A stretch of DNA of 41,005 bases from a virus, in IMG/VR virus record IMGVR_UViG_3300005530_000018, positions 1-41,005 of that record; one strand, given 5' to 3'. The notes beneath the pieces are model-generated. The model ran no database searches and was not told the origin of the DNA. It saw only the letters and a list, made by a program, of their open reading frames with translations. The translations under genes and the position numbers were made by a program. This document shows positions 1 through 41,005 of the stretch, in pieces (the first letter of the stretch is position 1; each line of letters begins with the position of its first letter).

Positions 1-382
1 GGTCGATGGTAAGGGTCCTGGCTCGTTCCTGCCGGGTGCGCTGGCCGCGGTCGGCATCCAGCTCCCGGAGGACCCGGAGCGGCCTGAACGGGGTGATCTG
101 CTGGTGATGGGGTCCACGGACGTGGCCACCGCGTGGGGCGAGTTCCTGGAGGCCATCTCGCCCGAGGCTGACGCGCTCCGGCACATCGGCCAGCTCCCGT
201 TGGAGGCCGCGGTGGCATCGGCGAACACGAGGCCGCTCGGTGACGCGGAAGCGCTCGGCCGCCGGATCTCCGGTGCGGACATCAGTCCTTTGGTCGGAAT
301 CGTGCACGCGCGATGGGCTTTCGGGCAGCGATCATCTATCCTGGCGCCATCTGACGTGGACCCGGGAGCGTGGTACGTGTGA
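1..382 (+). CDS. terL: Terminase large subunit, C-terminal part (gene split by contig ends)
   Basis: This is the 3' part of the DNA-packaging motor gene that begins at 39788. The reading frame enters at base 2 (V-D-G-K-G-P-G-S) and matches the frame leaving the right end, where the same 40 bases occur. Joined across the circle the protein is 519 aa, normal for a phage large terminase. This part holds the end of the RNase H-like nuclease domain; the acidic residue of VVDGKG lies at the join and a later acidic residue (D in GDLLVMG or GADISP) may complete the metal site. It ends with TGA overlapping the portal start. Confidence 0.9.
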   Translation, partial: VDGKGPGSFLPGALAAVGIQLPEDPERPERGDLLVMGSTDVATAWGEFLEAISPEADALRHIGQLPLEAAVASANTRPLGDAEALGRRISGADISPLVGIVHARWAFGQRSSILAPSDVDPGAWYV

Positions 383-1776
383 GCGCTCGTCTGCGCACCG
401 CCCGAGCGATAACCCCCGGCCGCGCGCTGGCGCTCCCCCGCGGTACCCGTTCCCAGAGCGTGGCCCGGCAAGCGGTCCAGATGGTCCAGCTCTACGGCGA
501 GCCGAACGCGGAGCAGCCATTCACCTCGTTCGCCGAGTACGCCCGCGGCGCGTACGGCGCTCAGGGGTACCCGGGCAACTCCGTGGTGTTCTCGTGCATC
601 GACCGGCGAATGTCCGTGTTCGGCGAGGCCACGTTCAAGTGGCGGGACCTCAAGAGCAAGCGCATTTACGGCTCCCCGGCGCTGTCCAAGCTGGAGGCCC
701 CGTGGCCGGGCGGGACCACCCAGAGCCTGCTCCACCGGGCCGAGCAGGATGCGAGCCTGGCCGGTAACGCGTTCGTGCGGGACGCCGGCAATCGCCTGGA
801 GCGGCTCCGCCCGGACTGGACCACGATCGTGTCCCGGGTCACCACCGATGAGCTCGGCGAGGAGATTCGCGAGGTCATCGGCTTTGTCCACGACCCGCAG
901 GGCGAGGACGGGGACCGCGAGGCCGCGTTCTATCCGGTGAGCGAGGTCGCGCACTGGGCGCCTATCCCGGACCCCCTCGCCAACTTCCGCGGCATGTCCT
1001 GGCTGACCGTGGTGGTCCGGGAGCTGGTCGGGGACGCGCGGATGTCCGAGTACCGCGAGAAGTACTTCACGAACGCGGCCACGCCCAACCTGGTGATCAA
1101 GTACTCCCAGAAGATGGCCCCGGAGCGGATGGAGCGGCTCCGGACGGCCATCGCCGCACGGCACGCCGGCGCGGAGAACGCGTTCGGGACGCTCGTGCTG
1201 GACGAGGGCGCGGACTTGACCATCGTGGGCAAGGACATGGTGGGTAGCGCGTTCGACGTGCTCCAGGCCGCGAGCGAGACCCGGGTGTGCATGGCGGCCG
1301 GCGTCCCGGCCATCGTGGCCGGTGCGCGCCAGGGCATGGAAGCCAGTGCGATCGGGGAGTACCAGACCGCGCTCCGGGCGTTCGCGGACCTGAAGATCCG
1401 CCCGAACTGGCGCGGCCTGTGCGGTGTGCTTCAGAAGCTGGTGGATACGCCGGCCGGTGCCCAGCTCTGGTACGACACCACCGACGTGTCCGCGCTCCAG
1501 CAGGGCGAGCAGGACATGGCCACCACGAGCCAGACGCAGGCGGCCACCATCAATGACTTGGTCATGAACGGCTTCACGCCGGACAGCGCGGTGGCCGCGG
1601 TCACCTCGGGGGACATGACGCTGCTCAAGCACACCGGTCTCCCCTCGGTTCAGGTCCAGCAGCAAGGCCAGGCCGGACCGCCGGCCGAGAAACCCGCGGA
1701 TCCACAGGCATCCTCGAGCCCAGCGGACAATACGGACACAACGGACACGGGCTCGAGCCCGGCAGAAGGGGCGTGA
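379..1776 (+). CDS. Portal protein (HK97/phage_portal family)
   Basis: The 465-aa protein should form the dodecameric ring at the packaging vertex, through which DNA enters and the tail attaches. The family is recognised from its position between terminase and protease, its length, and portal-like segments such as VVFSCIDRRMSVFGEATFKW near the N-terminus and the mid-protein helical region EYREKYFTNAATPNLVIKY. GTG 379 overlaps the terminase stop as GTGA and has GGGAG about 11 nt upstream; an upstream GTG at 370 would sit too close to that site. The C-terminal 50 residues are Pro/Ser/Asp/Thr-rich and probably disordered. Confidence 0.9.
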   Translation: MSARLRTARAITPGRALALPRGTRSQSVARQAVQMVQLYGEPNAEQPFTSFAEYARGAYGAQGYPGNSVVFSCIDRRMSVFGEATFKWRDLKSKRIYGSPALSKLEAPWPGGTTQSLLHRAEQDASLAGNAFVRDAGNRLERLRPDWTTIVSRVTTDELGEEIREVIGFVHDPQGEDGDREAAFYPVSEVAHWAPIPDPLANFRGMSWLTVVVRELVGDARMSEYREKYFTNAATPNLVIKYSQKMAPERMERLRTAIAARHAGAENAFGTLVLDEGADLTIVGKDMVGSAFDVLQAASETRVCMAAGVPAIVAGARQGMEASAIGEYQTALRAFADLKIRPNWRGLCGVLQKLVDTPAGAQLWYDTTDVSALQQGEQDMATTSQTQAATINDLVMNGFTPDSAVAAVTSGDMTLLKHTGLPSVQVQQQGQAGPPAEKPADPQASSSPADNTDTTDTGSSPAEGA

Positions 1777-1778
1777 CC

Positions 1779-2579
1779 ATGCGAGAGGCGTACGCGCGCG
1801 TCTTCGCGCTGGACGACATCCAGGTGGTATCCCGGGCCAAGGGCGGGGACGGGCGGACCGTGGAGGCATACGCCGCCGTCTTCAACGTGCCCAAGGAGAT
1901 CCACGATCGCAACGGTGACTACACCGAGGTCATCCACCCGACCGCCTTCAACCGCACCTTGAGCCAGGGCGCGGCCACCCGGTCGCTCTACCTGTACAAC
2001 CACGGGCTGAGCGTGGTCGACGGCCGGCCCGAGGCCATGTTCCAGGTCCCGCTCGGCTCCCCCACCTCGGTGACCGCGGACGGCAAGGGTCTGCGGACCG
2101 TGGCGCGCCTGAACCGCTCGGCGCTGGCGGACGCCACGCTGGAGGCGGTCAAGGCCGGGGACATCAAGGGGTACAGCTTCCGCGGGAACGCCTACCGCTC
2201 CGAGCCGGCCAAGACCCCGCGCGCCCGCAAGGGCGAGGCTCTGCCGACCGTGACCCGGATGGAGCTCAGCCTCCAGGACTTCGGGCCCACGCCGAGCCCG
2301 TACTACGAGGAGGCGGCCATCGTGGCCGTGCGGAGCATGCCTCTGCTACTCTCCGAAATCAACGGGCTCACGGAGTCCGAGCGCGTGGAACTGCTCCGCG
2401 CACTGATTGGCGCCACTCCCCTCGGGGACCCGGCCGCTCCGCCCGCTGCCGACCCGGCACCCGGCCCCGAGGACCCCACGCCGCCTGTGGCGCGCTCCAG
2501 TCGGGACAAGGACATCGCTCGTGCGCGTGCTCTCGCGCTCTGGGCGGACGTCAGCCGGATGGAGATGGCAGTCAGGTGA
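1779..2579 (+). CDS. Prohead maturation protease (HK97 family)
   Basis: A 266-aa protease that should cleave scaffold and capsid N-terminal delta domains during head maturation. The N-terminal fold is typical: VEAYAAVFNVPKEIHDRNGDY, then HPTAFNRTL, then YLYNHGL with the likely catalytic His, and MELSLQDFGPTPSPYY with the likely catalytic Ser. The C-terminal 70 residues (after the VRSMP region) are Pro/Ala-rich, then helical. ATG 1779 is preferred to GTG 1773 because AGAAGGGG lies 7-8 nt upstream of the ATG. The end overlaps the capsid start by 4 nt. Confidence 0.88.
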   Translation: MREAYARVFALDDIQVVSRAKGGDGRTVEAYAAVFNVPKEIHDRNGDYTEVIHPTAFNRTLSQGAATRSLYLYNHGLSVVDGRPEAMFQVPLGSPTSVTADGKGLRTVARLNRSALADATLEAVKAGDIKGYSFRGNAYRSEPAKTPRARKGEALPTVTRMELSLQDFGPTPSPYYEEAAIVAVRSMPLLLSEINGLTESERVELLRALIGATPLGDPAAPPAADPAPGPEDPTPPVARSSRDKDIARARALALWADVSRMEMAVR

Positions 2580-4075
2580 AGCGACGGCAGAGTGAGCTCA
2601 TCGTCGAGGAGATGGAGATTCTCCGGGCCGAGGTGGAGCTCATCGCGAAGATGGAGGTCCCGGACGAGGAGGCGGACAACCGCTCCGAGTACGAGACCGC
2701 CATTGCCCGCTCGGACGTGCTCCGGGCCGAGTGGAAGACCAAGAAGTCCGCGTACGACGCGGCCGTCGCGCGCGAGCGCGAGGTGGACGAGATCATGCGC
2801 GCCCACCAGGAGCAGGCGAACAACGAGCGCGGTGCCGAGCGCCGCGGGCCGGGTGTGGTCCGGACCCGGGACGCGTTCGAGGAGGACGCCGAGCTGACCC
2901 AGCTCGCCCGGTCCACGAGCCGTGGCAGCGTGGAGGCGGTCAACTTCGACCCCGAGCCCATCATTGAGCGGGCCAAGCTCGCGGTGGAGCAGGCCCCGCG
3001 GTGGGTGTCGGACGAGGCCAAGGAGCGCATGCTCCAGCTCCTGGAGGTCGATTCCGAGAAGCACACGCCGCTCATCGCGCGGCACATCCTCCTGACCGGT
3101 GGCCGGGCGTACGCCGAGGGGTTCAAGGAGCACGTCCGCTCCGGCGGTCGGATCATCCCGGACGTTCTCCGGGCGGCCATGTCCCTGACCTCGGGCAACG
3201 GCGGCGTGCTGGTCCCCCACTACCTGGACCCGACCATCATCCTCACGAACGCCGGCGTGTACGGCGGGACGATCCGGTCCATGGCGACCGTGAAGACGAT
3301 CGCCACCAAGACGTGGGAGGGCGTCACCTCGGCCGGCGTGTCCGCGAACTGGACCGCAGAGGCCACCGCCACCTCGGACAACTCCCCGACGTTCGGCGCT
3401 CCGTCGATCGACGTCAAGAAGGCCGACATCTGGATCACCGGCTCGTACGAGGTGTTCGAGGACTCCGGGTTCAGTTCGGACCTCGGCATGCTCCTCGCGG
3501 ACGCCAAGAGCCGGCACGAAGAGGCAGCGTTCGCCACCGCGAACAGCATCGCCACCCGGCCGCGCGGTGTGGTGGCCGCGGTGGCTGCGGTGACCGCCTC
3601 CATCGTCACCTCCATCACGACGGCCGCGTTCGTGGTGGGTGACGTGCACAACGTCTCCAACGCGGTCAACCCGCGGCAGGAGCAGAACCTGGCGTGGCTC
3701 GCGCACAAGGCGATCTACTCCAAGGTGCGCCAGTTCGACACCTCGGGCGGCGGCGGCTTCTGGGCCAACCTCCAGGTGGGCCAGCCCCCGATCCTGCTCG
3801 GCGCGCCCGCGATGAAGTCCGCGAGCATGACCAGCGTGATTACGACCGGCACGAACATCCTGCTGGCCGGGGACTTCTCGCAGTACTACATCATTGACCG
3901 GATCGGCATGTCGGTGATCTACGACCCGCTGGTGAAGACCACCGCGTCCGGCGCCGCGCCGACCGGCCAGGCCGGCTGGTACGCCCACTGGCGCGTGGGC
4001 GCCGACGTGGTCAACGCGGACGCGTTCCGTCTGCTCCAGCTCAACCAGGTGGCCGCGGCCACGGCCCTGGCGTAA
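2576..4075 (+). CDS. Major capsid protein (HK97 fold) with N-terminal delta-like coiled coil
   Basis: The 499-aa product starts with about 110 residues of charged helix (EEMEILRAEVELIAKMEVPDEE onward) resembling the HK97 delta/scaffold domain, followed by the capsid core from about residue 190 (LTSGNGGVLVPHYLDPTIIL, then WTAEATATSDNSPTFG and KKADIWITGSYEVFEDSG). The order protease then capsid fits the family. GTG start overlaps the protease stop (GTGA). A strong hairpin follows 30 nt after the stop. A very long antisense reading frame across this gene is a GC-rich shadow. Confidence 0.93.
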   Translation: MKRRQSELIVEEMEILRAEVELIAKMEVPDEEADNRSEYETAIARSDVLRAEWKTKKSAYDAAVAREREVDEIMRAHQEQANNERGAERRGPGVVRTRDAFEEDAELTQLARSTSRGSVEAVNFDPEPIIERAKLAVEQAPRWVSDEAKERMLQLLEVDSEKHTPLIARHILLTGGRAYAEGFKEHVRSGGRIIPDVLRAAMSLTSGNGGVLVPHYLDPTIILTNAGVYGGTIRSMATVKTIATKTWEGVTSAGVSANWTAEATATSDNSPTFGAPSIDVKKADIWITGSYEVFEDSGFSSDLGMLLADAKSRHEEAAFATANSIATRPRGVVAAVAAVTASIVTSITTAAFVVGDVHNVSNAVNPRQEQNLAWLAHKAIYSKVRQFDTSGGGGFWANLQVGQPPILLGAPAMKSASMTSVITTGTNILLAGDFSQYYIIDRIGMSVIYDPLVKTTASGAAPTGQAGWYAHWRVGADVVNADAFRLLQLNQVAAATALA

Positions 4076-4104
4076 GCGCCCCCGGTAGCTCCGGGGACGA
4101 GATG

Positions 4105-4140
4105 GTGGGGCCGGCCGTTTCTCCGTGCGGCCGGCCCCAC
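4105..4140 (+). terminator. Strong hairpin after the capsid gene
   Basis: A 13-bp perfect stem (GTGGGGCCGGCCG with its complement) around a 10-nt loop TTTCTCCGTG lies in the only sizeable gap of the head operon. There is no clear T-run, so it may only partly terminate, lowering expression of the glycosylation genes relative to capsid, or protect the capsid mRNA 3' end. Confidence 0.7.
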
Positions 4141-4159
4141 GCACACGGAGAGGAATGTG

Positions 4160-4927
4160 ATGCAGGACACAGTAAAGGATCAGGGGGCCCCGGCCCTCTC
4201 TCCTGATGAGCGGGTGGTGTACGGCTATCTCCGGCCCACCAACGTCCACGGCGACTTCATGGAGTGCCTGCTGGACATGGTGGCCTGGGACCGACAGCAC
4301 GCCGGCCGCATCGCGGGCCGGCTCGGGTTCCGCTCCAGCGCCAACCTGGCGTCCGGCCGTAACATGATCGTCCAGCACTTCCTGGAGCACTCGGACGCCG
4401 GCTGGTTGCTCATGCTGGACACGGACATGACCTTCCCGCCCAACGTGGTGGATCTGCTGCTGGCCAGCGCGCACCCGGAGAACGCCCCGATCGTCGGCGC
4501 GCTGTGCTTCGGGTTCGATGAGCGCGGTGACGTCCAGCCCACGCTCTACGGCCTGGAGCCTGACCCGGAAGCGCCCGAGGACCCGGCCCGCCTGCTGGTG
4601 ACCCGGTACCACGACTGGCAGCCCGAGGCCCTCGTCCCGGTGGCCGGCACGGGCGCCGCGGCACTGCTCATGCACCGCTCGGCGCTGGAGAAGATCAAGG
4701 CGGACGGCTACTCGGCGGCGTACCCCTGGTTCCAGGAGCTGGAGCACGGTGGGCGCGCGGTGGGGGAGGACCTCGGGTTTTGCTTCCGTGCGGTCCAGTC
4801 GGGTATCCCCATCTACGTCAATACCGCGGTCCAGGTCGGGCACATGAAAGAGCGCGTCCTGACTGCGGAGACGTTCTTTCTGTCCCGGGGCCTCCTGGCC
4901 CCCACACACCCGGGAGCGGCTGTATGA
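4160..4927 (+). CDS. GT-A fold glycosyltransferase, probably modifying the virion
   Basis: A 255-aa glycosyltransferase-like protein. It shows the metal-binding DxD motif (LLMLDTDMTFPP, about residue 95) and the downstream acceptor-site pattern GEDLGFCFRAVQSGIPIYV followed by VGHMK, as in phage GT family 2-like enzymes. The start ATG 4160 has GGAGAGGA 6 nt upstream and stands just after the capsid terminator. Genes that follow encode a second glycosyltransferase, a methyltransferase and an epimerase, so the likely role is adding sugar to a capsid or tail protein during assembly. Donor and acceptor cannot be told from sequence. Confidence 0.82.
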   Translation: MQDTVKDQGAPALSPDERVVYGYLRPTNVHGDFMECLLDMVAWDRQHAGRIAGRLGFRSSANLASGRNMIVQHFLEHSDAGWLLMLDTDMTFPPNVVDLLLASAHPENAPIVGALCFGFDERGDVQPTLYGLEPDPEAPEDPARLLVTRYHDWQPEALVPVAGTGAAALLMHRSALEKIKADGYSAAYPWFQELEHGGRAVGEDLGFCFRAVQSGIPIYVNTAVQVGHMKERVLTAETFFLSRGLLAPTHPGAAV

Positions 4928-5280
4928 GCAAGATCTACGAAAGCACGCACGAGGGCGCGGTGTCCTACGGCGAGGACGGGCTGGCCACCGTCCATCTGTG
5001 CAAGGGCCAGCAGTTCGACGAGGGCACGGACATCGTGGTGGCCCGGCCGGACCTGTTCAAGGAGGCCGGGGAGAAGATCCAGGTCTCGGAGAAGGTCCAG
5101 GTGGACGGCACCACCACGGACCGGGACGGCCACCCGATCGACGAACCCACCACGGACGACGGGACCACGCTCACGCCGGACACCCAGACCGAGGTCCGGG
5201 ACGGTGTGCCGCTCGTGAGCGACTCCATCCCGTCCAAGCCGACCAAGAGCGCCAAGACCACGGACACGAGTAAGTCATGA
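4924..5280 (+). CDS. Small structural-operon protein, paralogue of the next gene
   Basis: A 118-aa acidic protein of unknown function. Its first half contains YGEDGLATVHLCKGQQFDEG and DIVVARPDLF, which is repeated in the next gene; the second half is Thr/Asp/Pro-rich and probably disordered. It overlaps the glycosyltransferase by ATGA and the following gene by ATGA, so the three are translationally coupled. It could be a head-associated or linker protein and perhaps a glycosylation acceptor, given the Ser/Thr-rich tail; that is inference. Confidence 0.7.
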   Translation: MSKIYESTHEGAVSYGEDGLATVHLCKGQQFDEGTDIVVARPDLFKEAGEKIQVSEKVQVDGTTTDRDGHPIDEPTTDDGTTLTPDTQTEVRDGVPLVSDSIPSKPTKSAKTTDTSKS

Positions 5281-5552
5281 GCCTGGTGAAAAGCCTGGTC
5301 TCCGGGTTCGTCGGCTACGTGGAGGACGGGGCCCACCGTGAGGCGCACCTGGAGGTGGGTCAGGAGTTCGACGCGGACAGCGTCATCGTCCTGGCCCGTC
5401 CGGAGCTTTTCACCACGCGCCCTGTCGATGAGCCTGCTCCGGCCCGGGTCGTGCGCCCGGGTCGGGCGGGTTCCGCCCGAGGGCCCCGCGTGCCCGACCC
5501 GGCGGCCCCGACCGACCCGACCGACCCGAACGGAGCGCCGCGTGTCCTCTGA
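5277..5552 (+). CDS. Small protein, paralogue of the preceding gene
   Basis: A 91-aa protein. The N-terminal 45 residues (GYVEDGAHREAHLEVGQEFDADS, then VIVLARPELF) align with the core of the upstream 118-aa protein, showing a tandem duplication with diverged tails. The C-terminal half is Pro/Arg/Asp-rich (PTDPTDPN). It overlaps the previous stop by 4 nt and the next start by 11 nt. Function is not known. Confidence 0.65.
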   Translation: MSLVKSLVSGFVGYVEDGAHREAHLEVGQEFDADSVIVLARPELFTTRPVDEPAPARVVRPGRAGSARGPRVPDPAAPTDPTDPNGAPRVL

Positions 5553-6645
5553 CCTCGAGGCGAACGGACAAAACGGACATGTGCTCGAGGATGCGCCCGA
5601 GCTGGTCGTGATCGTGCCCTCCCGCGGCCGGCCTGAGGCCGTGGCCGAGCTGGCCGCCGCGTTCTCCGAGACGTGCACCGCGCGGACCCGGCTCGTGTTC
5701 GCCATCGACGATGACGACCCGGCCGGCCACCTCTACCTCATGGCCGTGGTCGACCGGGTCCGCGAGAGCGGTCAATCGCTCGGCATCCGCTCGGACTCGG
5801 CCAACAGCATGGTGGAGGCCCTGAACCAGGCCGCTCGGGCCGTGGTGGGTGCCGAGCATCCGCCGTACGCCGTGGCCTTCCTGGGGGACGACCATCGGCC
5901 GCGGACCCGCGGGTGGGACACCGAGTACCTGACCGCGCTCCGCCAGCTCGGCTCCGGCCTGGTCTACGGGGACGATCTCGTCCGCGGCGAGGCGCTGCCC
6001 ACGCAGGTGGCCATGACCGCGGACATCGTCCGCGCGCTTGGCTGGATGGCCCCGCCCGTGCTCGGTCACCTGTACGTGGACGACTTCTGGCGCAACCTCG
6101 GTGTGCACGCCGGCTGCATCCGCTATCTCCGCCACGTGATCGTGGAGCACCTCCACCCGGTGGCCGGGACGGCCGAGCTGGACGCCGGGTACGAGCGCGT
6201 CAACGCGCCCGAGGTCTACGCCCGGGACGAGGCCGCCTGGCGCCGCTTCATCGCCGAGGGCGCGTTCGCGGCGGCCGTGGCCGCGGTCAAGGCGCTCCAG
6301 CCGGCCGACCCGAAGCGGGAGCGGCTCATCGGCATGGCGCGAGCCTCCCTCGTGGCCGAGGCCGCCTACCTCACCGGCGGCCGGACCGTGGCCGACGTGG
6401 CCGAGGGGCCCACCGACCTGGCCTATCTCCTCGGCCCCGCACTCCAACTCCGCCACTCCCCCGAGCCGCTGGCGGCCGACGTGGTGTGCGTGACCGGGCT
6501 CCAGGCCGGCGCGGCGCTCGCGCTCGGGTCCCGGGCGGCCGTGATCGCGGGTGTGCCGCTCACCGAGCTGGCCGCGGCCGGCTACACGCTGCTTCGGACC
6601 CGAACGATCGGGGACTACCCGATCGCGTTGGGGGTCCGCCGATGA
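5542..6645 (+). CDS. Second glycosyltransferase-like protein
   Basis: A 367-aa protein with a GT-A-like N-terminal half: VVIVPSRGRPEAVAELAAAF, the acidic FAIDDDDPAGHLY, and FLGDDHRPRTRGWDTEY. The C-terminal third is Ala-rich and helical. GTG 5542, with CGGAG about 6-10 nt upstream, gives a protein starting just before the conserved fold; an upstream in-frame ATG would add a low-complexity stretch antisense in character to the previous gene. It sits between the first glycosyltransferase and a methyltransferase, supporting a sugar-modification cassette. Confidence 0.75.
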   Translation: MSSDLEANGQNGHVLEDAPELVVIVPSRGRPEAVAELAAAFSETCTARTRLVFAIDDDDPAGHLYLMAVVDRVRESGQSLGIRSDSANSMVEALNQAARAVVGAEHPPYAVAFLGDDHRPRTRGWDTEYLTALRQLGSGLVYGDDLVRGEALPTQVAMTADIVRALGWMAPPVLGHLYVDDFWRNLGVHAGCIRYLRHVIVEHLHPVAGTAELDAGYERVNAPEVYARDEAAWRRFIAEGAFAAAVAAVKALQPADPKRERLIGMARASLVAEAAYLTGGRTVADVAEGPTDLAYLLGPALQLRHSPEPLAADVVCVTGLQAGAALALGSRAAVIAGVPLTELAAAGYTLLRTRTIGDYPIALGVRR

Positions 6646-7196
6646 TCACCCGTCTCCGTCCCGCGTACAGCCCGGATGAGCTGGCCAAGATCTACGCGCG
6701 CCCGCATGACGCCGGCCCGCTCGTGGACCACCAGTTCCGCATCGCGGACACCGTGGAGCACGGCACGAGCCGCGGCTGGCGGCCGTGGCCCTCGGCCGCG
6801 GACCTCTCGTGCGGGGACGGGACCATCCTGCGCAGCATCCGTGCGGACCAGAAGTTCTACGGCGATCTCGCGCCCGGGTACCAGTTCCAGGGCCCGCTGG
6901 AGCAGACGATCCACGAGATCCCGTACGTGGACCTGTTCGTGTGCTGCGAGACCCTGGAGCACCTGGACGATCCCCTGGCCACGCTCAAGCTGATCCGCGG
7001 CACGTGCCGTTTCCTGCTCCTGTCCACGCCCGTGGACGCGGGCATGGACGAGAACCCCGAGCATTACTGGAGCTGGTCCAGGGGTGACGTGGAGGCGATG
7101 TTGGCCGAGGCCGGCTTCATGGACTGGACGTACCGGACCTCTGACCACCGCGCGGCCGGGTACCGCTACTGCTTCGGCATCTGGCTCGCGTCATGA
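6642..7196 (+). CDS. Class I SAM-dependent methyltransferase
   Basis: A 184-aa Rossmann-fold methyltransferase. Motif I is ADLSCGDGTIL and the motif with the conserved His is CCETLEHLDDPLATLKLIR, the UbiE/Methyltransf_11 pattern. It overlaps the glycosyltransferase (ATGA) and the next epimerase gene (ATGA). Within this block it most likely methylates a sugar or a nucleotide-sugar intermediate, although a protein target is possible. Confidence 0.78.
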   Translation: MITRLRPAYSPDELAKIYARPHDAGPLVDHQFRIADTVEHGTSRGWRPWPSAADLSCGDGTILRSIRADQKFYGDLAPGYQFQGPLEQTIHEIPYVDLFVCCETLEHLDDPLATLKLIRGTCRFLLLSTPVDAGMDENPEHYWSWSRGDVEAMLAEAGFMDWTYRTSDHRAAGYRYCFGIWLAS

Positions 7197-7993
7197 GGGC
7201 GCTCGTCACCGGCGCGGCCGGCTTCATCGGGCGGCATTTCGCGGCCGAGCTCCGGGCCCGCGGCTGGACCGTGGCCGCCACGGACGTCCGGCCGGCCCCG
7301 CTCGTGGCCGCCGAGGACATGCGCTCGTGGCTGCGGTGGGACACCGCCCGCTACGACCTCGTGGTGCACGCCGCGGCGCGCAGCCCACACCGGGCGGCCA
7401 TCGACTCGGCCCCGGCCATGCACCTGGAGAACCGGGAGCTGGACGCCGCCCTGTTCCGGTGGGCCGTGGCCACCGGTCAGCACCGGGTGCTGTACTTCTC
7501 GTCCTGCGCCGCGCTGGACCGGACTGTCCTGGACGACTACGGGCTCACCAAGCTGGCCGGTGAGCAGATGGCCGCGGTGACCCGGCGGGCCGGCGTCCCG
7601 GTGACCGTGGTCCGGCCGTTCTCCGGCTACGGGACCGACCAGGGCGAGGACTGGCCGTTCGGGGCCTTCCTCGCGCGGGCCAAGCGGCGGGATGATCCTT
7701 TCGTGATCTGGGGTGATGGCCGGCAGGTGCGGGACTGGGTCCACGTGGATGACATCGTGGCCGAGTCCCTCCTGGCCGTGGACTCCGGCACGGCCGCCCC
7801 GGTCAGCCTGTGCACGGGCGTGGGCACGTCCATGACCGAACTGGCCACCCTCATGTGCACCGAGGCCGGATACAGCCCCACGTTCGCGTACAGCGGGCAG
7901 AGCGGGGGCTCTCCGCGGCGGGTCGGAGTACCCGGGTTCGTCCGTCCCAAGATCAGCATTGCCGAGGGAGTAGCGAGGGCGTTCCGTGGCTAG
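7193..7993 (+). CDS. NAD-dependent epimerase/dehydratase (extended SDR)
   Basis: A 266-aa extended short-chain dehydrogenase. The NAD-binding motif TGAAGFIGRHF is at residues 5-15, and the catalytic YxxxK is DDYGLTKLAGEQM (around residue 118-125), preceded by YFSSCAAL with the Ser. WGDGRQVRDWVHVDDI is the typical C-terminal substrate-domain signature. It probably makes or epimerises the nucleotide sugar used by the neighbouring glycosyltransferases. Confidence 0.85.
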   Translation: MRALVTGAAGFIGRHFAAELRARGWTVAATDVRPAPLVAAEDMRSWLRWDTARYDLVVHAAARSPHRAAIDSAPAMHLENRELDAALFRWAVATGQHRVLYFSSCAALDRTVLDDYGLTKLAGEQMAAVTRRAGVPVTVVRPFSGYGTDQGEDWPFGAFLARAKRRDDPFVIWGDGRQVRDWVHVDDIVAESLLAVDSGTAAPVSLCTGVGTSMTELATLMCTEAGYSPTFAYSGQSGGSPRRVGVPGFVRPKISIAEGVARAFRG

Positions 7994-8420
7994 CTTCGTG
8001 TTCAATGTCGCCAAGGGCTCGATTGCCTACTACGCCGGGCTTCCGGCCGCATCGGACCGCCTGGTGGCCATCCCGATCGAAGCCTCGGGCGTGGTCAGCG
8101 ATGCGACCATGGTCGACTACGATGACGTGGCCACGCTGCTGGCCGGCGCCACGAACGAGCAGACCACGATGGGCCGCAAGACCCTCGCGTCCGTCACGGT
8201 CACCGTGGACGACACGAACGACCGGGTCAACATCGACTGTGCGGACATCACCTGGACCGCGGCCACCGGCAACGCCATCTCGGACATTCTCATCGCCTAC
8301 GACCCCACCGGGGCGTCCGCGGACAGCGCCCTCGTGCCGCTCACCTTCCACGACTTCTCCGCCACCCCGGACGGCACGGACATCACGGCCACGGTCTCGG
8401 ACTTCGCCCGAGCAGGCTGA
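7986..8420 (+). CDS. Small beta-rich virion protein, unknown
   Basis: A 144-aa protein of Thr/Asp/Val-rich beta character with a well-marked central stretch TLASVTVTVDDTNDRVNIDC. It has no catalytic motif that I can see. GTG 7986 overlaps the epimerase end by 8 nt. Position just before a lectin-like gene and the connector gene suggests a virion component, perhaps a head decoration or fibre protein; the role is inferred only from context. Confidence 0.6.
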   Translation: MASFVFNVAKGSIAYYAGLPAASDRLVAIPIEASGVVSDATMVDYDDVATLLAGATNEQTTMGRKTLASVTVTVDDTNDRVNIDCADITWTAATGNAISDILIAYDPTGASADSALVPLTFHDFSATPDGTDITATVSDFARAG

Positions 8421-8421
8421 C

Positions 8422-9492
8422 GTGAGCGTCCTCTCCTGGCCGAACACGGCAGCCACGAAGATCAACATGACGGTGGCCACGATCGGGGCCATCGGGTCAG
8501 GCGCGTACACCATCGTGGCCCTGACCAAGCCGGTCGGCAACCACGGCATCTTCGGCGCACAGGTCACCTCGTCCTACGACCGCGAGCTCATCGTGGACGC
8601 GGCCAAGTGGTACGGGGCCGGGGACTTCTCCGGGTTCGGCACCGCGTCCACCACACAGTGGCAGATCATCGGCCAGAGCAAAGCCGCCGGCTCGAACACC
8701 TACCGGTGGCACTACTGGAACTACGACGCGGGCGGGGCCAAGACGCATACGGCGGGGACGGGCGCGCACGGCGATCCGGGCGCGATCACCGTTGCCCACC
8801 TCGGCCAGGGAGACAACCGGGGCAACGGCCTCATTGCGTGGGTCGGTATCTGGAAACGCGTCCTGTCCGATGCGGAGTTCGACGGAGCGTGCACCGCCGC
8901 TCTCCAGGACTGGTACAACCTGACCCCGGACGCGCTCTGGCCGTGCAACGTGGCCGCCGCGTCCGTGGTGGACGTGACCGGACACGGTAACAACGCGTCC
9001 TCCGTGGACGGCACCATCTCCCTGTCCGGCACCGACCCCACCGGGTACAGCTTCAATATCTCGTCCGGGCTGACGCAAGCGCTGCCCGTGGCCAGCTACA
9101 CCGAGGCCGGCCAGGGGTTCGGGCGGACCAAGCGCCGAACCCTGACGGCCGCGGCCACCACAGACACCGCGGTGACCCTCGGCCGGACCAAGCGCCGGAC
9201 CCTGGTGGTCGCGTCCACCGCGGACGTGGCCGCGACGCTCGGCCGCCTGAAGTCCCGGGCGCTCACGCCGGCCACGAGCGCGGACACCGCCGTGGCTGTG
9301 GGCAAGCGCAAGCGGCTGGACCTGGCCGTGGCTGTCGAGACGGACACGGCCGTGGCGCTCGGCGGTGCCGTGGTGCTGGAGCCCGCCGGCGTGGGCCCGC
9401 GGCGGGTCACGTCCAGCGCCCGCGGCCGGGCCGTTACCGGTGCGTCCGCGGGCCGTCACGTCCAGAGCAGCGCGAGGGGGCGGACATCATGA
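8422..9492 (+). CDS. LamG/concanavalin-like virion protein with C-terminal repeats
   Basis: A 356-aa protein. Residues about 20-190 resemble a LamG/ConA-like jelly roll: FGAQVTSSYDRELIVD, then WQIIGQSKAAGSNTYRWHYW and GLIAWVGIWKRVLSDAEFDG, a typical end of such domains. Residues about 230-315 are four tandem repeats of the type LGRTKRRTLTAAATTDTAVT. The tail end is Arg/Ser/Gly-rich. GTG 8422 starts 1 nt after the preceding stop. It probably binds glycans on the virion surface. The position before the connector gene is unusual for a tail fibre. Confidence 0.65.
   Translation: MSVLSWPNTAATKINMTVATIGAIGSGAYTIVALTKPVGNHGIFGAQVTSSYDRELIVDAAKWYGAGDFSGFGTASTTQWQIIGQSKAAGSNTYRWHYWNYDAGGAKTHTAGTGAHGDPGAITVAHLGQGDNRGNGLIAWVGIWKRVLSDAEFDGACTAALQDWYNLTPDALWPCNVAAASVVDVTGHGNNASSVDGTISLSGTDPTGYSFNISSGLTQALPVASYTEAGQGFGRTKRRTLTAAATTDTAVTLGRTKRRTLVVASTADVAATLGRLKSRALTPATSADTAVAVGKRKRLDLAVAVETDTAVALGGAVVLEPAGVGPRRVTSSARGRAVTGASAGRHVQSSARGRTS
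9118..9363 (+). repeat. Tandem coding repeats in the lectin-like gene
   Basis: Four imperfect in-frame copies of roughly 60 bp encode an LGRxKxRxLxxAxxxDTAVx pattern. The first two copies are the most alike (CGGACCAAGCGCCG is shared), the last two have diverged. They were probably made by unequal recombination and may act as a spacer or as repeated binding units. Confidence 0.8.
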
Positions 9493-10340
9493 CCGACGTT
9501 CGGGACGTGGGAGACGGCTACCCCATCCGGTACGAGGCGCGGGACCCGGACACGAGCGCACTCACGGACGCCACCGTGGCGCTCACCATCACGGACCCGT
9601 CCGGGGTCACGACCACGCCGGCCGTGACGCACACCGGAACGGGTCTCTACGACTACACGATCCCGCTGACCGCGGCCGGGACGTGGTTCTGGCGATGGGA
9701 CGCGTCCGGGACGATCGCGGACCGGGCGTACGGGTCCGTCCTCGCGTCCGTCCCCGCCCCGCAGACGTACGCGTCCCTCCAGGACGTCAAGGATTTCCTC
9801 AAGATCACCGATACTCGAGATGACGCCGAGCTGATGCGGCGGCTCGTGGCCGGCACCCGGCGCATTGAGCTGGACACCGGCCGGCGCTTCTGGACGTACC
9901 CCGAGGTAACCACGCGCACCTACCGGGCCACGCACCCGACCTTGCTCATGGTGGACGACTTCACGGTGACCGATGACCTCGTCATCGAGATCGGCCGGGG
10001 CACCACCTGGACCACCCTGGCCACGGTGTCCCTGGATGACGTGGACCTCCTACCGCTCAACGCCGAGCAGGACAACCGCGCGGTGGAGTGCATTGAGCGG
10101 ACCACCGGTGTGTGGCCGGTCTACGGGCCCAACCGGGTGCGGATCACGGCCCGGCCGGGCTGGCCGGCCATCCCCGAGGACATCAACACCGCCTGTTGCA
10201 TCCAGGTGGCGCGCCTGTTCAGCCGCAAGGACAGCGTGACCGGAATCGTGGGCAACTCCGAGTACGGCCCGGTGCGGGTCACTCGCTACGACGCGGACTA
10301 TGACAACCTCATCCACCCGTACGTGAAGGTGCGCCCATGA
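9489..10340 (+). CDS. Head-tail connector protein with extra N-terminal beta domain
   Basis: A 283-aa protein with two parts. Residues 1-90 look like an Ig/BppU-type beta domain (DATVALTITDPSGVTTTP, then GTGLYDYTIPLTAAGTWFWRW). Residues about 95-283 look like an HK97 gp6-type adaptor: YASLQDVKDFLKITDTRDD, MRRLVAGTRRIELDTGRRFW, and near the end EDINTACCIQVARLFSRKDS. The usual adaptor is around 100-200 aa, so the N-terminal domain is an addition. ATG overlaps the previous stop. Confidence 0.7.
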   Translation: MTDVRDVGDGYPIRYEARDPDTSALTDATVALTITDPSGVTTTPAVTHTGTGLYDYTIPLTAAGTWFWRWDASGTIADRAYGSVLASVPAPQTYASLQDVKDFLKITDTRDDAELMRRLVAGTRRIELDTGRRFWTYPEVTTRTYRATHPTLLMVDDFTVTDDLVIEIGRGTTWTTLATVSLDDVDLLPLNAEQDNRAVECIERTTGVWPVYGPNRVRITARPGWPAIPEDINTACCIQVARLFSRKDSVTGIVGNSEYGPVRVTRYDADYDNLIHPYVKVRP

Positions 10341-10756
10341 ACATCGAGGCCGTCATGGACGAGATCGCGGACAGGCTCCGGACTATCCCGAGCCTGGCTG
10401 GCCGGACGTACGAGTGGCCGCCGGGCTCGCTCACGCCGCCGGCCGCGTTCGTGGCCTACCCGGGGCCGGGGACGTATGACCTGACGTACCAGCGGGGCCA
10501 CGACCGTACCGAGGGCAGTTGCCTCGTGCTGCTCGGCCGGCCGTCCGAGCGGGCCACGCGCAGCCTGTACGCCGCCTACGTCTCCGGCTCGGGCACCGAG
10601 AGCGTGAAGGCGGCCGTGGACGGAGACGAGGGCGACTACACCTCGTGCGAGTCGGTGACCGTGACCGGGTGGGACGTGGACGTGGTCGCCATCGGCGGCA
10701 CGGACTACCTTGCGGCCGTGTTCACCCTGGACATCATCGGCCCCGGAACCGAGTAG
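10337..10756 (+). CDS. Tail terminator/neck-like protein
   Basis: A 139-aa protein beginning MNIEAVMDEIADRLRTIPSL and containing GRTYEWPPGSLTPPAAFVAY, the layout of phage tail-terminator or neck proteins that act between connector and tail tube. It overlaps the connector by ATGA and ends 11 nt before the tail tube gene. Assignment rests on size, N-terminal pattern and position. Confidence 0.6.
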   Translation: MNIEAVMDEIADRLRTIPSLAGRTYEWPPGSLTPPAAFVAYPGPGTYDLTYQRGHDRTEGSCLVLLGRPSERATRSLYAAYVSGSGTESVKAAVDGDEGDYTSCESVTVTGWDVDVVAIGGTDYLAAVFTLDIIGPGTE

Positions 10757-10767
10757 GAAGGAAGGCC

Positions 10768-11163
10768 ATGGCCAAGAGTAAGAACCTCGTGGTCCTCATC
10801 GCGGGCACGGACATCAGCCAGTTCTGTGACTCGAACGAGCACCACGTGAAACCGGACATCGTGGACAAGACCACGTACGGCAAGAACGCGCACGTCAAGG
10901 AGGGGACGCTCCTGGACGGTAACGGCTCGCTCGGTGGTATCTACGACTCGTCCACGAGCGTCGGTCCGCGGGCCGTCCTCCAGCCGCTCGTGGGCACCAC
11001 GGTGACGTACATCCGCCGGCCGGAGGGTACCGGGACGGGTAAGCCCCAGGACACGGTCAACGTGGTCGTGGGGGAGTACGTCGAGACCGCACCGGTGGCG
11101 GACATCATCCGCTGGACGTGCGCCCTGGAGTACTCGGACGACGTCGTCAGTACGTACCAGTAG
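10768..11163 (+). CDS. Probable major tail tube protein
   Basis: A 131-aa beta-rich protein (LVVLIAGTDISQFCDS, then YGKNAHVKEGTLLDGNGSLG and IIRWTCALEYSDDVVSTYQ) preceded by a strong GGAAGGAAGG Shine-Dalgarno, as expected for a highly expressed virion protein. It stands directly before the tail-chaperone pair, the standard place for the tail tube gene. It is short for the family but within range for small siphoviruses. Confidence 0.65.
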   Translation: MAKSKNLVVLIAGTDISQFCDSNEHHVKPDIVDKTTYGKNAHVKEGTLLDGNGSLGGIYDSSTSVGPRAVLQPLVGTTVTYIRRPEGTGTGKPQDTVNVVVGEYVETAPVADIIRWTCALEYSDDVVSTYQ

Positions 11164-11176
11164 GGAAGGAAAGATC

Positions 11177-11515
11177 ATGGGCGCATTGAGCCTCACCACG
11201 CCAGCCCGCGGCGGCACGGTCATTGCCGGTGCGAGCGTGTCCACCTCGGACACACTCAGCCGTGCCGTCCTCGGCAACCGCGGTGTCAACCTGGAGATCA
11301 TCAACGGGAACGCGGCCACGAACACCGTGACCATCTCGGACGACTCGACCACGACCGAGGGCGCGCCCGCGGCCACCATCACGGCTACGATCGCGCCGAG
11401 CACGAGTCAGGTGTTCAAGGTGCTGCCGCAACAGGTGAACGGCACCACGGGCAACGTCACCGTCACCAACTCCGTGACCACCTCGGTCACGGCCAAGGTG
11501 ACCCCACGCGGGTAA
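11177..11515 (+). CDS. Small beta-rich tail protein
   Basis: A 112-aa Thr/Val/Ser-rich protein (GALSLTTPARGGTVIAGASV, then NTVTISDDSTTTEG). It looks like a single beta-sandwich, for example an Ig-like ornament of the tail tube. It has its own AGGGAAGGAAAG ribosome site 14 nt after the tail tube stop. It may be a second tail tube subunit; no specific family is recognised. Confidence 0.6.
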   Translation: MGALSLTTPARGGTVIAGASVSTSDTLSRAVLGNRGVNLEIINGNAATNTVTISDDSTTTEGAPAATITATIAPSTSQVFKVLPQQVNGTTGNVTVTNSVTTSVTAKVTPRG

Positions 11516-11533
11516 CGAAAGGCAACGGACAGC

Positions 11534-11890
11534 ATGGACAGCATGGACGAAGAGGCGCCGCGCCGGTATGCCAGCGCAGACGAGTTCTTCTCGGCCGAGC
11601 TCCCCGAGGAGGACGTGGAGATCCGGCCCGGGAAGTGGGTGCGGGTCCGCGCCCTCACCCGGGCCGAGATGATCCGGGCCCAGAAGATGGAGGACCGCCG
11701 GCTGGACCAGGAGCGGTACCTGGTCTCGCTGGCGCTCGTCCAGCCGCGGATGACCGAGGACGAGGTGGGCCGGTGGCAGCGCTCCAGCGCCTTCATGGAA
11801 CTGGAGCGCATCGGGCGCGTGATCAACCGGCTCGGCGGCATCGGCCGGGATGCCGCCAAAAGTGATCTACATGCAGATGGAGACGACTGA
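11534..11890 (+). CDS. Tail assembly chaperone, upstream frame (gpG-like)
   Basis: A 118-aa acidic protein (EEAPRRYASADEFFSAELPE, then GKWVRVRALTRAEMIRAQKM) of the actinophage tail-chaperone type, which coats the tape measure before tail tube polymerisation. Its 3' end overlaps a second frame by 41 nt, the usual arrangement for a programmed frameshift. A second ATG at 11543 is a possible alternative start. Confidence 0.75.
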   Translation: MDSMDEEAPRRYASADEFFSAELPEEDVEIRPGKWVRVRALTRAEMIRAQKMEDRRLDQERYLVSLALVQPRMTEDEVGRWQRSSAFMELERIGRVINRLGGIGRDAAKSDLHADGDD

Positions 11891-12041
11891 CCTGGAGTTC
11901 GAGTTCTACCTGGCCACCAAACTCGGGAAGACGGTGGCCGAGGTCCGGCAGATGAGCCAGGCCGAGTACATCGGCTGGACCGTCTACTACGGACGCAAAG
12001 CACAGCGCCTGGAGCTGGAGCGGGCTAAGAGCGGGAGGTGA
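11850..12041 (+). CDS. Tail assembly chaperone, downstream frame (gpT-like), probably made by frameshift
   Basis: The frame encodes LEFEFYLATKLGKTVAEVRQ and IGWTVYYGRKAQRLELE, typical of the distal part of tail chaperone fusions. It is offset +1 (equivalently -2) from the upstream frame. An A-run, AAAA at 11858-11861 within GCCGCCAAAAGTG, is the only slippery-looking sequence in the overlap. ATG 11850 could give independent initiation, but it lacks a convincing ribosome site. A fusion would run 11534 to 12041. Confidence 0.65.
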   Translation: MPPKVIYMQMETTDLEFEFYLATKLGKTVAEVRQMSQAEYIGWTVYYGRKAQRLELERAKSGR

Positions 12042-12044
12042 GCG

Positions 12045-12458
12045 GTGGCGAAAACCGTGCTGGCGGTGGCCGGCCTCAACGACATGCGCAAGGGCCTGAA
12101 GGGCATCGACAAGGACCTACCCAAGGGCGTCCGGATCATGCTCAACTCGGTGGCTCAGATCGTGGTGGACGAGGCCAAGCCGCACATCCCGTCCAAGAGC
12201 GGGAAGGCTCGCGGGTCGCTCAAGGCCGCGTCCAGCCAGGGCACGGCCCGTATCTCGGCCGGCGGCCGGGCCGCGCCGTACTACCCCTGGCTGGACTTCG
12301 GTGGCTCGGTCGGCAAGAACAAGTCGATCAAGCGTGACTTCTACAAGAGCGGGCGCTATATCTACCCTGCCGTGGCGCGGCGCCAGGACGATATCCAGGA
12401 TGCGCTCCTGAAGGGCGTCACGGATCTGGCCAGGGCGAACGGGGTCGATGTCTCGTGA
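12045..12458 (+). CDS. HK97 gp10-like head/tail protein
   Basis: A 137-aa protein with the pattern of HK97 gp10/minor neck proteins: GLNDMRKGLKGIDKDLPKG, VDEAKPHIPSKSGKARGSLK, and YYPWLDFGGSVGKNK. These normally lie before the tail tube gene; here it lies between tail chaperones and tape measure. GTG 12045 is 3 nt after the previous stop with GGGAGGTGAGCGG upstream; it overlaps the tape measure start by 4 nt. Confidence 0.65.
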   Translation: MAKTVLAVAGLNDMRKGLKGIDKDLPKGVRIMLNSVAQIVVDEAKPHIPSKSGKARGSLKAASSQGTARISAGGRAAPYYPWLDFGGSVGKNKSIKRDFYKSGRYIYPAVARRQDDIQDALLKGVTDLARANGVDVS

Positions 12459-13900
12459 GTAACCAGATCAAGCTCACCTTTCTCGGTGACGCGGACTCCC
12501 TGAGCAAGGCCACCAAGAAAGGCGATGACGCGCTCGGCAAGCTGAACAAGACCGCGGACGCGTCCGGCAAAGCGCTGGCCAACGAATCCAAGGCCAGTGC
12601 GGACCTCGGTGGCAAGCTCGGCCACCTCGGCTCGGCGTTCACCGGTGTCAACGACGCGGTGGGCGCGGTCACCGATGGGATGCAGGCGCTCATCGATTAC
12701 CAGCGCGCGGGAGCGGAGCGCGCGTCCCGCCTGGCCCACGCCGAGAACGACGTGGAGCAGGCCATGATGGACAGCGAGCAGGCCGCCGCGGACCTCCGTC
12801 AGGCTCAGCTTGACCTGAACCAGTCTCGCCTCGATGGGCGCCAGGCTGCGCTGGATCTCGCGCAGTCTGAGATCGACCAGCAGCAAGCACAGCTCGACGC
12901 GGCCACCGCGCAGAAGGACTACAACGAGGCCGTCAAGGAGCACGGGAAGAACAGCATCGAGGCGCGGCAGGCTGCGATCGACCTGAAGCAGGCCCAGCAG
13001 GATCTCAACCAGGCGCTGCTGGACGGCTCACAGGCTGCGCAGGACGCGGCCCAGTATCAGGAGGACGGTAACCAGGCGCTGCTGGACGGGAAGCAGGCCG
13101 CCATCGATGCCAAGGGCGCGCAGCTCGATCTCATCGACGCGCTTCGCGAGGCCAAGCCGACCGACGCTGAGAAGCTCGGCGAGAACCTCCAGACGTACAG
13201 CTCAGTGATCTCGGCCATTATCGGCATCCTGTCCTTGGCCACGGCTGCGCAGTGGCTTTTCAACGCGGCACTGTGGGCCAGCCCCATTACCTGGATCGTG
13301 CTGGCCATCGCCGCGTTCATCGCCATTATGGTGTACCTGGCCGTGAAAACGACCGTGTTCCAGGACACCTGGAAGGCTGTCTGGGGCTTCCTCAAGGACG
13401 TTGGCGCATGGTTTGCCGGTCCGTTCGCGGACTTCTTTGTCCGCGGGTGGAAGCTCGTATCGAACCTGTTCGACATGTGGTGGGAATCGATCAAGAAGAT
13501 TCCCGGCCAGTTGAAGAACGTGTTCTCGTCCATTACGGACTTCATCGTGGCGCCGTTCCGAGCCGGCTTCAACATGGTCGTGGCCGCCTGGAACGCCACC
13601 ATCGGCCGGCTGTCCTGGACCGTGCCGAACTGGATTCCGGGCATCGGCGGAAACAGCATCAGCGCGCCCAAGCTCTCCAAGTACCACCAGGGCGGCATCG
13701 TGCCCGGTGGTCTCGGTGCGGAGACCTTGGCCGTACTCCAGGCCGGTGAGCGAGTCACGCCCGCGGGTGGCGGTGGAGACGAGGTGGTCACGCTGGAGGC
13801 CGGCAGCGAGTTTGACGCCATGGTGCTGGACAGTGTCCGGCGCTCGGTCGGCATCCGCGGCGGGGACCCGGTCCGAGTCCTGCGAGCCACGCGTGGCTGA
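12455..13900 (+). CDS. Tape measure protein (short)
   Basis: A 481-aa protein that should set tail length. It has a long Gln/Asp/Ala-rich coiled-coil region, residues about 85-230, with repeats of the DLxQAQLDLNQ kind, then hydrophobic segments (about 250-300, SVISAIIGILSLATAAQWLF and ITWIVLAIAAFIAIMVYLAV), then WKAVWGFLKDVGAWF and a Gly-rich end YHQGGIVPGGLGAETLAVLQ that is typical of actinophage tape measures. At about 0.15 nm per residue the tail would be near 70 nm, short for a siphovirus. Confidence 0.85.
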   Translation: MSNQIKLTFLGDADSLSKATKKGDDALGKLNKTADASGKALANESKASADLGGKLGHLGSAFTGVNDAVGAVTDGMQALIDYQRAGAERASRLAHAENDVEQAMMDSEQAAADLRQAQLDLNQSRLDGRQAALDLAQSEIDQQQAQLDAATAQKDYNEAVKEHGKNSIEARQAAIDLKQAQQDLNQALLDGSQAAQDAAQYQEDGNQALLDGKQAAIDAKGAQLDLIDALREAKPTDAEKLGENLQTYSSVISAIIGILSLATAAQWLFNAALWASPITWIVLAIAAFIAIMVYLAVKTTVFQDTWKAVWGFLKDVGAWFAGPFADFFVRGWKLVSNLFDMWWESIKKIPGQLKNVFSSITDFIVAPFRAGFNMVVAAWNATIGRLSWTVPNWIPGIGGNSISAPKLSKYHQGGIVPGGLGAETLAVLQAGERVTPAGGGGDEVVTLEAGSEFDAMVLDSVRRSVGIRGGDPVRVLRATRG

Positions 13901-16067
13901 GCACAACGTCGGGGTGGAGCTGTACTACAGCGGGGCCTGGCAACGCGCGCCCATCCTGACCCGCAACCGCATCCGGTACATGCGCGGATCCAAAACGCCC
14001 GGGAACGACACCGAGCCGGCCAGCGCCTCGGCCACCATCGACAACACCACCGGGAACTACGCACCCAAGAGCGCCACCTCGGCGTTGCGCGGTCTCATCG
14101 GGCAGAACACGCCGGCCCGCGTGGTGCTCGGGTCCTCGCCGCGGATGACGGGCGAGGCCGCTTCATGGAAGCCACAGCGCCCGGTCAAGGGCAGCGGTTG
14201 GACCGACCTGGAGATTGCCGGGGTCCTCCAGCGGATCGGCCGCGGGACGGACCCCGTGCGTTCCGCGCTCTACCGCGCGAATGTCGGGCTCGGCCCTGAC
14301 CTGTACTGGCCGATGGAGGACGGGACCACCGCGGGCACTGATGGGGCCGGCTCCGGCCTCCAGGGCGGCACGCCCCTTGCGCAGGCCACCTCGCTGGCCC
14401 CGACATGGGCAGACGCGGATGACCTCCCGGGCAGCGCACCGCTGCCCAAGCTCCTGGACGCGCTCACGGACTGGGAGGACGGCCTGTTCGTCAACCCCGG
14501 CCCCGGCTCGTCCACAAGCGCCTGGACCGTGTCCATCTGGTTCAAAGGCACGATCGTGGACAACACGATCACCATCCCTATCGAGCTGATCACGTGGGGC
14601 GGGAAGCCTGACACCGCGCGGTTCCCGTTCGAGTTCGACATCTACAAGGACTCCAGCCTGAACACCGGCTACGTGTTCGGCCTGGACTTCTCGGCGTACT
14701 GCACCATCACCAAGGACATCAGCGGGGACCCGTTCGATGGGGGCTGGCACCACATCGTGGGGACGTGCACCCAGAACGGGGCCAACCTGGACATGGCCCT
14801 GTACGTGGATGGCGTGCTCATGGACGCCAGCACCACGTCCAGCCCGGCCTACACCCAGCGCGCGGTCCAGGACATCACGCTGGTCCGCAACCTCCCCGAG
14901 TCGGACCCGTCCCTGGTGACCTTGCACGTGGGCCACCTCGCAGTATTCCCGCGGGTGCTCACCGACGATGAGATCTATGACCTGCACTGGGCCGGCCGCG
15001 GCTGGGTGGGCGAGACGGCCGCCGCGCGGTTCGTGCGCCTGTGCGCCGAGGAAGGTCTGGACTCCACGCTGCGCTACAACACCGCCGGCTCAATGGCGAT
15101 GGGGCCACAGCGTACCGTGACGCTGCTGGAGTTGTTCGACGAGATCGCCCGGACGGACAACGGCTGGATCTTCGAGACTCGGGCCGGTGCGTTCGACAGC
15201 CCCACCCAGAGCCTGACCATGGCCACCGGCGTGGGCCTGCTCAACCAGGCGCCCGCGATGACGATCAACTACTACGGGCACGTGGCGCCACCGCTCGTCC
15301 CGGTGTACGGGGACGTGGGCATCCGTAACGACGTGACGGCCCGGAACCCGGGTGGTAGCACGCGCCAGGTGGTCCAGGAGACCGGCCCGCACAACGTCCA
15401 GCTTCCACAGGACGATCCACAGGGCGTTGGCCGCTACCGGACGTCCATCGACGTGAACACCGAGCTGGACGAGAGCCTGTCCGACCAGGCCGGCTGGCGG
15501 GTCAACGTCGGAACGTTCGATGGGACGTGGTACGCCGAGGTGACCCTGGACGTGGACGCGGCCACCACGGCCGCGTTGCCGGGGCTGTCCACGCTGGACA
15601 TCGGGGACGTGGTGGCGCTGGTCAACCTCCCCGCGGACGAGGCCGTGGACGCGTTCGAGGGGATCGTCATTGGCATGGCCGAGGATCTCCCGGCCAAGCG
15701 CCGGCTGGTCACGCTCTACCTCGTGCCGAACGAGCCGTACCGGGTGGGGTTGTTGGCCCAGACCTCGGGGGACACCGACCCGTTCTCGGCGCACCTGGAC
15801 CCGGACGGCTCGACGACCGCGGCGGCCATCGCGGTGGGCGCGGCCAGCTTCACCGTGGCCACGCCATCCGGCCCGCTCTGGTCCACGGTGGCCGATGACT
15901 ACCCGATGGACCTGTACGTGGGCGGCCAGCGGGTCAGCGTGTCCGCGGTGTCGGGCGGCACCTCGCCGCAGACGTTCACGGTTCAGTCGGGTGGCTATCA
16001 GGTCCGCTACGCGGTGGCCGCCGGTGAGATCGTGGAGCCGTACCAGCCTCTGATCCTGGCCCTGTAG
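13893..16067 (+). CDS. Distal/minor tail protein with inserted LamG lectin domain
   Basis: A 724-aa tail-tip protein. The N-terminal 110 residues (VELYYSGAWQRAPILTRNRI, then GSKTPGNDTEPASASATIDN) are of the minor tail type. Residues about 130-375 are an inserted LamG-like domain (GPDLYWPMEDGTTAG, STSAWTVSIWFKG, DPFDGGWHHIVGTC, YVDGVLMDAS). The rest returns to the tail fold (LDIGDVVALVNLPADEAVDA). GTG 13893 overlaps the tape measure by 8 nt. It probably forms the tail tip and contacts cell-surface glycan. Confidence 0.75.
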   Translation: MAEHNVGVELYYSGAWQRAPILTRNRIRYMRGSKTPGNDTEPASASATIDNTTGNYAPKSATSALRGLIGQNTPARVVLGSSPRMTGEAASWKPQRPVKGSGWTDLEIAGVLQRIGRGTDPVRSALYRANVGLGPDLYWPMEDGTTAGTDGAGSGLQGGTPLAQATSLAPTWADADDLPGSAPLPKLLDALTDWEDGLFVNPGPGSSTSAWTVSIWFKGTIVDNTITIPIELITWGGKPDTARFPFEFDIYKDSSLNTGYVFGLDFSAYCTITKDISGDPFDGGWHHIVGTCTQNGANLDMALYVDGVLMDASTTSSPAYTQRAVQDITLVRNLPESDPSLVTLHVGHLAVFPRVLTDDEIYDLHWAGRGWVGETAAARFVRLCAEEGLDSTLRYNTAGSMAMGPQRTVTLLELFDEIARTDNGWIFETRAGAFDSPTQSLTMATGVGLLNQAPAMTINYYGHVAPPLVPVYGDVGIRNDVTARNPGGSTRQVVQETGPHNVQLPQDDPQGVGRYRTSIDVNTELDESLSDQAGWRVNVGTFDGTWYAEVTLDVDAATTAALPGLSTLDIGDVVALVNLPADEAVDAFEGIVIGMAEDLPAKRRLVTLYLVPNEPYRVGLLAQTSGDTDPFSAHLDPDGSTTAAAIAVGAASFTVATPSGPLWSTVADDYPMDLYVGGQRVSVSAVSGGTSPQTFTVQSGGYQVRYAVAAGEIVEPYQPLILAL

Positions 16068-16079
16068 GGAGCGCGCATC

Positions 16080-16649
16080 GTGACTCTGACTCTGCCCACG
16101 CCCCTGGCCGGTGGCCGTCTCCGCGCGTCCTCGGTTCAGCAGCTCGTCACCGCGATCCAGGCTCTGACCCCGGTCTACGCGGTCAAGGGCTCGGACGAGT
16201 CGGTGAACAACTCGGGCACCGGTACCACGCTGCACAATGACACGGCCCTGTTCGTCTCGCTGGCCGCGAATACCACGTACTGGCTGGACCTGTCCCTGAT
16301 CTTCACCGAGGCCGCGGGCACCGGTATCGACCTGAAGACAGCCTGGACGCTCCCGGCCTCGTGCCGCCTGGACCTCTCGGTGACCGCACCGCACAGCGCA
16401 TGGGTGGCCACGGCCGGCTCGGCGCTGGAGGTGGAGTGGGCGGCCTGGACCGCGGTAACGTCCAGCCCCTCGGGAACGCTGACGTTCGGCACGACCAACG
16501 CTGCCACATTCGGGGCGCACGTCCGCGGCGTCGTGACCAACGGGGCGAACGCGGGTACCCTCCAGTTCCAGTGGGCCCAGAACGCCTCATCCGCGAGCAA
16601 CGTGACAGTCAAACGAGGGTCGGCGCTCAAGCTCCAGCAACTGCCCTAG
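16080..16649 (+). CDS. Tail fibre/tip-like protein
   Basis: A 189-aa beta-rich protein. The N-terminus LTLPTPLAGGRLRASSVQQL followed by TAIQALTPVYAVKGSDESV is a common start in actinophage fibre-like proteins; the rest (NTTYWLDLSLIFTEAAGTGI, FQWAQNASSASNVTVKRGS) resembles a C1q/TNF-like jelly-roll head. It follows the tail tip gene and precedes the lysis genes, so a receptor-binding role is likely but not proven. Confidence 0.6.
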   Translation: MTLTLPTPLAGGRLRASSVQQLVTAIQALTPVYAVKGSDESVNNSGTGTTLHNDTALFVSLAANTTYWLDLSLIFTEAAGTGIDLKTAWTLPASCRLDLSVTAPHSAWVATAGSALEVEWAAWTAVTSSPSGTLTFGTTNAATFGAHVRGVVTNGANAGTLQFQWAQNASSASNVTVKRGSALKLQQLP

Positions 16650-16660
16650 GAGGACAGCCG

Positions 16661-16909
16661 GTGGCAGCACGAAAGAACTTGATCATGTATGGCCAGGTGG
16701 CGAACCGAGTCGCGTCCCCTGAGGGTGACGTCCTGGTCACGGTGACCGCCAACCCCGACGACTCGCGCAACGCGTTCTGGGGCGTCCCCGAGCGCAACGG
16801 CGAGGGGCCGCGGATCTGGCTCACGGTCTCGGCGGACGCGGCCGAGCTGGAGGCGCTCCAGGTCGACACGCCGGTGACGATCACGGTTGCCGGGCTGGAC
16901 GCGTCATGA
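16661..16909 (+). CDS. Small protein between fibre and endolysin
   Basis: An 82-aa protein (MYGQVANRVASPEGDVLVTV, then WLTVSADAAELEALQVDTPV) that looks like one small beta-barrel. GTG 16661 is chosen because AGGAGGA lies 7 nt upstream. It ends in the ATGA overlap with the amidase. Function is unknown; it may be a tail accessory. Confidence 0.65.
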   Translation: MAARKNLIMYGQVANRVASPEGDVLVTVTANPDDSRNAFWGVPERNGEGPRIWLTVSADAAELEALQVDTPVTITVAGLDAS

Positions 16910-17847
16910 TCGTCTCCGGCATCCCGTACGTCCCGGGCCGCAACGCGTACACCGACGCGGACGGCCGGAAATACGGCATCGCCATCCACGCCACGGACAA
17001 CACCGCATCAGACGAGGCAGAGGCCAGCTACGCGCAGCACCGGACGGATGGCACCTCCAGCCACTTCTACGCCGACCGGGACAGCGTCATCCAGTCCCTG
17101 GACACGGGCGCGCGGGCCGGCCACGCCGGCTCCCGGGCCGGGAACGAGAACGCGGTGGCCGTGGAGCTCTCCGGCCGTGGCTCGTGGACTCGAGAGCAGT
17201 GGATCACCAACCTCGCGTGGCCGATCCTCGGCCGCGTCCTGGCCGAGGTGTGCCGCGCCTACGACATCGCGCCTCGCCGCGCGTCCGTGGCCGAGATGCA
17301 GAGCAACCCCCGGGTGCGGGCGTTCTACGGCCACGACGACATGCGCCGCGCGTGGGGCGGCACCAACCATACCGACCCGGGGCCGGGCTTCCCGTGGGAT
17401 GTCCTGCTGGGAGTCGTTCAGGACAACCTGTACCCGCCGGCCCCCCGGCCGGTGGCTGACGAGGAGGACAGCATGCCCGAGGTGATCGGTCCGATTGAGG
17501 TCCCAGCAGACGGCTCCCGCGTGATGGTGCCGCTCCCGCCGGTGGAGGGTGGGGAGTGGCCCCGCAGGGTCTGGATGCAGGCGGACAACGACACGGACGG
17601 GACCGTGTACGCGCTCCGCATCGCGATCGGGAACGGCTCCGGGTTCCAGGTCAAGCAGATCACGGTCAGGGGCGGTGCGCACTGGGCCATGCCATTGCCC
17701 AAGGGCACCACGCTTGTGGCCGTGTCCCGCCAGGCCATCAACGCCAGCGGCGAGGCCGTGGACCCGGGCAAGGAGGGCGAGGACGGCACGCCGGCGTACG
17801 CCGGCCGGCTGGCCATCGCGTTCGAGCGTGGCCCGGTCTCGGCGTAA
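16906..17847 (+). CDS. Endolysin: N-acetylmuramoyl-L-alanine amidase
   Basis: A 313-aa lysin that should cut the bond between muramic acid and the stem peptide. The Amidase_2 fold is seen from GIAIHATDN (zinc ligand His28), SSHFYADRDSVIQSL, HAGSRAGNENAVAVELSG, and the second ligand region TNHTDPGPGFPWD. Residues from about 190 on form a beta-rich second domain (VMVPLPPVEGGEWPRRVWMQ) that probably binds the wall. There is no signal peptide, so it depends on a holin from the cluster downstream. Confidence 0.9.
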   Translation: MIVSGIPYVPGRNAYTDADGRKYGIAIHATDNTASDEAEASYAQHRTDGTSSHFYADRDSVIQSLDTGARAGHAGSRAGNENAVAVELSGRGSWTREQWITNLAWPILGRVLAEVCRAYDIAPRRASVAEMQSNPRVRAFYGHDDMRRAWGGTNHTDPGPGFPWDVLLGVVQDNLYPPAPRPVADEEDSMPEVIGPIEVPADGSRVMVPLPPVEGGEWPRRVWMQADNDTDGTVYALRIAIGNGSGFQVKQITVRGGAHWAMPLPKGTTLVAVSRQAINASGEAVDPGKEGEDGTPAYAGRLAIAFERGPVSA

Positions 17848-17860
17848 GGGACGGTTATGC

Positions 17861-18112
17861 GTGCCTCGCCGCCGAACCATCACGATCCCGCTCGCCCGAA
17901 CGTTGATCATGCTCGGGCTCGGGTCGGCCGGCATGTTCCGGGAGCTGTTCCTCGTGGACGACCCGAACCTCACGCGCATGAGCGTGGCCGGCGTGCTGAT
18001 CCTCGGGCCGGCCGTGGCGGAGTCGTGGTGGCGAGCGCGGAATCCCTTGCCCACGCCCGCAGAGACGCGTTCGCCCGAGCCGCAATCTGGGTCAGCGTCG
18101 GGCTCGCCGTAG
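17861..18112 (+). CDS. Small membrane protein of the lysis cluster
   Basis: An 83-aa protein with a basic N-terminus (PRRRTITIPLARTLIMLGLG) and two short hydrophobic stretches (TLIMLGLGSAGMF and MSVAGVLILGPAVA), then a polar Pro/Ser tail. GTG 17861 starts 13 nt after the amidase stop. Position suggests a holin-like or holin-regulating role. Its 3' end overlaps another membrane-protein frame by 85 nt. Confidence 0.65.
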   Translation: MPRRRTITIPLARTLIMLGLGSAGMFRELFLVDDPNLTRMSVAGVLILGPAVAESWWRARNPLPTPAETRSPEPQSGSASGSP

Positions 18113-18156
18113 CGTGGGCGCTGGCCGTGATGATCGTGGAGGGGTTCTGTCGATGA
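18028..18156 (+). CDS. Short overlapping frame with one membrane segment
   Basis: A 42-aa frame starting at one of two adjacent GTG codons (18025 or 18028), nested in the 3' end of the previous gene, with a single strong membrane helix AAIWVSVGLAVAWALAVMIV. It ends in an ATGA overlap with the next gene, which suggests it is translated. It could be a small holin/antiholin partner. The start is uncertain. Confidence 0.45.
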   Translation: MASAESLAHARRDAFARAAIWVSVGLAVAWALAVMIVEGFCR

Positions 18157-18410
18157 GGCGTCAGACCTGGCGCGAGGCCATGTTCACCCCGACCGGGGCG
18201 TTCAAGCCGTGGACATCCACGCTGGTGGTGATCCTCGCGGTGGGCCTCATGTCCATATTCACGATCGTCTACGTGGCCCAGCAGCAACGGAAGATCTGTC
18301 ACCTCGTGGTCCTCATCGACGACCGCAACCAGGAGCTTCCGCCGGCCGACCAGGGCACGATGGATTTCCGGCGCGAGCTCCACGCCTACCGCCAGAAGAT
18401 CGGATGCTGA
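18153..18410 (+). CDS. Small single-span membrane protein of the lysis cluster
   Basis: An 85-aa protein with a membrane segment (TLVVILAVGLMSIFTIVYVA, about residues 23-42) and a polar C-terminal half. GGAGGGG lies upstream of ATG 18153 with good spacing. One membrane segment between holin-like genes suggests a lysis accessory such as a spanin-like or holin-regulating protein; the exact role is unknown. Confidence 0.65.
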   Translation: MRRQTWREAMFTPTGAFKPWTSTLVVILAVGLMSIFTIVYVAQQQRKICHLVVLIDDRNQELPPADQGTMDFRRELHAYRQKIGC

Positions 18411-18664
18411 CCATGACCCCGTCCATTGGCCGTATCGTCCACGTCGTGGGCAACCAGGCCAGCAGCAACGGCGCAGACGTTGCGCCTGCCATCATCACGC
18501 GCGTCTTGGACGACGGCCTGCTCAACCTGACCGTGTTCCCGGACTACGGTGCGCCCGTCCCGGCCACGTCGGTCAAGCTGGTGGAAGACGAGGCCGCGGC
18601 GCGTGCGCTCAGCGAGGGCAAGGGCTACACCATCACGGCGGCTTTCTGGCCGCCCCGGGTCTGA
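18404..18664 (+). CDS. Small phage protein of the 'PSIGRIVH' type
   Basis: An 86-aa protein starting MLTMTPSIGRIVHVVGNQ and containing AIITRVLDDGLLNLTVFPDY. Short proteins with a PSIGRIVHY-like beginning are common in phages and are usually annotated hypothetical; I recall no assigned function. ATG 18404 overlaps the previous gene by 7 nt; ATG 18413 is an alternative start. Confidence 0.7.
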   Translation: MLTMTPSIGRIVHVVGNQASSNGADVAPAIITRVLDDGLLNLTVFPDYGAPVPATSVKLVEDEAAARALSEGKGYTITAAFWPPRV

Positions 18665-18708
18665 TGCACCGCCGGTACGTCATTCCACTTCGCTTTCAGG
18701 AGGACAGC

Positions 18709-18954
18709 ATGAGCACCAACCAGCAGGGCACCGGGGAGCGCCAGCTCTTCCGGGACAGCAAGCTCGGCAACCTCGTCAACGGTCTCGTGGCCGCGGTGGC
18801 GTTCGCGATCGTCGGCTGGCTCGGGGACATCGACTGGTCCTCGTGGCCGGCGTGGGTGGGCCAGCTCGGCGCGCCCGCGGCCGGCATCCTGGCCGGCCTC
18901 ATCACCTCGTGGCGTGCGAAGCGGACCCCCGCTCCCGCCCGCTACGAGCGGTAG
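18709..18954 (+). CDS. Holin (two membrane segments)
   Basis: An 81-aa protein with two hydrophobic helices (LVNGLVAAVAFAIVGWLG and WVGQLGAPAAGILAGLITSW) and a basic tail RAKRTPAPARYER, the layout of actinophage class II holins. It has the strongest Shine-Dalgarno of the cluster (AGGAGGA) and is the last gene of the rightward late operon, followed by a strong terminator. It should open the membrane for the amidase. Confidence 0.75.
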   Translation: MSTNQQGTGERQLFRDSKLGNLVNGLVAAVAFAIVGWLGDIDWSSWPAWVGQLGAPAAGILAGLITSWRAKRTPAPARYER

Positions 18955-18987
18955 ACGTCCGCGCGTCGCTGTCCGCGCGGGACGGCC

Positions 18988-19021
18988 GAGGCCCCGCCCA
19001 CCTTCCCCCGGGCGGGGCCTC
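18988..19021. terminator. Bidirectional terminator between late operon and MTase operon
   Basis: A 12-bp perfect stem (GAGGCCCCGCCC and its complement) with a 10-nt loop lies between two convergent operons, the rightward holin and the leftward methyltransferase. It probably stops transcription from both sides. Confidence 0.85.
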
Positions 19022-19028
19022 GTGCTGT

Positions 19029-20168
19029 TCACGACTCGGACAGGAGTAGGCGGATGGCGGTGGCCGCCTGAAGCGGGACCACACCATTACCGGCCCGCGC
19101 CAACGCCGGGTTGCGATCGAGGACGCTGGTCAGGTGCCCCTCGGGCAGCATCATGAGCCACTCGGAGAACGCAGCCGCCAGGCGCCTCCCACCCTTCGGC
19201 CCGATCTCGGTGGGCTCGGGCGCCGACCGCCCCAGGACGGCCTCGTGCCGAGCAATGGCGGCAGCGTACTTCCCCCACATCCCGGGCTGTACGGCCTGCG
19301 CGAGATCCGGCCCGTTCTTCCGACCGAGCATCTCGTTACGGTCGACGGCGGCCGGACCGCGGACCGCATCGATCGCCCGCGGCGAGGGCAGCAGCGCCAC
19401 CGCGGTGCCGAGCGCCACCCCTGCGGTCCTCCCGGCCTCGGCGCGGCGCACCTGGTATTCGACGTCGCCGCGGGTGTTGGCGTCCCGGGCGGTCACGGTC
19501 GGCAGCAGTTCGAGCCTGGCCATCGACTCAAGGGAGTGTCGGACCTCGCCCGTGCGACCGGCCGCCCCGCCCTGGTTGCTGCCGTAGCTGACCGCGCTCG
19601 GCGTGGGAAGGTAGGCGGCGGCGTGCTGCCCGCACGTCTGTACCTTGACCTCGCGTACGTCGGGGGCGGCCGAGCGCCGGGCGAGCAGGAAGACCCGGTG
19701 CCGATGGTGGGCGGCACCGACCGCGCACGCACCGAGCAGGCACCACCGGACGTCGTAGCCGAGCGCGGCCAAATCGGTACAGATGCCGTCGAACACCGGC
19801 CGCATCTTGCCCCGGGTCAGGTTGGCAACGTTCTCGAACAGCACGGCGCCGGGCCGGTGGAGCTCGATACCTGTGCACCAGAACGGCCAGAGGTGGCGCT
19901 CGTCCTCGGTGCCCCGCTGGCGACCCGCCGCACTGAACGGCTGGCAGGGAATGCCGCCGACGTGCATGGACGCGCGGGGCGCGTGCTCCCAGAAGTCCGG
20001 GGCCGCGAAGCTCCCGAGGTTCGGGACCTCGGGCCACCAGGTCTTGAGTACCTGTGACGCGTGCTCGTCGATCTCGGAGTGCCAGAGCGTGGGCCAGTCG
20101 AATCCGGCAAGCCGGAGCCCCATCTCCAGGCCCCCGTATCCGCTGCTCAGTGATGCGATCGTCTTCAC
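19029..20168 (-). CDS. DNA (cytosine-5)-methyltransferase
   Basis: A 379-aa C5-methyltransferase acting on phage DNA. Conserved motifs in order: SLSSGYGGLEMGL (SAM site), GGIPCQPFSAAGR with catalytic Cys75, LFENVANL (ENV motif), HHRHRVFLLA (motif VIII), a variable target-recognition region, and ARAGNGVVPLQAATAI (motif X). It overlaps the 80-aa gene upstream by ATGA, so both are read from the operator-promoter at 20414. No restriction partner is seen, so it is probably protective against host restriction. Confidence 0.92.
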   Translation of the reverse strand: MKTIASLSSGYGGLEMGLRLAGFDWPTLWHSEIDEHASQVLKTWWPEVPNLGSFAAPDFWEHAPRASMHVGGIPCQPFSAAGRQRGTEDERHLWPFWCTGIELHRPGAVLFENVANLTRGKMRPVFDGICTDLAALGYDVRWCLLGACAVGAAHHRHRVFLLARRSAAPDVREVKVQTCGQHAAAYLPTPSAVSYGSNQGGAAGRTGEVRHSLESMARLELLPTVTARDANTRGDVEYQVRRAEAGRTAGVALGTAVALLPSPRAIDAVRGPAAVDRNEMLGRKNGPDLAQAVQPGMWGKYAAAIARHEAVLGRSAPEPTEIGPKGGRRLAAAFSEWLMMLPEGHLTSVLDRNPALARAGNGVVPLQAATAIRLLLSES

Positions 20169-20407
20169 AGTCCTGCCTCATTGATCAGGAACAGCATTTG
20201 GTTGCGGGTGGTCGCGGTGGTGACATTGTGCCCGAGCGCGATGACCACGCGAGCGAGGTCGGAGCGCTTCGGGCCGCGCGGCCCGGCCTTGCGGCACGCG
20301 ATGTCGTAGAGGCTGCGGGCGCTGGCGAGCCGCGCCCGCCGAGCCTGCTCGATCTCGCGCTCGCTGGCCAGCTGGGCGTCAGTCTTGGCCTTCATCGTCT
20401 CCGTCAT
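20165..20407 (-). CDS. Small helical protein upstream of the methyltransferase
   Basis: An 80-aa, strongly helical basic protein (SEREIEQARRARLASARSLY, then GPKRSDLARVVIALGHNVTT). No family is recognised. The ATG lies exactly 6 nt after a -10 hexamer, so its mRNA should be leaderless. It is coupled to the methyltransferase by ATGA. Confidence 0.65.
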   Translation of the reverse strand: MTETMKAKTDAQLASEREIEQARRARLASARSLYDIACRKAGPRGPKRSDLARVVIALGHNVTTATTRNQMLFLINEAGL

Positions 20408-20413
20408 GCCTCC

Positions 20414-20442
20414 ATCTTACCAAGTTCTTAGTAAGGACGCAA
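20414..20442 (-). promoter_or_regulatory. Operator-promoter P1 (MTase operon)
   Basis: Reading leftward: -35 TTGCGT (20442-20437), 17-nt spacer, -10 TAAGAT (20419-20414), then 6 nt and ATG 20407. The palindrome CTTACCAAGTTCTTAGTAAG (20416-20435) fills the spacer and overlaps the -10, so a bound repressor would block polymerase. Confidence 0.8.
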
Positions 20443-20465
20443 GCCGACCCATCCGCTGCTGGGCC

Positions 20466-20497
20466 GTCCTAGCATCCTAGGAAGGTGCTCGAGCAGG
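20466..20497 (+). repeat. Boundary element A (direct repeat of element B at 38870)
   Basis: A 32-bp sequence, GTCCTAGCATCCTAGGA then AGGTGCTCGAGCAGG, that matches 38870-38901 at 28 of 32 positions in the same orientation. It contains an imperfect palindrome, TCCTAG-CATC-CTAGGA, and a CTCGAG. It lies between the end of the leftward GIY-YIG operon and the MTase promoter, i.e. at the border between the virion and plasmid halves. Confidence 0.75.
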
Positions 20498-20515
20498 TAC
20501 GCTCACGCGGCGGCC

Positions 20516-20534
20516 CGGGGCATCGAACGCCCCG
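20516..20534 (-). terminator. Hairpin after the 20544-21672 operon
   Basis: CGGGGC-ATCGAAC-GCCCCG forms a 6-bp stem with 7-nt loop, 10 nt beyond the stop of the leftward membrane-protein gene. No T-run is present, so its strength is uncertain. Confidence 0.45.
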
Positions 20535-20543
20535 AGCCGTCCA

Positions 20544-20936
20544 TCACCCCCGGACACGAACGTGGACGTCCACCTGGCGTCCACCGCCGGCTAGCCGGGC
20601 CACGAGCCAGGCCACCGTGGCCAGGCCGAGGACCGCGGCGAGGGACACGCTGGCCACGACCGCCACGACCGCGGACAGCAGCAACCAGCCGAGGAACGCG
20701 GCCCCGCCGAGCACGGCCACGACCGAGCCGGCCACGAGCGCGGGCCGGACCCACTCGGCGCGGATCGGCCGGAGCTGGACCACCTCGGCGGCCCAGAGCC
20801 CCGGCCGGACCTCGGTCACGCCGGCCCGCACGATGACCGAGCGCCGGGCGGCCTCCCGCCGGAGCAGCGCCCGGAGCTTGTACGGGTCGGCCGATTGGAT
20901 GAGCACCATCGGCGCTGGCCTGATCTCCCGACTCAT
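20544..20936 (-). CDS. Membrane protein of the transfer module
   Basis: A 130-aa protein: a soluble N-terminal 70 residues (PMVLIQSADPYKLRALLRRE) and two or three membrane helices (RPALVAGSVVAVLGGAAFLG, then AVVAVVASVSLAAVLGLATV) near the C-terminus. It overlaps the GIY-YIG gene by 4 nt. Small membrane proteins next to tra in Streptomyces plasmids are often spread (Spd) proteins; that role is inferred from context. Confidence 0.65.
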   Translation of the reverse strand: MSREIRPAPMVLIQSADPYKLRALLRREAARRSVIVRAGVTEVRPGLWAAEVVQLRPIRAEWVRPALVAGSVVAVLGGAAFLGWLLLSAVVAVVASVSLAAVLGLATVAWLVARLAGGGRQVDVHVRVRG

Positions 20937-21379
20937 GCCATCCCTCCGAGCTTGATCCAGGCGTACACGCCGAGGCCGAGGATGGCCACGTACCAGAACG
21001 GACCGACCCAGAGCGGCCGGCCGCCCACGTCCCGCTCGGCGCGGTGCCGAATGGCCGTGATCGGGTGAATGCGTCTCGGGTTCCAGCGGTTCTTCTGCAC
21101 GTTGTACACGGGCCAGAGCGCGAGGATCACCAGCGTCTCCACCGAGCGCAGGAGCCACCGCCACGGCGGGAGCGGAATCCACAGCGCCTGGCGCGGCTCC
21201 CGGTCGGACCACGGCTTGGGGTCGACCTGGTAGCGCCTGTCCCCGTACCGGTGCTGCTGGTCGCGCAGCGTTCGCCGCTTGGTCTCACCCACGTACAGCC
21301 ACTGGTAGCTGATGATCGGAATGTGGAAGCGCGCACCGGGCTTGAGCCCGCGGTACGCGTACACGCCTGACTGGATCAT
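20933..21379 (-). CDS. GIY-YIG nuclease with a membrane anchor
   Basis: A 148-aa protein with the ordered GIY-YIG motifs: GVYAY near residue 5, WLYVGETKRRTLRDQQHRYG (YVG and the catalytic Arg), and VETLVILALWPVYNVQKN carrying the conserved Glu and Asn. The C-terminus has a membrane helix (LWVGPFWYVAILGLGVYAWI). ATG 21379 overlaps the upstream stop by 4 nt. In this module it may nick or cut DNA at the membrane during transfer or exclude incoming DNA; which one is unknown. Confidence 0.65.
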   Translation of the reverse strand: MIQSGVYAYRGLKPGARFHIPIISYQWLYVGETKRRTLRDQQHRYGDRRYQVDPKPWSDREPRQALWIPLPPWRWLLRSVETLVILALWPVYNVQKNRWNPRRIHPITAIRHRAERDVGGRPLWVGPFWYVAILGLGVYAWIKLGGMA

Positions 21380-21672
21380 CGGAGCCCCGCCTCTCGGTTC
21401 AGCGCGTCGGCTAGCTCGGTCGAGAACCGGCCCGGGTTGCTTGCCCAGATCTCGGCCGCCGTGCGCGGCTCGGCCTCGACCTTGAGCCGTTCGATCTCGG
21501 CCCTGGCCGCGTCCCGCTCGCCGACTCGATGCCGAGCGGCCCACTCAGCGTGGCCGCAGAAGTAGCCCTCTCCGGCCGGGAACGCGCACATCTTCGGTTC
21601 CAGGTGGTGCGCCTCGAACGGATGCCGGAGCAGCGTAGGCGCAGGCCCGCTCTCCGGGGTGGTCTCTGTCAT
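21376..21672 (-). CDS. Small protein, first gene of the operon divergent from tra
   Basis: A 98-aa protein with a Cys/His pair pattern (KMCAFPAGEGYFCGHAEW) that may bind zinc and a helical middle (RDAARAEIERLKVEAEPRTA). Its ATG stands 6 nt after the P2 -10, predicting a leaderless mRNA. It overlaps the GIY-YIG gene by ATGA. Function is unknown. Confidence 0.65.
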   Translation of the reverse strand: MTETTPESGPAPTLLRHPFEAHHLEPKMCAFPAGEGYFCGHAEWAARHRVGERDAARAEIERLKVEAEPRTAAEIWASNPGRFSTELADALNREAGLR

Positions 21673-21678
21673 CCTCAG

Positions 21679-21708
21679 ATCTTACCAAGAACTTAGTACA
21701 CCCGTCAA
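21679..21708 (-). promoter_or_regulatory. Operator-promoter P2 (divergent from tra)
   Basis: Leftward: -35 TTGACG (21708-21703), 18-nt spacer, -10 TAAGAT (21684-21679), 6 nt, ATG 21672. Operator CTTACCAAGAACTTAGTA at 21681-21698. It is back to back with the tra promoter region. Confidence 0.82.
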
Positions 21709-21722
21709 GGATGGGACGGCAC

Positions 21723-21757
21723 TGGCGCTTCCTAGGAACCTAGTACAGAATACTAAG
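21723..21757 (+). promoter_or_regulatory. Putative tra promoter P3 with variant operator
   Basis: TTCCTAGGAACCTAGTA fills the 17-nt spacer between a weak -35 TGGCGC (21723-21728) and a possible -10 CAGAAT (21746-21751), again 6 nt before ATG 21758. Compared with the common operator core CTAAGAACTTAG, this core is CTAGGAACCTAG: the two changes are symmetric, so the palindrome is kept. No Shine-Dalgarno precedes tra. The -35 and -10 are poor matches, so the promoter call is tentative; the palindrome is plain. Confidence 0.55.
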
Positions 21758-23446
21758 ATGAGGGTAAAGCAGCACAGCCGCCGCGGACTCCCCACGCTGC
21801 TCTGGCGCTTCTGGATCACCGGGCGCCCGCTGTGGGGTCCGGGCGATAACGCCACCTTCCTCCACGACGCGACCCAGGACTACCGCGGCGGACCGGTGGA
21901 GCGGCTCGGGCGCGCCCGCTGGCGCCGCGTGGCCGCGCGCTGGGCGCTGCTGGCCGTCCCGGCCGCCGCGTGGTACCTCGGCGGATGGTGGGCGCTCACG
22001 GGCTACCTCACGGTCGCGCTCGGGCTCGGCGGCACGCTCGCGGCCCGCGGCGCCCTCGCGCTCTGGCGCGGCCGGGAGTACCAGCTCCCCGTCTGGCGCG
22101 TGGTGTGCCGCGTCCTCGGCGAGCGCTACAGCCCCCGGGCGGCCGTGCGCTCCGTCCAGCTCCGGCCGGCGGGCGAGGACGGCGAGGTGGCCGCACGCAT
22201 CCTGCTCCCGGTGGTCCCGCTGGACGAGTCCGCCCGTAAGCGGGTCGTGTCCGCGGCGGCCGAGCGGCTCGGCATCGCCGATGCCGCCGCGTCCTGGATG
22301 GTCAAGGGGGCCAGGGCGCACGTGGACGTGTCCGTCCGGCTGCTCCCGCCGCGCACCCTGACCTACGCCGAGTGCCGTGCCATCGTGGAGGCGGCCGACC
22401 CGGCCAAGCCGTTCGTGGGCCTGGCGGCCGACCGCAAGCCCGTGTACGCGGACCTGGACAACGACGGGCCGCACATCGGCGTGAGCGGCGGCACGGGCAC
22501 GGGCAAGAGCACCCTGATGCGGCTCGTCCTCGCGCAGCGCATGGCCGCCGGGGCCGGCGTGGTGTGCTGCGATTACAAGGTCACGTCCCACACCTGGCTC
22601 CGCAAGATCGCGCAGCGGGACCCGCACCGGGCCGTCTACCTCATGGACGAGGGCGAGATCCACGAGGGGATCATGGCCGTCTTCGCCGAGTTCCAGCGGC
22701 GGCGTGAGGTGCTCAAGGTGGACGCGTCCGCCCTGGACGAGTTCCGGGACGTGGACCTCGTGGTGGAGGAACTCAACTCCCTGGCGTCCATGCTGCGCGC
22801 CTGGTGGGCCATGGAGCGCAAGCGGCTCGTCCAGGAGGCCAAGGACATGGACGTGGAGCCTGACTTCCTGCCCACCGTGTGTCCGTCCGTGTCCGCCCTG
22901 GCCGCCCTCGTCCAGATGGGACGCGAGCTCCGCATCCGCGTGCACTTCCTCGCACAGCGCCTGGACGCGTCCGCCATCGCGCCCAAGGACGGCGGGGCCG
23001 TCCGCGAGTCGATCACCAATCGCTTCCTGGCCAAGTACACGAAGCAGACGTGGGACATGCTGTGCAAGGGCGTGCCGTTCCAGGCGTTCCCGGGCGGCCC
23101 GCGGGGCATCTGGACCGCGGTGGTCAACGGCGAGGTGACGTTCTTCCGGGTGCCGCCGATGAGCGACCAGCAGGCCACCGAGCTGGCCCTGTCCAGCCCC
23201 ACGCCGGCCGGTCCGGTGCTCGGTGGCCGCCGGCTCGAGAACGTAGGGCCACAAGCTCTCGAGGGTGGCGTGACCATCCGGGAGGCGCTCGGCCGGCTGA
23301 CCGCTCCGCCCTCGCTGGCCGCGGCCCGCAAGCGGGTGGAGCGCGCCAAGCTGACCGCGGTCGGGCAGCGCCCCGGCGGGGAGCTGGAGTTCGAGTGGAC
23401 CGAGCTGGAGGCGCTGCTGCTGAGCGCGTCGCACAGGCCGTCGTAA
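21758..23446 (+). CDS. tra: Tra/TraB-type FtsK-SpoIIIE DNA translocase (mycelial conjugation)
   Basis: A 562-aa membrane ATPase of the Streptomyces plasmid Tra family (pIJ101 Tra, TraB, TraSA), which moves double-stranded plasmid DNA between mycelia as a hexamer. Membrane segments are near residues 60-100 (LLAVPAAAWYLGGWWALTGY, then VALGLGGTLAARGALALW). The Walker A motif is GVSGGTGTGKST at 241-252 with Lys250; Walker B is VDLVVEELNSL at 332-342. The C-terminal 60 residues (IREALGRLTAPPSLAAARKR onward) look like a small DNA-binding winged helix. It is the only rightward gene between two leftward operons and has its own operator. A DNA packaging role is unlikely because terminase is present. 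Confidence 0.88.
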   Translation: MRVKQHSRRGLPTLLWRFWITGRPLWGPGDNATFLHDATQDYRGGPVERLGRARWRRVAARWALLAVPAAAWYLGGWWALTGYLTVALGLGGTLAARGALALWRGREYQLPVWRVVCRVLGERYSPRAAVRSVQLRPAGEDGEVAARILLPVVPLDESARKRVVSAAAERLGIADAAASWMVKGARAHVDVSVRLLPPRTLTYAECRAIVEAADPAKPFVGLAADRKPVYADLDNDGPHIGVSGGTGTGKSTLMRLVLAQRMAAGAGVVCCDYKVTSHTWLRKIAQRDPHRAVYLMDEGEIHEGIMAVFAEFQRRREVLKVDASALDEFRDVDLVVEELNSLASMLRAWWAMERKRLVQEAKDMDVEPDFLPTVCPSVSALAALVQMGRELRIRVHFLAQRLDASAIAPKDGGAVRESITNRFLAKYTKQTWDMLCKGVPFQAFPGGPRGIWTAVVNGEVTFFRVPPMSDQQATELALSSPTPAGPVLGGRRLENVGPQALEGGVTIREALGRLTAPPSLAAARKRVERAKLTAVGQRPGGELEFEWTELEALLLSASHRPS

Positions 23447-23464
23447 CCGCCCTGGAGCAGCGAA

Positions 23465-23498
23465 AACGCCCCCGGTGTCGTACGACACCGGGGGCGTT
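23465..23498. terminator. 34-bp perfect palindrome after tra
   Basis: AACGCCCCCGGTGTCGT and its exact complement abut without loop between the convergent tra and 44-aa gene. The simplest reading is a bidirectional terminator. Because it lies next to tra and pIJ101-type clt transfer loci also contain inverted repeats, it is also a candidate transfer site. Confidence 0.8.
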
Positions 23499-23511
23499 GC
23501 GTTCGAGCGGG

Positions 23512-23646
23512 TCAGCGCTTGCGGGCGTCCGCGGCGGCCTGGGCCCGACGCGCGGCGTCGGCCGCCTGCTGGCGGGGCAGCTCGCGCGCCAGGCGCTGCA
23601 TCTTCTGGACCTGCCGGCCGCTCTGGAGGTTCCCGTCCTTGGCCAT
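23512..23646 (-). CDS. Small helical protein (44 aa)
   Basis: A 44-residue protein, MAKDGNLQSGRQVQKMQRLA followed by an Ala/Arg-rich helix, ending TGA at 23512. ACACGGAG precedes ATG 23646 and the gene has its own operator-promoter and the terminator at 23465, so it is a single-gene transcript. Its 29-nt leader is nearly the same as that of the 51-aa gene at 38563. Function is unknown; the basic helix could bind nucleic acid. Confidence 0.6.
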   Translation of the reverse strand: MAKDGNLQSGRQVQKMQRLARELPRQQAADAARRAQAAADARKR

Positions 23647-23675
23647 CTCCGTGTCCTTTCGATCGGTGTACGTCT

Positions 23676-23704
23676 ATCTTACCAAGAGTTTGGTAAGAGG
23701 TCAA
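23676..23704 (-). promoter_or_regulatory. Operator-promoter P4
   Basis: Leftward: -35 TTGACC (23704-23699), 17-nt spacer, -10 TAAGAT (23681-23676). Operator CTTACCAAGAGTTTGGTAAG at 23678-23697. A 29-nt leader follows. The -35 overlaps the stop codon of the upstream gene. Confidence 0.82.
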
Positions 23705-23937
23705 GCCTCGCCGCTGGCCTCGCGGAGCTTGCGTGCGCGCCACTCGGCCATGGCCGCCTTGTGTTCGGCCGGCCCGTTCCAGGCGCGGCAGCACCCGGGC
23801 GGGGCCGGCAGGGGCTGACCCGCGCACGGGCACCACGCCGCCGAGCACTCCCGGCCGAGCCGCTCGTGACAGCGGCACGGGTACGGCGCAGAGAGCGGGG
23901 TCCCGGCGATGAGCCAGGACCCCTTGAGCTCGATCAC
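23701..23937 (-). CDS. Small Cys-rich protein
   Basis: A 78-aa protein with six to eight Cys (CRCHERLGRECSAAWCPCAG, then PPGCC) and a helical end (AAMAEWRARKLREASGEA), so probably zinc-binding. GTG 23937 overlaps the stop of the 25-aa membrane peptide (GTGA). Cys-rich small proteins of this kind are common next to tra/spd genes of Streptomyces plasmids; no function is known to me. Confidence 0.6.
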   Translation of the reverse strand: MIELKGSWLIAGTPLSAPYPCRCHERLGRECSAAWCPCAGQPLPAPPGCCRAWNGPAEHKAAMAEWRARKLREASGEA

Positions 23938-24011
23938 GGCCGCCAGTCCAGCAGCCAGTGAACGAACACCATGGCCACTACCGCGATGACCACCACGATG
24001 CAAACTCCCAT
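23934..24011 (-). CDS. 25-aa membrane peptide
   Basis: The frame MGVCIVVVIAVVAMVFVHWL ending LDWRP is almost wholly one membrane helix. It starts 2 nt after the stop of the DUF2637-like gene and overlaps the next start by GTGA, so coupling supports translation. Tiny membrane proteins occur among Streptomyces plasmid spd genes; the role is otherwise unknown. Confidence 0.5.
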   Translation of the reverse strand: MGVCIVVVIAVVAMVFVHWLLDWRP

Positions 24012-24013
24012 GA

Positions 24014-25042
24014 TCAGATCTCCACTCGCTTGGCCATGGCCGCGTCCCGAGCCGCCATGATCTTCTGGACGTACTGGACGGACATGCCGCCGGTGGCCAC
24101 CTCGGCGGCCATGCGGTCGGACGCGGCGGCCTGGAGGACGCGGCGAACGCGCTGGACAGTCTTGGCCGTCACGGCCGTGGCCGCCATGACCTCGTCCGCG
24201 GACGCGTTCTCCAGGAGCATCGTGACCACCTTGTCCACGTCCCACGCGATGGCCGGGCCACCGGACGTGGGACGGGACGGGAGCCGGACGGGACGGGACG
24301 GACGCATGTCCACGTCCACGTCCGCGGGCGCGTCCGTCCAGGGGCTGTCCAGCTCCAGCTCCATGAGCTTGCCGAGGTTGCCGTACGCGGCCACGTGGGC
24401 CAGCATGACCGCCTTCATGGCCGGGTCGGTGGCCACGCCGGCCGCGCGCACCGCGCGGGCCAGACGCGCCCGCTGGAACGCCACGCCGCCCGGGGTGGTC
24501 GCGATGCGGGCCGCGCGCTCGGCCGCCCGCTCCCGAGAGCGCTGCCGCGCGTCCCGGGCATCATCGGCCAGCCCGAGCCGGGACAGCGCCCGCTCTCGGA
24601 GCTCCCGGCCGACCCGGGCGAGCGTGCCGCCACGGACACCGGTGCGAACCTTCATCTCGATGCCGAGCGCCTGGTGGAGCGCAACCAGGGCCAGGCCGGA
24701 GCCGAGGACCACCCGGGCCAGGCCCTCGGCCGGCCCGGACAGTTCCACGGCCATGTACGCCTGAACACCCAGGAGGAAGTACGCCACGAGCCGCGCCGAG
24801 CCGGGGCCGTGACCGCGGCGGACGGACGCGCGCATGGACCACGCGGCGGCCAGGAGCATGACCTCCACGACCGCGAACAAGAGCCAGCGCTCCCGGCCGA
24901 TGATGTGGAGGTTGTCCCCGAAGTAGCGCCACGAGGTGTCCACCGACACGCCGAGCGCCACCGCGAACCCCGCGTACCAGGGGCCGCTCCCGCTGGCCTT
25001 GATCTTGTCCATGTCCCGCTCCGTCCCGGTCATCTCGCTCAT
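24014..25042 (-). CDS. Membrane protein with C-terminal helix-turn-helix segments (DUF2637/Spd-like)
   Basis: A 342-aa protein. Four hydrophobic helices lie in the first 130 residues (GPWYAGFAVALGVSVDTSWR, WLLFAVVEVMLLAAAWSM, LVAYFLLGVQAYMAVELSG, VVLGSGLALVALHQALG), as in DUF2637 spread proteins of actinobacterial plasmids. After a charged coiled middle, residues about 265-335 hold two helix-turn-helix-like stretches (ENASADEVMAATAVTAKTVQ and GGMSVQYVQKIMAARD). It may tether plasmid DNA or Tra to the membrane. It could also regulate. ATG 25042 is 6 nt after the P5 -10. Confidence 0.7.
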   Translation of the reverse strand: MSEMTGTERDMDKIKASGSGPWYAGFAVALGVSVDTSWRYFGDNLHIIGRERWLLFAVVEVMLLAAAWSMRASVRRGHGPGSARLVAYFLLGVQAYMAVELSGPAEGLARVVLGSGLALVALHQALGIEMKVRTGVRGGTLARVGRELRERALSRLGLADDARDARQRSRERAAERAARIATTPGGVAFQRARLARAVRAAGVATDPAMKAVMLAHVAAYGNLGKLMELELDSPWTDAPADVDVDMRPSRPVRLPSRPTSGGPAIAWDVDKVVTMLLENASADEVMAATAVTAKTVQRVRRVLQAAASDRMAAEVATGGMSVQYVQKIMAARDAAMAKRVEI

Positions 25043-25048
25043 GGGACC

Positions 25049-25078
25049 ATCTTACTCAGATCTTAGTAAGACTGTCAA
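25049..25078 (-). promoter_or_regulatory. Operator-promoter P5 (DUF2637-like operon)
   Basis: Leftward: consensus -35 TTGACA (25078-25073), 18-nt spacer, -10 TAAGAT (25054-25049), 6 nt, ATG 25042. Operator CTTACTCAGATCTTAGTAAG at 25051-25070. The stop codon of the upstream gene (25056) lies inside the operator. Confidence 0.85.
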
Positions 25079-25352
25079 GGCGAGGGCGGCCGTACTTGTA
25101 CGTCCGCCCGACGTGCCAGTGCGGCCTGGCCGTCTCGCCGAGCCGGAAGTCATCGTGCCAGCGGCACCGATAGATCGACATGGGCTTGGTGTCCCGGAAC
25201 TTCACCACGATCATGACCCGGTGCCAGAGCGCGCCCACCCACCACCGGTGGCTGACCTTCCGCGGCCGGTAGCCGCCCTCGGGGCGACGGGCGAAGCCAC
25301 GGTGCTTGGTCAGCCATCGGCGGTACTCAAGCGAGTTGGTCCGGGTGCTCAC
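25056..25352 (-). CDS. Small basic protein, unknown
   Basis: A 98-aa Arg/Trp/His-rich protein (SLEYRRWLTKHRGFARRPEG, then WHDDFRLGETARPHWHVGRT) with one weakly hydrophobic stretch (WWVGALWHRVMIVVKF). GTG 25352 overlaps the lipoprotein stop. It is the last gene of the P6 operon and its end runs into the P5 operator. No family recognised. Confidence 0.6.
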   Translation of the reverse strand: MSTRTNSLEYRRWLTKHRGFARRPEGGYRPRKVSHRWWVGALWHRVMIVVKFRDTKPMSIYRCRWHDDFRLGETARPHWHVGRTYKYGRPRLDSLTKI

Positions 25353-25654
25353 CGCGGGTCCGGGTAGTGGCCGCCCACCTCGTACCGCTCGTACTCGTCA
25401 TGGTCCACGTCACGGCACCCGGTCTTCCCGTCGTCCGCCCGCAAGCACAGCTCGAACGACTCGGGCATGTAGTGCTGGATGGGGATGGACGTCGTGCACG
25501 CCCCGGTCTTGGCGTCGTAGGACACACACTGCGAGGTCCAGTAGTAGTACGCCGGGTGGTACTTCCGCTCGGTCACGATGCCTGAGCTCGGAGGGGCCGA
25601 GCACGCGGCCAGCACGAGGCCGGCCGCGACCAGGGCCAGGGCTCGGCGCTTCAC
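25349..25654 (-). CDS. Predicted lipoprotein
   Basis: A 101-aa protein with a lipoprotein signal peptide: basic start KRRALALVAAGLVLAACSAP with lipobox LAAC, cleavage before Cys at about residue 17. The mature part has Cys residues (QCVSYDAKTGACTT, ELCLRADDGKTGC) and ends with charged DHDEYERYEVGGH. GTG 25654 overlaps the upstream stop. Surface lipoproteins of temperate phages and plasmids often act in superinfection or entry exclusion; that is inference here. Confidence 0.72.
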   Translation of the reverse strand: MKRRALALVAAGLVLAACSAPPSSGIVTERKYHPAYYYWTSQCVSYDAKTGACTTSIPIQHYMPESFELCLRADDGKTGCRDVDHDEYERYEVGGHYPDPR

Positions 25655-26097
25655 CGCGTCTCCGGGCCCGGAACGATGAGGAACGGGTACCCCCACGGCT
25701 CCTGATCCGGCACGAGAACGAACCAACCAGGCCGGCTCGTGAAGTCGGGAGAGTTCGCCATGTCCCACGGGCCGATCGCGCCCTCGGGGATGCGCCAGGA
25801 CTCCTCGGTGTAGTACTTCCCGCCAGGCTTGAACAGGATCACGGCCGCGTGCGTGGGCGGCTGGCCGGCCAGGCGCATGAGGTCCCGGGTCAGTCGCTCC
25901 AGCCGCTCCTGGCTGCTGATGTTGCCCCGGCCGCGGTCCGACTCGCGGACCAGCTCCCGGATGCGCGTCTGGATGGCCGGCCCGGGGATTCCGGGCGCTG
26001 CCTTGGCCATGGCCACCAGTTGGTCCAGGTGCTTACCGGCCGTGGAGTCGAGCCGGAGCTGGCTGAAGATCACGGCCGCTATCTCTTCGGGTGTCAT
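25651..26097 (-). CDS. Unknown protein, first gene of the P6 operon
   Basis: A 148-aa soluble protein: a helical N-terminal half (TPEEIAAVIFSQLRLDSTAG, RLERLTRDLMRLAGQPP) and a beta C-terminal half (HAAVILFKPGGKYYTEESWR, GWFVLVPDQEPWGYPFLIV). Its ATG is 6 nt after a -10, so leaderless. No family recognised. It is coupled to the lipoprotein gene. Confidence 0.65.
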   Translation of the reverse strand: MTPEEIAAVIFSQLRLDSTAGKHLDQLVAMAKAAPGIPGPAIQTRIRELVRESDRGRGNISSQERLERLTRDLMRLAGQPPTHAAVILFKPGGKYYTEESWRIPEGAIGPWDMANSPDFTSRPGWFVLVPDQEPWGYPFLIVPGPETR

Positions 26098-26103
26098 GCC
26101 CTA

Positions 26104-26132
26104 ACCTTACCAAGAACTTAGTAACAGGGCAA
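26104..26132 (-). promoter_or_regulatory. Operator-promoter P6
   Basis: Leftward: -35 TTGCCC (26132-26127), 17-nt spacer, -10 TAAGGT (26109-26104), 6 nt, ATG 26097. Operator CTTACCAAGAACTTAGTAA at 26106-26124. Confidence 0.78.
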
Positions 26133-26134
26133 GC

Positions 26135-26692
26135 CTACTCCCAGCACACCTCGCCGAGCGCGCCAGCCCGCCGGAACAACGCACCCGGCGTCACGTCCTG
26201 GCTGAGACGGCCGTCATCGAACAGGTGGAAGCCAGCCCGGCAGAGCACGGCGTCCACGAGCTGCGAGCAGATCATGTGGCCGCTGGAGGTGACCCGGCCC
26301 GCGGTCAGGCGCCGCGGGAGCCCGAGGTGGAGCAGCGCCAAAGACAGGTAGTCCAGGAAGCTGTACGGGGTCCCGATGAGCCGCAACGCGGTCGGGGACA
26401 CGAGCGCCCGTTGTTCATCCGTGAGCGGGAGCCGCACCCACCCAAAGCCTGGGCCGCACCGGTCCCGGTACCCGGTCAGGTACACGCCGCGGGCACCGGA
26501 CGGCATGGCCTCCACGACCAGCTTGCCGTGGCCGGGTTTCTCGGCCACCACGTACGTGTGCGTGAACCAGCACTCGTCCCGGAGGATGGCCTGGCCGAGC
26601 GCCACGCCGGCTCCGAGCCGGCCGCCGATGATGGCGAACCCGACGTCCCCCACCTGGAGATCGTTAACGTTGTTGATCTTCAACTCGAGCAC
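26135..26692 (-). CDS. Permuted NlpC/P60 (YiiX-like) papain-fold protein
   Basis: A 185-aa protein with the circularly permuted NlpC/P60 layout: DLQVGDVGFAIIG near the start, FTHTYVV with the likely catalytic His, VVEAMPSGARGVYL, and later SSGHMICSQLVDAVLCRAGF with the likely catalytic Cys and the CSxLV pattern. GTG 26692 has GGAGAGGGA just upstream; longer forms are possible. It lacks a signal peptide. It may cleave an amide or lipid ester, perhaps in cell wall or membrane changes linked to transfer; the substrate is unknown. Confidence 0.65.
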   Translation of the reverse strand: MLELKINNVNDLQVGDVGFAIIGGRLGAGVALGQAILRDECWFTHTYVVAEKPGHGKLVVEAMPSGARGVYLTGYRDRCGPGFGWVRLPLTDEQRALVSPTALRLIGTPYSFLDYLSLALLHLGLPRRLTAGRVTSSGHMICSQLVDAVLCRAGFHLFDDGRLSQDVTPGALFRRAGALGEVCWE

Positions 26693-26882
26693 TCCCTCTC
26701 CAGCGCACCGCCGTGGTGGGCTCGTCCAGGCCCACGGCCCGATGCCGCGCGCCCGGATAGGTGTCCCGGCCAGTATGGCCTCCCTGGTGCTCATCCCGGG
26801 TCAGCCAGAGCGCTCCGCCCGTGGCCAGGGCCACGACCACCGCAACCGTCCCGAGGTAGATCACAATCAGCTCAGTTGGCAT
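26664..26882 (-). CDS. Small single-span membrane protein
   Basis: A 72-aa protein with an N-terminal membrane helix (ELIVIYLGTVAVVVALATGG) and a polar Arg/His-rich tail. ATG 26882 is preferred to a GTG at 26888. It lies just after a terminator and overlaps the NlpC/P60 gene by 29 nt. A TACCGT hexamer 6 nt before the ATG could be a -10 but has no matching -35. Confidence 0.55.
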   Translation of the reverse strand: MPTELIVIYLGTVAVVVALATGGALWLTRDEHQGGHTGRDTYPGARHRAVGLDEPTTAVRWRGSARVEDQQR

Positions 26883-26893
26883 ACGCACACGGT

Positions 26894-26921
26894 AAAGCCC
26901 CGGGGGTAGGCCCGGGGCTTT
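26894..26921 (-). terminator. Terminator after the 26960 gene
   Basis: AAAGCCCCGGG and its complement form an 11-bp stem with a 6-nt loop; the leftward strand ends in CTTTACC. It is a clear intrinsic terminator downstream of the leftward gene ending at 26960. Confidence 0.82.
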
Positions 26922-26959
26922 CCTCGTGCGAGCGAGTTGGAGGTGTTGCGCCCTCCAGG

Positions 26960-27280
26960 TTACTCCTGGCCGGCCGCGTCCGCGCGGGTGATGGTCTCGA
27001 CCTGCTCCGTGTTGCGCTCGGCCCGCTCGGTGCGGAGCCGGCGCTGGAGCACGTAGATGACCACCTCGGGGTCACCGGTCACGCTGGCGACCGTGCGGCC
27101 GTCCTCGGCGAAGATGGCATCGGCCGCGGTGAGCTCGGCGCGGTACGTCTCGGTGTCCTGGAGCGTGTCCTTGAGCCGGCGCGTGTGGTAGGCCATGGCG
27201 TCCAGGTCACCGTGGGCGTCCGCCACGGTGGTGAAGTCCTCCTCGGACACACGGTCCACGGTCAGGTGAAACACGGTCAT
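26960..27280 (-). CDS. Unknown soluble protein after tRNA-like RNA 1
   Basis: A 106-aa protein (MTVFHLTVDRVSEEDFTTVA, then RLKDTLQDTETYRAELTAAD and VVIYVLQRRLRTERAERNTE), alpha/beta then a charged helix. AAAGGACA lies 6 nt before ATG 27280, and the start is 30 nt after the 3' end of tRNA-like RNA 1. No family recognised. Confidence 0.6.
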   Translation of the reverse strand: MTVFHLTVDRVSEEDFTTVADAHGDLDAMAYHTRRLKDTLQDTETYRAELTAADAIFAEDGRTVASVTGDPEVVIYVLQRRLRTERAERNTEQVETITRADAAGQE

Positions 27281-27310
27281 GCGCTGTCCTTTCATCGACG
27301 TGTGCTGACG

Positions 27311-27453
27311 TGGGGTGAGGAGGATTTGAACCTCCATGCCCGGGTCCGCGAAAACCCGAGACTCCTCCAGCTTCGTCACGGGGCGTACGTCCCCGTCTGG
27401 CCACGACTCCGGTTGCCTGGCCGCTGGCGCTCTGTCCGTTGAGCTACCACCCC
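27311..27453 (-). tRNA. tRNA-like RNA 1 (143 nt, expanded anticodon region)
   Basis: On the minus strand the 5' end has acceptor GGGGTGG, TA, and D-arm GCTC-AACGGACA-GAGC. The 3' end has a perfect T-arm GGAGG-TTCAAAT-CCTCC and acceptor TCACCCC plus A. Between them are 92 nt instead of about 22-40. CCAGC and GCTGG can pair as anticodon stem, but the loop is then 50 nt and contains its own hairpins (GGCCA/TGGCC and ACGGGG/CCCCGT). A 7-bp stem CTCGGGT/ACCCGGG would be a long variable arm. No normal 7-nt anticodon loop with U33 is visible, so amino acid identity cannot be given. Confidence 0.6.
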
Positions 27454-27458
27454 GAGGT

Positions 27459-27478
27459 GCCCCGCCCGTGGGCGGGGC
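27459..27478 (-). terminator. Hairpin between the 27487 gene and tRNA-like RNA 1
   Basis: GCCCCGCCC and GGGCGGGGC form a 9-bp stem with a 2-nt spacer, 9 nt after the stop of the leftward gene and 6 nt before the tRNA-like 5' end. It could be a terminator or a processing/stabilising hairpin; no T-run follows. Confidence 0.55.
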
Positions 27479-27486
27479 GGGTCGTG

Positions 27487-27948
27487 CTAGCTGATCCGGT
27501 TGTCCTGCTTGTACTGGCGCCAGAGCGGCCGGGCCAGGAGCTTGTCCGCGGGGGTCACCTCGTGCTTGCGGACGCCCATGACCTTGATGTTCTTGTTCCG
27601 CTTGCTCGGGACGCTGTCCAGCCGCGCCAGGAACGGGACGGCCTTGCCGGCGTACTCCTTGAGCTGGTCCACCACGCCGGTGGCGTTGATGTGCATGCCG
27701 GCCACCGTGTACGGCACCGTGGGCAGGAGCTCGCCGAGGGGCTCCCCGTCGCACACGATGACGTCCGCCTCCACGTACTCGTACGGGCCGTCCTGGCCCT
27801 TCTTCTCGCCGATCTTCTTGACCACGAACATCACGAGCCGCTCGTCCAGGGCGGCCAGGTCCAGCCACTCCCGCCTGGCGGTGGCGAACTCGTCCGCGTC
27901 CTCGTCCACGCCCTCAAACGGGTCCTCAATCTCGCTGGCCTCGGTCAT
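27487..27948 (-). CDS. Possible single-stranded DNA-binding protein
   Basis: A 153-aa acidic-then-basic protein (EIEDPFEGVDEDADEFATAR, LVMFVVKKIGEKKGQDGPYE, VEADVIVCDGEPLGELLPTV, VPSKRNKNIKVMGVRKHEVT). A central beta region following an acidic start, and genomic place next to an exonuclease and helicase, resemble phage recombination ssDNA-binding proteins. AGGAG precedes ATG 27948. The call rests mainly on context. Confidence 0.5.
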   Translation of the reverse strand: MTEASEIEDPFEGVDEDADEFATARREWLDLAALDERLVMFVVKKIGEKKGQDGPYEYVEADVIVCDGEPLGELLPTVPYTVAGMHINATGVVDQLKEYAGKAVPFLARLDSVPSKRNKNIKVMGVRKHEVTPADKLLARPLWRQYKQDNRIS

Positions 27949-28122
27949 GCTCAGCTCCTGTTCCGTTGTGCGAGCCTGTCTCGCGCACCCACCCGGGGTA
28001 ACGCTCCCCGGACGCGAGTCACGGTTCCCTCGGCCCGCCGGCCTCGGTACTGAGATCCTCCACGACTTCGTGACGTGGGCTGATGCCTGGCCGTGCAGCG
28101 CGACCCGCCGTGCCATATTCCG
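27949..28122 (-). other. Non-coding stretch between tRNA-like RNA 2 and the 27487 gene
   Basis: No reading frame is convincing here. The leftward transcript can form two hairpins: CCGGGG-AGCGTTA-CCCCGG and an imperfect one from GTGCGCGAG and CTCGCAC. It is probably the structured leader of the 27487 gene, or spacer RNA trimmed from the tRNA-like molecule. Confidence 0.5.
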
Positions 28123-28208
28123 TGCCCCGAGGGGGAATCGAACCCCCATACCGGCCCCGGGTTGCGCGCGCCTCACAGGGCCGTGTCCTTCCATTGAACG
28201 ATCCGGGC
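28123..28208 (-). tRNA. tRNA-like RNA 2 (about 86 nt, expanded anticodon region)
   Basis: Minus strand: acceptor GCCCGGA pairs with TCGGGGC (one G-G mismatch), D-arm GTTC-AATGGAA-GGAC, and a perfect T-arm GGGGG-TTCGATT-CCCCC, ending with A. A 6-bp stem CGGCCC/GGGCCG could be the anticodon stem but encloses 20 nt. Alternatively, CTGTGAG could be a 7-nt loop with anticodon GTG (His), but its stem CGGCC/GCGCG has two mismatches. Like RNA 1, it has a sound acceptor/T half and an abnormal anticodon half. Confidence 0.6.
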
Positions 28209-28273
28209 TTTGGCGACAGGGCCCCGGAGTTGACCCGGAACCCCGCCTCTGTGCCAGATGTAGAGCTACAGGT

Positions 28274-28291
28274 GCTGGGGCTAGGCCCAGC
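28274..28291 (-). promoter_or_regulatory. Hairpin covering the leader-peptide stop
   Basis: GCTGGG and CCCAGC form a 6-bp stem around the TAG stop of the 9-aa frame on the leftward transcript. A ribosome at the end of the short frame would open it, so it could be an attenuation or anti-attenuation element. Confidence 0.4.
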
Positions 28292-28310
28292 CGTAGTCCA
28301 TGCGCTTCAT
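28281..28310 (-). CDS. Nine-residue leader peptide MKRMDYGWA
   Basis: ATG 28310 is preceded by a strong GAGGGGAGGTGG ribosome site inside the leader of P7. The frame is MKRMDYGWA then TAG in a hairpin. It is followed by tRNA-like RNA 2. Such a position suggests a regulatory leader peptide; translation has not been shown and a chance frame is possible. Confidence 0.4.
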   Translation of the reverse strand: MKRMDYGWA

Positions 28311-28344
28311 CTTGCCACCTCCCCTCTCGGCTCGGTGTAACACC

Positions 28345-28373
28345 AGCTTACCAAGTTCTTAGTAGAACGTCAA
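28345..28373 (-). promoter_or_regulatory. Operator-promoter P7 (tRNA-like/leader transcript)
   Basis: Leftward: -35 TTGACG (28373-28368), 17-nt spacer, -10 TAAGCT (28350-28345). Operator CTTACCAAGTTCTTAGTAG at 28347-28365. The exonuclease stop codon (28370-28372) lies in the -35. A 34-nt leader follows, sharing TACACC and CGAGAGG with the P12 leader. Confidence 0.82.
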
Positions 28374-29497
28374 GCGGGTACCCGCAACCGCTCGGCGGCC
28401 AGCGCGGCAGACTGGGCGAGCTCGGCGGACCACACGCCGGCGTCCTTGGCCTGGACCACGAGCGCCCGACCCTCGGCCAGCGTCTCCACGGCCGCGAAGC
28501 GCGAGGCCCACCGCTCCAGCTCGGTCACGGACGGGGCCGGCCGGAGCCACGCGCCGGGCTTCACGCTCTTGGCCTTGGCCCTGTCCCTCACCACCTCGTA
28601 CGCGCGCCTGGCGGTGGCCCAGCCTTCCACGATGTCCACCTCCCAGACGTCCACGTGCGGCTCCCACGCCGCCCGCTCCACCGGGTCCTCGGGCTCCCGG
28701 CCCATGGCCAGCACGATGGCCACCTCCTGGCTCACCGGGGGCATGTCCACCCACCGGCCGGCCGCCGCGTCCCACATCGCCACGCCGTGCGCGTAGCACG
28801 CAAGCTGGGCCTTGATCTCCAGCCAGGTCCAGAAGCGCTTCTGGGTCTTGAGATCGGCCACGTACAACGGGCCGAACGCGGTCGGTCCGTCCGCCTCCGG
28901 GCGCATGGCTAGATCGAGCCCGAGGGCGCGCTGGTCCTCCACCACGTTGTCCAGCGTGCCCACGGCCTCCAGTTCCTCCACGAGCACCCGGCGCTCTTGC
29001 ATGCCGGCCAGCGGTACGAGGCCGTTGCGGTCCAGGGCCGCCTGGTACAGCACGAGGTCCCGCCGGGTGGCCGGCCCGAGGTGCTGGGTCGGGAGACCGG
29101 CGTGGAGCGTCTCCACGGCCGCGTGGCGCTGGCTGCCGTGCCTGGAGCCGACGTTGCCCCCGCTCACGTCCTTGGCCTGCTCGATGAACTGCTCCACCCA
29201 TGCCTTGCGCTCGGCCTTGTCCATGCGCTGGAGGCCGGCCTGGAGCAGTGTGGCGTACAGCTCGGGCGACATGGCCACGCCCTGGAGCACCTCGCCGAGC
29301 TCCCACATGCGGAGCCCGAACTGGTCCGAGTAGGCGCTCACCAGGTTGGACACGCGCTGCCAGCCGCGCTTCTTGTGCGAGCCGTCCCGGTGCGGGAGGC
29401 GGTACCGGCCGCCCGTGATGATCGCGTCCCGGTCTTTGATCTTGGAATAGTCGGGTAGCGCGAACGGGTCATCGATCTCGTGCTCGGTCATGGTCAT
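28370..29497 (-). CDS. PD-(D/E)XK exonuclease (Cas4/RecB-like)
   Basis: A 375-aa protein. The nuclease core is seen in the middle: GLDLAMRPEADGPTAFG, then YVADLKTQKRFWTWLEIKAQ giving the D...(xK) motif of the PD-(D/E)XK fold, and later VWEVDIVEG. The His-containing HGSQRHAAVETLHAG upstream is like motif I of this group. ATG 29497 has GGAGGGTG upstream. With the helicase just before it, this forms a pair for DNA end processing and recombination during phage replication. Confidence 0.75.
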   Translation of the reverse strand: MTMTEHEIDDPFALPDYSKIKDRDAIITGGRYRLPHRDGSHKKRGWQRVSNLVSAYSDQFGLRMWELGEVLQGVAMSPELYATLLQAGLQRMDKAERKAWVEQFIEQAKDVSGGNVGSRHGSQRHAAVETLHAGLPTQHLGPATRRDLVLYQAALDRNGLVPLAGMQERRVLVEELEAVGTLDNVVEDQRALGLDLAMRPEADGPTAFGPLYVADLKTQKRFWTWLEIKAQLACYAHGVAMWDAAAGRWVDMPPVSQEVAIVLAMGREPEDPVERAAWEPHVDVWEVDIVEGWATARRAYEVVRDRAKAKSVKPGAWLRPAPSVTELERWASRFAAVETLAEGRALVVQAKDAGVWSAELAQSAALAAERLRVPA

Positions 29498-29519
29498 GTC
29501 ACCCTCCAATGTGGACATT

Positions 29520-31184
29520 CTACCGCTTGGAACCCTTGCCCTGAACCAGACGCACGAGCGGATCGATACGCCGGGAACCCTCCACAACCGTAATCCGGTC
29601 ACTGAGCACGCCCATGCGCTCCGTGCACACGAGGCCGTCCATCTGGACCGGCAGACCCAGCAGACGCGCCCGGGACACCATGCCCTCGCTCGCGCGCTTG
29701 CGACGCCAGGGCGCGCTCTTGGATGCCGTGTTCAGGTCCGCCCCGAGCTCCAGCGCGATGTCCTCGGCCCAGACCAGCGCCTGGTCCAGCGGGAGGCCCC
29801 GGTGCTCGGTCATGACCGGCCGGCCGGCGTCCTTGTGGCACGTCACCACCGACCATCGGCCCGTGCTCGGGTACTCCATGATGAAGACGTACTGGGTCTT
29901 ACCGGCCGGGACGAACCACGTTTTCCCCTTGGTCCGCAACCACACCTTGGTGGACGGGGCCCCGATCGGGTCGAACTCCTTGGACACCGTCTCGCCGTGC
30001 CAATACGGGGTCTCGTCCTCGGGCACGCCCTCCCCGGCGTCCAGCTCGTCCTCCAGCTCGGTGAGCGTGCGGGAGCCGTCCCGGGGGTCGGTGATCTGGC
30101 GCTCCGAGAGGTCCACAGTGGAGCGGAGATCGTGCCAGCCGTGCGCGCCCACCACGTCCAGCAGAAGACAGTCCTGCTCGTCGTACGGGCGGGCCGGGTC
30201 CACCCGGAGCCCGCGGCCCACCATCTGGATGTACAGCCGCTTGGACTTGGTGGGCCGGCCCATCACCACGCAGTCCACCTCGGGATCGTCGTACCCCTTG
30301 GTGAGCAACATGCAGTTGACCAGCACGGTCCCGGGCTTGTGCCAGGCCAGGATCTCCTCGCGCTCGCGGTCGGACAGCCCGCCGTGGATGACCCGGGCCG
30401 GGATGCCCTCGTCCTCGAACGCCCCGGCAAACACGTAGCACGTGGACACGAGCGGGAAGAACGCGAGGGTCTTGCGCTCGGCGGCGTGCTCCCGCACGGC
30501 CCGCGCGACCACGCCCGGGGCCAGAGACTCGGCCAGGGCATCGCCGAGAGCCTCGTCATTGAAGTCGGTGCGGGTACTGCGCACGGTGCGAAGGTCCAGG
30601 TCCGGGACCGTGATGGCGCGGCCCCGCGGCGGCTTCAGGAAGCGGTGGCGGATCATCCAGGAGATGTCCCGCTGGAACACCACCTCGGGCCAGACCCGGC
30701 CGAGGGCGGCCCCGTCCGAGCGCATCAGCGTGGCTGTGTAGCCCACCACGGTGGCGCTCGAGAACCATCCTAGGATGGTCTGGTAGGACGGGGCCGTGGC
30801 CGCCTCGCACTCGTCCACGATGATCAGCGAGACGTTGTGGATCCGCGCGAGACGTTCGGGGTTGCGCAACGTCTGCACCGAGCCCACGATCACCCGGGCG
30901 TCCACCTCGTCCGAGGTGGCCTTCACCAGACCGACGTCCAGGTGCGGGGCCACCCGGCGAATCTGGGCCAGGGTCTGGCCGGCCAGCTCGTTCGTGTCGA
31001 TGAGGATCAGCACCCGCTCGTCCGGGTGGGCGGCCACCCACTCGGCCGCCTGGTGGGCGAACACCACGGTCTTGCCCGCGCCAGTGGGCAGCACGATGGC
31101 CGAGCGCTGGAGCGGCCCGCGCCCGGCCCACGCGTCCAGGGCCTGGCGCTGGTACGGCCGGGGACGAAGAATGGTCGCGGTCAC
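29520..31184 (-). CDS. Superfamily 2 DEAD/DEAH-box helicase
   Basis: A 554-aa helicase. Motif I is VLPTGAGKT (Lys38), motif II DECEA, motif III GYTATL, motif V-like KGYDDPEVDCVVMGRP, and motif VI QMVGRGLR. Overall layout is like the RecG/UvsW/type III restriction ATPase-like phage helicases. GTG 31184 overlaps the upstream stop by 4 nt. It probably unwinds or remodels DNA with the exonuclease. A sequence resembling boundary elements A/B lies inside at about 30756-30787. Confidence 0.85.
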   Translation of the reverse strand: MTATILRPRPYQRQALDAWAGRGPLQRSAIVLPTGAGKTVVFAHQAAEWVAAHPDERVLILIDTNELAGQTLAQIRRVAPHLDVGLVKATSDEVDARVIVGSVQTLRNPERLARIHNVSLIIVDECEAATAPSYQTILGWFSSATVVGYTATLMRSDGAALGRVWPEVVFQRDISWMIRHRFLKPPRGRAITVPDLDLRTVRSTRTDFNDEALGDALAESLAPGVVARAVREHAAERKTLAFFPLVSTCYVFAGAFEDEGIPARVIHGGLSDREREEILAWHKPGTVLVNCMLLTKGYDDPEVDCVVMGRPTKSKRLYIQMVGRGLRVDPARPYDEQDCLLLDVVGAHGWHDLRSTVDLSERQITDPRDGSRTLTELEDELDAGEGVPEDETPYWHGETVSKEFDPIGAPSTKVWLRTKGKTWFVPAGKTQYVFIMEYPSTGRWSVVTCHKDAGRPVMTEHRGLPLDQALVWAEDIALELGADLNTASKSAPWRRKRASEGMVSRARLLGLPVQMDGLVCTERMGVLSDRITVVEGSRRIDPLVRLVQGKGSKR

Positions 31185-31405
31185 GTGTGCAGCTCTCCCG
31201 CCCGCTGGACGTTCTCCAGCATTCGCAACCAGTCCGGGCTGTCGATCCAGTTGCCCTCGTCATCCACGGCACTGCCACAGTCCGGGAAGTGCCAGCGGTG
31301 ATGCATCGTGTCATGCTCCTGGTGGCCGTCCCGCCGGCGGCACCGGTCCCCGACCGAGCCGGGGACCGTGAACGGGCACCGGCGCTGCCTACGTCCGGTC
31401 GGCAT
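31181..31405 (-). CDS. Small His/Arg/Cys-containing protein
   Basis: A 74-aa protein, basic at the start (PTGRRQRRCPFTVPGSVGDR) with His-rich HEHDTMHH-like and Cys pairs, so possibly metal-binding; the C-terminal part is DWLRMLENVQRAGELHT. It overlaps the neighbours on both sides by 4-17 nt. Function is unknown. Confidence 0.55.
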   Translation of the reverse strand: MPTGRRQRRCPFTVPGSVGDRCRRRDGHQEHDTMHHRWHFPDCGSAVDDEGNWIDSPDWLRMLENVQRAGELHT

Positions 31406-31586
31406 CGCGGGTCTCCCGCATCACGCGGACCGCGGTCCGCAGTGCCTGTGCGGCGATGAACGCCTCGCCCGTGCCCTCGGGGGCGTCCGCCCACCGCTCG
31501 GCCGCGTCCGCCACTGCTTGGGCCATGATGATGGCGCGGCGCCGACGGGACTCCTTGCCGGTCCCGATCGGGACGTGGACCCTCAT
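31389..31586 (-). CDS. Small helical protein
   Basis: A 65-aa mostly alpha-helical protein (SRRRRAIIMAQAVADAAERW, then EAFIAAQALRTAVRVMRETR). It overlaps the next gene by 17 nt and the previous by 4 nt. No family recognised. Confidence 0.55.
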   Translation of the reverse strand: MRVHVPIGTGKESRRRRAIIMAQAVADAAERWADAPEGTGEAFIAAQALRTAVRVMRETRDADRT

Positions 31587-31960
31587 CGCTCGCCCCGTTC
31601 GCGTGAGGCCCAGTAGGCCGGGCCGGGCCGGGCGATGACGACGTCATCCGGGTGGGCTCCCACGCCGGCCGTGGCCTTGACCCACGTCCCGTCTGCCCAC
31701 TGGATCTCCCAGTCATCGGGCACCCGGTGGTACTCCAGCTCCACGGCCTCGTCCAGGTCCATGCGGATCGGCAGGAGGTATTCCTCGGTAATCTCCTGCC
31801 CCTCGTACAGGGCGATGACGCCCGGGGCCCCGGCCACCGGGGCGAGGACGTCCCGGGCGTCCAGGTTGGTCTCGGCCCACGTGGCGTCCCCCGGGCTCAC
31901 CACGATCTCGTAATCGTCCGGAAGGCCGGCGGTCAGGAGCCGGAACTGTCCGAGGTTCAC
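31583..31960 (-). CDS. Unknown acidic protein
   Basis: A 125-aa acidic protein (LGQFRLLTAGLPDDYEIVVS, LPIRMDLDEAVELEYHRVPD, WEIQWADGTWVKATAGVGAH). The N-terminal phrase resembles small phage proteins of the 'L..L..LP.D..V.' type with a beta fold. GTG 31960 lies 4 nt after the upstream gene. Function is unknown. Confidence 0.6.
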   Translation of the reverse strand: MNLGQFRLLTAGLPDDYEIVVSPGDATWAETNLDARDVLAPVAGAPGVIALYEGQEITEEYLLPIRMDLDEAVELEYHRVPDDWEIQWADGTWVKATAGVGAHPDDVVIARPGPAYWASRERGER

Positions 31961-31964
31961 GGCG

Positions 31965-32168
31965 TCACTCCTCGCCCTCGGCCTGGCCGTCCAGCCAGGC
32001 GTTGGCCACCTCCAGCATCTCCGGGTACGTCCAGAGGGCGATGGGCTGGCCGGCCGCGTCCAGGTAGGCGTCCTCGCCCGCGAACGCCATGACGGCGCTC
32101 ATCTCGTGGTCCTCGGCGCCGATGGCGTTCATCAGGTGCTTGATCGTCTGGTCCTTGACTGCGCTCAT
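31965..32168 (-). CDS. Small acidic protein, first gene of the P8 operon
   Basis: A 67-aa protein (VKDQTIKHLMNAIGAEDHEM, then YPEMLEVANAWLDGQAEGEE). Its ATG is 6 nt after the P8 -10, so leaderless. It heads the operon that leads to the helicase and exonuclease genes. No family recognised. Confidence 0.62.
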   Translation of the reverse strand: MSAVKDQTIKHLMNAIGAEDHEMSAVMAFAGEDAYLDAAGQPIALWTYPEMLEVANAWLDGQAEGEE

Positions 32169-32174
32169 GGGACT

Positions 32175-32203
32175 AGCTTACCAAGTTCTTAGTAAGTTGT
32201 CCA
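32175..32203 (-). promoter_or_regulatory. Operator-promoter P8 (helicase/exonuclease operon)
   Basis: Leftward: -35 TGGACA (32203-32198), 17-nt spacer, -10 TAAGCT (32180-32175), 6 nt, ATG 32168. Operator CTTACCAAGTTCTTAGTAAG at 32177-32196, identical to P1. The TAA stop of the upstream gene (32189-32191) is formed by operator bases. Confidence 0.83.
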
Positions 32204-32521
32204 GAGGCCCTGGCGCTGGATTGCGTCCAGCTCACACACCTGGGCGGCCTGCGCGAACGTGGGGAACTCGCCCAGGCGGTCCGACCCAGCTCCGGCCCAG
32301 AAGCGCCACACGCGCCACACCTTGACGCGCGGCCGTGGTTGCTCGTACGAGCCGTACCGCCAGTGCCAGTCCAGAGCGATGCCGTAGCCAGGCTGGCCGC
32401 CAGCCGGGGCCGGGCTGATGAAAGCGTCCCGGGTGGCCCGCCAGACCATGCCGCCCTCGACCATGTCCCGGCTCACAGGTACGGTCCAGGGTCGATGGTG
32501 ACGAGCCCGCTCATCACTCAT
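32189..32521 (-). CDS. Small Trp/Arg-rich protein
   Basis: A 110-aa protein (MVWRATRDAFISPAPAGGQP, ALDWHWRYGSYEQPRPRVKV, WRVWRFWAGAGSDRLGEFPT) probably with one small beta domain. ATG 32521 overlaps the upstream stop (ATGAGTGA). Its stop lies inside the P8 operator. Function is unknown. Confidence 0.58.
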   Translation of the reverse strand: MSDERARHHRPWTVPVSRDMVEGGMVWRATRDAFISPAPAGGQPGYGIALDWHWRYGSYEQPRPRVKVWRVWRFWAGAGSDRLGEFPTFAQAAQVCELDAIQRQGLWTTY

Positions 32522-32711
32522 CACCCCACGTGGGCAGATCCTCGCGGCGGTACCGGTGCTCGTGCTTGGGGTAGGCGTCAGCCGTACACCGCACGCCACC
32601 CGACTCCTCGGCGCCGCACCGGAGCTGGACGGCATGAACCTTGATCGAATCGGCGCGTTCCTCCAGCTCGGAGCCCAGCCGGAGCAGCGTTGACCAGTAG
32701 GGCGCGCTCAT
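32514..32711 (-). CDS. Small Cys/His-containing protein
   Basis: A 65-aa protein: a helix (STLLRLGSELEERADSIKVH) followed by LRCGAEESGGVRCTADAYPK and HEHRY, a C...C...H.H pattern that could bind zinc. It overlaps both neighbours by ATGA-type junctions. Function is unknown. Confidence 0.58.
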   Translation of the reverse strand: MSAPYWSTLLRLGSELEERADSIKVHAVQLRCGAEESGGVRCTADAYPKHEHRYRREDLPTWGDE

Positions 32712-32917
32712 GACCGATCCTGCCGGTGGCGGATCTCCAGCGCCTCGCCCATGGTGATCTGGCCGTGGGTAGGCGACAGGCAGCGGTCCGGCTGGCCGCA
32801 CTCGCACACGCGCTCGGGCGCGTGGGCAGGGCATCCCGGGTGCGCGTAGGCCACCTGGTCCGCCGATCCCACGCCGATGTCTGCCGCAGTCACACAGAGC
32901 CCGTCACAGTCGCTCAT
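32708..32917 (-). CDS. Small Cys-rich protein
   Basis: A 69-aa protein with six or seven Cys (SDCDGLCVTAADIG, HPGCPAHAPERVCECGQPDR, then C) that probably binds zinc. ATGA overlap on each side. Function is unknown. Confidence 0.58.
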   Translation of the reverse strand: MSDCDGLCVTAADIGVGSADQVAYAHPGCPAHAPERVCECGQPDRCLSPTHGQITMGEALEIRHRQDRS

Positions 32918-33459
32918 GACACCTGGTCCTCGATGATGTGGGCGCCAGGGCCCAGCAGTTCCAGGGCCTCGGCGACCGCCGCGCCCTCGGTGCCCTTGCG
33001 GACCTTGACCTCATCCCCGGCCGGCCGCCGGGTGGTCACGGTCCGGCCGTCCGGGGCCCGCAAGGTCACGATCTGGATGTTCTCCGTGGCGTTGGGCTCG
33101 CGCTCGGTGCGCATCACCTCAAACCACACGTCCGGGTCCTTGGGGGACTGGACGAACCAGCCGGCGGGGATCTCTTGCCACTCCCGGGTGAGCACGAAGC
33201 CCCTGGGCTCGTTCACCTCGGGCTCGGGCTCCACGGCTGACACGGTGACCTCCACCCGGAAGCGGAGCAAGGGCGTGTGCGCGCCGAGGTCGCAGACTGC
33301 GGCGGTTCCATCTTCATACCATCGGATGGTGTACTCCCCCGAGTGCCAGGTGTCGGACAACTCGTCCAGGTCCACCCGGTCCATCCAGCCGGCCCTGATC
33401 ACATCCTGGACCGTGTCCGCCAGGATGCCGAGGGCCTTCATGCGCTCGGTCAGGTTCAC
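32914..33459 (-). CDS. Unknown 181-aa protein
   Basis: A protein with a helical start (NLTERMKALGILADTVQDVI), then beta-rich sequence (WHSGEYTIRWYEDGTAAVCD, PRGFVLTREWQEIPAGWFVQ, NIQIVTLRAPDGRTVTTRRP) and a short helical end. It overlaps both neighbours by 4 nt. No family recognised. Confidence 0.6.
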   Translation of the reverse strand: MNLTERMKALGILADTVQDVIRAGWMDRVDLDELSDTWHSGEYTIRWYEDGTAAVCDLGAHTPLLRFRVEVTVSAVEPEPEVNEPRGFVLTREWQEIPAGWFVQSPKDPDVWFEVMRTEREPNATENIQIVTLRAPDGRTVTTRRPAGDEVKVRKGTEGAAVAEALELLGPGAHIIEDQVS

Positions 33460-33683
33460 GACTCCTCCAGCCCGAGCACCGTGGAGTCGATGATCTGGGC
33501 CCGGACGACCCGGCCGAGGCCGGTCATCTGGTACCGCGGGTTCACGAGCCGGTAGAAGCGGAGCTCCAGCTCGGCCTCGGTCGGGGCGGCGGCGGGCAGG
33601 AACGCCCCGGCCTCGCTCGGGGAGGCCACCAGGGCCGCGCGGGCGGCCGGCGTGAGCACGGCCGCGTTGAAGGTCTTTGCCAT
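33456..33683 (-). CDS. Winged-helix-like small protein; candidate regulator
   Basis: A 75-aa protein whose order of helices and final NPRYQMTGLGRVVRAQIID resembles the recognition helix and wing of small winged-helix regulators (compare the common '.Y.LT..GR.V' pattern). It is the first gene of the leftward operon at the divergent promoter pair that also drives the primase gene, the expected place for a master repressor. ATG 33683 is 6 nt after the P9 -10. A DNA-binding role is inference only. Confidence 0.5.
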   Translation of the reverse strand: MAKTFNAAVLTPAARAALVASPSEAGAFLPAAAPTEAELELRFYRLVNPRYQMTGLGRVVRAQIIDSTVLGLEES

Positions 33684-33689
33684 GCCCTC

Positions 33690-33719
33690 ATCTTACCAAG
33701 AGCTTAGTAAGATTGTCCA
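33690..33719 (-). promoter_or_regulatory. Operator-promoter P9 (leftward arm of divergent pair)
   Basis: Leftward: -35 TGGACA (33719-33714), 18-nt spacer, -10 TAAGAT (33695-33690), 6 nt, ATG 33683. Operator CTTACCAAGAGCTTAGTAAG at 33692-33711. Its -35 is only 6 nt from the -35 of P10, so the two promoters share one control region. Confidence 0.83.
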
Positions 33720-33725
33720 GGGCCC

Positions 33726-33763
33726 TTGCGGGAGTACCAGGGTCTTAGTAAGATCTTAGTAAG
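33726..33763 (+). promoter_or_regulatory. Operator-promoter P10 (primase operon)
   Basis: Rightward: -35 TTGCGG (33726-33731), 17-nt spacer, -10 TAAGAT (33749-33754). The operator CTTAGTAAGATCTTAGTAAG (33744-33763) differs from the consensus at one base and covers the -10 and start point, forming two direct copies of CTTAGTAAG. A leader with AAGGAGGA follows. Confidence 0.78.
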
Positions 33764-33787
33764 ACACCGATCAAGGAGGACATGATC

Positions 33788-34021
33788 ATGCCCAAGGTTC
33801 CGGCCGAACTGCGCTCCGCGCTGGCCGATCTCGCCGCACAGGTCGACGCCGGCCCGAACGAGGCCCGGCTGGAGACCGTCGTGGACGCCAACACCAACCG
33901 CGTCCTCATCCACCTCGCCGAGTACCTCGGCGGTGGCAACGGCAAGCGCTCGGCCGCCGCCCGGTTGCTGCTCCGCATGGGGGCCGCCGCGCTCCTGGCG
34001 GAGTGGCGTAGAGCGGCGTAG
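33788..34021 (+). CDS. Small helical protein upstream of the primase
   Basis: A 77-aa protein (PKVPAELRSALADLAAQVDA, VLIHLAEYLGGGNGKRSAAA, RLLLRMGAAALLAEWRRAA). ATG 33788 is 7 nt after AAGGAGGA; ATG 33782 would be only 1 nt away, so the second ATG is preferred. It is the first gene on the replication transcript, so a replication or copy-control role is possible. No family recognised. Confidence 0.62.
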   Translation: MPKVPAELRSALADLAAQVDAGPNEARLETVVDANTNRVLIHLAEYLGGGNGKRSAAARLLLRMGAAALLAEWRRAA

Positions 34022-34119
34022 CGTTCGCCCACGCCCCACAGCACGCCGGCCCCGAGCCGGCCCAGAAACAACGCAAGTCCCGGGGGCCGAGTCCCGGGGC
34101 TCCATGCATTGGAGGATGC

Positions 34120-36360
34120 GTGAGCGACAGTATCATGAGCCTGAACGCCGAGCACGTCCGGGAACTGGTGGAATGCAGCTCCATCGATCCCGCCGTGATC
34201 GCCGAGCGGGGCTACGTCACCGTAGGCCGCCCGAAGTCCACGCTACCCGGCGCGTTCGGCATGGACGCCCGGGAACAGCTCAAGGCCCTCGGGTTCCCCT
34301 CGTGGGCCATCCGCGAGGAGTACTTCTACCCGGGCCTGCTCATCCCGCAGTACACGCCGAGCGGCCGGAAGTACGCCGGCCAGTGGAAGCCCCGCAACGC
34401 TGTGCCCAACCGCGAGGGCAAGCGGATGAAGTACGCCAGCGCCAAGGGCCCCGCGCGGCTGGACGTCCACCCCCGCTGGAGCGTCGGCGCCCGGGACGCG
34501 GTCGTGCCGCCCATCCAGGACACCGCCCGCCGGCTCTGGATCACCGAGGGCGTCAAGAAGGCGGACGCCCTCACCTCCCGCGGGGAGGTCACCGTAGCCC
34601 TTGCTGGGGTTTACAACTGGCGCAACACCCACGCCACCCTCGGGGACTGGGAGGACATCCCGCTCAAGGGCCGCGAGGTCATCGTGTGTTTCGACGCGGA
34701 CGCGGTCACCAAGCCCCATGTAGCCCAGGCCATGGCCAGGCTCGGGAAGTGGCTCAAGCACAAGGGCGCGACGCCCCGGTACGTCCTCCCGCCCGGCGGC
34801 CCAAAGGGCGTGGACGACTTCTTTGCCAGCGGCGGCACCCTCGCCGAGCTGGAGGCCGCCATCACTGGCCGCCCGCCACAGGTGCTGGCGGACGAGGACG
34901 TGTTCACGGACAGCGCCCTGGCGGACCTCGTGGCCACGGCCGTCCTGGAGGACCAGTACGTCCGCACAACCGGGCTCGGGTGGATGGGCTGGAACGGGCG
35001 GCACTGGCGCCCAATCGACCACGGCGAGGTCACCGAAGCCGTGCGCGGGTTCTTCCGGGAGCGCTACGCCGAGGCCCTGGAGGATGACGCGTCCGCGGCC
35101 CGGGAGGGCCGCGCCGTGGACTCGGTGCGGACCGAGGGCTGGCGCAAGGTCCAGAGCGCATCCAAGATCAACGCCGTGCTGTCCCTGGCCGGCAACATCC
35201 AGGGCGTCCTCGTGGACGCCAGCGTGTTCGACACCGACCCGGACATCCTGAACACGCCCGGCGGTGTCCTGGACCTGCGTACGGGCGAGGTGAGCGACCA
35301 CGACCCGTCCTACTGGTGTTCCAAGATGACCGGAGCCGCCTACCGGCCCGGCGCGGAGAGCGCAGCGTTCAAGGCCGCCCTGGAGGCCGTTCCGGACGAG
35401 GCCCTGAACTGGCTCCAGCTCCGCCTCGGCCAGGCCATCACCGGGTACCCGACCGATGACGGCACGATGCTGCTCCTCACCGGTGGCGGGAACAACGGCA
35501 AGACCGTGCTCCTGGGCAGCGCGTTCCGGGCGCTCGGCTCGTACGCCCGGAAGATCCCGAACGCGCTGCTCCTCAAGGGCAAGAACCCCGGCGGGGCCAC
35601 ACCCGAGAAGATGACCTTGCGCGGGACGCGGCTGGCGTACATGGAGGAGACCCCCGAAGAGGGCCACCTGGACGCCAACATGGTCAAGGAGATCTTCGAC
35701 GCCGAGGTGATCGACGGCCGGGACCTGTACAAGTCCACGGTGGAGTGGACCCCCACCCACTCCCTGTTCCTGAACACCAACCACGCCCCGCACGTCTCGG
35801 ACACGGGCGATGGCACCTGGAGGCGCCTGCTCCGCCTGGACTTCCCGTACCGCTACCGCGGCCCTGGACAGCCCCTGGAGCGCCCAACGGACCGGGTGGG
35901 TGACCCGGTCCTCAAAGCCGCGCTCGGCCAGCAAGAGGCCCGTGAGGCTGTCCTGGCGTGGCTCGTGGCCGGCGCTCGGCGGTGGTACGACGCGGGCCAG
36001 ACCCTCTCGGACGCCGCGGGCCTGCCGGACGTGGTGATGGACTCGGTGCGGCGGTGGCGCGAGGCGTCGGACGACGTCCTGCGCTGCCTGTCCGCACTCT
36101 GCGAGGTGGACGCGTCACGGTGGGTGTCCTCGGATCGGCTCTACCAGGAGTACCGGGCCTGGGCGCAGCGTGAGGGGTCCCGGGCGATGTCCTCGCGCGA
36201 GTGGAGCAAGCGTCTGCTTGACCACAGCGCGCTACCAGGCACGGTGTACGCCAAGGTGGTCCGGCGCTCCGCCGAGGGCGGGTCGTGGCCTGCATGGCAT
36301 CCCGCGCCGACCGATGGACCGGAGCAGTTCCGAGTGATCATGGGCCTGACGTTTCGGTGA
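34120..36360 (+). CDS. P4-type primase-helicase (replication initiator)
   Basis: A 746-aa replication protein. Residues about 100-250 form a Toprim-like/DUF3854 domain (LWITEGVKKADALTSRGEVT, EVIVCFDADAVTKPHVAQAM with the acidic DAD). Residues about 270-400 match D5_N-type sequence (SKINAVLSLAGNIQGVLVDA, DILNTPGGVLDLRTGEVSDH). The superfamily 3 helicase follows: LLLTGGGNNGKTVLL with Lys461, LAYMEETPEEGHLDANMVKE, and SLFLNTNHAPHVSDTGDG. GTG 34120 has GGAGG about 8 nt upstream. It should unwind and prime at the inverted repeat directly downstream. No DNA polymerase gene is seen, so host polymerase is probably used. Confidence 0.88.
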   Translation: MSDSIMSLNAEHVRELVECSSIDPAVIAERGYVTVGRPKSTLPGAFGMDAREQLKALGFPSWAIREEYFYPGLLIPQYTPSGRKYAGQWKPRNAVPNREGKRMKYASAKGPARLDVHPRWSVGARDAVVPPIQDTARRLWITEGVKKADALTSRGEVTVALAGVYNWRNTHATLGDWEDIPLKGREVIVCFDADAVTKPHVAQAMARLGKWLKHKGATPRYVLPPGGPKGVDDFFASGGTLAELEAAITGRPPQVLADEDVFTDSALADLVATAVLEDQYVRTTGLGWMGWNGRHWRPIDHGEVTEAVRGFFRERYAEALEDDASAAREGRAVDSVRTEGWRKVQSASKINAVLSLAGNIQGVLVDASVFDTDPDILNTPGGVLDLRTGEVSDHDPSYWCSKMTGAAYRPGAESAAFKAALEAVPDEALNWLQLRLGQAITGYPTDDGTMLLLTGGGNNGKTVLLGSAFRALGSYARKIPNALLLKGKNPGGATPEKMTLRGTRLAYMEETPEEGHLDANMVKEIFDAEVIDGRDLYKSTVEWTPTHSLFLNTNHAPHVSDTGDGTWRRLLRLDFPYRYRGPGQPLERPTDRVGDPVLKAALGQQEAREAVLAWLVAGARRWYDAGQTLSDAAGLPDVVMDSVRRWREASDDVLRCLSALCEVDASRWVSSDRLYQEYRAWAQREGSRAMSSREWSKRLLDHSALPGTVYAKVVRRSAEGGSWPAWHPAPTDGPEQFRVIMGLTFR

Positions 36361-36373
36361 CGCTGCGTAGTGC

Positions 36374-36458
36374 GTGACGGATGTGACGGGTCGTTCAAAC
36401 TTTTCCTAGAAACCTCTCCGCGTGGGAAAACTTTAGAACGATCCGTCACATCCGTCAC
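36374..36458. other. Probable replication origin: long inverted repeat with GTGACGG iterons
   Basis: Left arm 36374-36406 and right arm 36425-36458 are nearly perfect inverted copies (GTGACGGATGTGACGG... then CGTTC and an A/T-rich end), separated by 18 nt. Each arm carries two direct copies of GTGACGG. The inner part (TTCAAACTTTTCCTAGAAAC and GGGAAAACTTTAGAAC) is the most A/T-rich in the region. It directly follows the P4-type primase gene, where such proteins often bind. A large terminator is the alternative. Confidence 0.65.
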
Positions 36459-36475
36459 AGCCCTGGTGGGGCCCC

Positions 36476-36504
36476 TTGTAGTCGTACTAAGAACTTGGTA
36501 AGCT
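36476..36504 (+). promoter_or_regulatory. Operator-promoter P11 (endonuclease VII operon)
   Basis: Rightward: -35 TTGTAG (36476-36481), 17-nt spacer, -10 TAAGCT (36499-36504). Operator TACTAAGAACTTGGTAAG at 36485-36502. An 18-nt leader with CGGAGG precedes ATG 36523. Confidence 0.78.
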
Positions 36505-36522
36505 AGGGCCCGGAGGTGCCAA

Positions 36523-36753
36523 ATGGAGATCAACAACCCCGGGGAGACCCGCTACGTACGGCAACTGCTCAAGGTCGAGTGGCAGAGCCCGGAGAGCATG
36601 ATCATCACGGTGGACGACGTCCCGGTCGCGCTCTACGACACGCGCAGTCTGCGCGGCGGGCCGGACGCCGAGCTGTGGCGTACCGCGCGCCTGCTCCGCA
36701 TGCTCGCTGTCCGGCTCCGGCTGGACCACGCCGAGGATCGTAGCCGTGCCTGA
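36523..36753 (+). CDS. Small protein, first gene after the origin
   Basis: A 76-aa protein (NPGETRYVRQLLKVEWQSPE, IITVDDVPVALYDTRSL, ELWRTARLLRMLAVRLRLDH). CGGAGGTG precedes ATG 36523. Its end shares a 25-nt identical DNA segment with the next gene. No family recognised. Confidence 0.6.
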   Translation: MEINNPGETRYVRQLLKVEWQSPESMIITVDDVPVALYDTRSLRGGPDAELWRTARLLRMLAVRLRLDHAEDRSRA

Positions 36754-36854
36754 GCATCAGTACCGCCTCGTGGTGGGGCTCATCGCCCTGGCCGGTGGCT
36801 CGCTCGCGGTCGGGGCCGCGCTGGCGTTCCTCGCTGTCCGGCTCCGGCTGGACC
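36703..36854 (+). repeat. 25-nt direct repeat in two neighbouring genes
   Basis: The sequence beginning CTCGCTGTCCGGCTCC and ending GGCTGGACC occurs at 36703-36727 and again at 36830-36854, 127 nt apart, encoding LAVRLRLD in both genes. It is perfect over 25 nt, beyond what shared codon use would easily give. Confidence 0.8.
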
Positions 36855-36943
36855 GCCTCACGCTGCCGCTGGCCATGCTCGGCATGGCCAGCGTCCTGAT
36901 CGGGGTCGCCTTCGCGGTGTGGGCTGGTGGCCGGCGTGGCTGA
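36746..36943 (+). CDS. Small two-span membrane protein
   Basis: A 65-aa protein with two hydrophobic helices (YRLVVGLIALAGGSLAVGAA and PLAMLGMASVLIGVAFAVWA) joined by the basic LAVRLRLDRL that is encoded by the 25-nt repeat. GTG 36746 overlaps the previous gene by 8 nt. Function is unknown. Confidence 0.6.
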   Translation: MPEHQYRLVVGLIALAGGSLAVGAALAFLAVRLRLDRLTLPLAMLGMASVLIGVAFAVWAGGRRG

Positions 36944-37334
36944 CCAGTCATGGGCCGCGTTCTTCCGCCAGATCCAGGCCAAGTACGGCCTGTCCGAGCT
37001 GGAGTACCGCGCCCTGTACCGCGCCCAGGGCGGCCGTTGCTACGTCTGCCGCAAGGCCACCGGCAAGAGCAAGCGGCTCGGCGTGGACCACGACCACCTC
37101 ACGGGCGAGGTCCGCGGCCTGGTGTGCACGGGCAGCCTCTCGGCGAACACCTGCAACCGCCTCATCGCGCGGTACAGTCGCGCCCAACTGCTCCGGGCCG
37201 CCGCGATGCTGTCCGACCCGCCGCCGGCCCGCGCCGTGCTCTGGGACATGCGTAACGGGGCCGAATGGGTGGCCTCGCTCGTGGACGGCTCACCGGTCCT
37301 CCTGGCCGATCTGGAGGTGGACCTCCATGGATGA
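36927..37334 (+). CDS. Recombination endonuclease VII (HNH/beta-beta-alpha-Me)
   Basis: A 135-aa nuclease of the phage T4 endonuclease VII family, which cuts branched DNA before packaging. The fold is clear: YRALYRAQGGRCYVCRKATG (first Cys pair), LGVDHDHLTGEVRGLVCTGS (DHDH catalytic motif), and SANTCNRLI. GTG 36927 or GTG 36936 are both possible starts; both overlap the previous gene. The normal second CxxC is replaced by VCTGSLSANTCN, a spacing variant. Confidence 0.85.
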   Translation: MAGVADQSWAAFFRQIQAKYGLSELEYRALYRAQGGRCYVCRKATGKSKRLGVDHDHLTGEVRGLVCTGSLSANTCNRLIARYSRAQLLRAAAMLSDPPPARAVLWDMRNGAEWVASLVDGSPVLLADLEVDLHG

Positions 37335-37647
37335 GCAGAGCACCCGAAGCGCTGCCCTGGCCGCCCTAGAGGGCACCGCCGAGGACCTCCTGTTCATCGG
37401 GGGGCAGTACCACGGCCAGGTGAAGTCCGTGTCGCCCGAGGACAGCGTGGTGTACGCGCAGTATGTCCGGATGGACTCCGAGATCGGGCGTATGACGCGC
37501 TACCTGGAGATGTACCGCCGCTTCCGGCTGGCCTCGGGTTCCGATGAGCGCTTCGTGATGATCGAGCGGGGCCACACGAACGCTATGAAGGCCGTGACGG
37601 GCTTCCTCCTAGACGAGTTCGTCCGGAAGGGGCCCCGGAATGGCTAG
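37327..37647 (+). CDS. Unknown 106-aa protein
   Basis: A helical protein (STRSAALAALEGTAEDLLFI, YVRMDSEIGRMTRYLEMYRR, HTNAMKAVTGFLLDEFVRKG). It overlaps both neighbours by 8 nt. No family recognised. Confidence 0.6.
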   Translation: MDEQSTRSAALAALEGTAEDLLFIGGQYHGQVKSVSPEDSVVYAQYVRMDSEIGRMTRYLEMYRRFRLASGSDERFVMIERGHTNAMKAVTGFLLDEFVRKGPRNG

Positions 37648-37855
37648 GGCGACCCGCATTTGGGTGATCCGGGATCACGCCGGCCGCGTGTCCGCCGACC
37701 TGGTGGCCGCGTTCACGGTCAAGTGGGAGATGCGGGCCTGGTTGGGTCGCCAGGAGGACGTCCCGCTCACCTGGATGGTCTGGCAGTGCGGGGATGGAGT
37801 CGTCCAGGAGCCCCCGGTGTTGCTAGGCCGGGCCGTGGATGTGTCTCATGGCTGA
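37640..37855 (+). CDS. Unknown 71-aa protein
   Basis: A small protein (ATRIWVIRDHAGRVSADLVA, TVKWEMRAWLGRQEDVPLTW, WQCGDGVVQEPPVLLGRA) probably with one alpha/beta domain. It overlaps the previous gene by 8 nt and the next by 8 nt. Function is unknown. Confidence 0.58.
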   Translation: MARATRIWVIRDHAGRVSADLVAAFTVKWEMRAWLGRQEDVPLTWMVWQCGDGVVQEPPVLLGRAVDVSHG

Positions 37856-38501
37856 GTGCGCGCATGCCACGCTGCGCAAGGCGCCCGAGGACCCGCACCC
37901 GGTTTGTGAGCGTTGCGGGAAGGTGTTTCCCGAGCTTCCCCGGGAGCCGATAATCACTGACGTGTACAGCCGGGACTACTACCGCCAGGGCCGCCCGAGG
38001 AAGGCCGCTGAGTGGCCCGAGGTGGACCCGGTGCCCGAGGTGCTGTCCACGGACCCGCGGCCCGAGAACGCGCCAGGGGAGCCCACCGCGGTCCGCGGGC
38101 TGGCCGCCTACGCCGCGGGTGAGGGCTGGCTCGTGCGGGTCGGCTACGGGCGCAGTCCGGAGCGCGCACAGCGCGTCGGGACGTACAAGCTGACCGAGAC
38201 GTTCAGTGTGTGGGCTGGCGCGCACCCGTCCAGCGGGTGGCGCTTCTGTGCGGTCTACGGCCACACGGTGGGCTCCAGCTCGGCGTGGACCTGGCGCTCC
38301 ATCTCCATCTGGAGGGTCCGGGCGTACGGGCGGTTCACCCACGCCACGATCACCGACCTGTACCACTTTGTGGAGCACCACCGGGACGTGAAGCAAGCCT
38401 GGTTCAGGGCGATCAAGGCCAGGGTGGAGCAGGCCGCCGAGGACGCCAAGCAGCGGGCCAAGGCACGGCCCAAGAAGGCCAAGGGCGAAAGTGCCCGGTA
38501 G
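37848..38501 (+). CDS. Zinc-ribbon-containing unknown protein
   Basis: A 217-aa protein. The start has a C..H / CxxC pattern (ECAHATLRKAPEDPHPVCER, then CGKVF) that could bind zinc. The middle is Trp/Arg-rich and beta-like (GWRFCAVYGHTVGSSSAWTW), and the end is a basic helix (AAEDAKQRAKARPKKAKGES). ATG 37839 is an alternative start. Last gene of the P11 operon; possibly nucleic-acid binding. Confidence 0.6.
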   Translation: MAECAHATLRKAPEDPHPVCERCGKVFPELPREPIITDVYSRDYYRQGRPRKAAEWPEVDPVPEVLSTDPRPENAPGEPTAVRGLAAYAAGEGWLVRVGYGRSPERAQRVGTYKLTETFSVWAGAHPSSGWRFCAVYGHTVGSSSAWTWRSISIWRVRAYGRFTHATITDLYHFVEHHRDVKQAWFRAIKARVEQAAEDAKQRAKARPKKAKGESAR

Positions 38502-38504
38502 GGC

Positions 38505-38533
38505 TTGTGATCTTACTAAGTTCTTGGTAAGCT
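38505..38533 (+). promoter_or_regulatory. Operator-promoter P12
   Basis: Rightward: -35 TTGTGA (38505-38510), 17-nt spacer, -10 TAAGCT (38528-38533). Operator CTTACTAAGTTCTTGGTAAG at 38512-38531. A 29-nt leader follows that matches the P4 leader at 23 of 29 positions. Confidence 0.82.
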
Positions 38534-38562
38534 ATGGGTACACCAAGCGAGAGGACACGGAG

Positions 38563-38718
38563 ATGTTCGAGATCACCAAGTACGACGGGAACACCGGCAA
38601 GACCACGGTGGAGGCCCGCACGAACGACGCGCACGCCGGCCGCGAGGTCGCGAACCGCGAGAACGCGAACCGCCCGCACGGCTCGGCGGACAGCTACTCG
38701 GTCCGCAAGGCCAAGTAG
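38563..38718 (+). CDS. Small basic protein (51 aa)
   Basis: A 51-residue protein (MFEITKYDGNTGKTTVEART, then an Asn/Arg/His-rich end). ACACGGAG precedes the ATG. It has its own operator-promoter and terminator, like the 44-aa gene at 23512, with which it shares leader sequence but no clear protein similarity. Function is unknown. Confidence 0.62.
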   Translation: MFEITKYDGNTGKTTVEARTNDAHAGREVANRENANRPHGSADSYSVRKAK

Positions 38719-38723
38719 GGAGC

Positions 38724-38751
38724 GAGGCCCCGGGCCACAGCCCGGGGCCTC
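38724..38751 (+). terminator. Terminator after the 51-aa gene
   Basis: GAGGCCCCGGGC and its complement form a perfect 12-bp stem with loop CACA, 6 nt after the stop codon. Confidence 0.85.
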
Positions 38752-38813
38752 CCGAGCGAGGGAGCTAGTGGTACGCTCCAAATGCGGTGACACGATGCGG
38801 ATCGTTCTGTCCG

Positions 38814-38847
38814 AGCAGCCCCCGAGCCCAACGGCTCGGGGGCTGCT
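38814..38847 (+). terminator. Second strong terminator before the late region
   Basis: AGCAGCCCCCGAGCC and its complement form a perfect 15-bp stem with loop CAAC followed by TCGTGT. It is the second terminator in 125 nt and insulates the late operon from the plasmid-half transcript. The 62 nt between the two terminators contain no convincing gene. Confidence 0.85.
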
Positions 38848-38869
38848 TCGTGTCCTGCCTCGAGCAAGT

Positions 38870-38901
38870 GTCCTAGCGTCCTAGGATGGCGCTCGAGCGG
38901 G
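38870..38901 (+). repeat. Boundary element B (direct repeat of element A at 20466)
   Basis: GTCCTAGCGTCCTAGGA then TGGCGCTCGAGCGGG; 28 of 32 positions equal element A. It contains TCCTAG-CGTC-CTAGGA. A further CTCGAG lies upstream at 38859. It is placed between the double terminator and the first late gene, so a late-gene control site or a recombination site are both possible. Confidence 0.75.
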
Positions 38902-38926
38902 GCCGGCCAGCCGTACCATCGTGGCC

Positions 38927-39220
38927 ATGGGGAACCCGCGCAGTACCAGGCCGGCCCGGCGCTCGCGCGCGGCCGTGCTGGCCGAGTCGGACGTGTGCAT
39001 CATCTGCGGCCACCGCGGTGCGGACAGCACGGACCACATCATCCCGGTCTCGCTCCGCCCGGACCTGGTGGACGACCCGGACAACCAGGCGCCCGCGCAC
39101 CACGAGCCCTGTCCGGTGTGCGCGCGGCGATGCAACAGCGAGAAGGGCATGCGCCCGCTGGCCGAGGTCACCGGCCTGGTCACATCGCGCGACTGGTTCA
39201 CGGAGAGTGTGAGGTCATGA
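38927..39220 (+). CDS. HNH endonuclease (packaging-associated)
   Basis: A 97-aa HNH protein: VCIICGHRGADSTDHIIPVS (CxxC and the DH of the motif), then CPVCARRCNSEKG with the second zinc Cys pair and Asn. Small HNH proteins encoded just before terminase assist cos cleavage and packaging in many phages (HK97 gp74 type). GTG 38921 is an alternative start. First gene of the late operon. Confidence 0.82.
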   Translation: MGNPRSTRPARRSRAAVLAESDVCIICGHRGADSTDHIIPVSLRPDLVDDPDNQAPAHHEPCPVCARRCNSEKGMRPLAEVTGLVTSRDWFTESVRS

Positions 39221-39513
39221 TCAGAAAAACTCGAGGCAATGTTACCCAGCGTGAGAAAAATACTGAGCGCAACCGGGGGGGGAGGCCCTTACTGAGAGTG
39301 ACCGAGTCGGAATACCCGCCGTCCCGCTTCCGCTCTCTCTCCCCGGGTGGCGTGTTCTTCCTGGTCAGCGCGGTGTTTGTGCTGGTCACGGCGGGTGCGG
39401 CCATCGCGTTCGCGGACATCCGCCAGGCGGCTGGCACCGTGCTCGGGGCCTTGTTCCTCGTGGGCGCAGCTCTGAGCTGGGCAAATACGCTCCGTAAGCG
39501 TGGCCGTCGGTGA
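39217..39513 (+). CDS. Small two-span membrane protein
   Basis: A 98-aa protein: a basic, less GC-rich N-terminal 40 residues (IRKTRGNVTQREKNTERNRG), then two membrane helices (GGVFFLVSAVFVLVTAGAAI and TVLGALFLVGAALSWAN). It overlaps the HNH stop by ATGA. GTG 39298 could be an alternative start leaving the odd stretch as non-coding. Function is unknown. Confidence 0.55.
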   Translation: MIRKTRGNVTQREKNTERNRGGRPLLRVTESEYPPSRFRSLSPGGVFFLVSAVFVLVTAGAAIAFADIRQAAGTVLGALFLVGAALSWANTLRKRGRR

Positions 39514-39563
39514 CGGGGCGCGACCCAGCGCCCGCTACGCTCGGTGAACTTACACGGAGCGCT

Positions 39564-39791
39564 ATGGCGGACATGAGCTGGCTCATGCCGAGCGATGCAG
39601 CACTGCGCGCTCTCGCGCTCCGGCTGGCGACAGCCATCGATGCCAACGGCACCGACCCGGACGCGCTGGCGAAGCTGGCCCCGCGATTCCAGTCGGTCCT
39701 CCAGGATCTCGGCGGCACGCCGGCTGCGCGTCGGGCCCTGAGCGTGGACGAGCCGGACGAGGACCTGGTGACGGAGCTGAGGGCGGCGTGA
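39564..39791 (+). CDS. Possible terminase small subunit
   Basis: A 75-aa helical protein (SWLMPSDAALRALALRLATA, LAKLAPRFQSVLQDLGGTPA) ending SVDEPDEDLVTELRAA. It precedes and overlaps the large terminase gene by 4 nt (GTGA), with CGGAG before ATG 39564. Position and helical character fit a small terminase, but it is shorter than usual and no helix-turn-helix is obvious. Confidence 0.5.
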   Translation: MADMSWLMPSDAALRALALRLATAIDANGTDPDALAKLAPRFQSVLQDLGGTPAARRALSVDEPDEDLVTELRAA

Positions 39792-41005
39792 CCGCCACCC
39801 TGGACCTGACCACGCTCCGCGGGAAGACCACGCCACGGCTCTGGACGCCACCCCTCGTGGATGAGCTGACCCCCGAGACCACGATGGGCTTCCGATGGGA
39901 GCGCTTCGCGGTGGAGGCGCTCCGCCGGCCGCCGCTGCCGTGGCAGCGCTGGCTCTGGATGCACGCCGGGGAGCTCCGCCCGGACGGCACGCCCCGTTTC
40001 CGCATCGTGCTCGTGATCGTCGGCCGGCAGAACGGCAAGACCGAGACCCCCGCGATCCTGAGCGGGTTCTGGCAGTTCGTGGAGCGGGTGCCGCTCATCC
40101 TCGGTACCTCGTCCAAGCTGGACTACGCCAAAGAGTCGTGGGTCAAGAGCGTGAAGTACGTGGAGGCCGCGCCCAAGCTCAAGCGCCACCACCCGGTCCG
40201 CTGGACCCGCGAGGCCAACGGCGAGCAAGAGTCGTGGACGCTGCCGGACGCGCGGACCGGGTCCCGGTACAAGATCGCCGCAGCGAACAAGGACGCCGGG
40301 CGTTCGCTCACCGTGTACCGGCTCATCATGGACGAGCTGCGACAGCACGAGGATTACGTGGCCTGGAACGCGGCCGAGCCCACCACGGCCACGGTGCGCG
40401 ATGCGCAGATCTGGTGTCTGAGCAACGCGGGCACGGACCGGAGCGTGGTGCTCAACGACCTGCGCGCCTCGGCGCTGGAGTACATCCGGACCGGCGTGGG
40501 AGATCCGCGGCTCGGCCTGTTCGAGTGGAGCGCGCCCGAGGGCAGCGACCCCGAGGACATCGATGCGCTGCTCCAGGCCAACCCCGCGGCCAACTACCTG
40601 AACCCGGACGGGCTGGAGACGCTGCTGGCCGCGGCCCGCCGGGCCAAGGCCAGCCCGGATCCGCGGGCCCGAGCCGGCTTCATGACCGAGTACATGTGCA
40701 TCACGGTTCCGAAGGCGGCCGAGACGGCCACGGCTGTGGAGCCGGAGCGCTGGCGTGCGCTGCTGGACCCGGCCAGCCAGGCGGGCCCCGATGTGGCGTT
40801 CGCCATCGACGTGGCGCCCAAGGGCCGTTCAGCGTCCATCACTGCGTACTCGATGCGCCCGGACGGCCGCGGACACGCCGAGGTGGTGGCGAACCGGCCG
40901 GGGACCGCGTGGGTGGTCCCGGCCGCGGTCCGGCTGGCCCACCTCCACGAGCCGCTGGTGTGGGTGGTCGATGGTAAGGGTCCTGGCTCGTTCCTGCCGG
41001 GTGCG
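39788..41005 (+). CDS. terL: Terminase large subunit, N-terminal part (continues at base 2)
   Basis: The 406 codons present here give the ATPase domain and start of the nuclease domain. Walker A-type motif: VIVGRQNGKTE with Lys84; Walker B: RLIMDELRQ with Asp182-Glu183; coupling motif region WCLSNAGTDRS. The nuclease begins at FAIDVAPKGRSASI. The frame is open to the last base and continues at the left end of the window. GTG 39788 overlaps the preceding stop. Confidence 0.93.
   Translation, partial: MTATLDLTTLRGKTTPRLWTPPLVDELTPETTMGFRWERFAVEALRRPPLPWQRWLWMHAGELRPDGTPRFRIVLVIVGRQNGKTETPAILSGFWQFVERVPLILGTSSKLDYAKESWVKSVKYVEAAPKLKRHHPVRWTREANGEQESWTLPDARTGSRYKIAAANKDAGRSLTVYRLIMDELRQHEDYVAWNAAEPTTATVRDAQIWCLSNAGTDRSVVLNDLRASALEYIRTGVGDPRLGLFEWSAPEGSDPEDIDALLQANPAANYLNPDGLETLLAAARRAKASPDPRARAGFMTEYMCITVPKAAETATAVEPERWRALLDPASQAGPDVAFAIDVAPKGRSASITAYSMRPDGRGHAEVVANRPGTAWVVPAAVRLAHLHEPLVWVVDGKGPGSFLPGA
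40966..41005 (+). repeat. 40-nt terminal repeat of bases 1-40 (circular contig overlap)
   Basis: The last 40 bases equal the first 40 exactly and fall inside terL, in frame. This is the usual sign of a circular or circularly permuted genome assembled past its starting point, not a biological end. Confidence 0.95.

Follow-up and report, generated by a model that had tools for sequence, protein, structure and literature searches.

The replication origins of phage P4, Lactobacillus phage A2, Streptococcus phage Sfi21 and the plasmid pRN1 have inverted arms made of short words, repeated with a period of 8–12 bp, around 53–71 bp of DNA. In phages A2 and Sfi21, GenBank annotates an origin right behind the 3' end of a P4-type primase gene. 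In pRN1, a stem-loop of ∼100 bp downstream of orf904 was studied by deletion and relocation and found to be required and, when relocated, sufficient in cis; it was described by its authors as a stem-loop without iterons (PMC4234260). The SaPI Rep protein uses its C-terminal domain to bind iterons that directly follow the gene encoding it, and the SCCmec protein Cch2 likewise recognises, through its C-terminal domain, repeats in the corresponding position (PMC7581432).

Here we describe an element of this kind in the IMG/VR virus record IMGVR_UViG_3300005530_000018, the whole of which (41,005 bases, hereafter the window) was analysed. The two ends of the record (positions 1–40 and 40966–41005) are identical and a high-GC3 frame of 519 codons spans the joined ends, indicating a genome that is complete and either circular or terminally redundant. 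Judging by its genes, which include those for a portal, a protease, a major head protein, a head–tail adaptor, an amidase, an exonuclease and a DNA methylase, the window is a tailed phage. The proteins tested, a subset of those encoded, include no integrase. A G+C content of ∼70%, together with actinophage and Streptomyces relatives of the primase, points to an actinobacterium as the host.

The first-pass annotation had noted, between the primase-helicase gene and a sequence termed operator P11, a 33-bp inverted repeat with paired GTGACGG copies and an A/T-rich inner sequence, and all three parts of this description were borne out (Table 1). The arms of the repeat measure 33 and 34 nt, with 31 of 33 positions paired, a single 1-nt bulge and a loop of 18 nt, and their outermost 16 bp match exactly (GTGACGGATGTGACGG). 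Each arm opens with two GTGACGG copies at a period of 9 bp, mirrored in the opposite arm, giving four iterons in the 85-nt element. Between the exact arms lie 53 bp with an A+T content of 57%, against ∼30% for the genome, and only 0.07% of the 53-mers in the window are equally A/T-rich. The element begins 13 nt past the stop codon of the primase gene; it is intergenic and is followed by a copy of a 23-nt near-palindrome (operator P11, positions 36482–36504) and then by a small gene (36523–36753).

Table 1. Positions of the repeat, its iterons and the adjoining primase-helicase gene in the window
Feature	Position	Strand	Basis
Inverted-repeat left arm	36374–36406	+	Read from sequence
Inverted-repeat right arm	36425–36458	-	Read from sequence
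Iteron 1, GTGACGGAT	36374–36382	+	Read from sequence
Iteron 2, GTGACGGGT	36383–36391	+	Read from sequence
Iteron 3, GTGACGGAT	36441–36449	-	Read from sequence
Iteron 4, GTGACGGAT	36450–36458	-	Read from sequence
A/T-rich inner segment, proposed first strand-opening site	36390–36442	.	Composition; melting role inferred
Primase-helicase, 746 aa, proposed initiator	34120–36360	+	Pfam; PHROGs; profile match 7ola
Primase C-terminal region, predicted winged helix, proposed iteron-binding domain	36028–36357	+	AlphaFold2 model

When arms of 31 nt were compared without gaps, 27 of 31 positions matched, making this the top inverted repeat of the window, whereas the best inverted repeats in five first-order Markov shuffles of the whole window reached 21–23 matches. 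GTGACGG by itself is not enriched (13 occurrences in the window against 15.9 expected). The special feature is the arrangement of GTGACGG and not the frequency of the word.

The adjoining protein carries two Pfam domains above the cut-off, DUF3854 (residues 139–239) and D5_N (280–422), in addition to weaker matches to a DUF5906-like AAA+ core (453–569) and, weakly, to Pox_D5 (650–701). In PHROGs it matches DNA primase families. By sequence profile and fold, its helicase and C-terminal parts resemble solved D5-type primase-helicases, including that of SaPI5 (7ola). An AlphaFold2 model of residues 440–746 (mean pLDDT 88.7) closes with the order helix-helix-strand-helix-helix-strand-strand, and the primase is accordingly predicted to end in a winged-helix domain; a single-sequence model of the last 118 residues (pLDDT 52) was too poor for use. 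Pfam detected no Prim-Pol (archaeo-eukaryotic) domain in this protein, and neither Pfam nor PHROGs detected a nicking domain. Its closest relatives (L227–L237) are proteins of about 1450 aa of the Streptomyces phage-plasmid type, with 33–37% identity across the helicase part, and they have no such element 3' of the gene.

Compared with P4, the window has several features in common. The P4 alpha protein likewise combines a Toprim-type primase with a D5/SF3 helicase, the type 1 iterons of P4 (GTGAACAGT), listed for both crr and ori, also have a 9-bp period and stand in inverted groups, and crr lies just 3' of the alpha gene with the same inner spacer of 53 bp. However, the iteron word of P4 is not GTGACGG, and P4 has two cis regions, with ori distant from the gene and crr adjoining it, whereas the window has one compact element. 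A second cis region in the style of ori plus crr was not found in the window, where the paired word has a single occurrence in 41 kb. Since A2, Sfi21 and pRN1 are likewise one-region systems, this excludes a P4-like two-part layout but not the wider class. The A2 and Sfi21 origins consist, as in the window, of inverted iteron groups around A/T-rich DNA, but they have more iterons, a longer region and different words (ACGGGAGGAT and TTAGTTACT), and belong to phages of low-GC hosts.

The pRN1 origin resembles the window in being an inverted repeat (∼100 bp versus 85 nt) just 3' of a gene for a primase–D5 helicase–winged helix protein, although an archaeal-type prim-pol domain takes the place of the Toprim-related one. 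In the pRN1 sequence (L245, NC_001771, positions 5083–5183), each 21-nt arm holds TGTCCA twice at a spacing of 9 bp, and the loop is 58 nt. As we read this sequence, the stem-loop origin of pRN1 is an inverted iteron pair with the same anatomy as the window element, an interpretation that is ours and not that of the pRN1 authors. SaPI Rep and SCCmec Cch2 parallel the layout proposed for the window in that the repeats of the helicase lie directly 3' of its own gene, a likeness drawn from the published description. Their iteron words differ from that of the window and, for Cch2, direct repeats suffice for binding while inverted repeats are dispensable (PMC7581432). Phage BPP-1 (cited in PMC4234260) was considered as a further case of the same anatomy and rejected, having a 9-bp inverted repeat only and no tandem words.

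In viral contigs, at least 120 stretches matched a pattern in which a pair of GTGAC words with 9-bp spacing is opposed, at a distance of 45–75 nt, by an inverted pair. Using a D5-type profile built from proteins of these same loci, on which the neighbour counts therefore depend, we found that among the matches listed the 3' end of a D5-type gene lay at most 300 nt before the paired element in 72 of 123 loci, and that a D5-type gene overlapped the element or lay within 300 nt of it in 11 further loci (83/123 in total). The distance from gene end to paired element, again among the matches listed, was mostly 17–43 nt and usually ∼25 nt. Ten large neighbours were tested at loci without a D5 match; eight were VapE-like or DUF927 proteins, which represent further types of primase-helicase, one was an AAA_25 ATPase and one gave no match. 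A survey of 84,980 species genomes of bacteria and archaea gave 32 occurrences of the exact paired motif, distributed over four phyla (Alphaproteobacteria, Actinomycetota, Firmicutes and Acidobacteriota), and 22 of these 32 fell no more than 200 nt beyond the 3' end of a D5-type gene. Among loci of the first scan with one exact motif copy only, a D5-type gene was so positioned in 20 of 98. Since the paired motif defines these sets of loci, the counts speak to its association with the gene family and not to how frequent the word is among such genes.

Of the phages selected by similarity of the primase protein, several unrelated ones have inverted groups of tandem words 3' of the gene. The words differ widely, as in mycobacteriophages Urkel (GGCACAGAT) and TM4 (ATGACGGAT) and Acinetobacter phage 4316 (AGTGACGTT), and other primase-similar phages have no such groups. 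In a small and unplanned contrast, an inverted iteron pair 3' of the primase gene was absent from all five tested phages in which a DNA polymerase I is encoded alongside the primase (L328, L329, L334, L338 and L344). In the alphaproteobacterial members (L018, L027, L031, L345 and many others), the segment between the pairs is an alternating purine–pyrimidine CG/CA run (for example GCGCGCGCGTGTGCGCG) flanked by short A/T-rich boxes rather than plain A/T-rich DNA.

Relatives of the A2 primase, gathered by protein similarity (L280–L326, A2-family phages), nearly all have repeated words 3' of the gene, with at least 12 different words in 40 loci. Each locus was labelled by hand with its most repeated word before counting. 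Within a set of 36 unique A2-family proteins, we compared pairs whose core identity was 85% or more. Identity in the wing (residues 736–770) was 76.7% for pairs with different words (n = 91) versus 95.5% for pairs with the same word (n = 50), figures given without a P value because the pairs are non-independent and a few swaps are common to many sequences. Residues 1–735 showed no such difference (0.97 versus 0.98 for the helices before the wing, and 0.993 versus 0.992 for the AAA+ part). In several swaps the preceding helix is constant, EMQKKF being followed by EYVRKRNGR, EYVRKMDGR or DKHKRGSF where the words are GTGACGGA, ATGACGGA and TAGGGAGGA, respectively. Judged by these comparisons, changes of iteron word in the A2 family go together specifically with changes in the wing of the C-terminal winged helix, which links the protein to the repeat. 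A simple rule for A2 residue 754, with Arg accompanying G and Met accompanying A as the first base of the iteron, fits the discovery set only and was rejected; it is a lead at most, since some new loci deviate from it (Ser occurs with a G word in L384, and Lys with an A word in L385). In the GTGAC-word set, which is too divergent and word-selected for a comparison of this type, the word tracks the C-terminal domain no better than it tracks the helicase core.

Because tested origins in other phages and plasmids have the same layout, we consider it very probable (roughly 0.88) that positions 36374–36458 are the replication origin of this phage, whose genome is circular or terminally redundant, or at the least the core to which the initiator binds. 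An origin had been the claim of the first-pass annotation, and it is supported by position, by recurrence of the paired motif in many unrelated phages behind primase genes of one family, by the anatomy of tested origins and by the covariation of wing and word in a related family. Counted against it are the lack of the element in the closest primase relatives, the presence of four iterons only, the lack of a second cis region, the failure of the word to track the C-terminal domain better than the core across the GTGAC-word set and a strand-controlled GC skew that is the same in both replichores. The GC-skew check proposed in that annotation lent no such support. Cumulative skew has its minimum at 35888, near the element (detrended maximum, 18244), but the signal vanishes once gene strand is controlled, the third-position skew of + strand genes being equal in both halves, and we therefore rejected skew-defined replichores as support for the origin. 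The origin is of a known kind, of which the window element is a new example; in the open-access literature, including that on origins downstream of primases, no paper on GTGACGG as an origin motif was found.

By analogy with P4, SaPI and pRN1, the primase-helicase would bind the two inverted GTGACGG pairs through its C-terminal winged helix and could assemble as two facing AAA+ hexamers, which may open the A/T-rich DNA between the iteron pairs. The primase would then lay the first primers and a host polymerase would extend them both ways, leading to bidirectional theta replication. Of these steps, it is the first, binding to the iteron pairs, that has indirect support here. Such an origin may be used in the lytic cycle, in the plasmid state or in both.

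A hairpin placed right after a stop codon might instead work in the RNA, terminating or attenuating transcription where the primase operon ends, and that of the + strand is indeed very stable (-67.9 kcal/mol, z -5.7). However, there is no U tract, no terminator-like (Rho-independent) site was found at the repeat, and the Rfam match is at chance level only. Moreover, tandem direct repeats within the arms are not needed for a hairpin, yet many phages have them, the words and their copy number varying from one to another, and in the A2 family a DNA-binding wing changes along with the word. The pRN1 plasmid requires its origin stem-loop but can dispense with its terminator, which is a separate site (PMC4234260). 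Taken together, these observations weaken the terminator explanation, which we regard as unlikely.

It is very unlikely that the iterons serve as operators for repression or autoregulation of neighbouring genes, by the primase or by a different regulator, and do not start replication. The intergenic region is regulatory, since a separate family of 23-nt near-palindromes (12 copies) has a copy at 36482–36504, and iterons of plasmid initiators often autoregulate as well. Nevertheless, the element follows the primase gene at its 3' end and does not precede the primase promoter, and its tested equivalents in A2, Sfi21, P4 and pRN1 are origins (PMC4234260 for pRN1). Even more improbable is a rolling-circle double-strand origin nicked in the loop; the large stem-loop downstream of the pRN1 replication gene was once read in this way (discussed in PMC4234260), but the protein adjoining the window element is a primase with a D5/SF3 helicase in which no nicking domain was found, and loop sequences are not conserved among relatives.

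For an uncultivated, actinobacterium-like phage, a defined 85-bp origin candidate is thus at hand with its likely initiator, and the two could be used to build a minimal replicon. The covariation of wing and iteron, together with the reinterpretation of pRN1, is of more interest than the origin assignment itself. The natural exchanges of word and wing suggest that the pRN1 stem-loop origin and the phage iteron origins are the same thing. It is a real possibility, although we put it forward tentatively and short of calling it probable, that phages, satellites and archaeal plasmids share one very broad class of self-specified origins, made of inverted iteron pairs that follow D5/VapE-type helicase genes and including the pRN1 'stem-loop', in which the word is read chiefly by the wing, the matched wing–word pair sets replication incompatibility groups and the code is partly readable from sequence. 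If the wing chiefly reads the word, wing and word would evolve as a matched pair and so set such groups; the pairing of Arg or Met at one position of the wing with G or A, respectively, as the first iteron base would, if true, exemplify a readable code. The natural swaps of word and wing make the specificity of this class of initiators directly testable.

Two further observations concern the rest of the window. The 23-nt near-palindrome (TCTTACCAAGWWCTTAGTAAGA) has its 12 copies between positions 20415 and 38533, mostly intergenic in the early region (for example at 25050–25072 and 33743–33765, besides operator P11), and looks like a series of repressor operators or stoperators. A 595-aa protein (21659–23446) has weak matches to HerA/FtsK-type ATPases and is possibly involved in DNA translocation.
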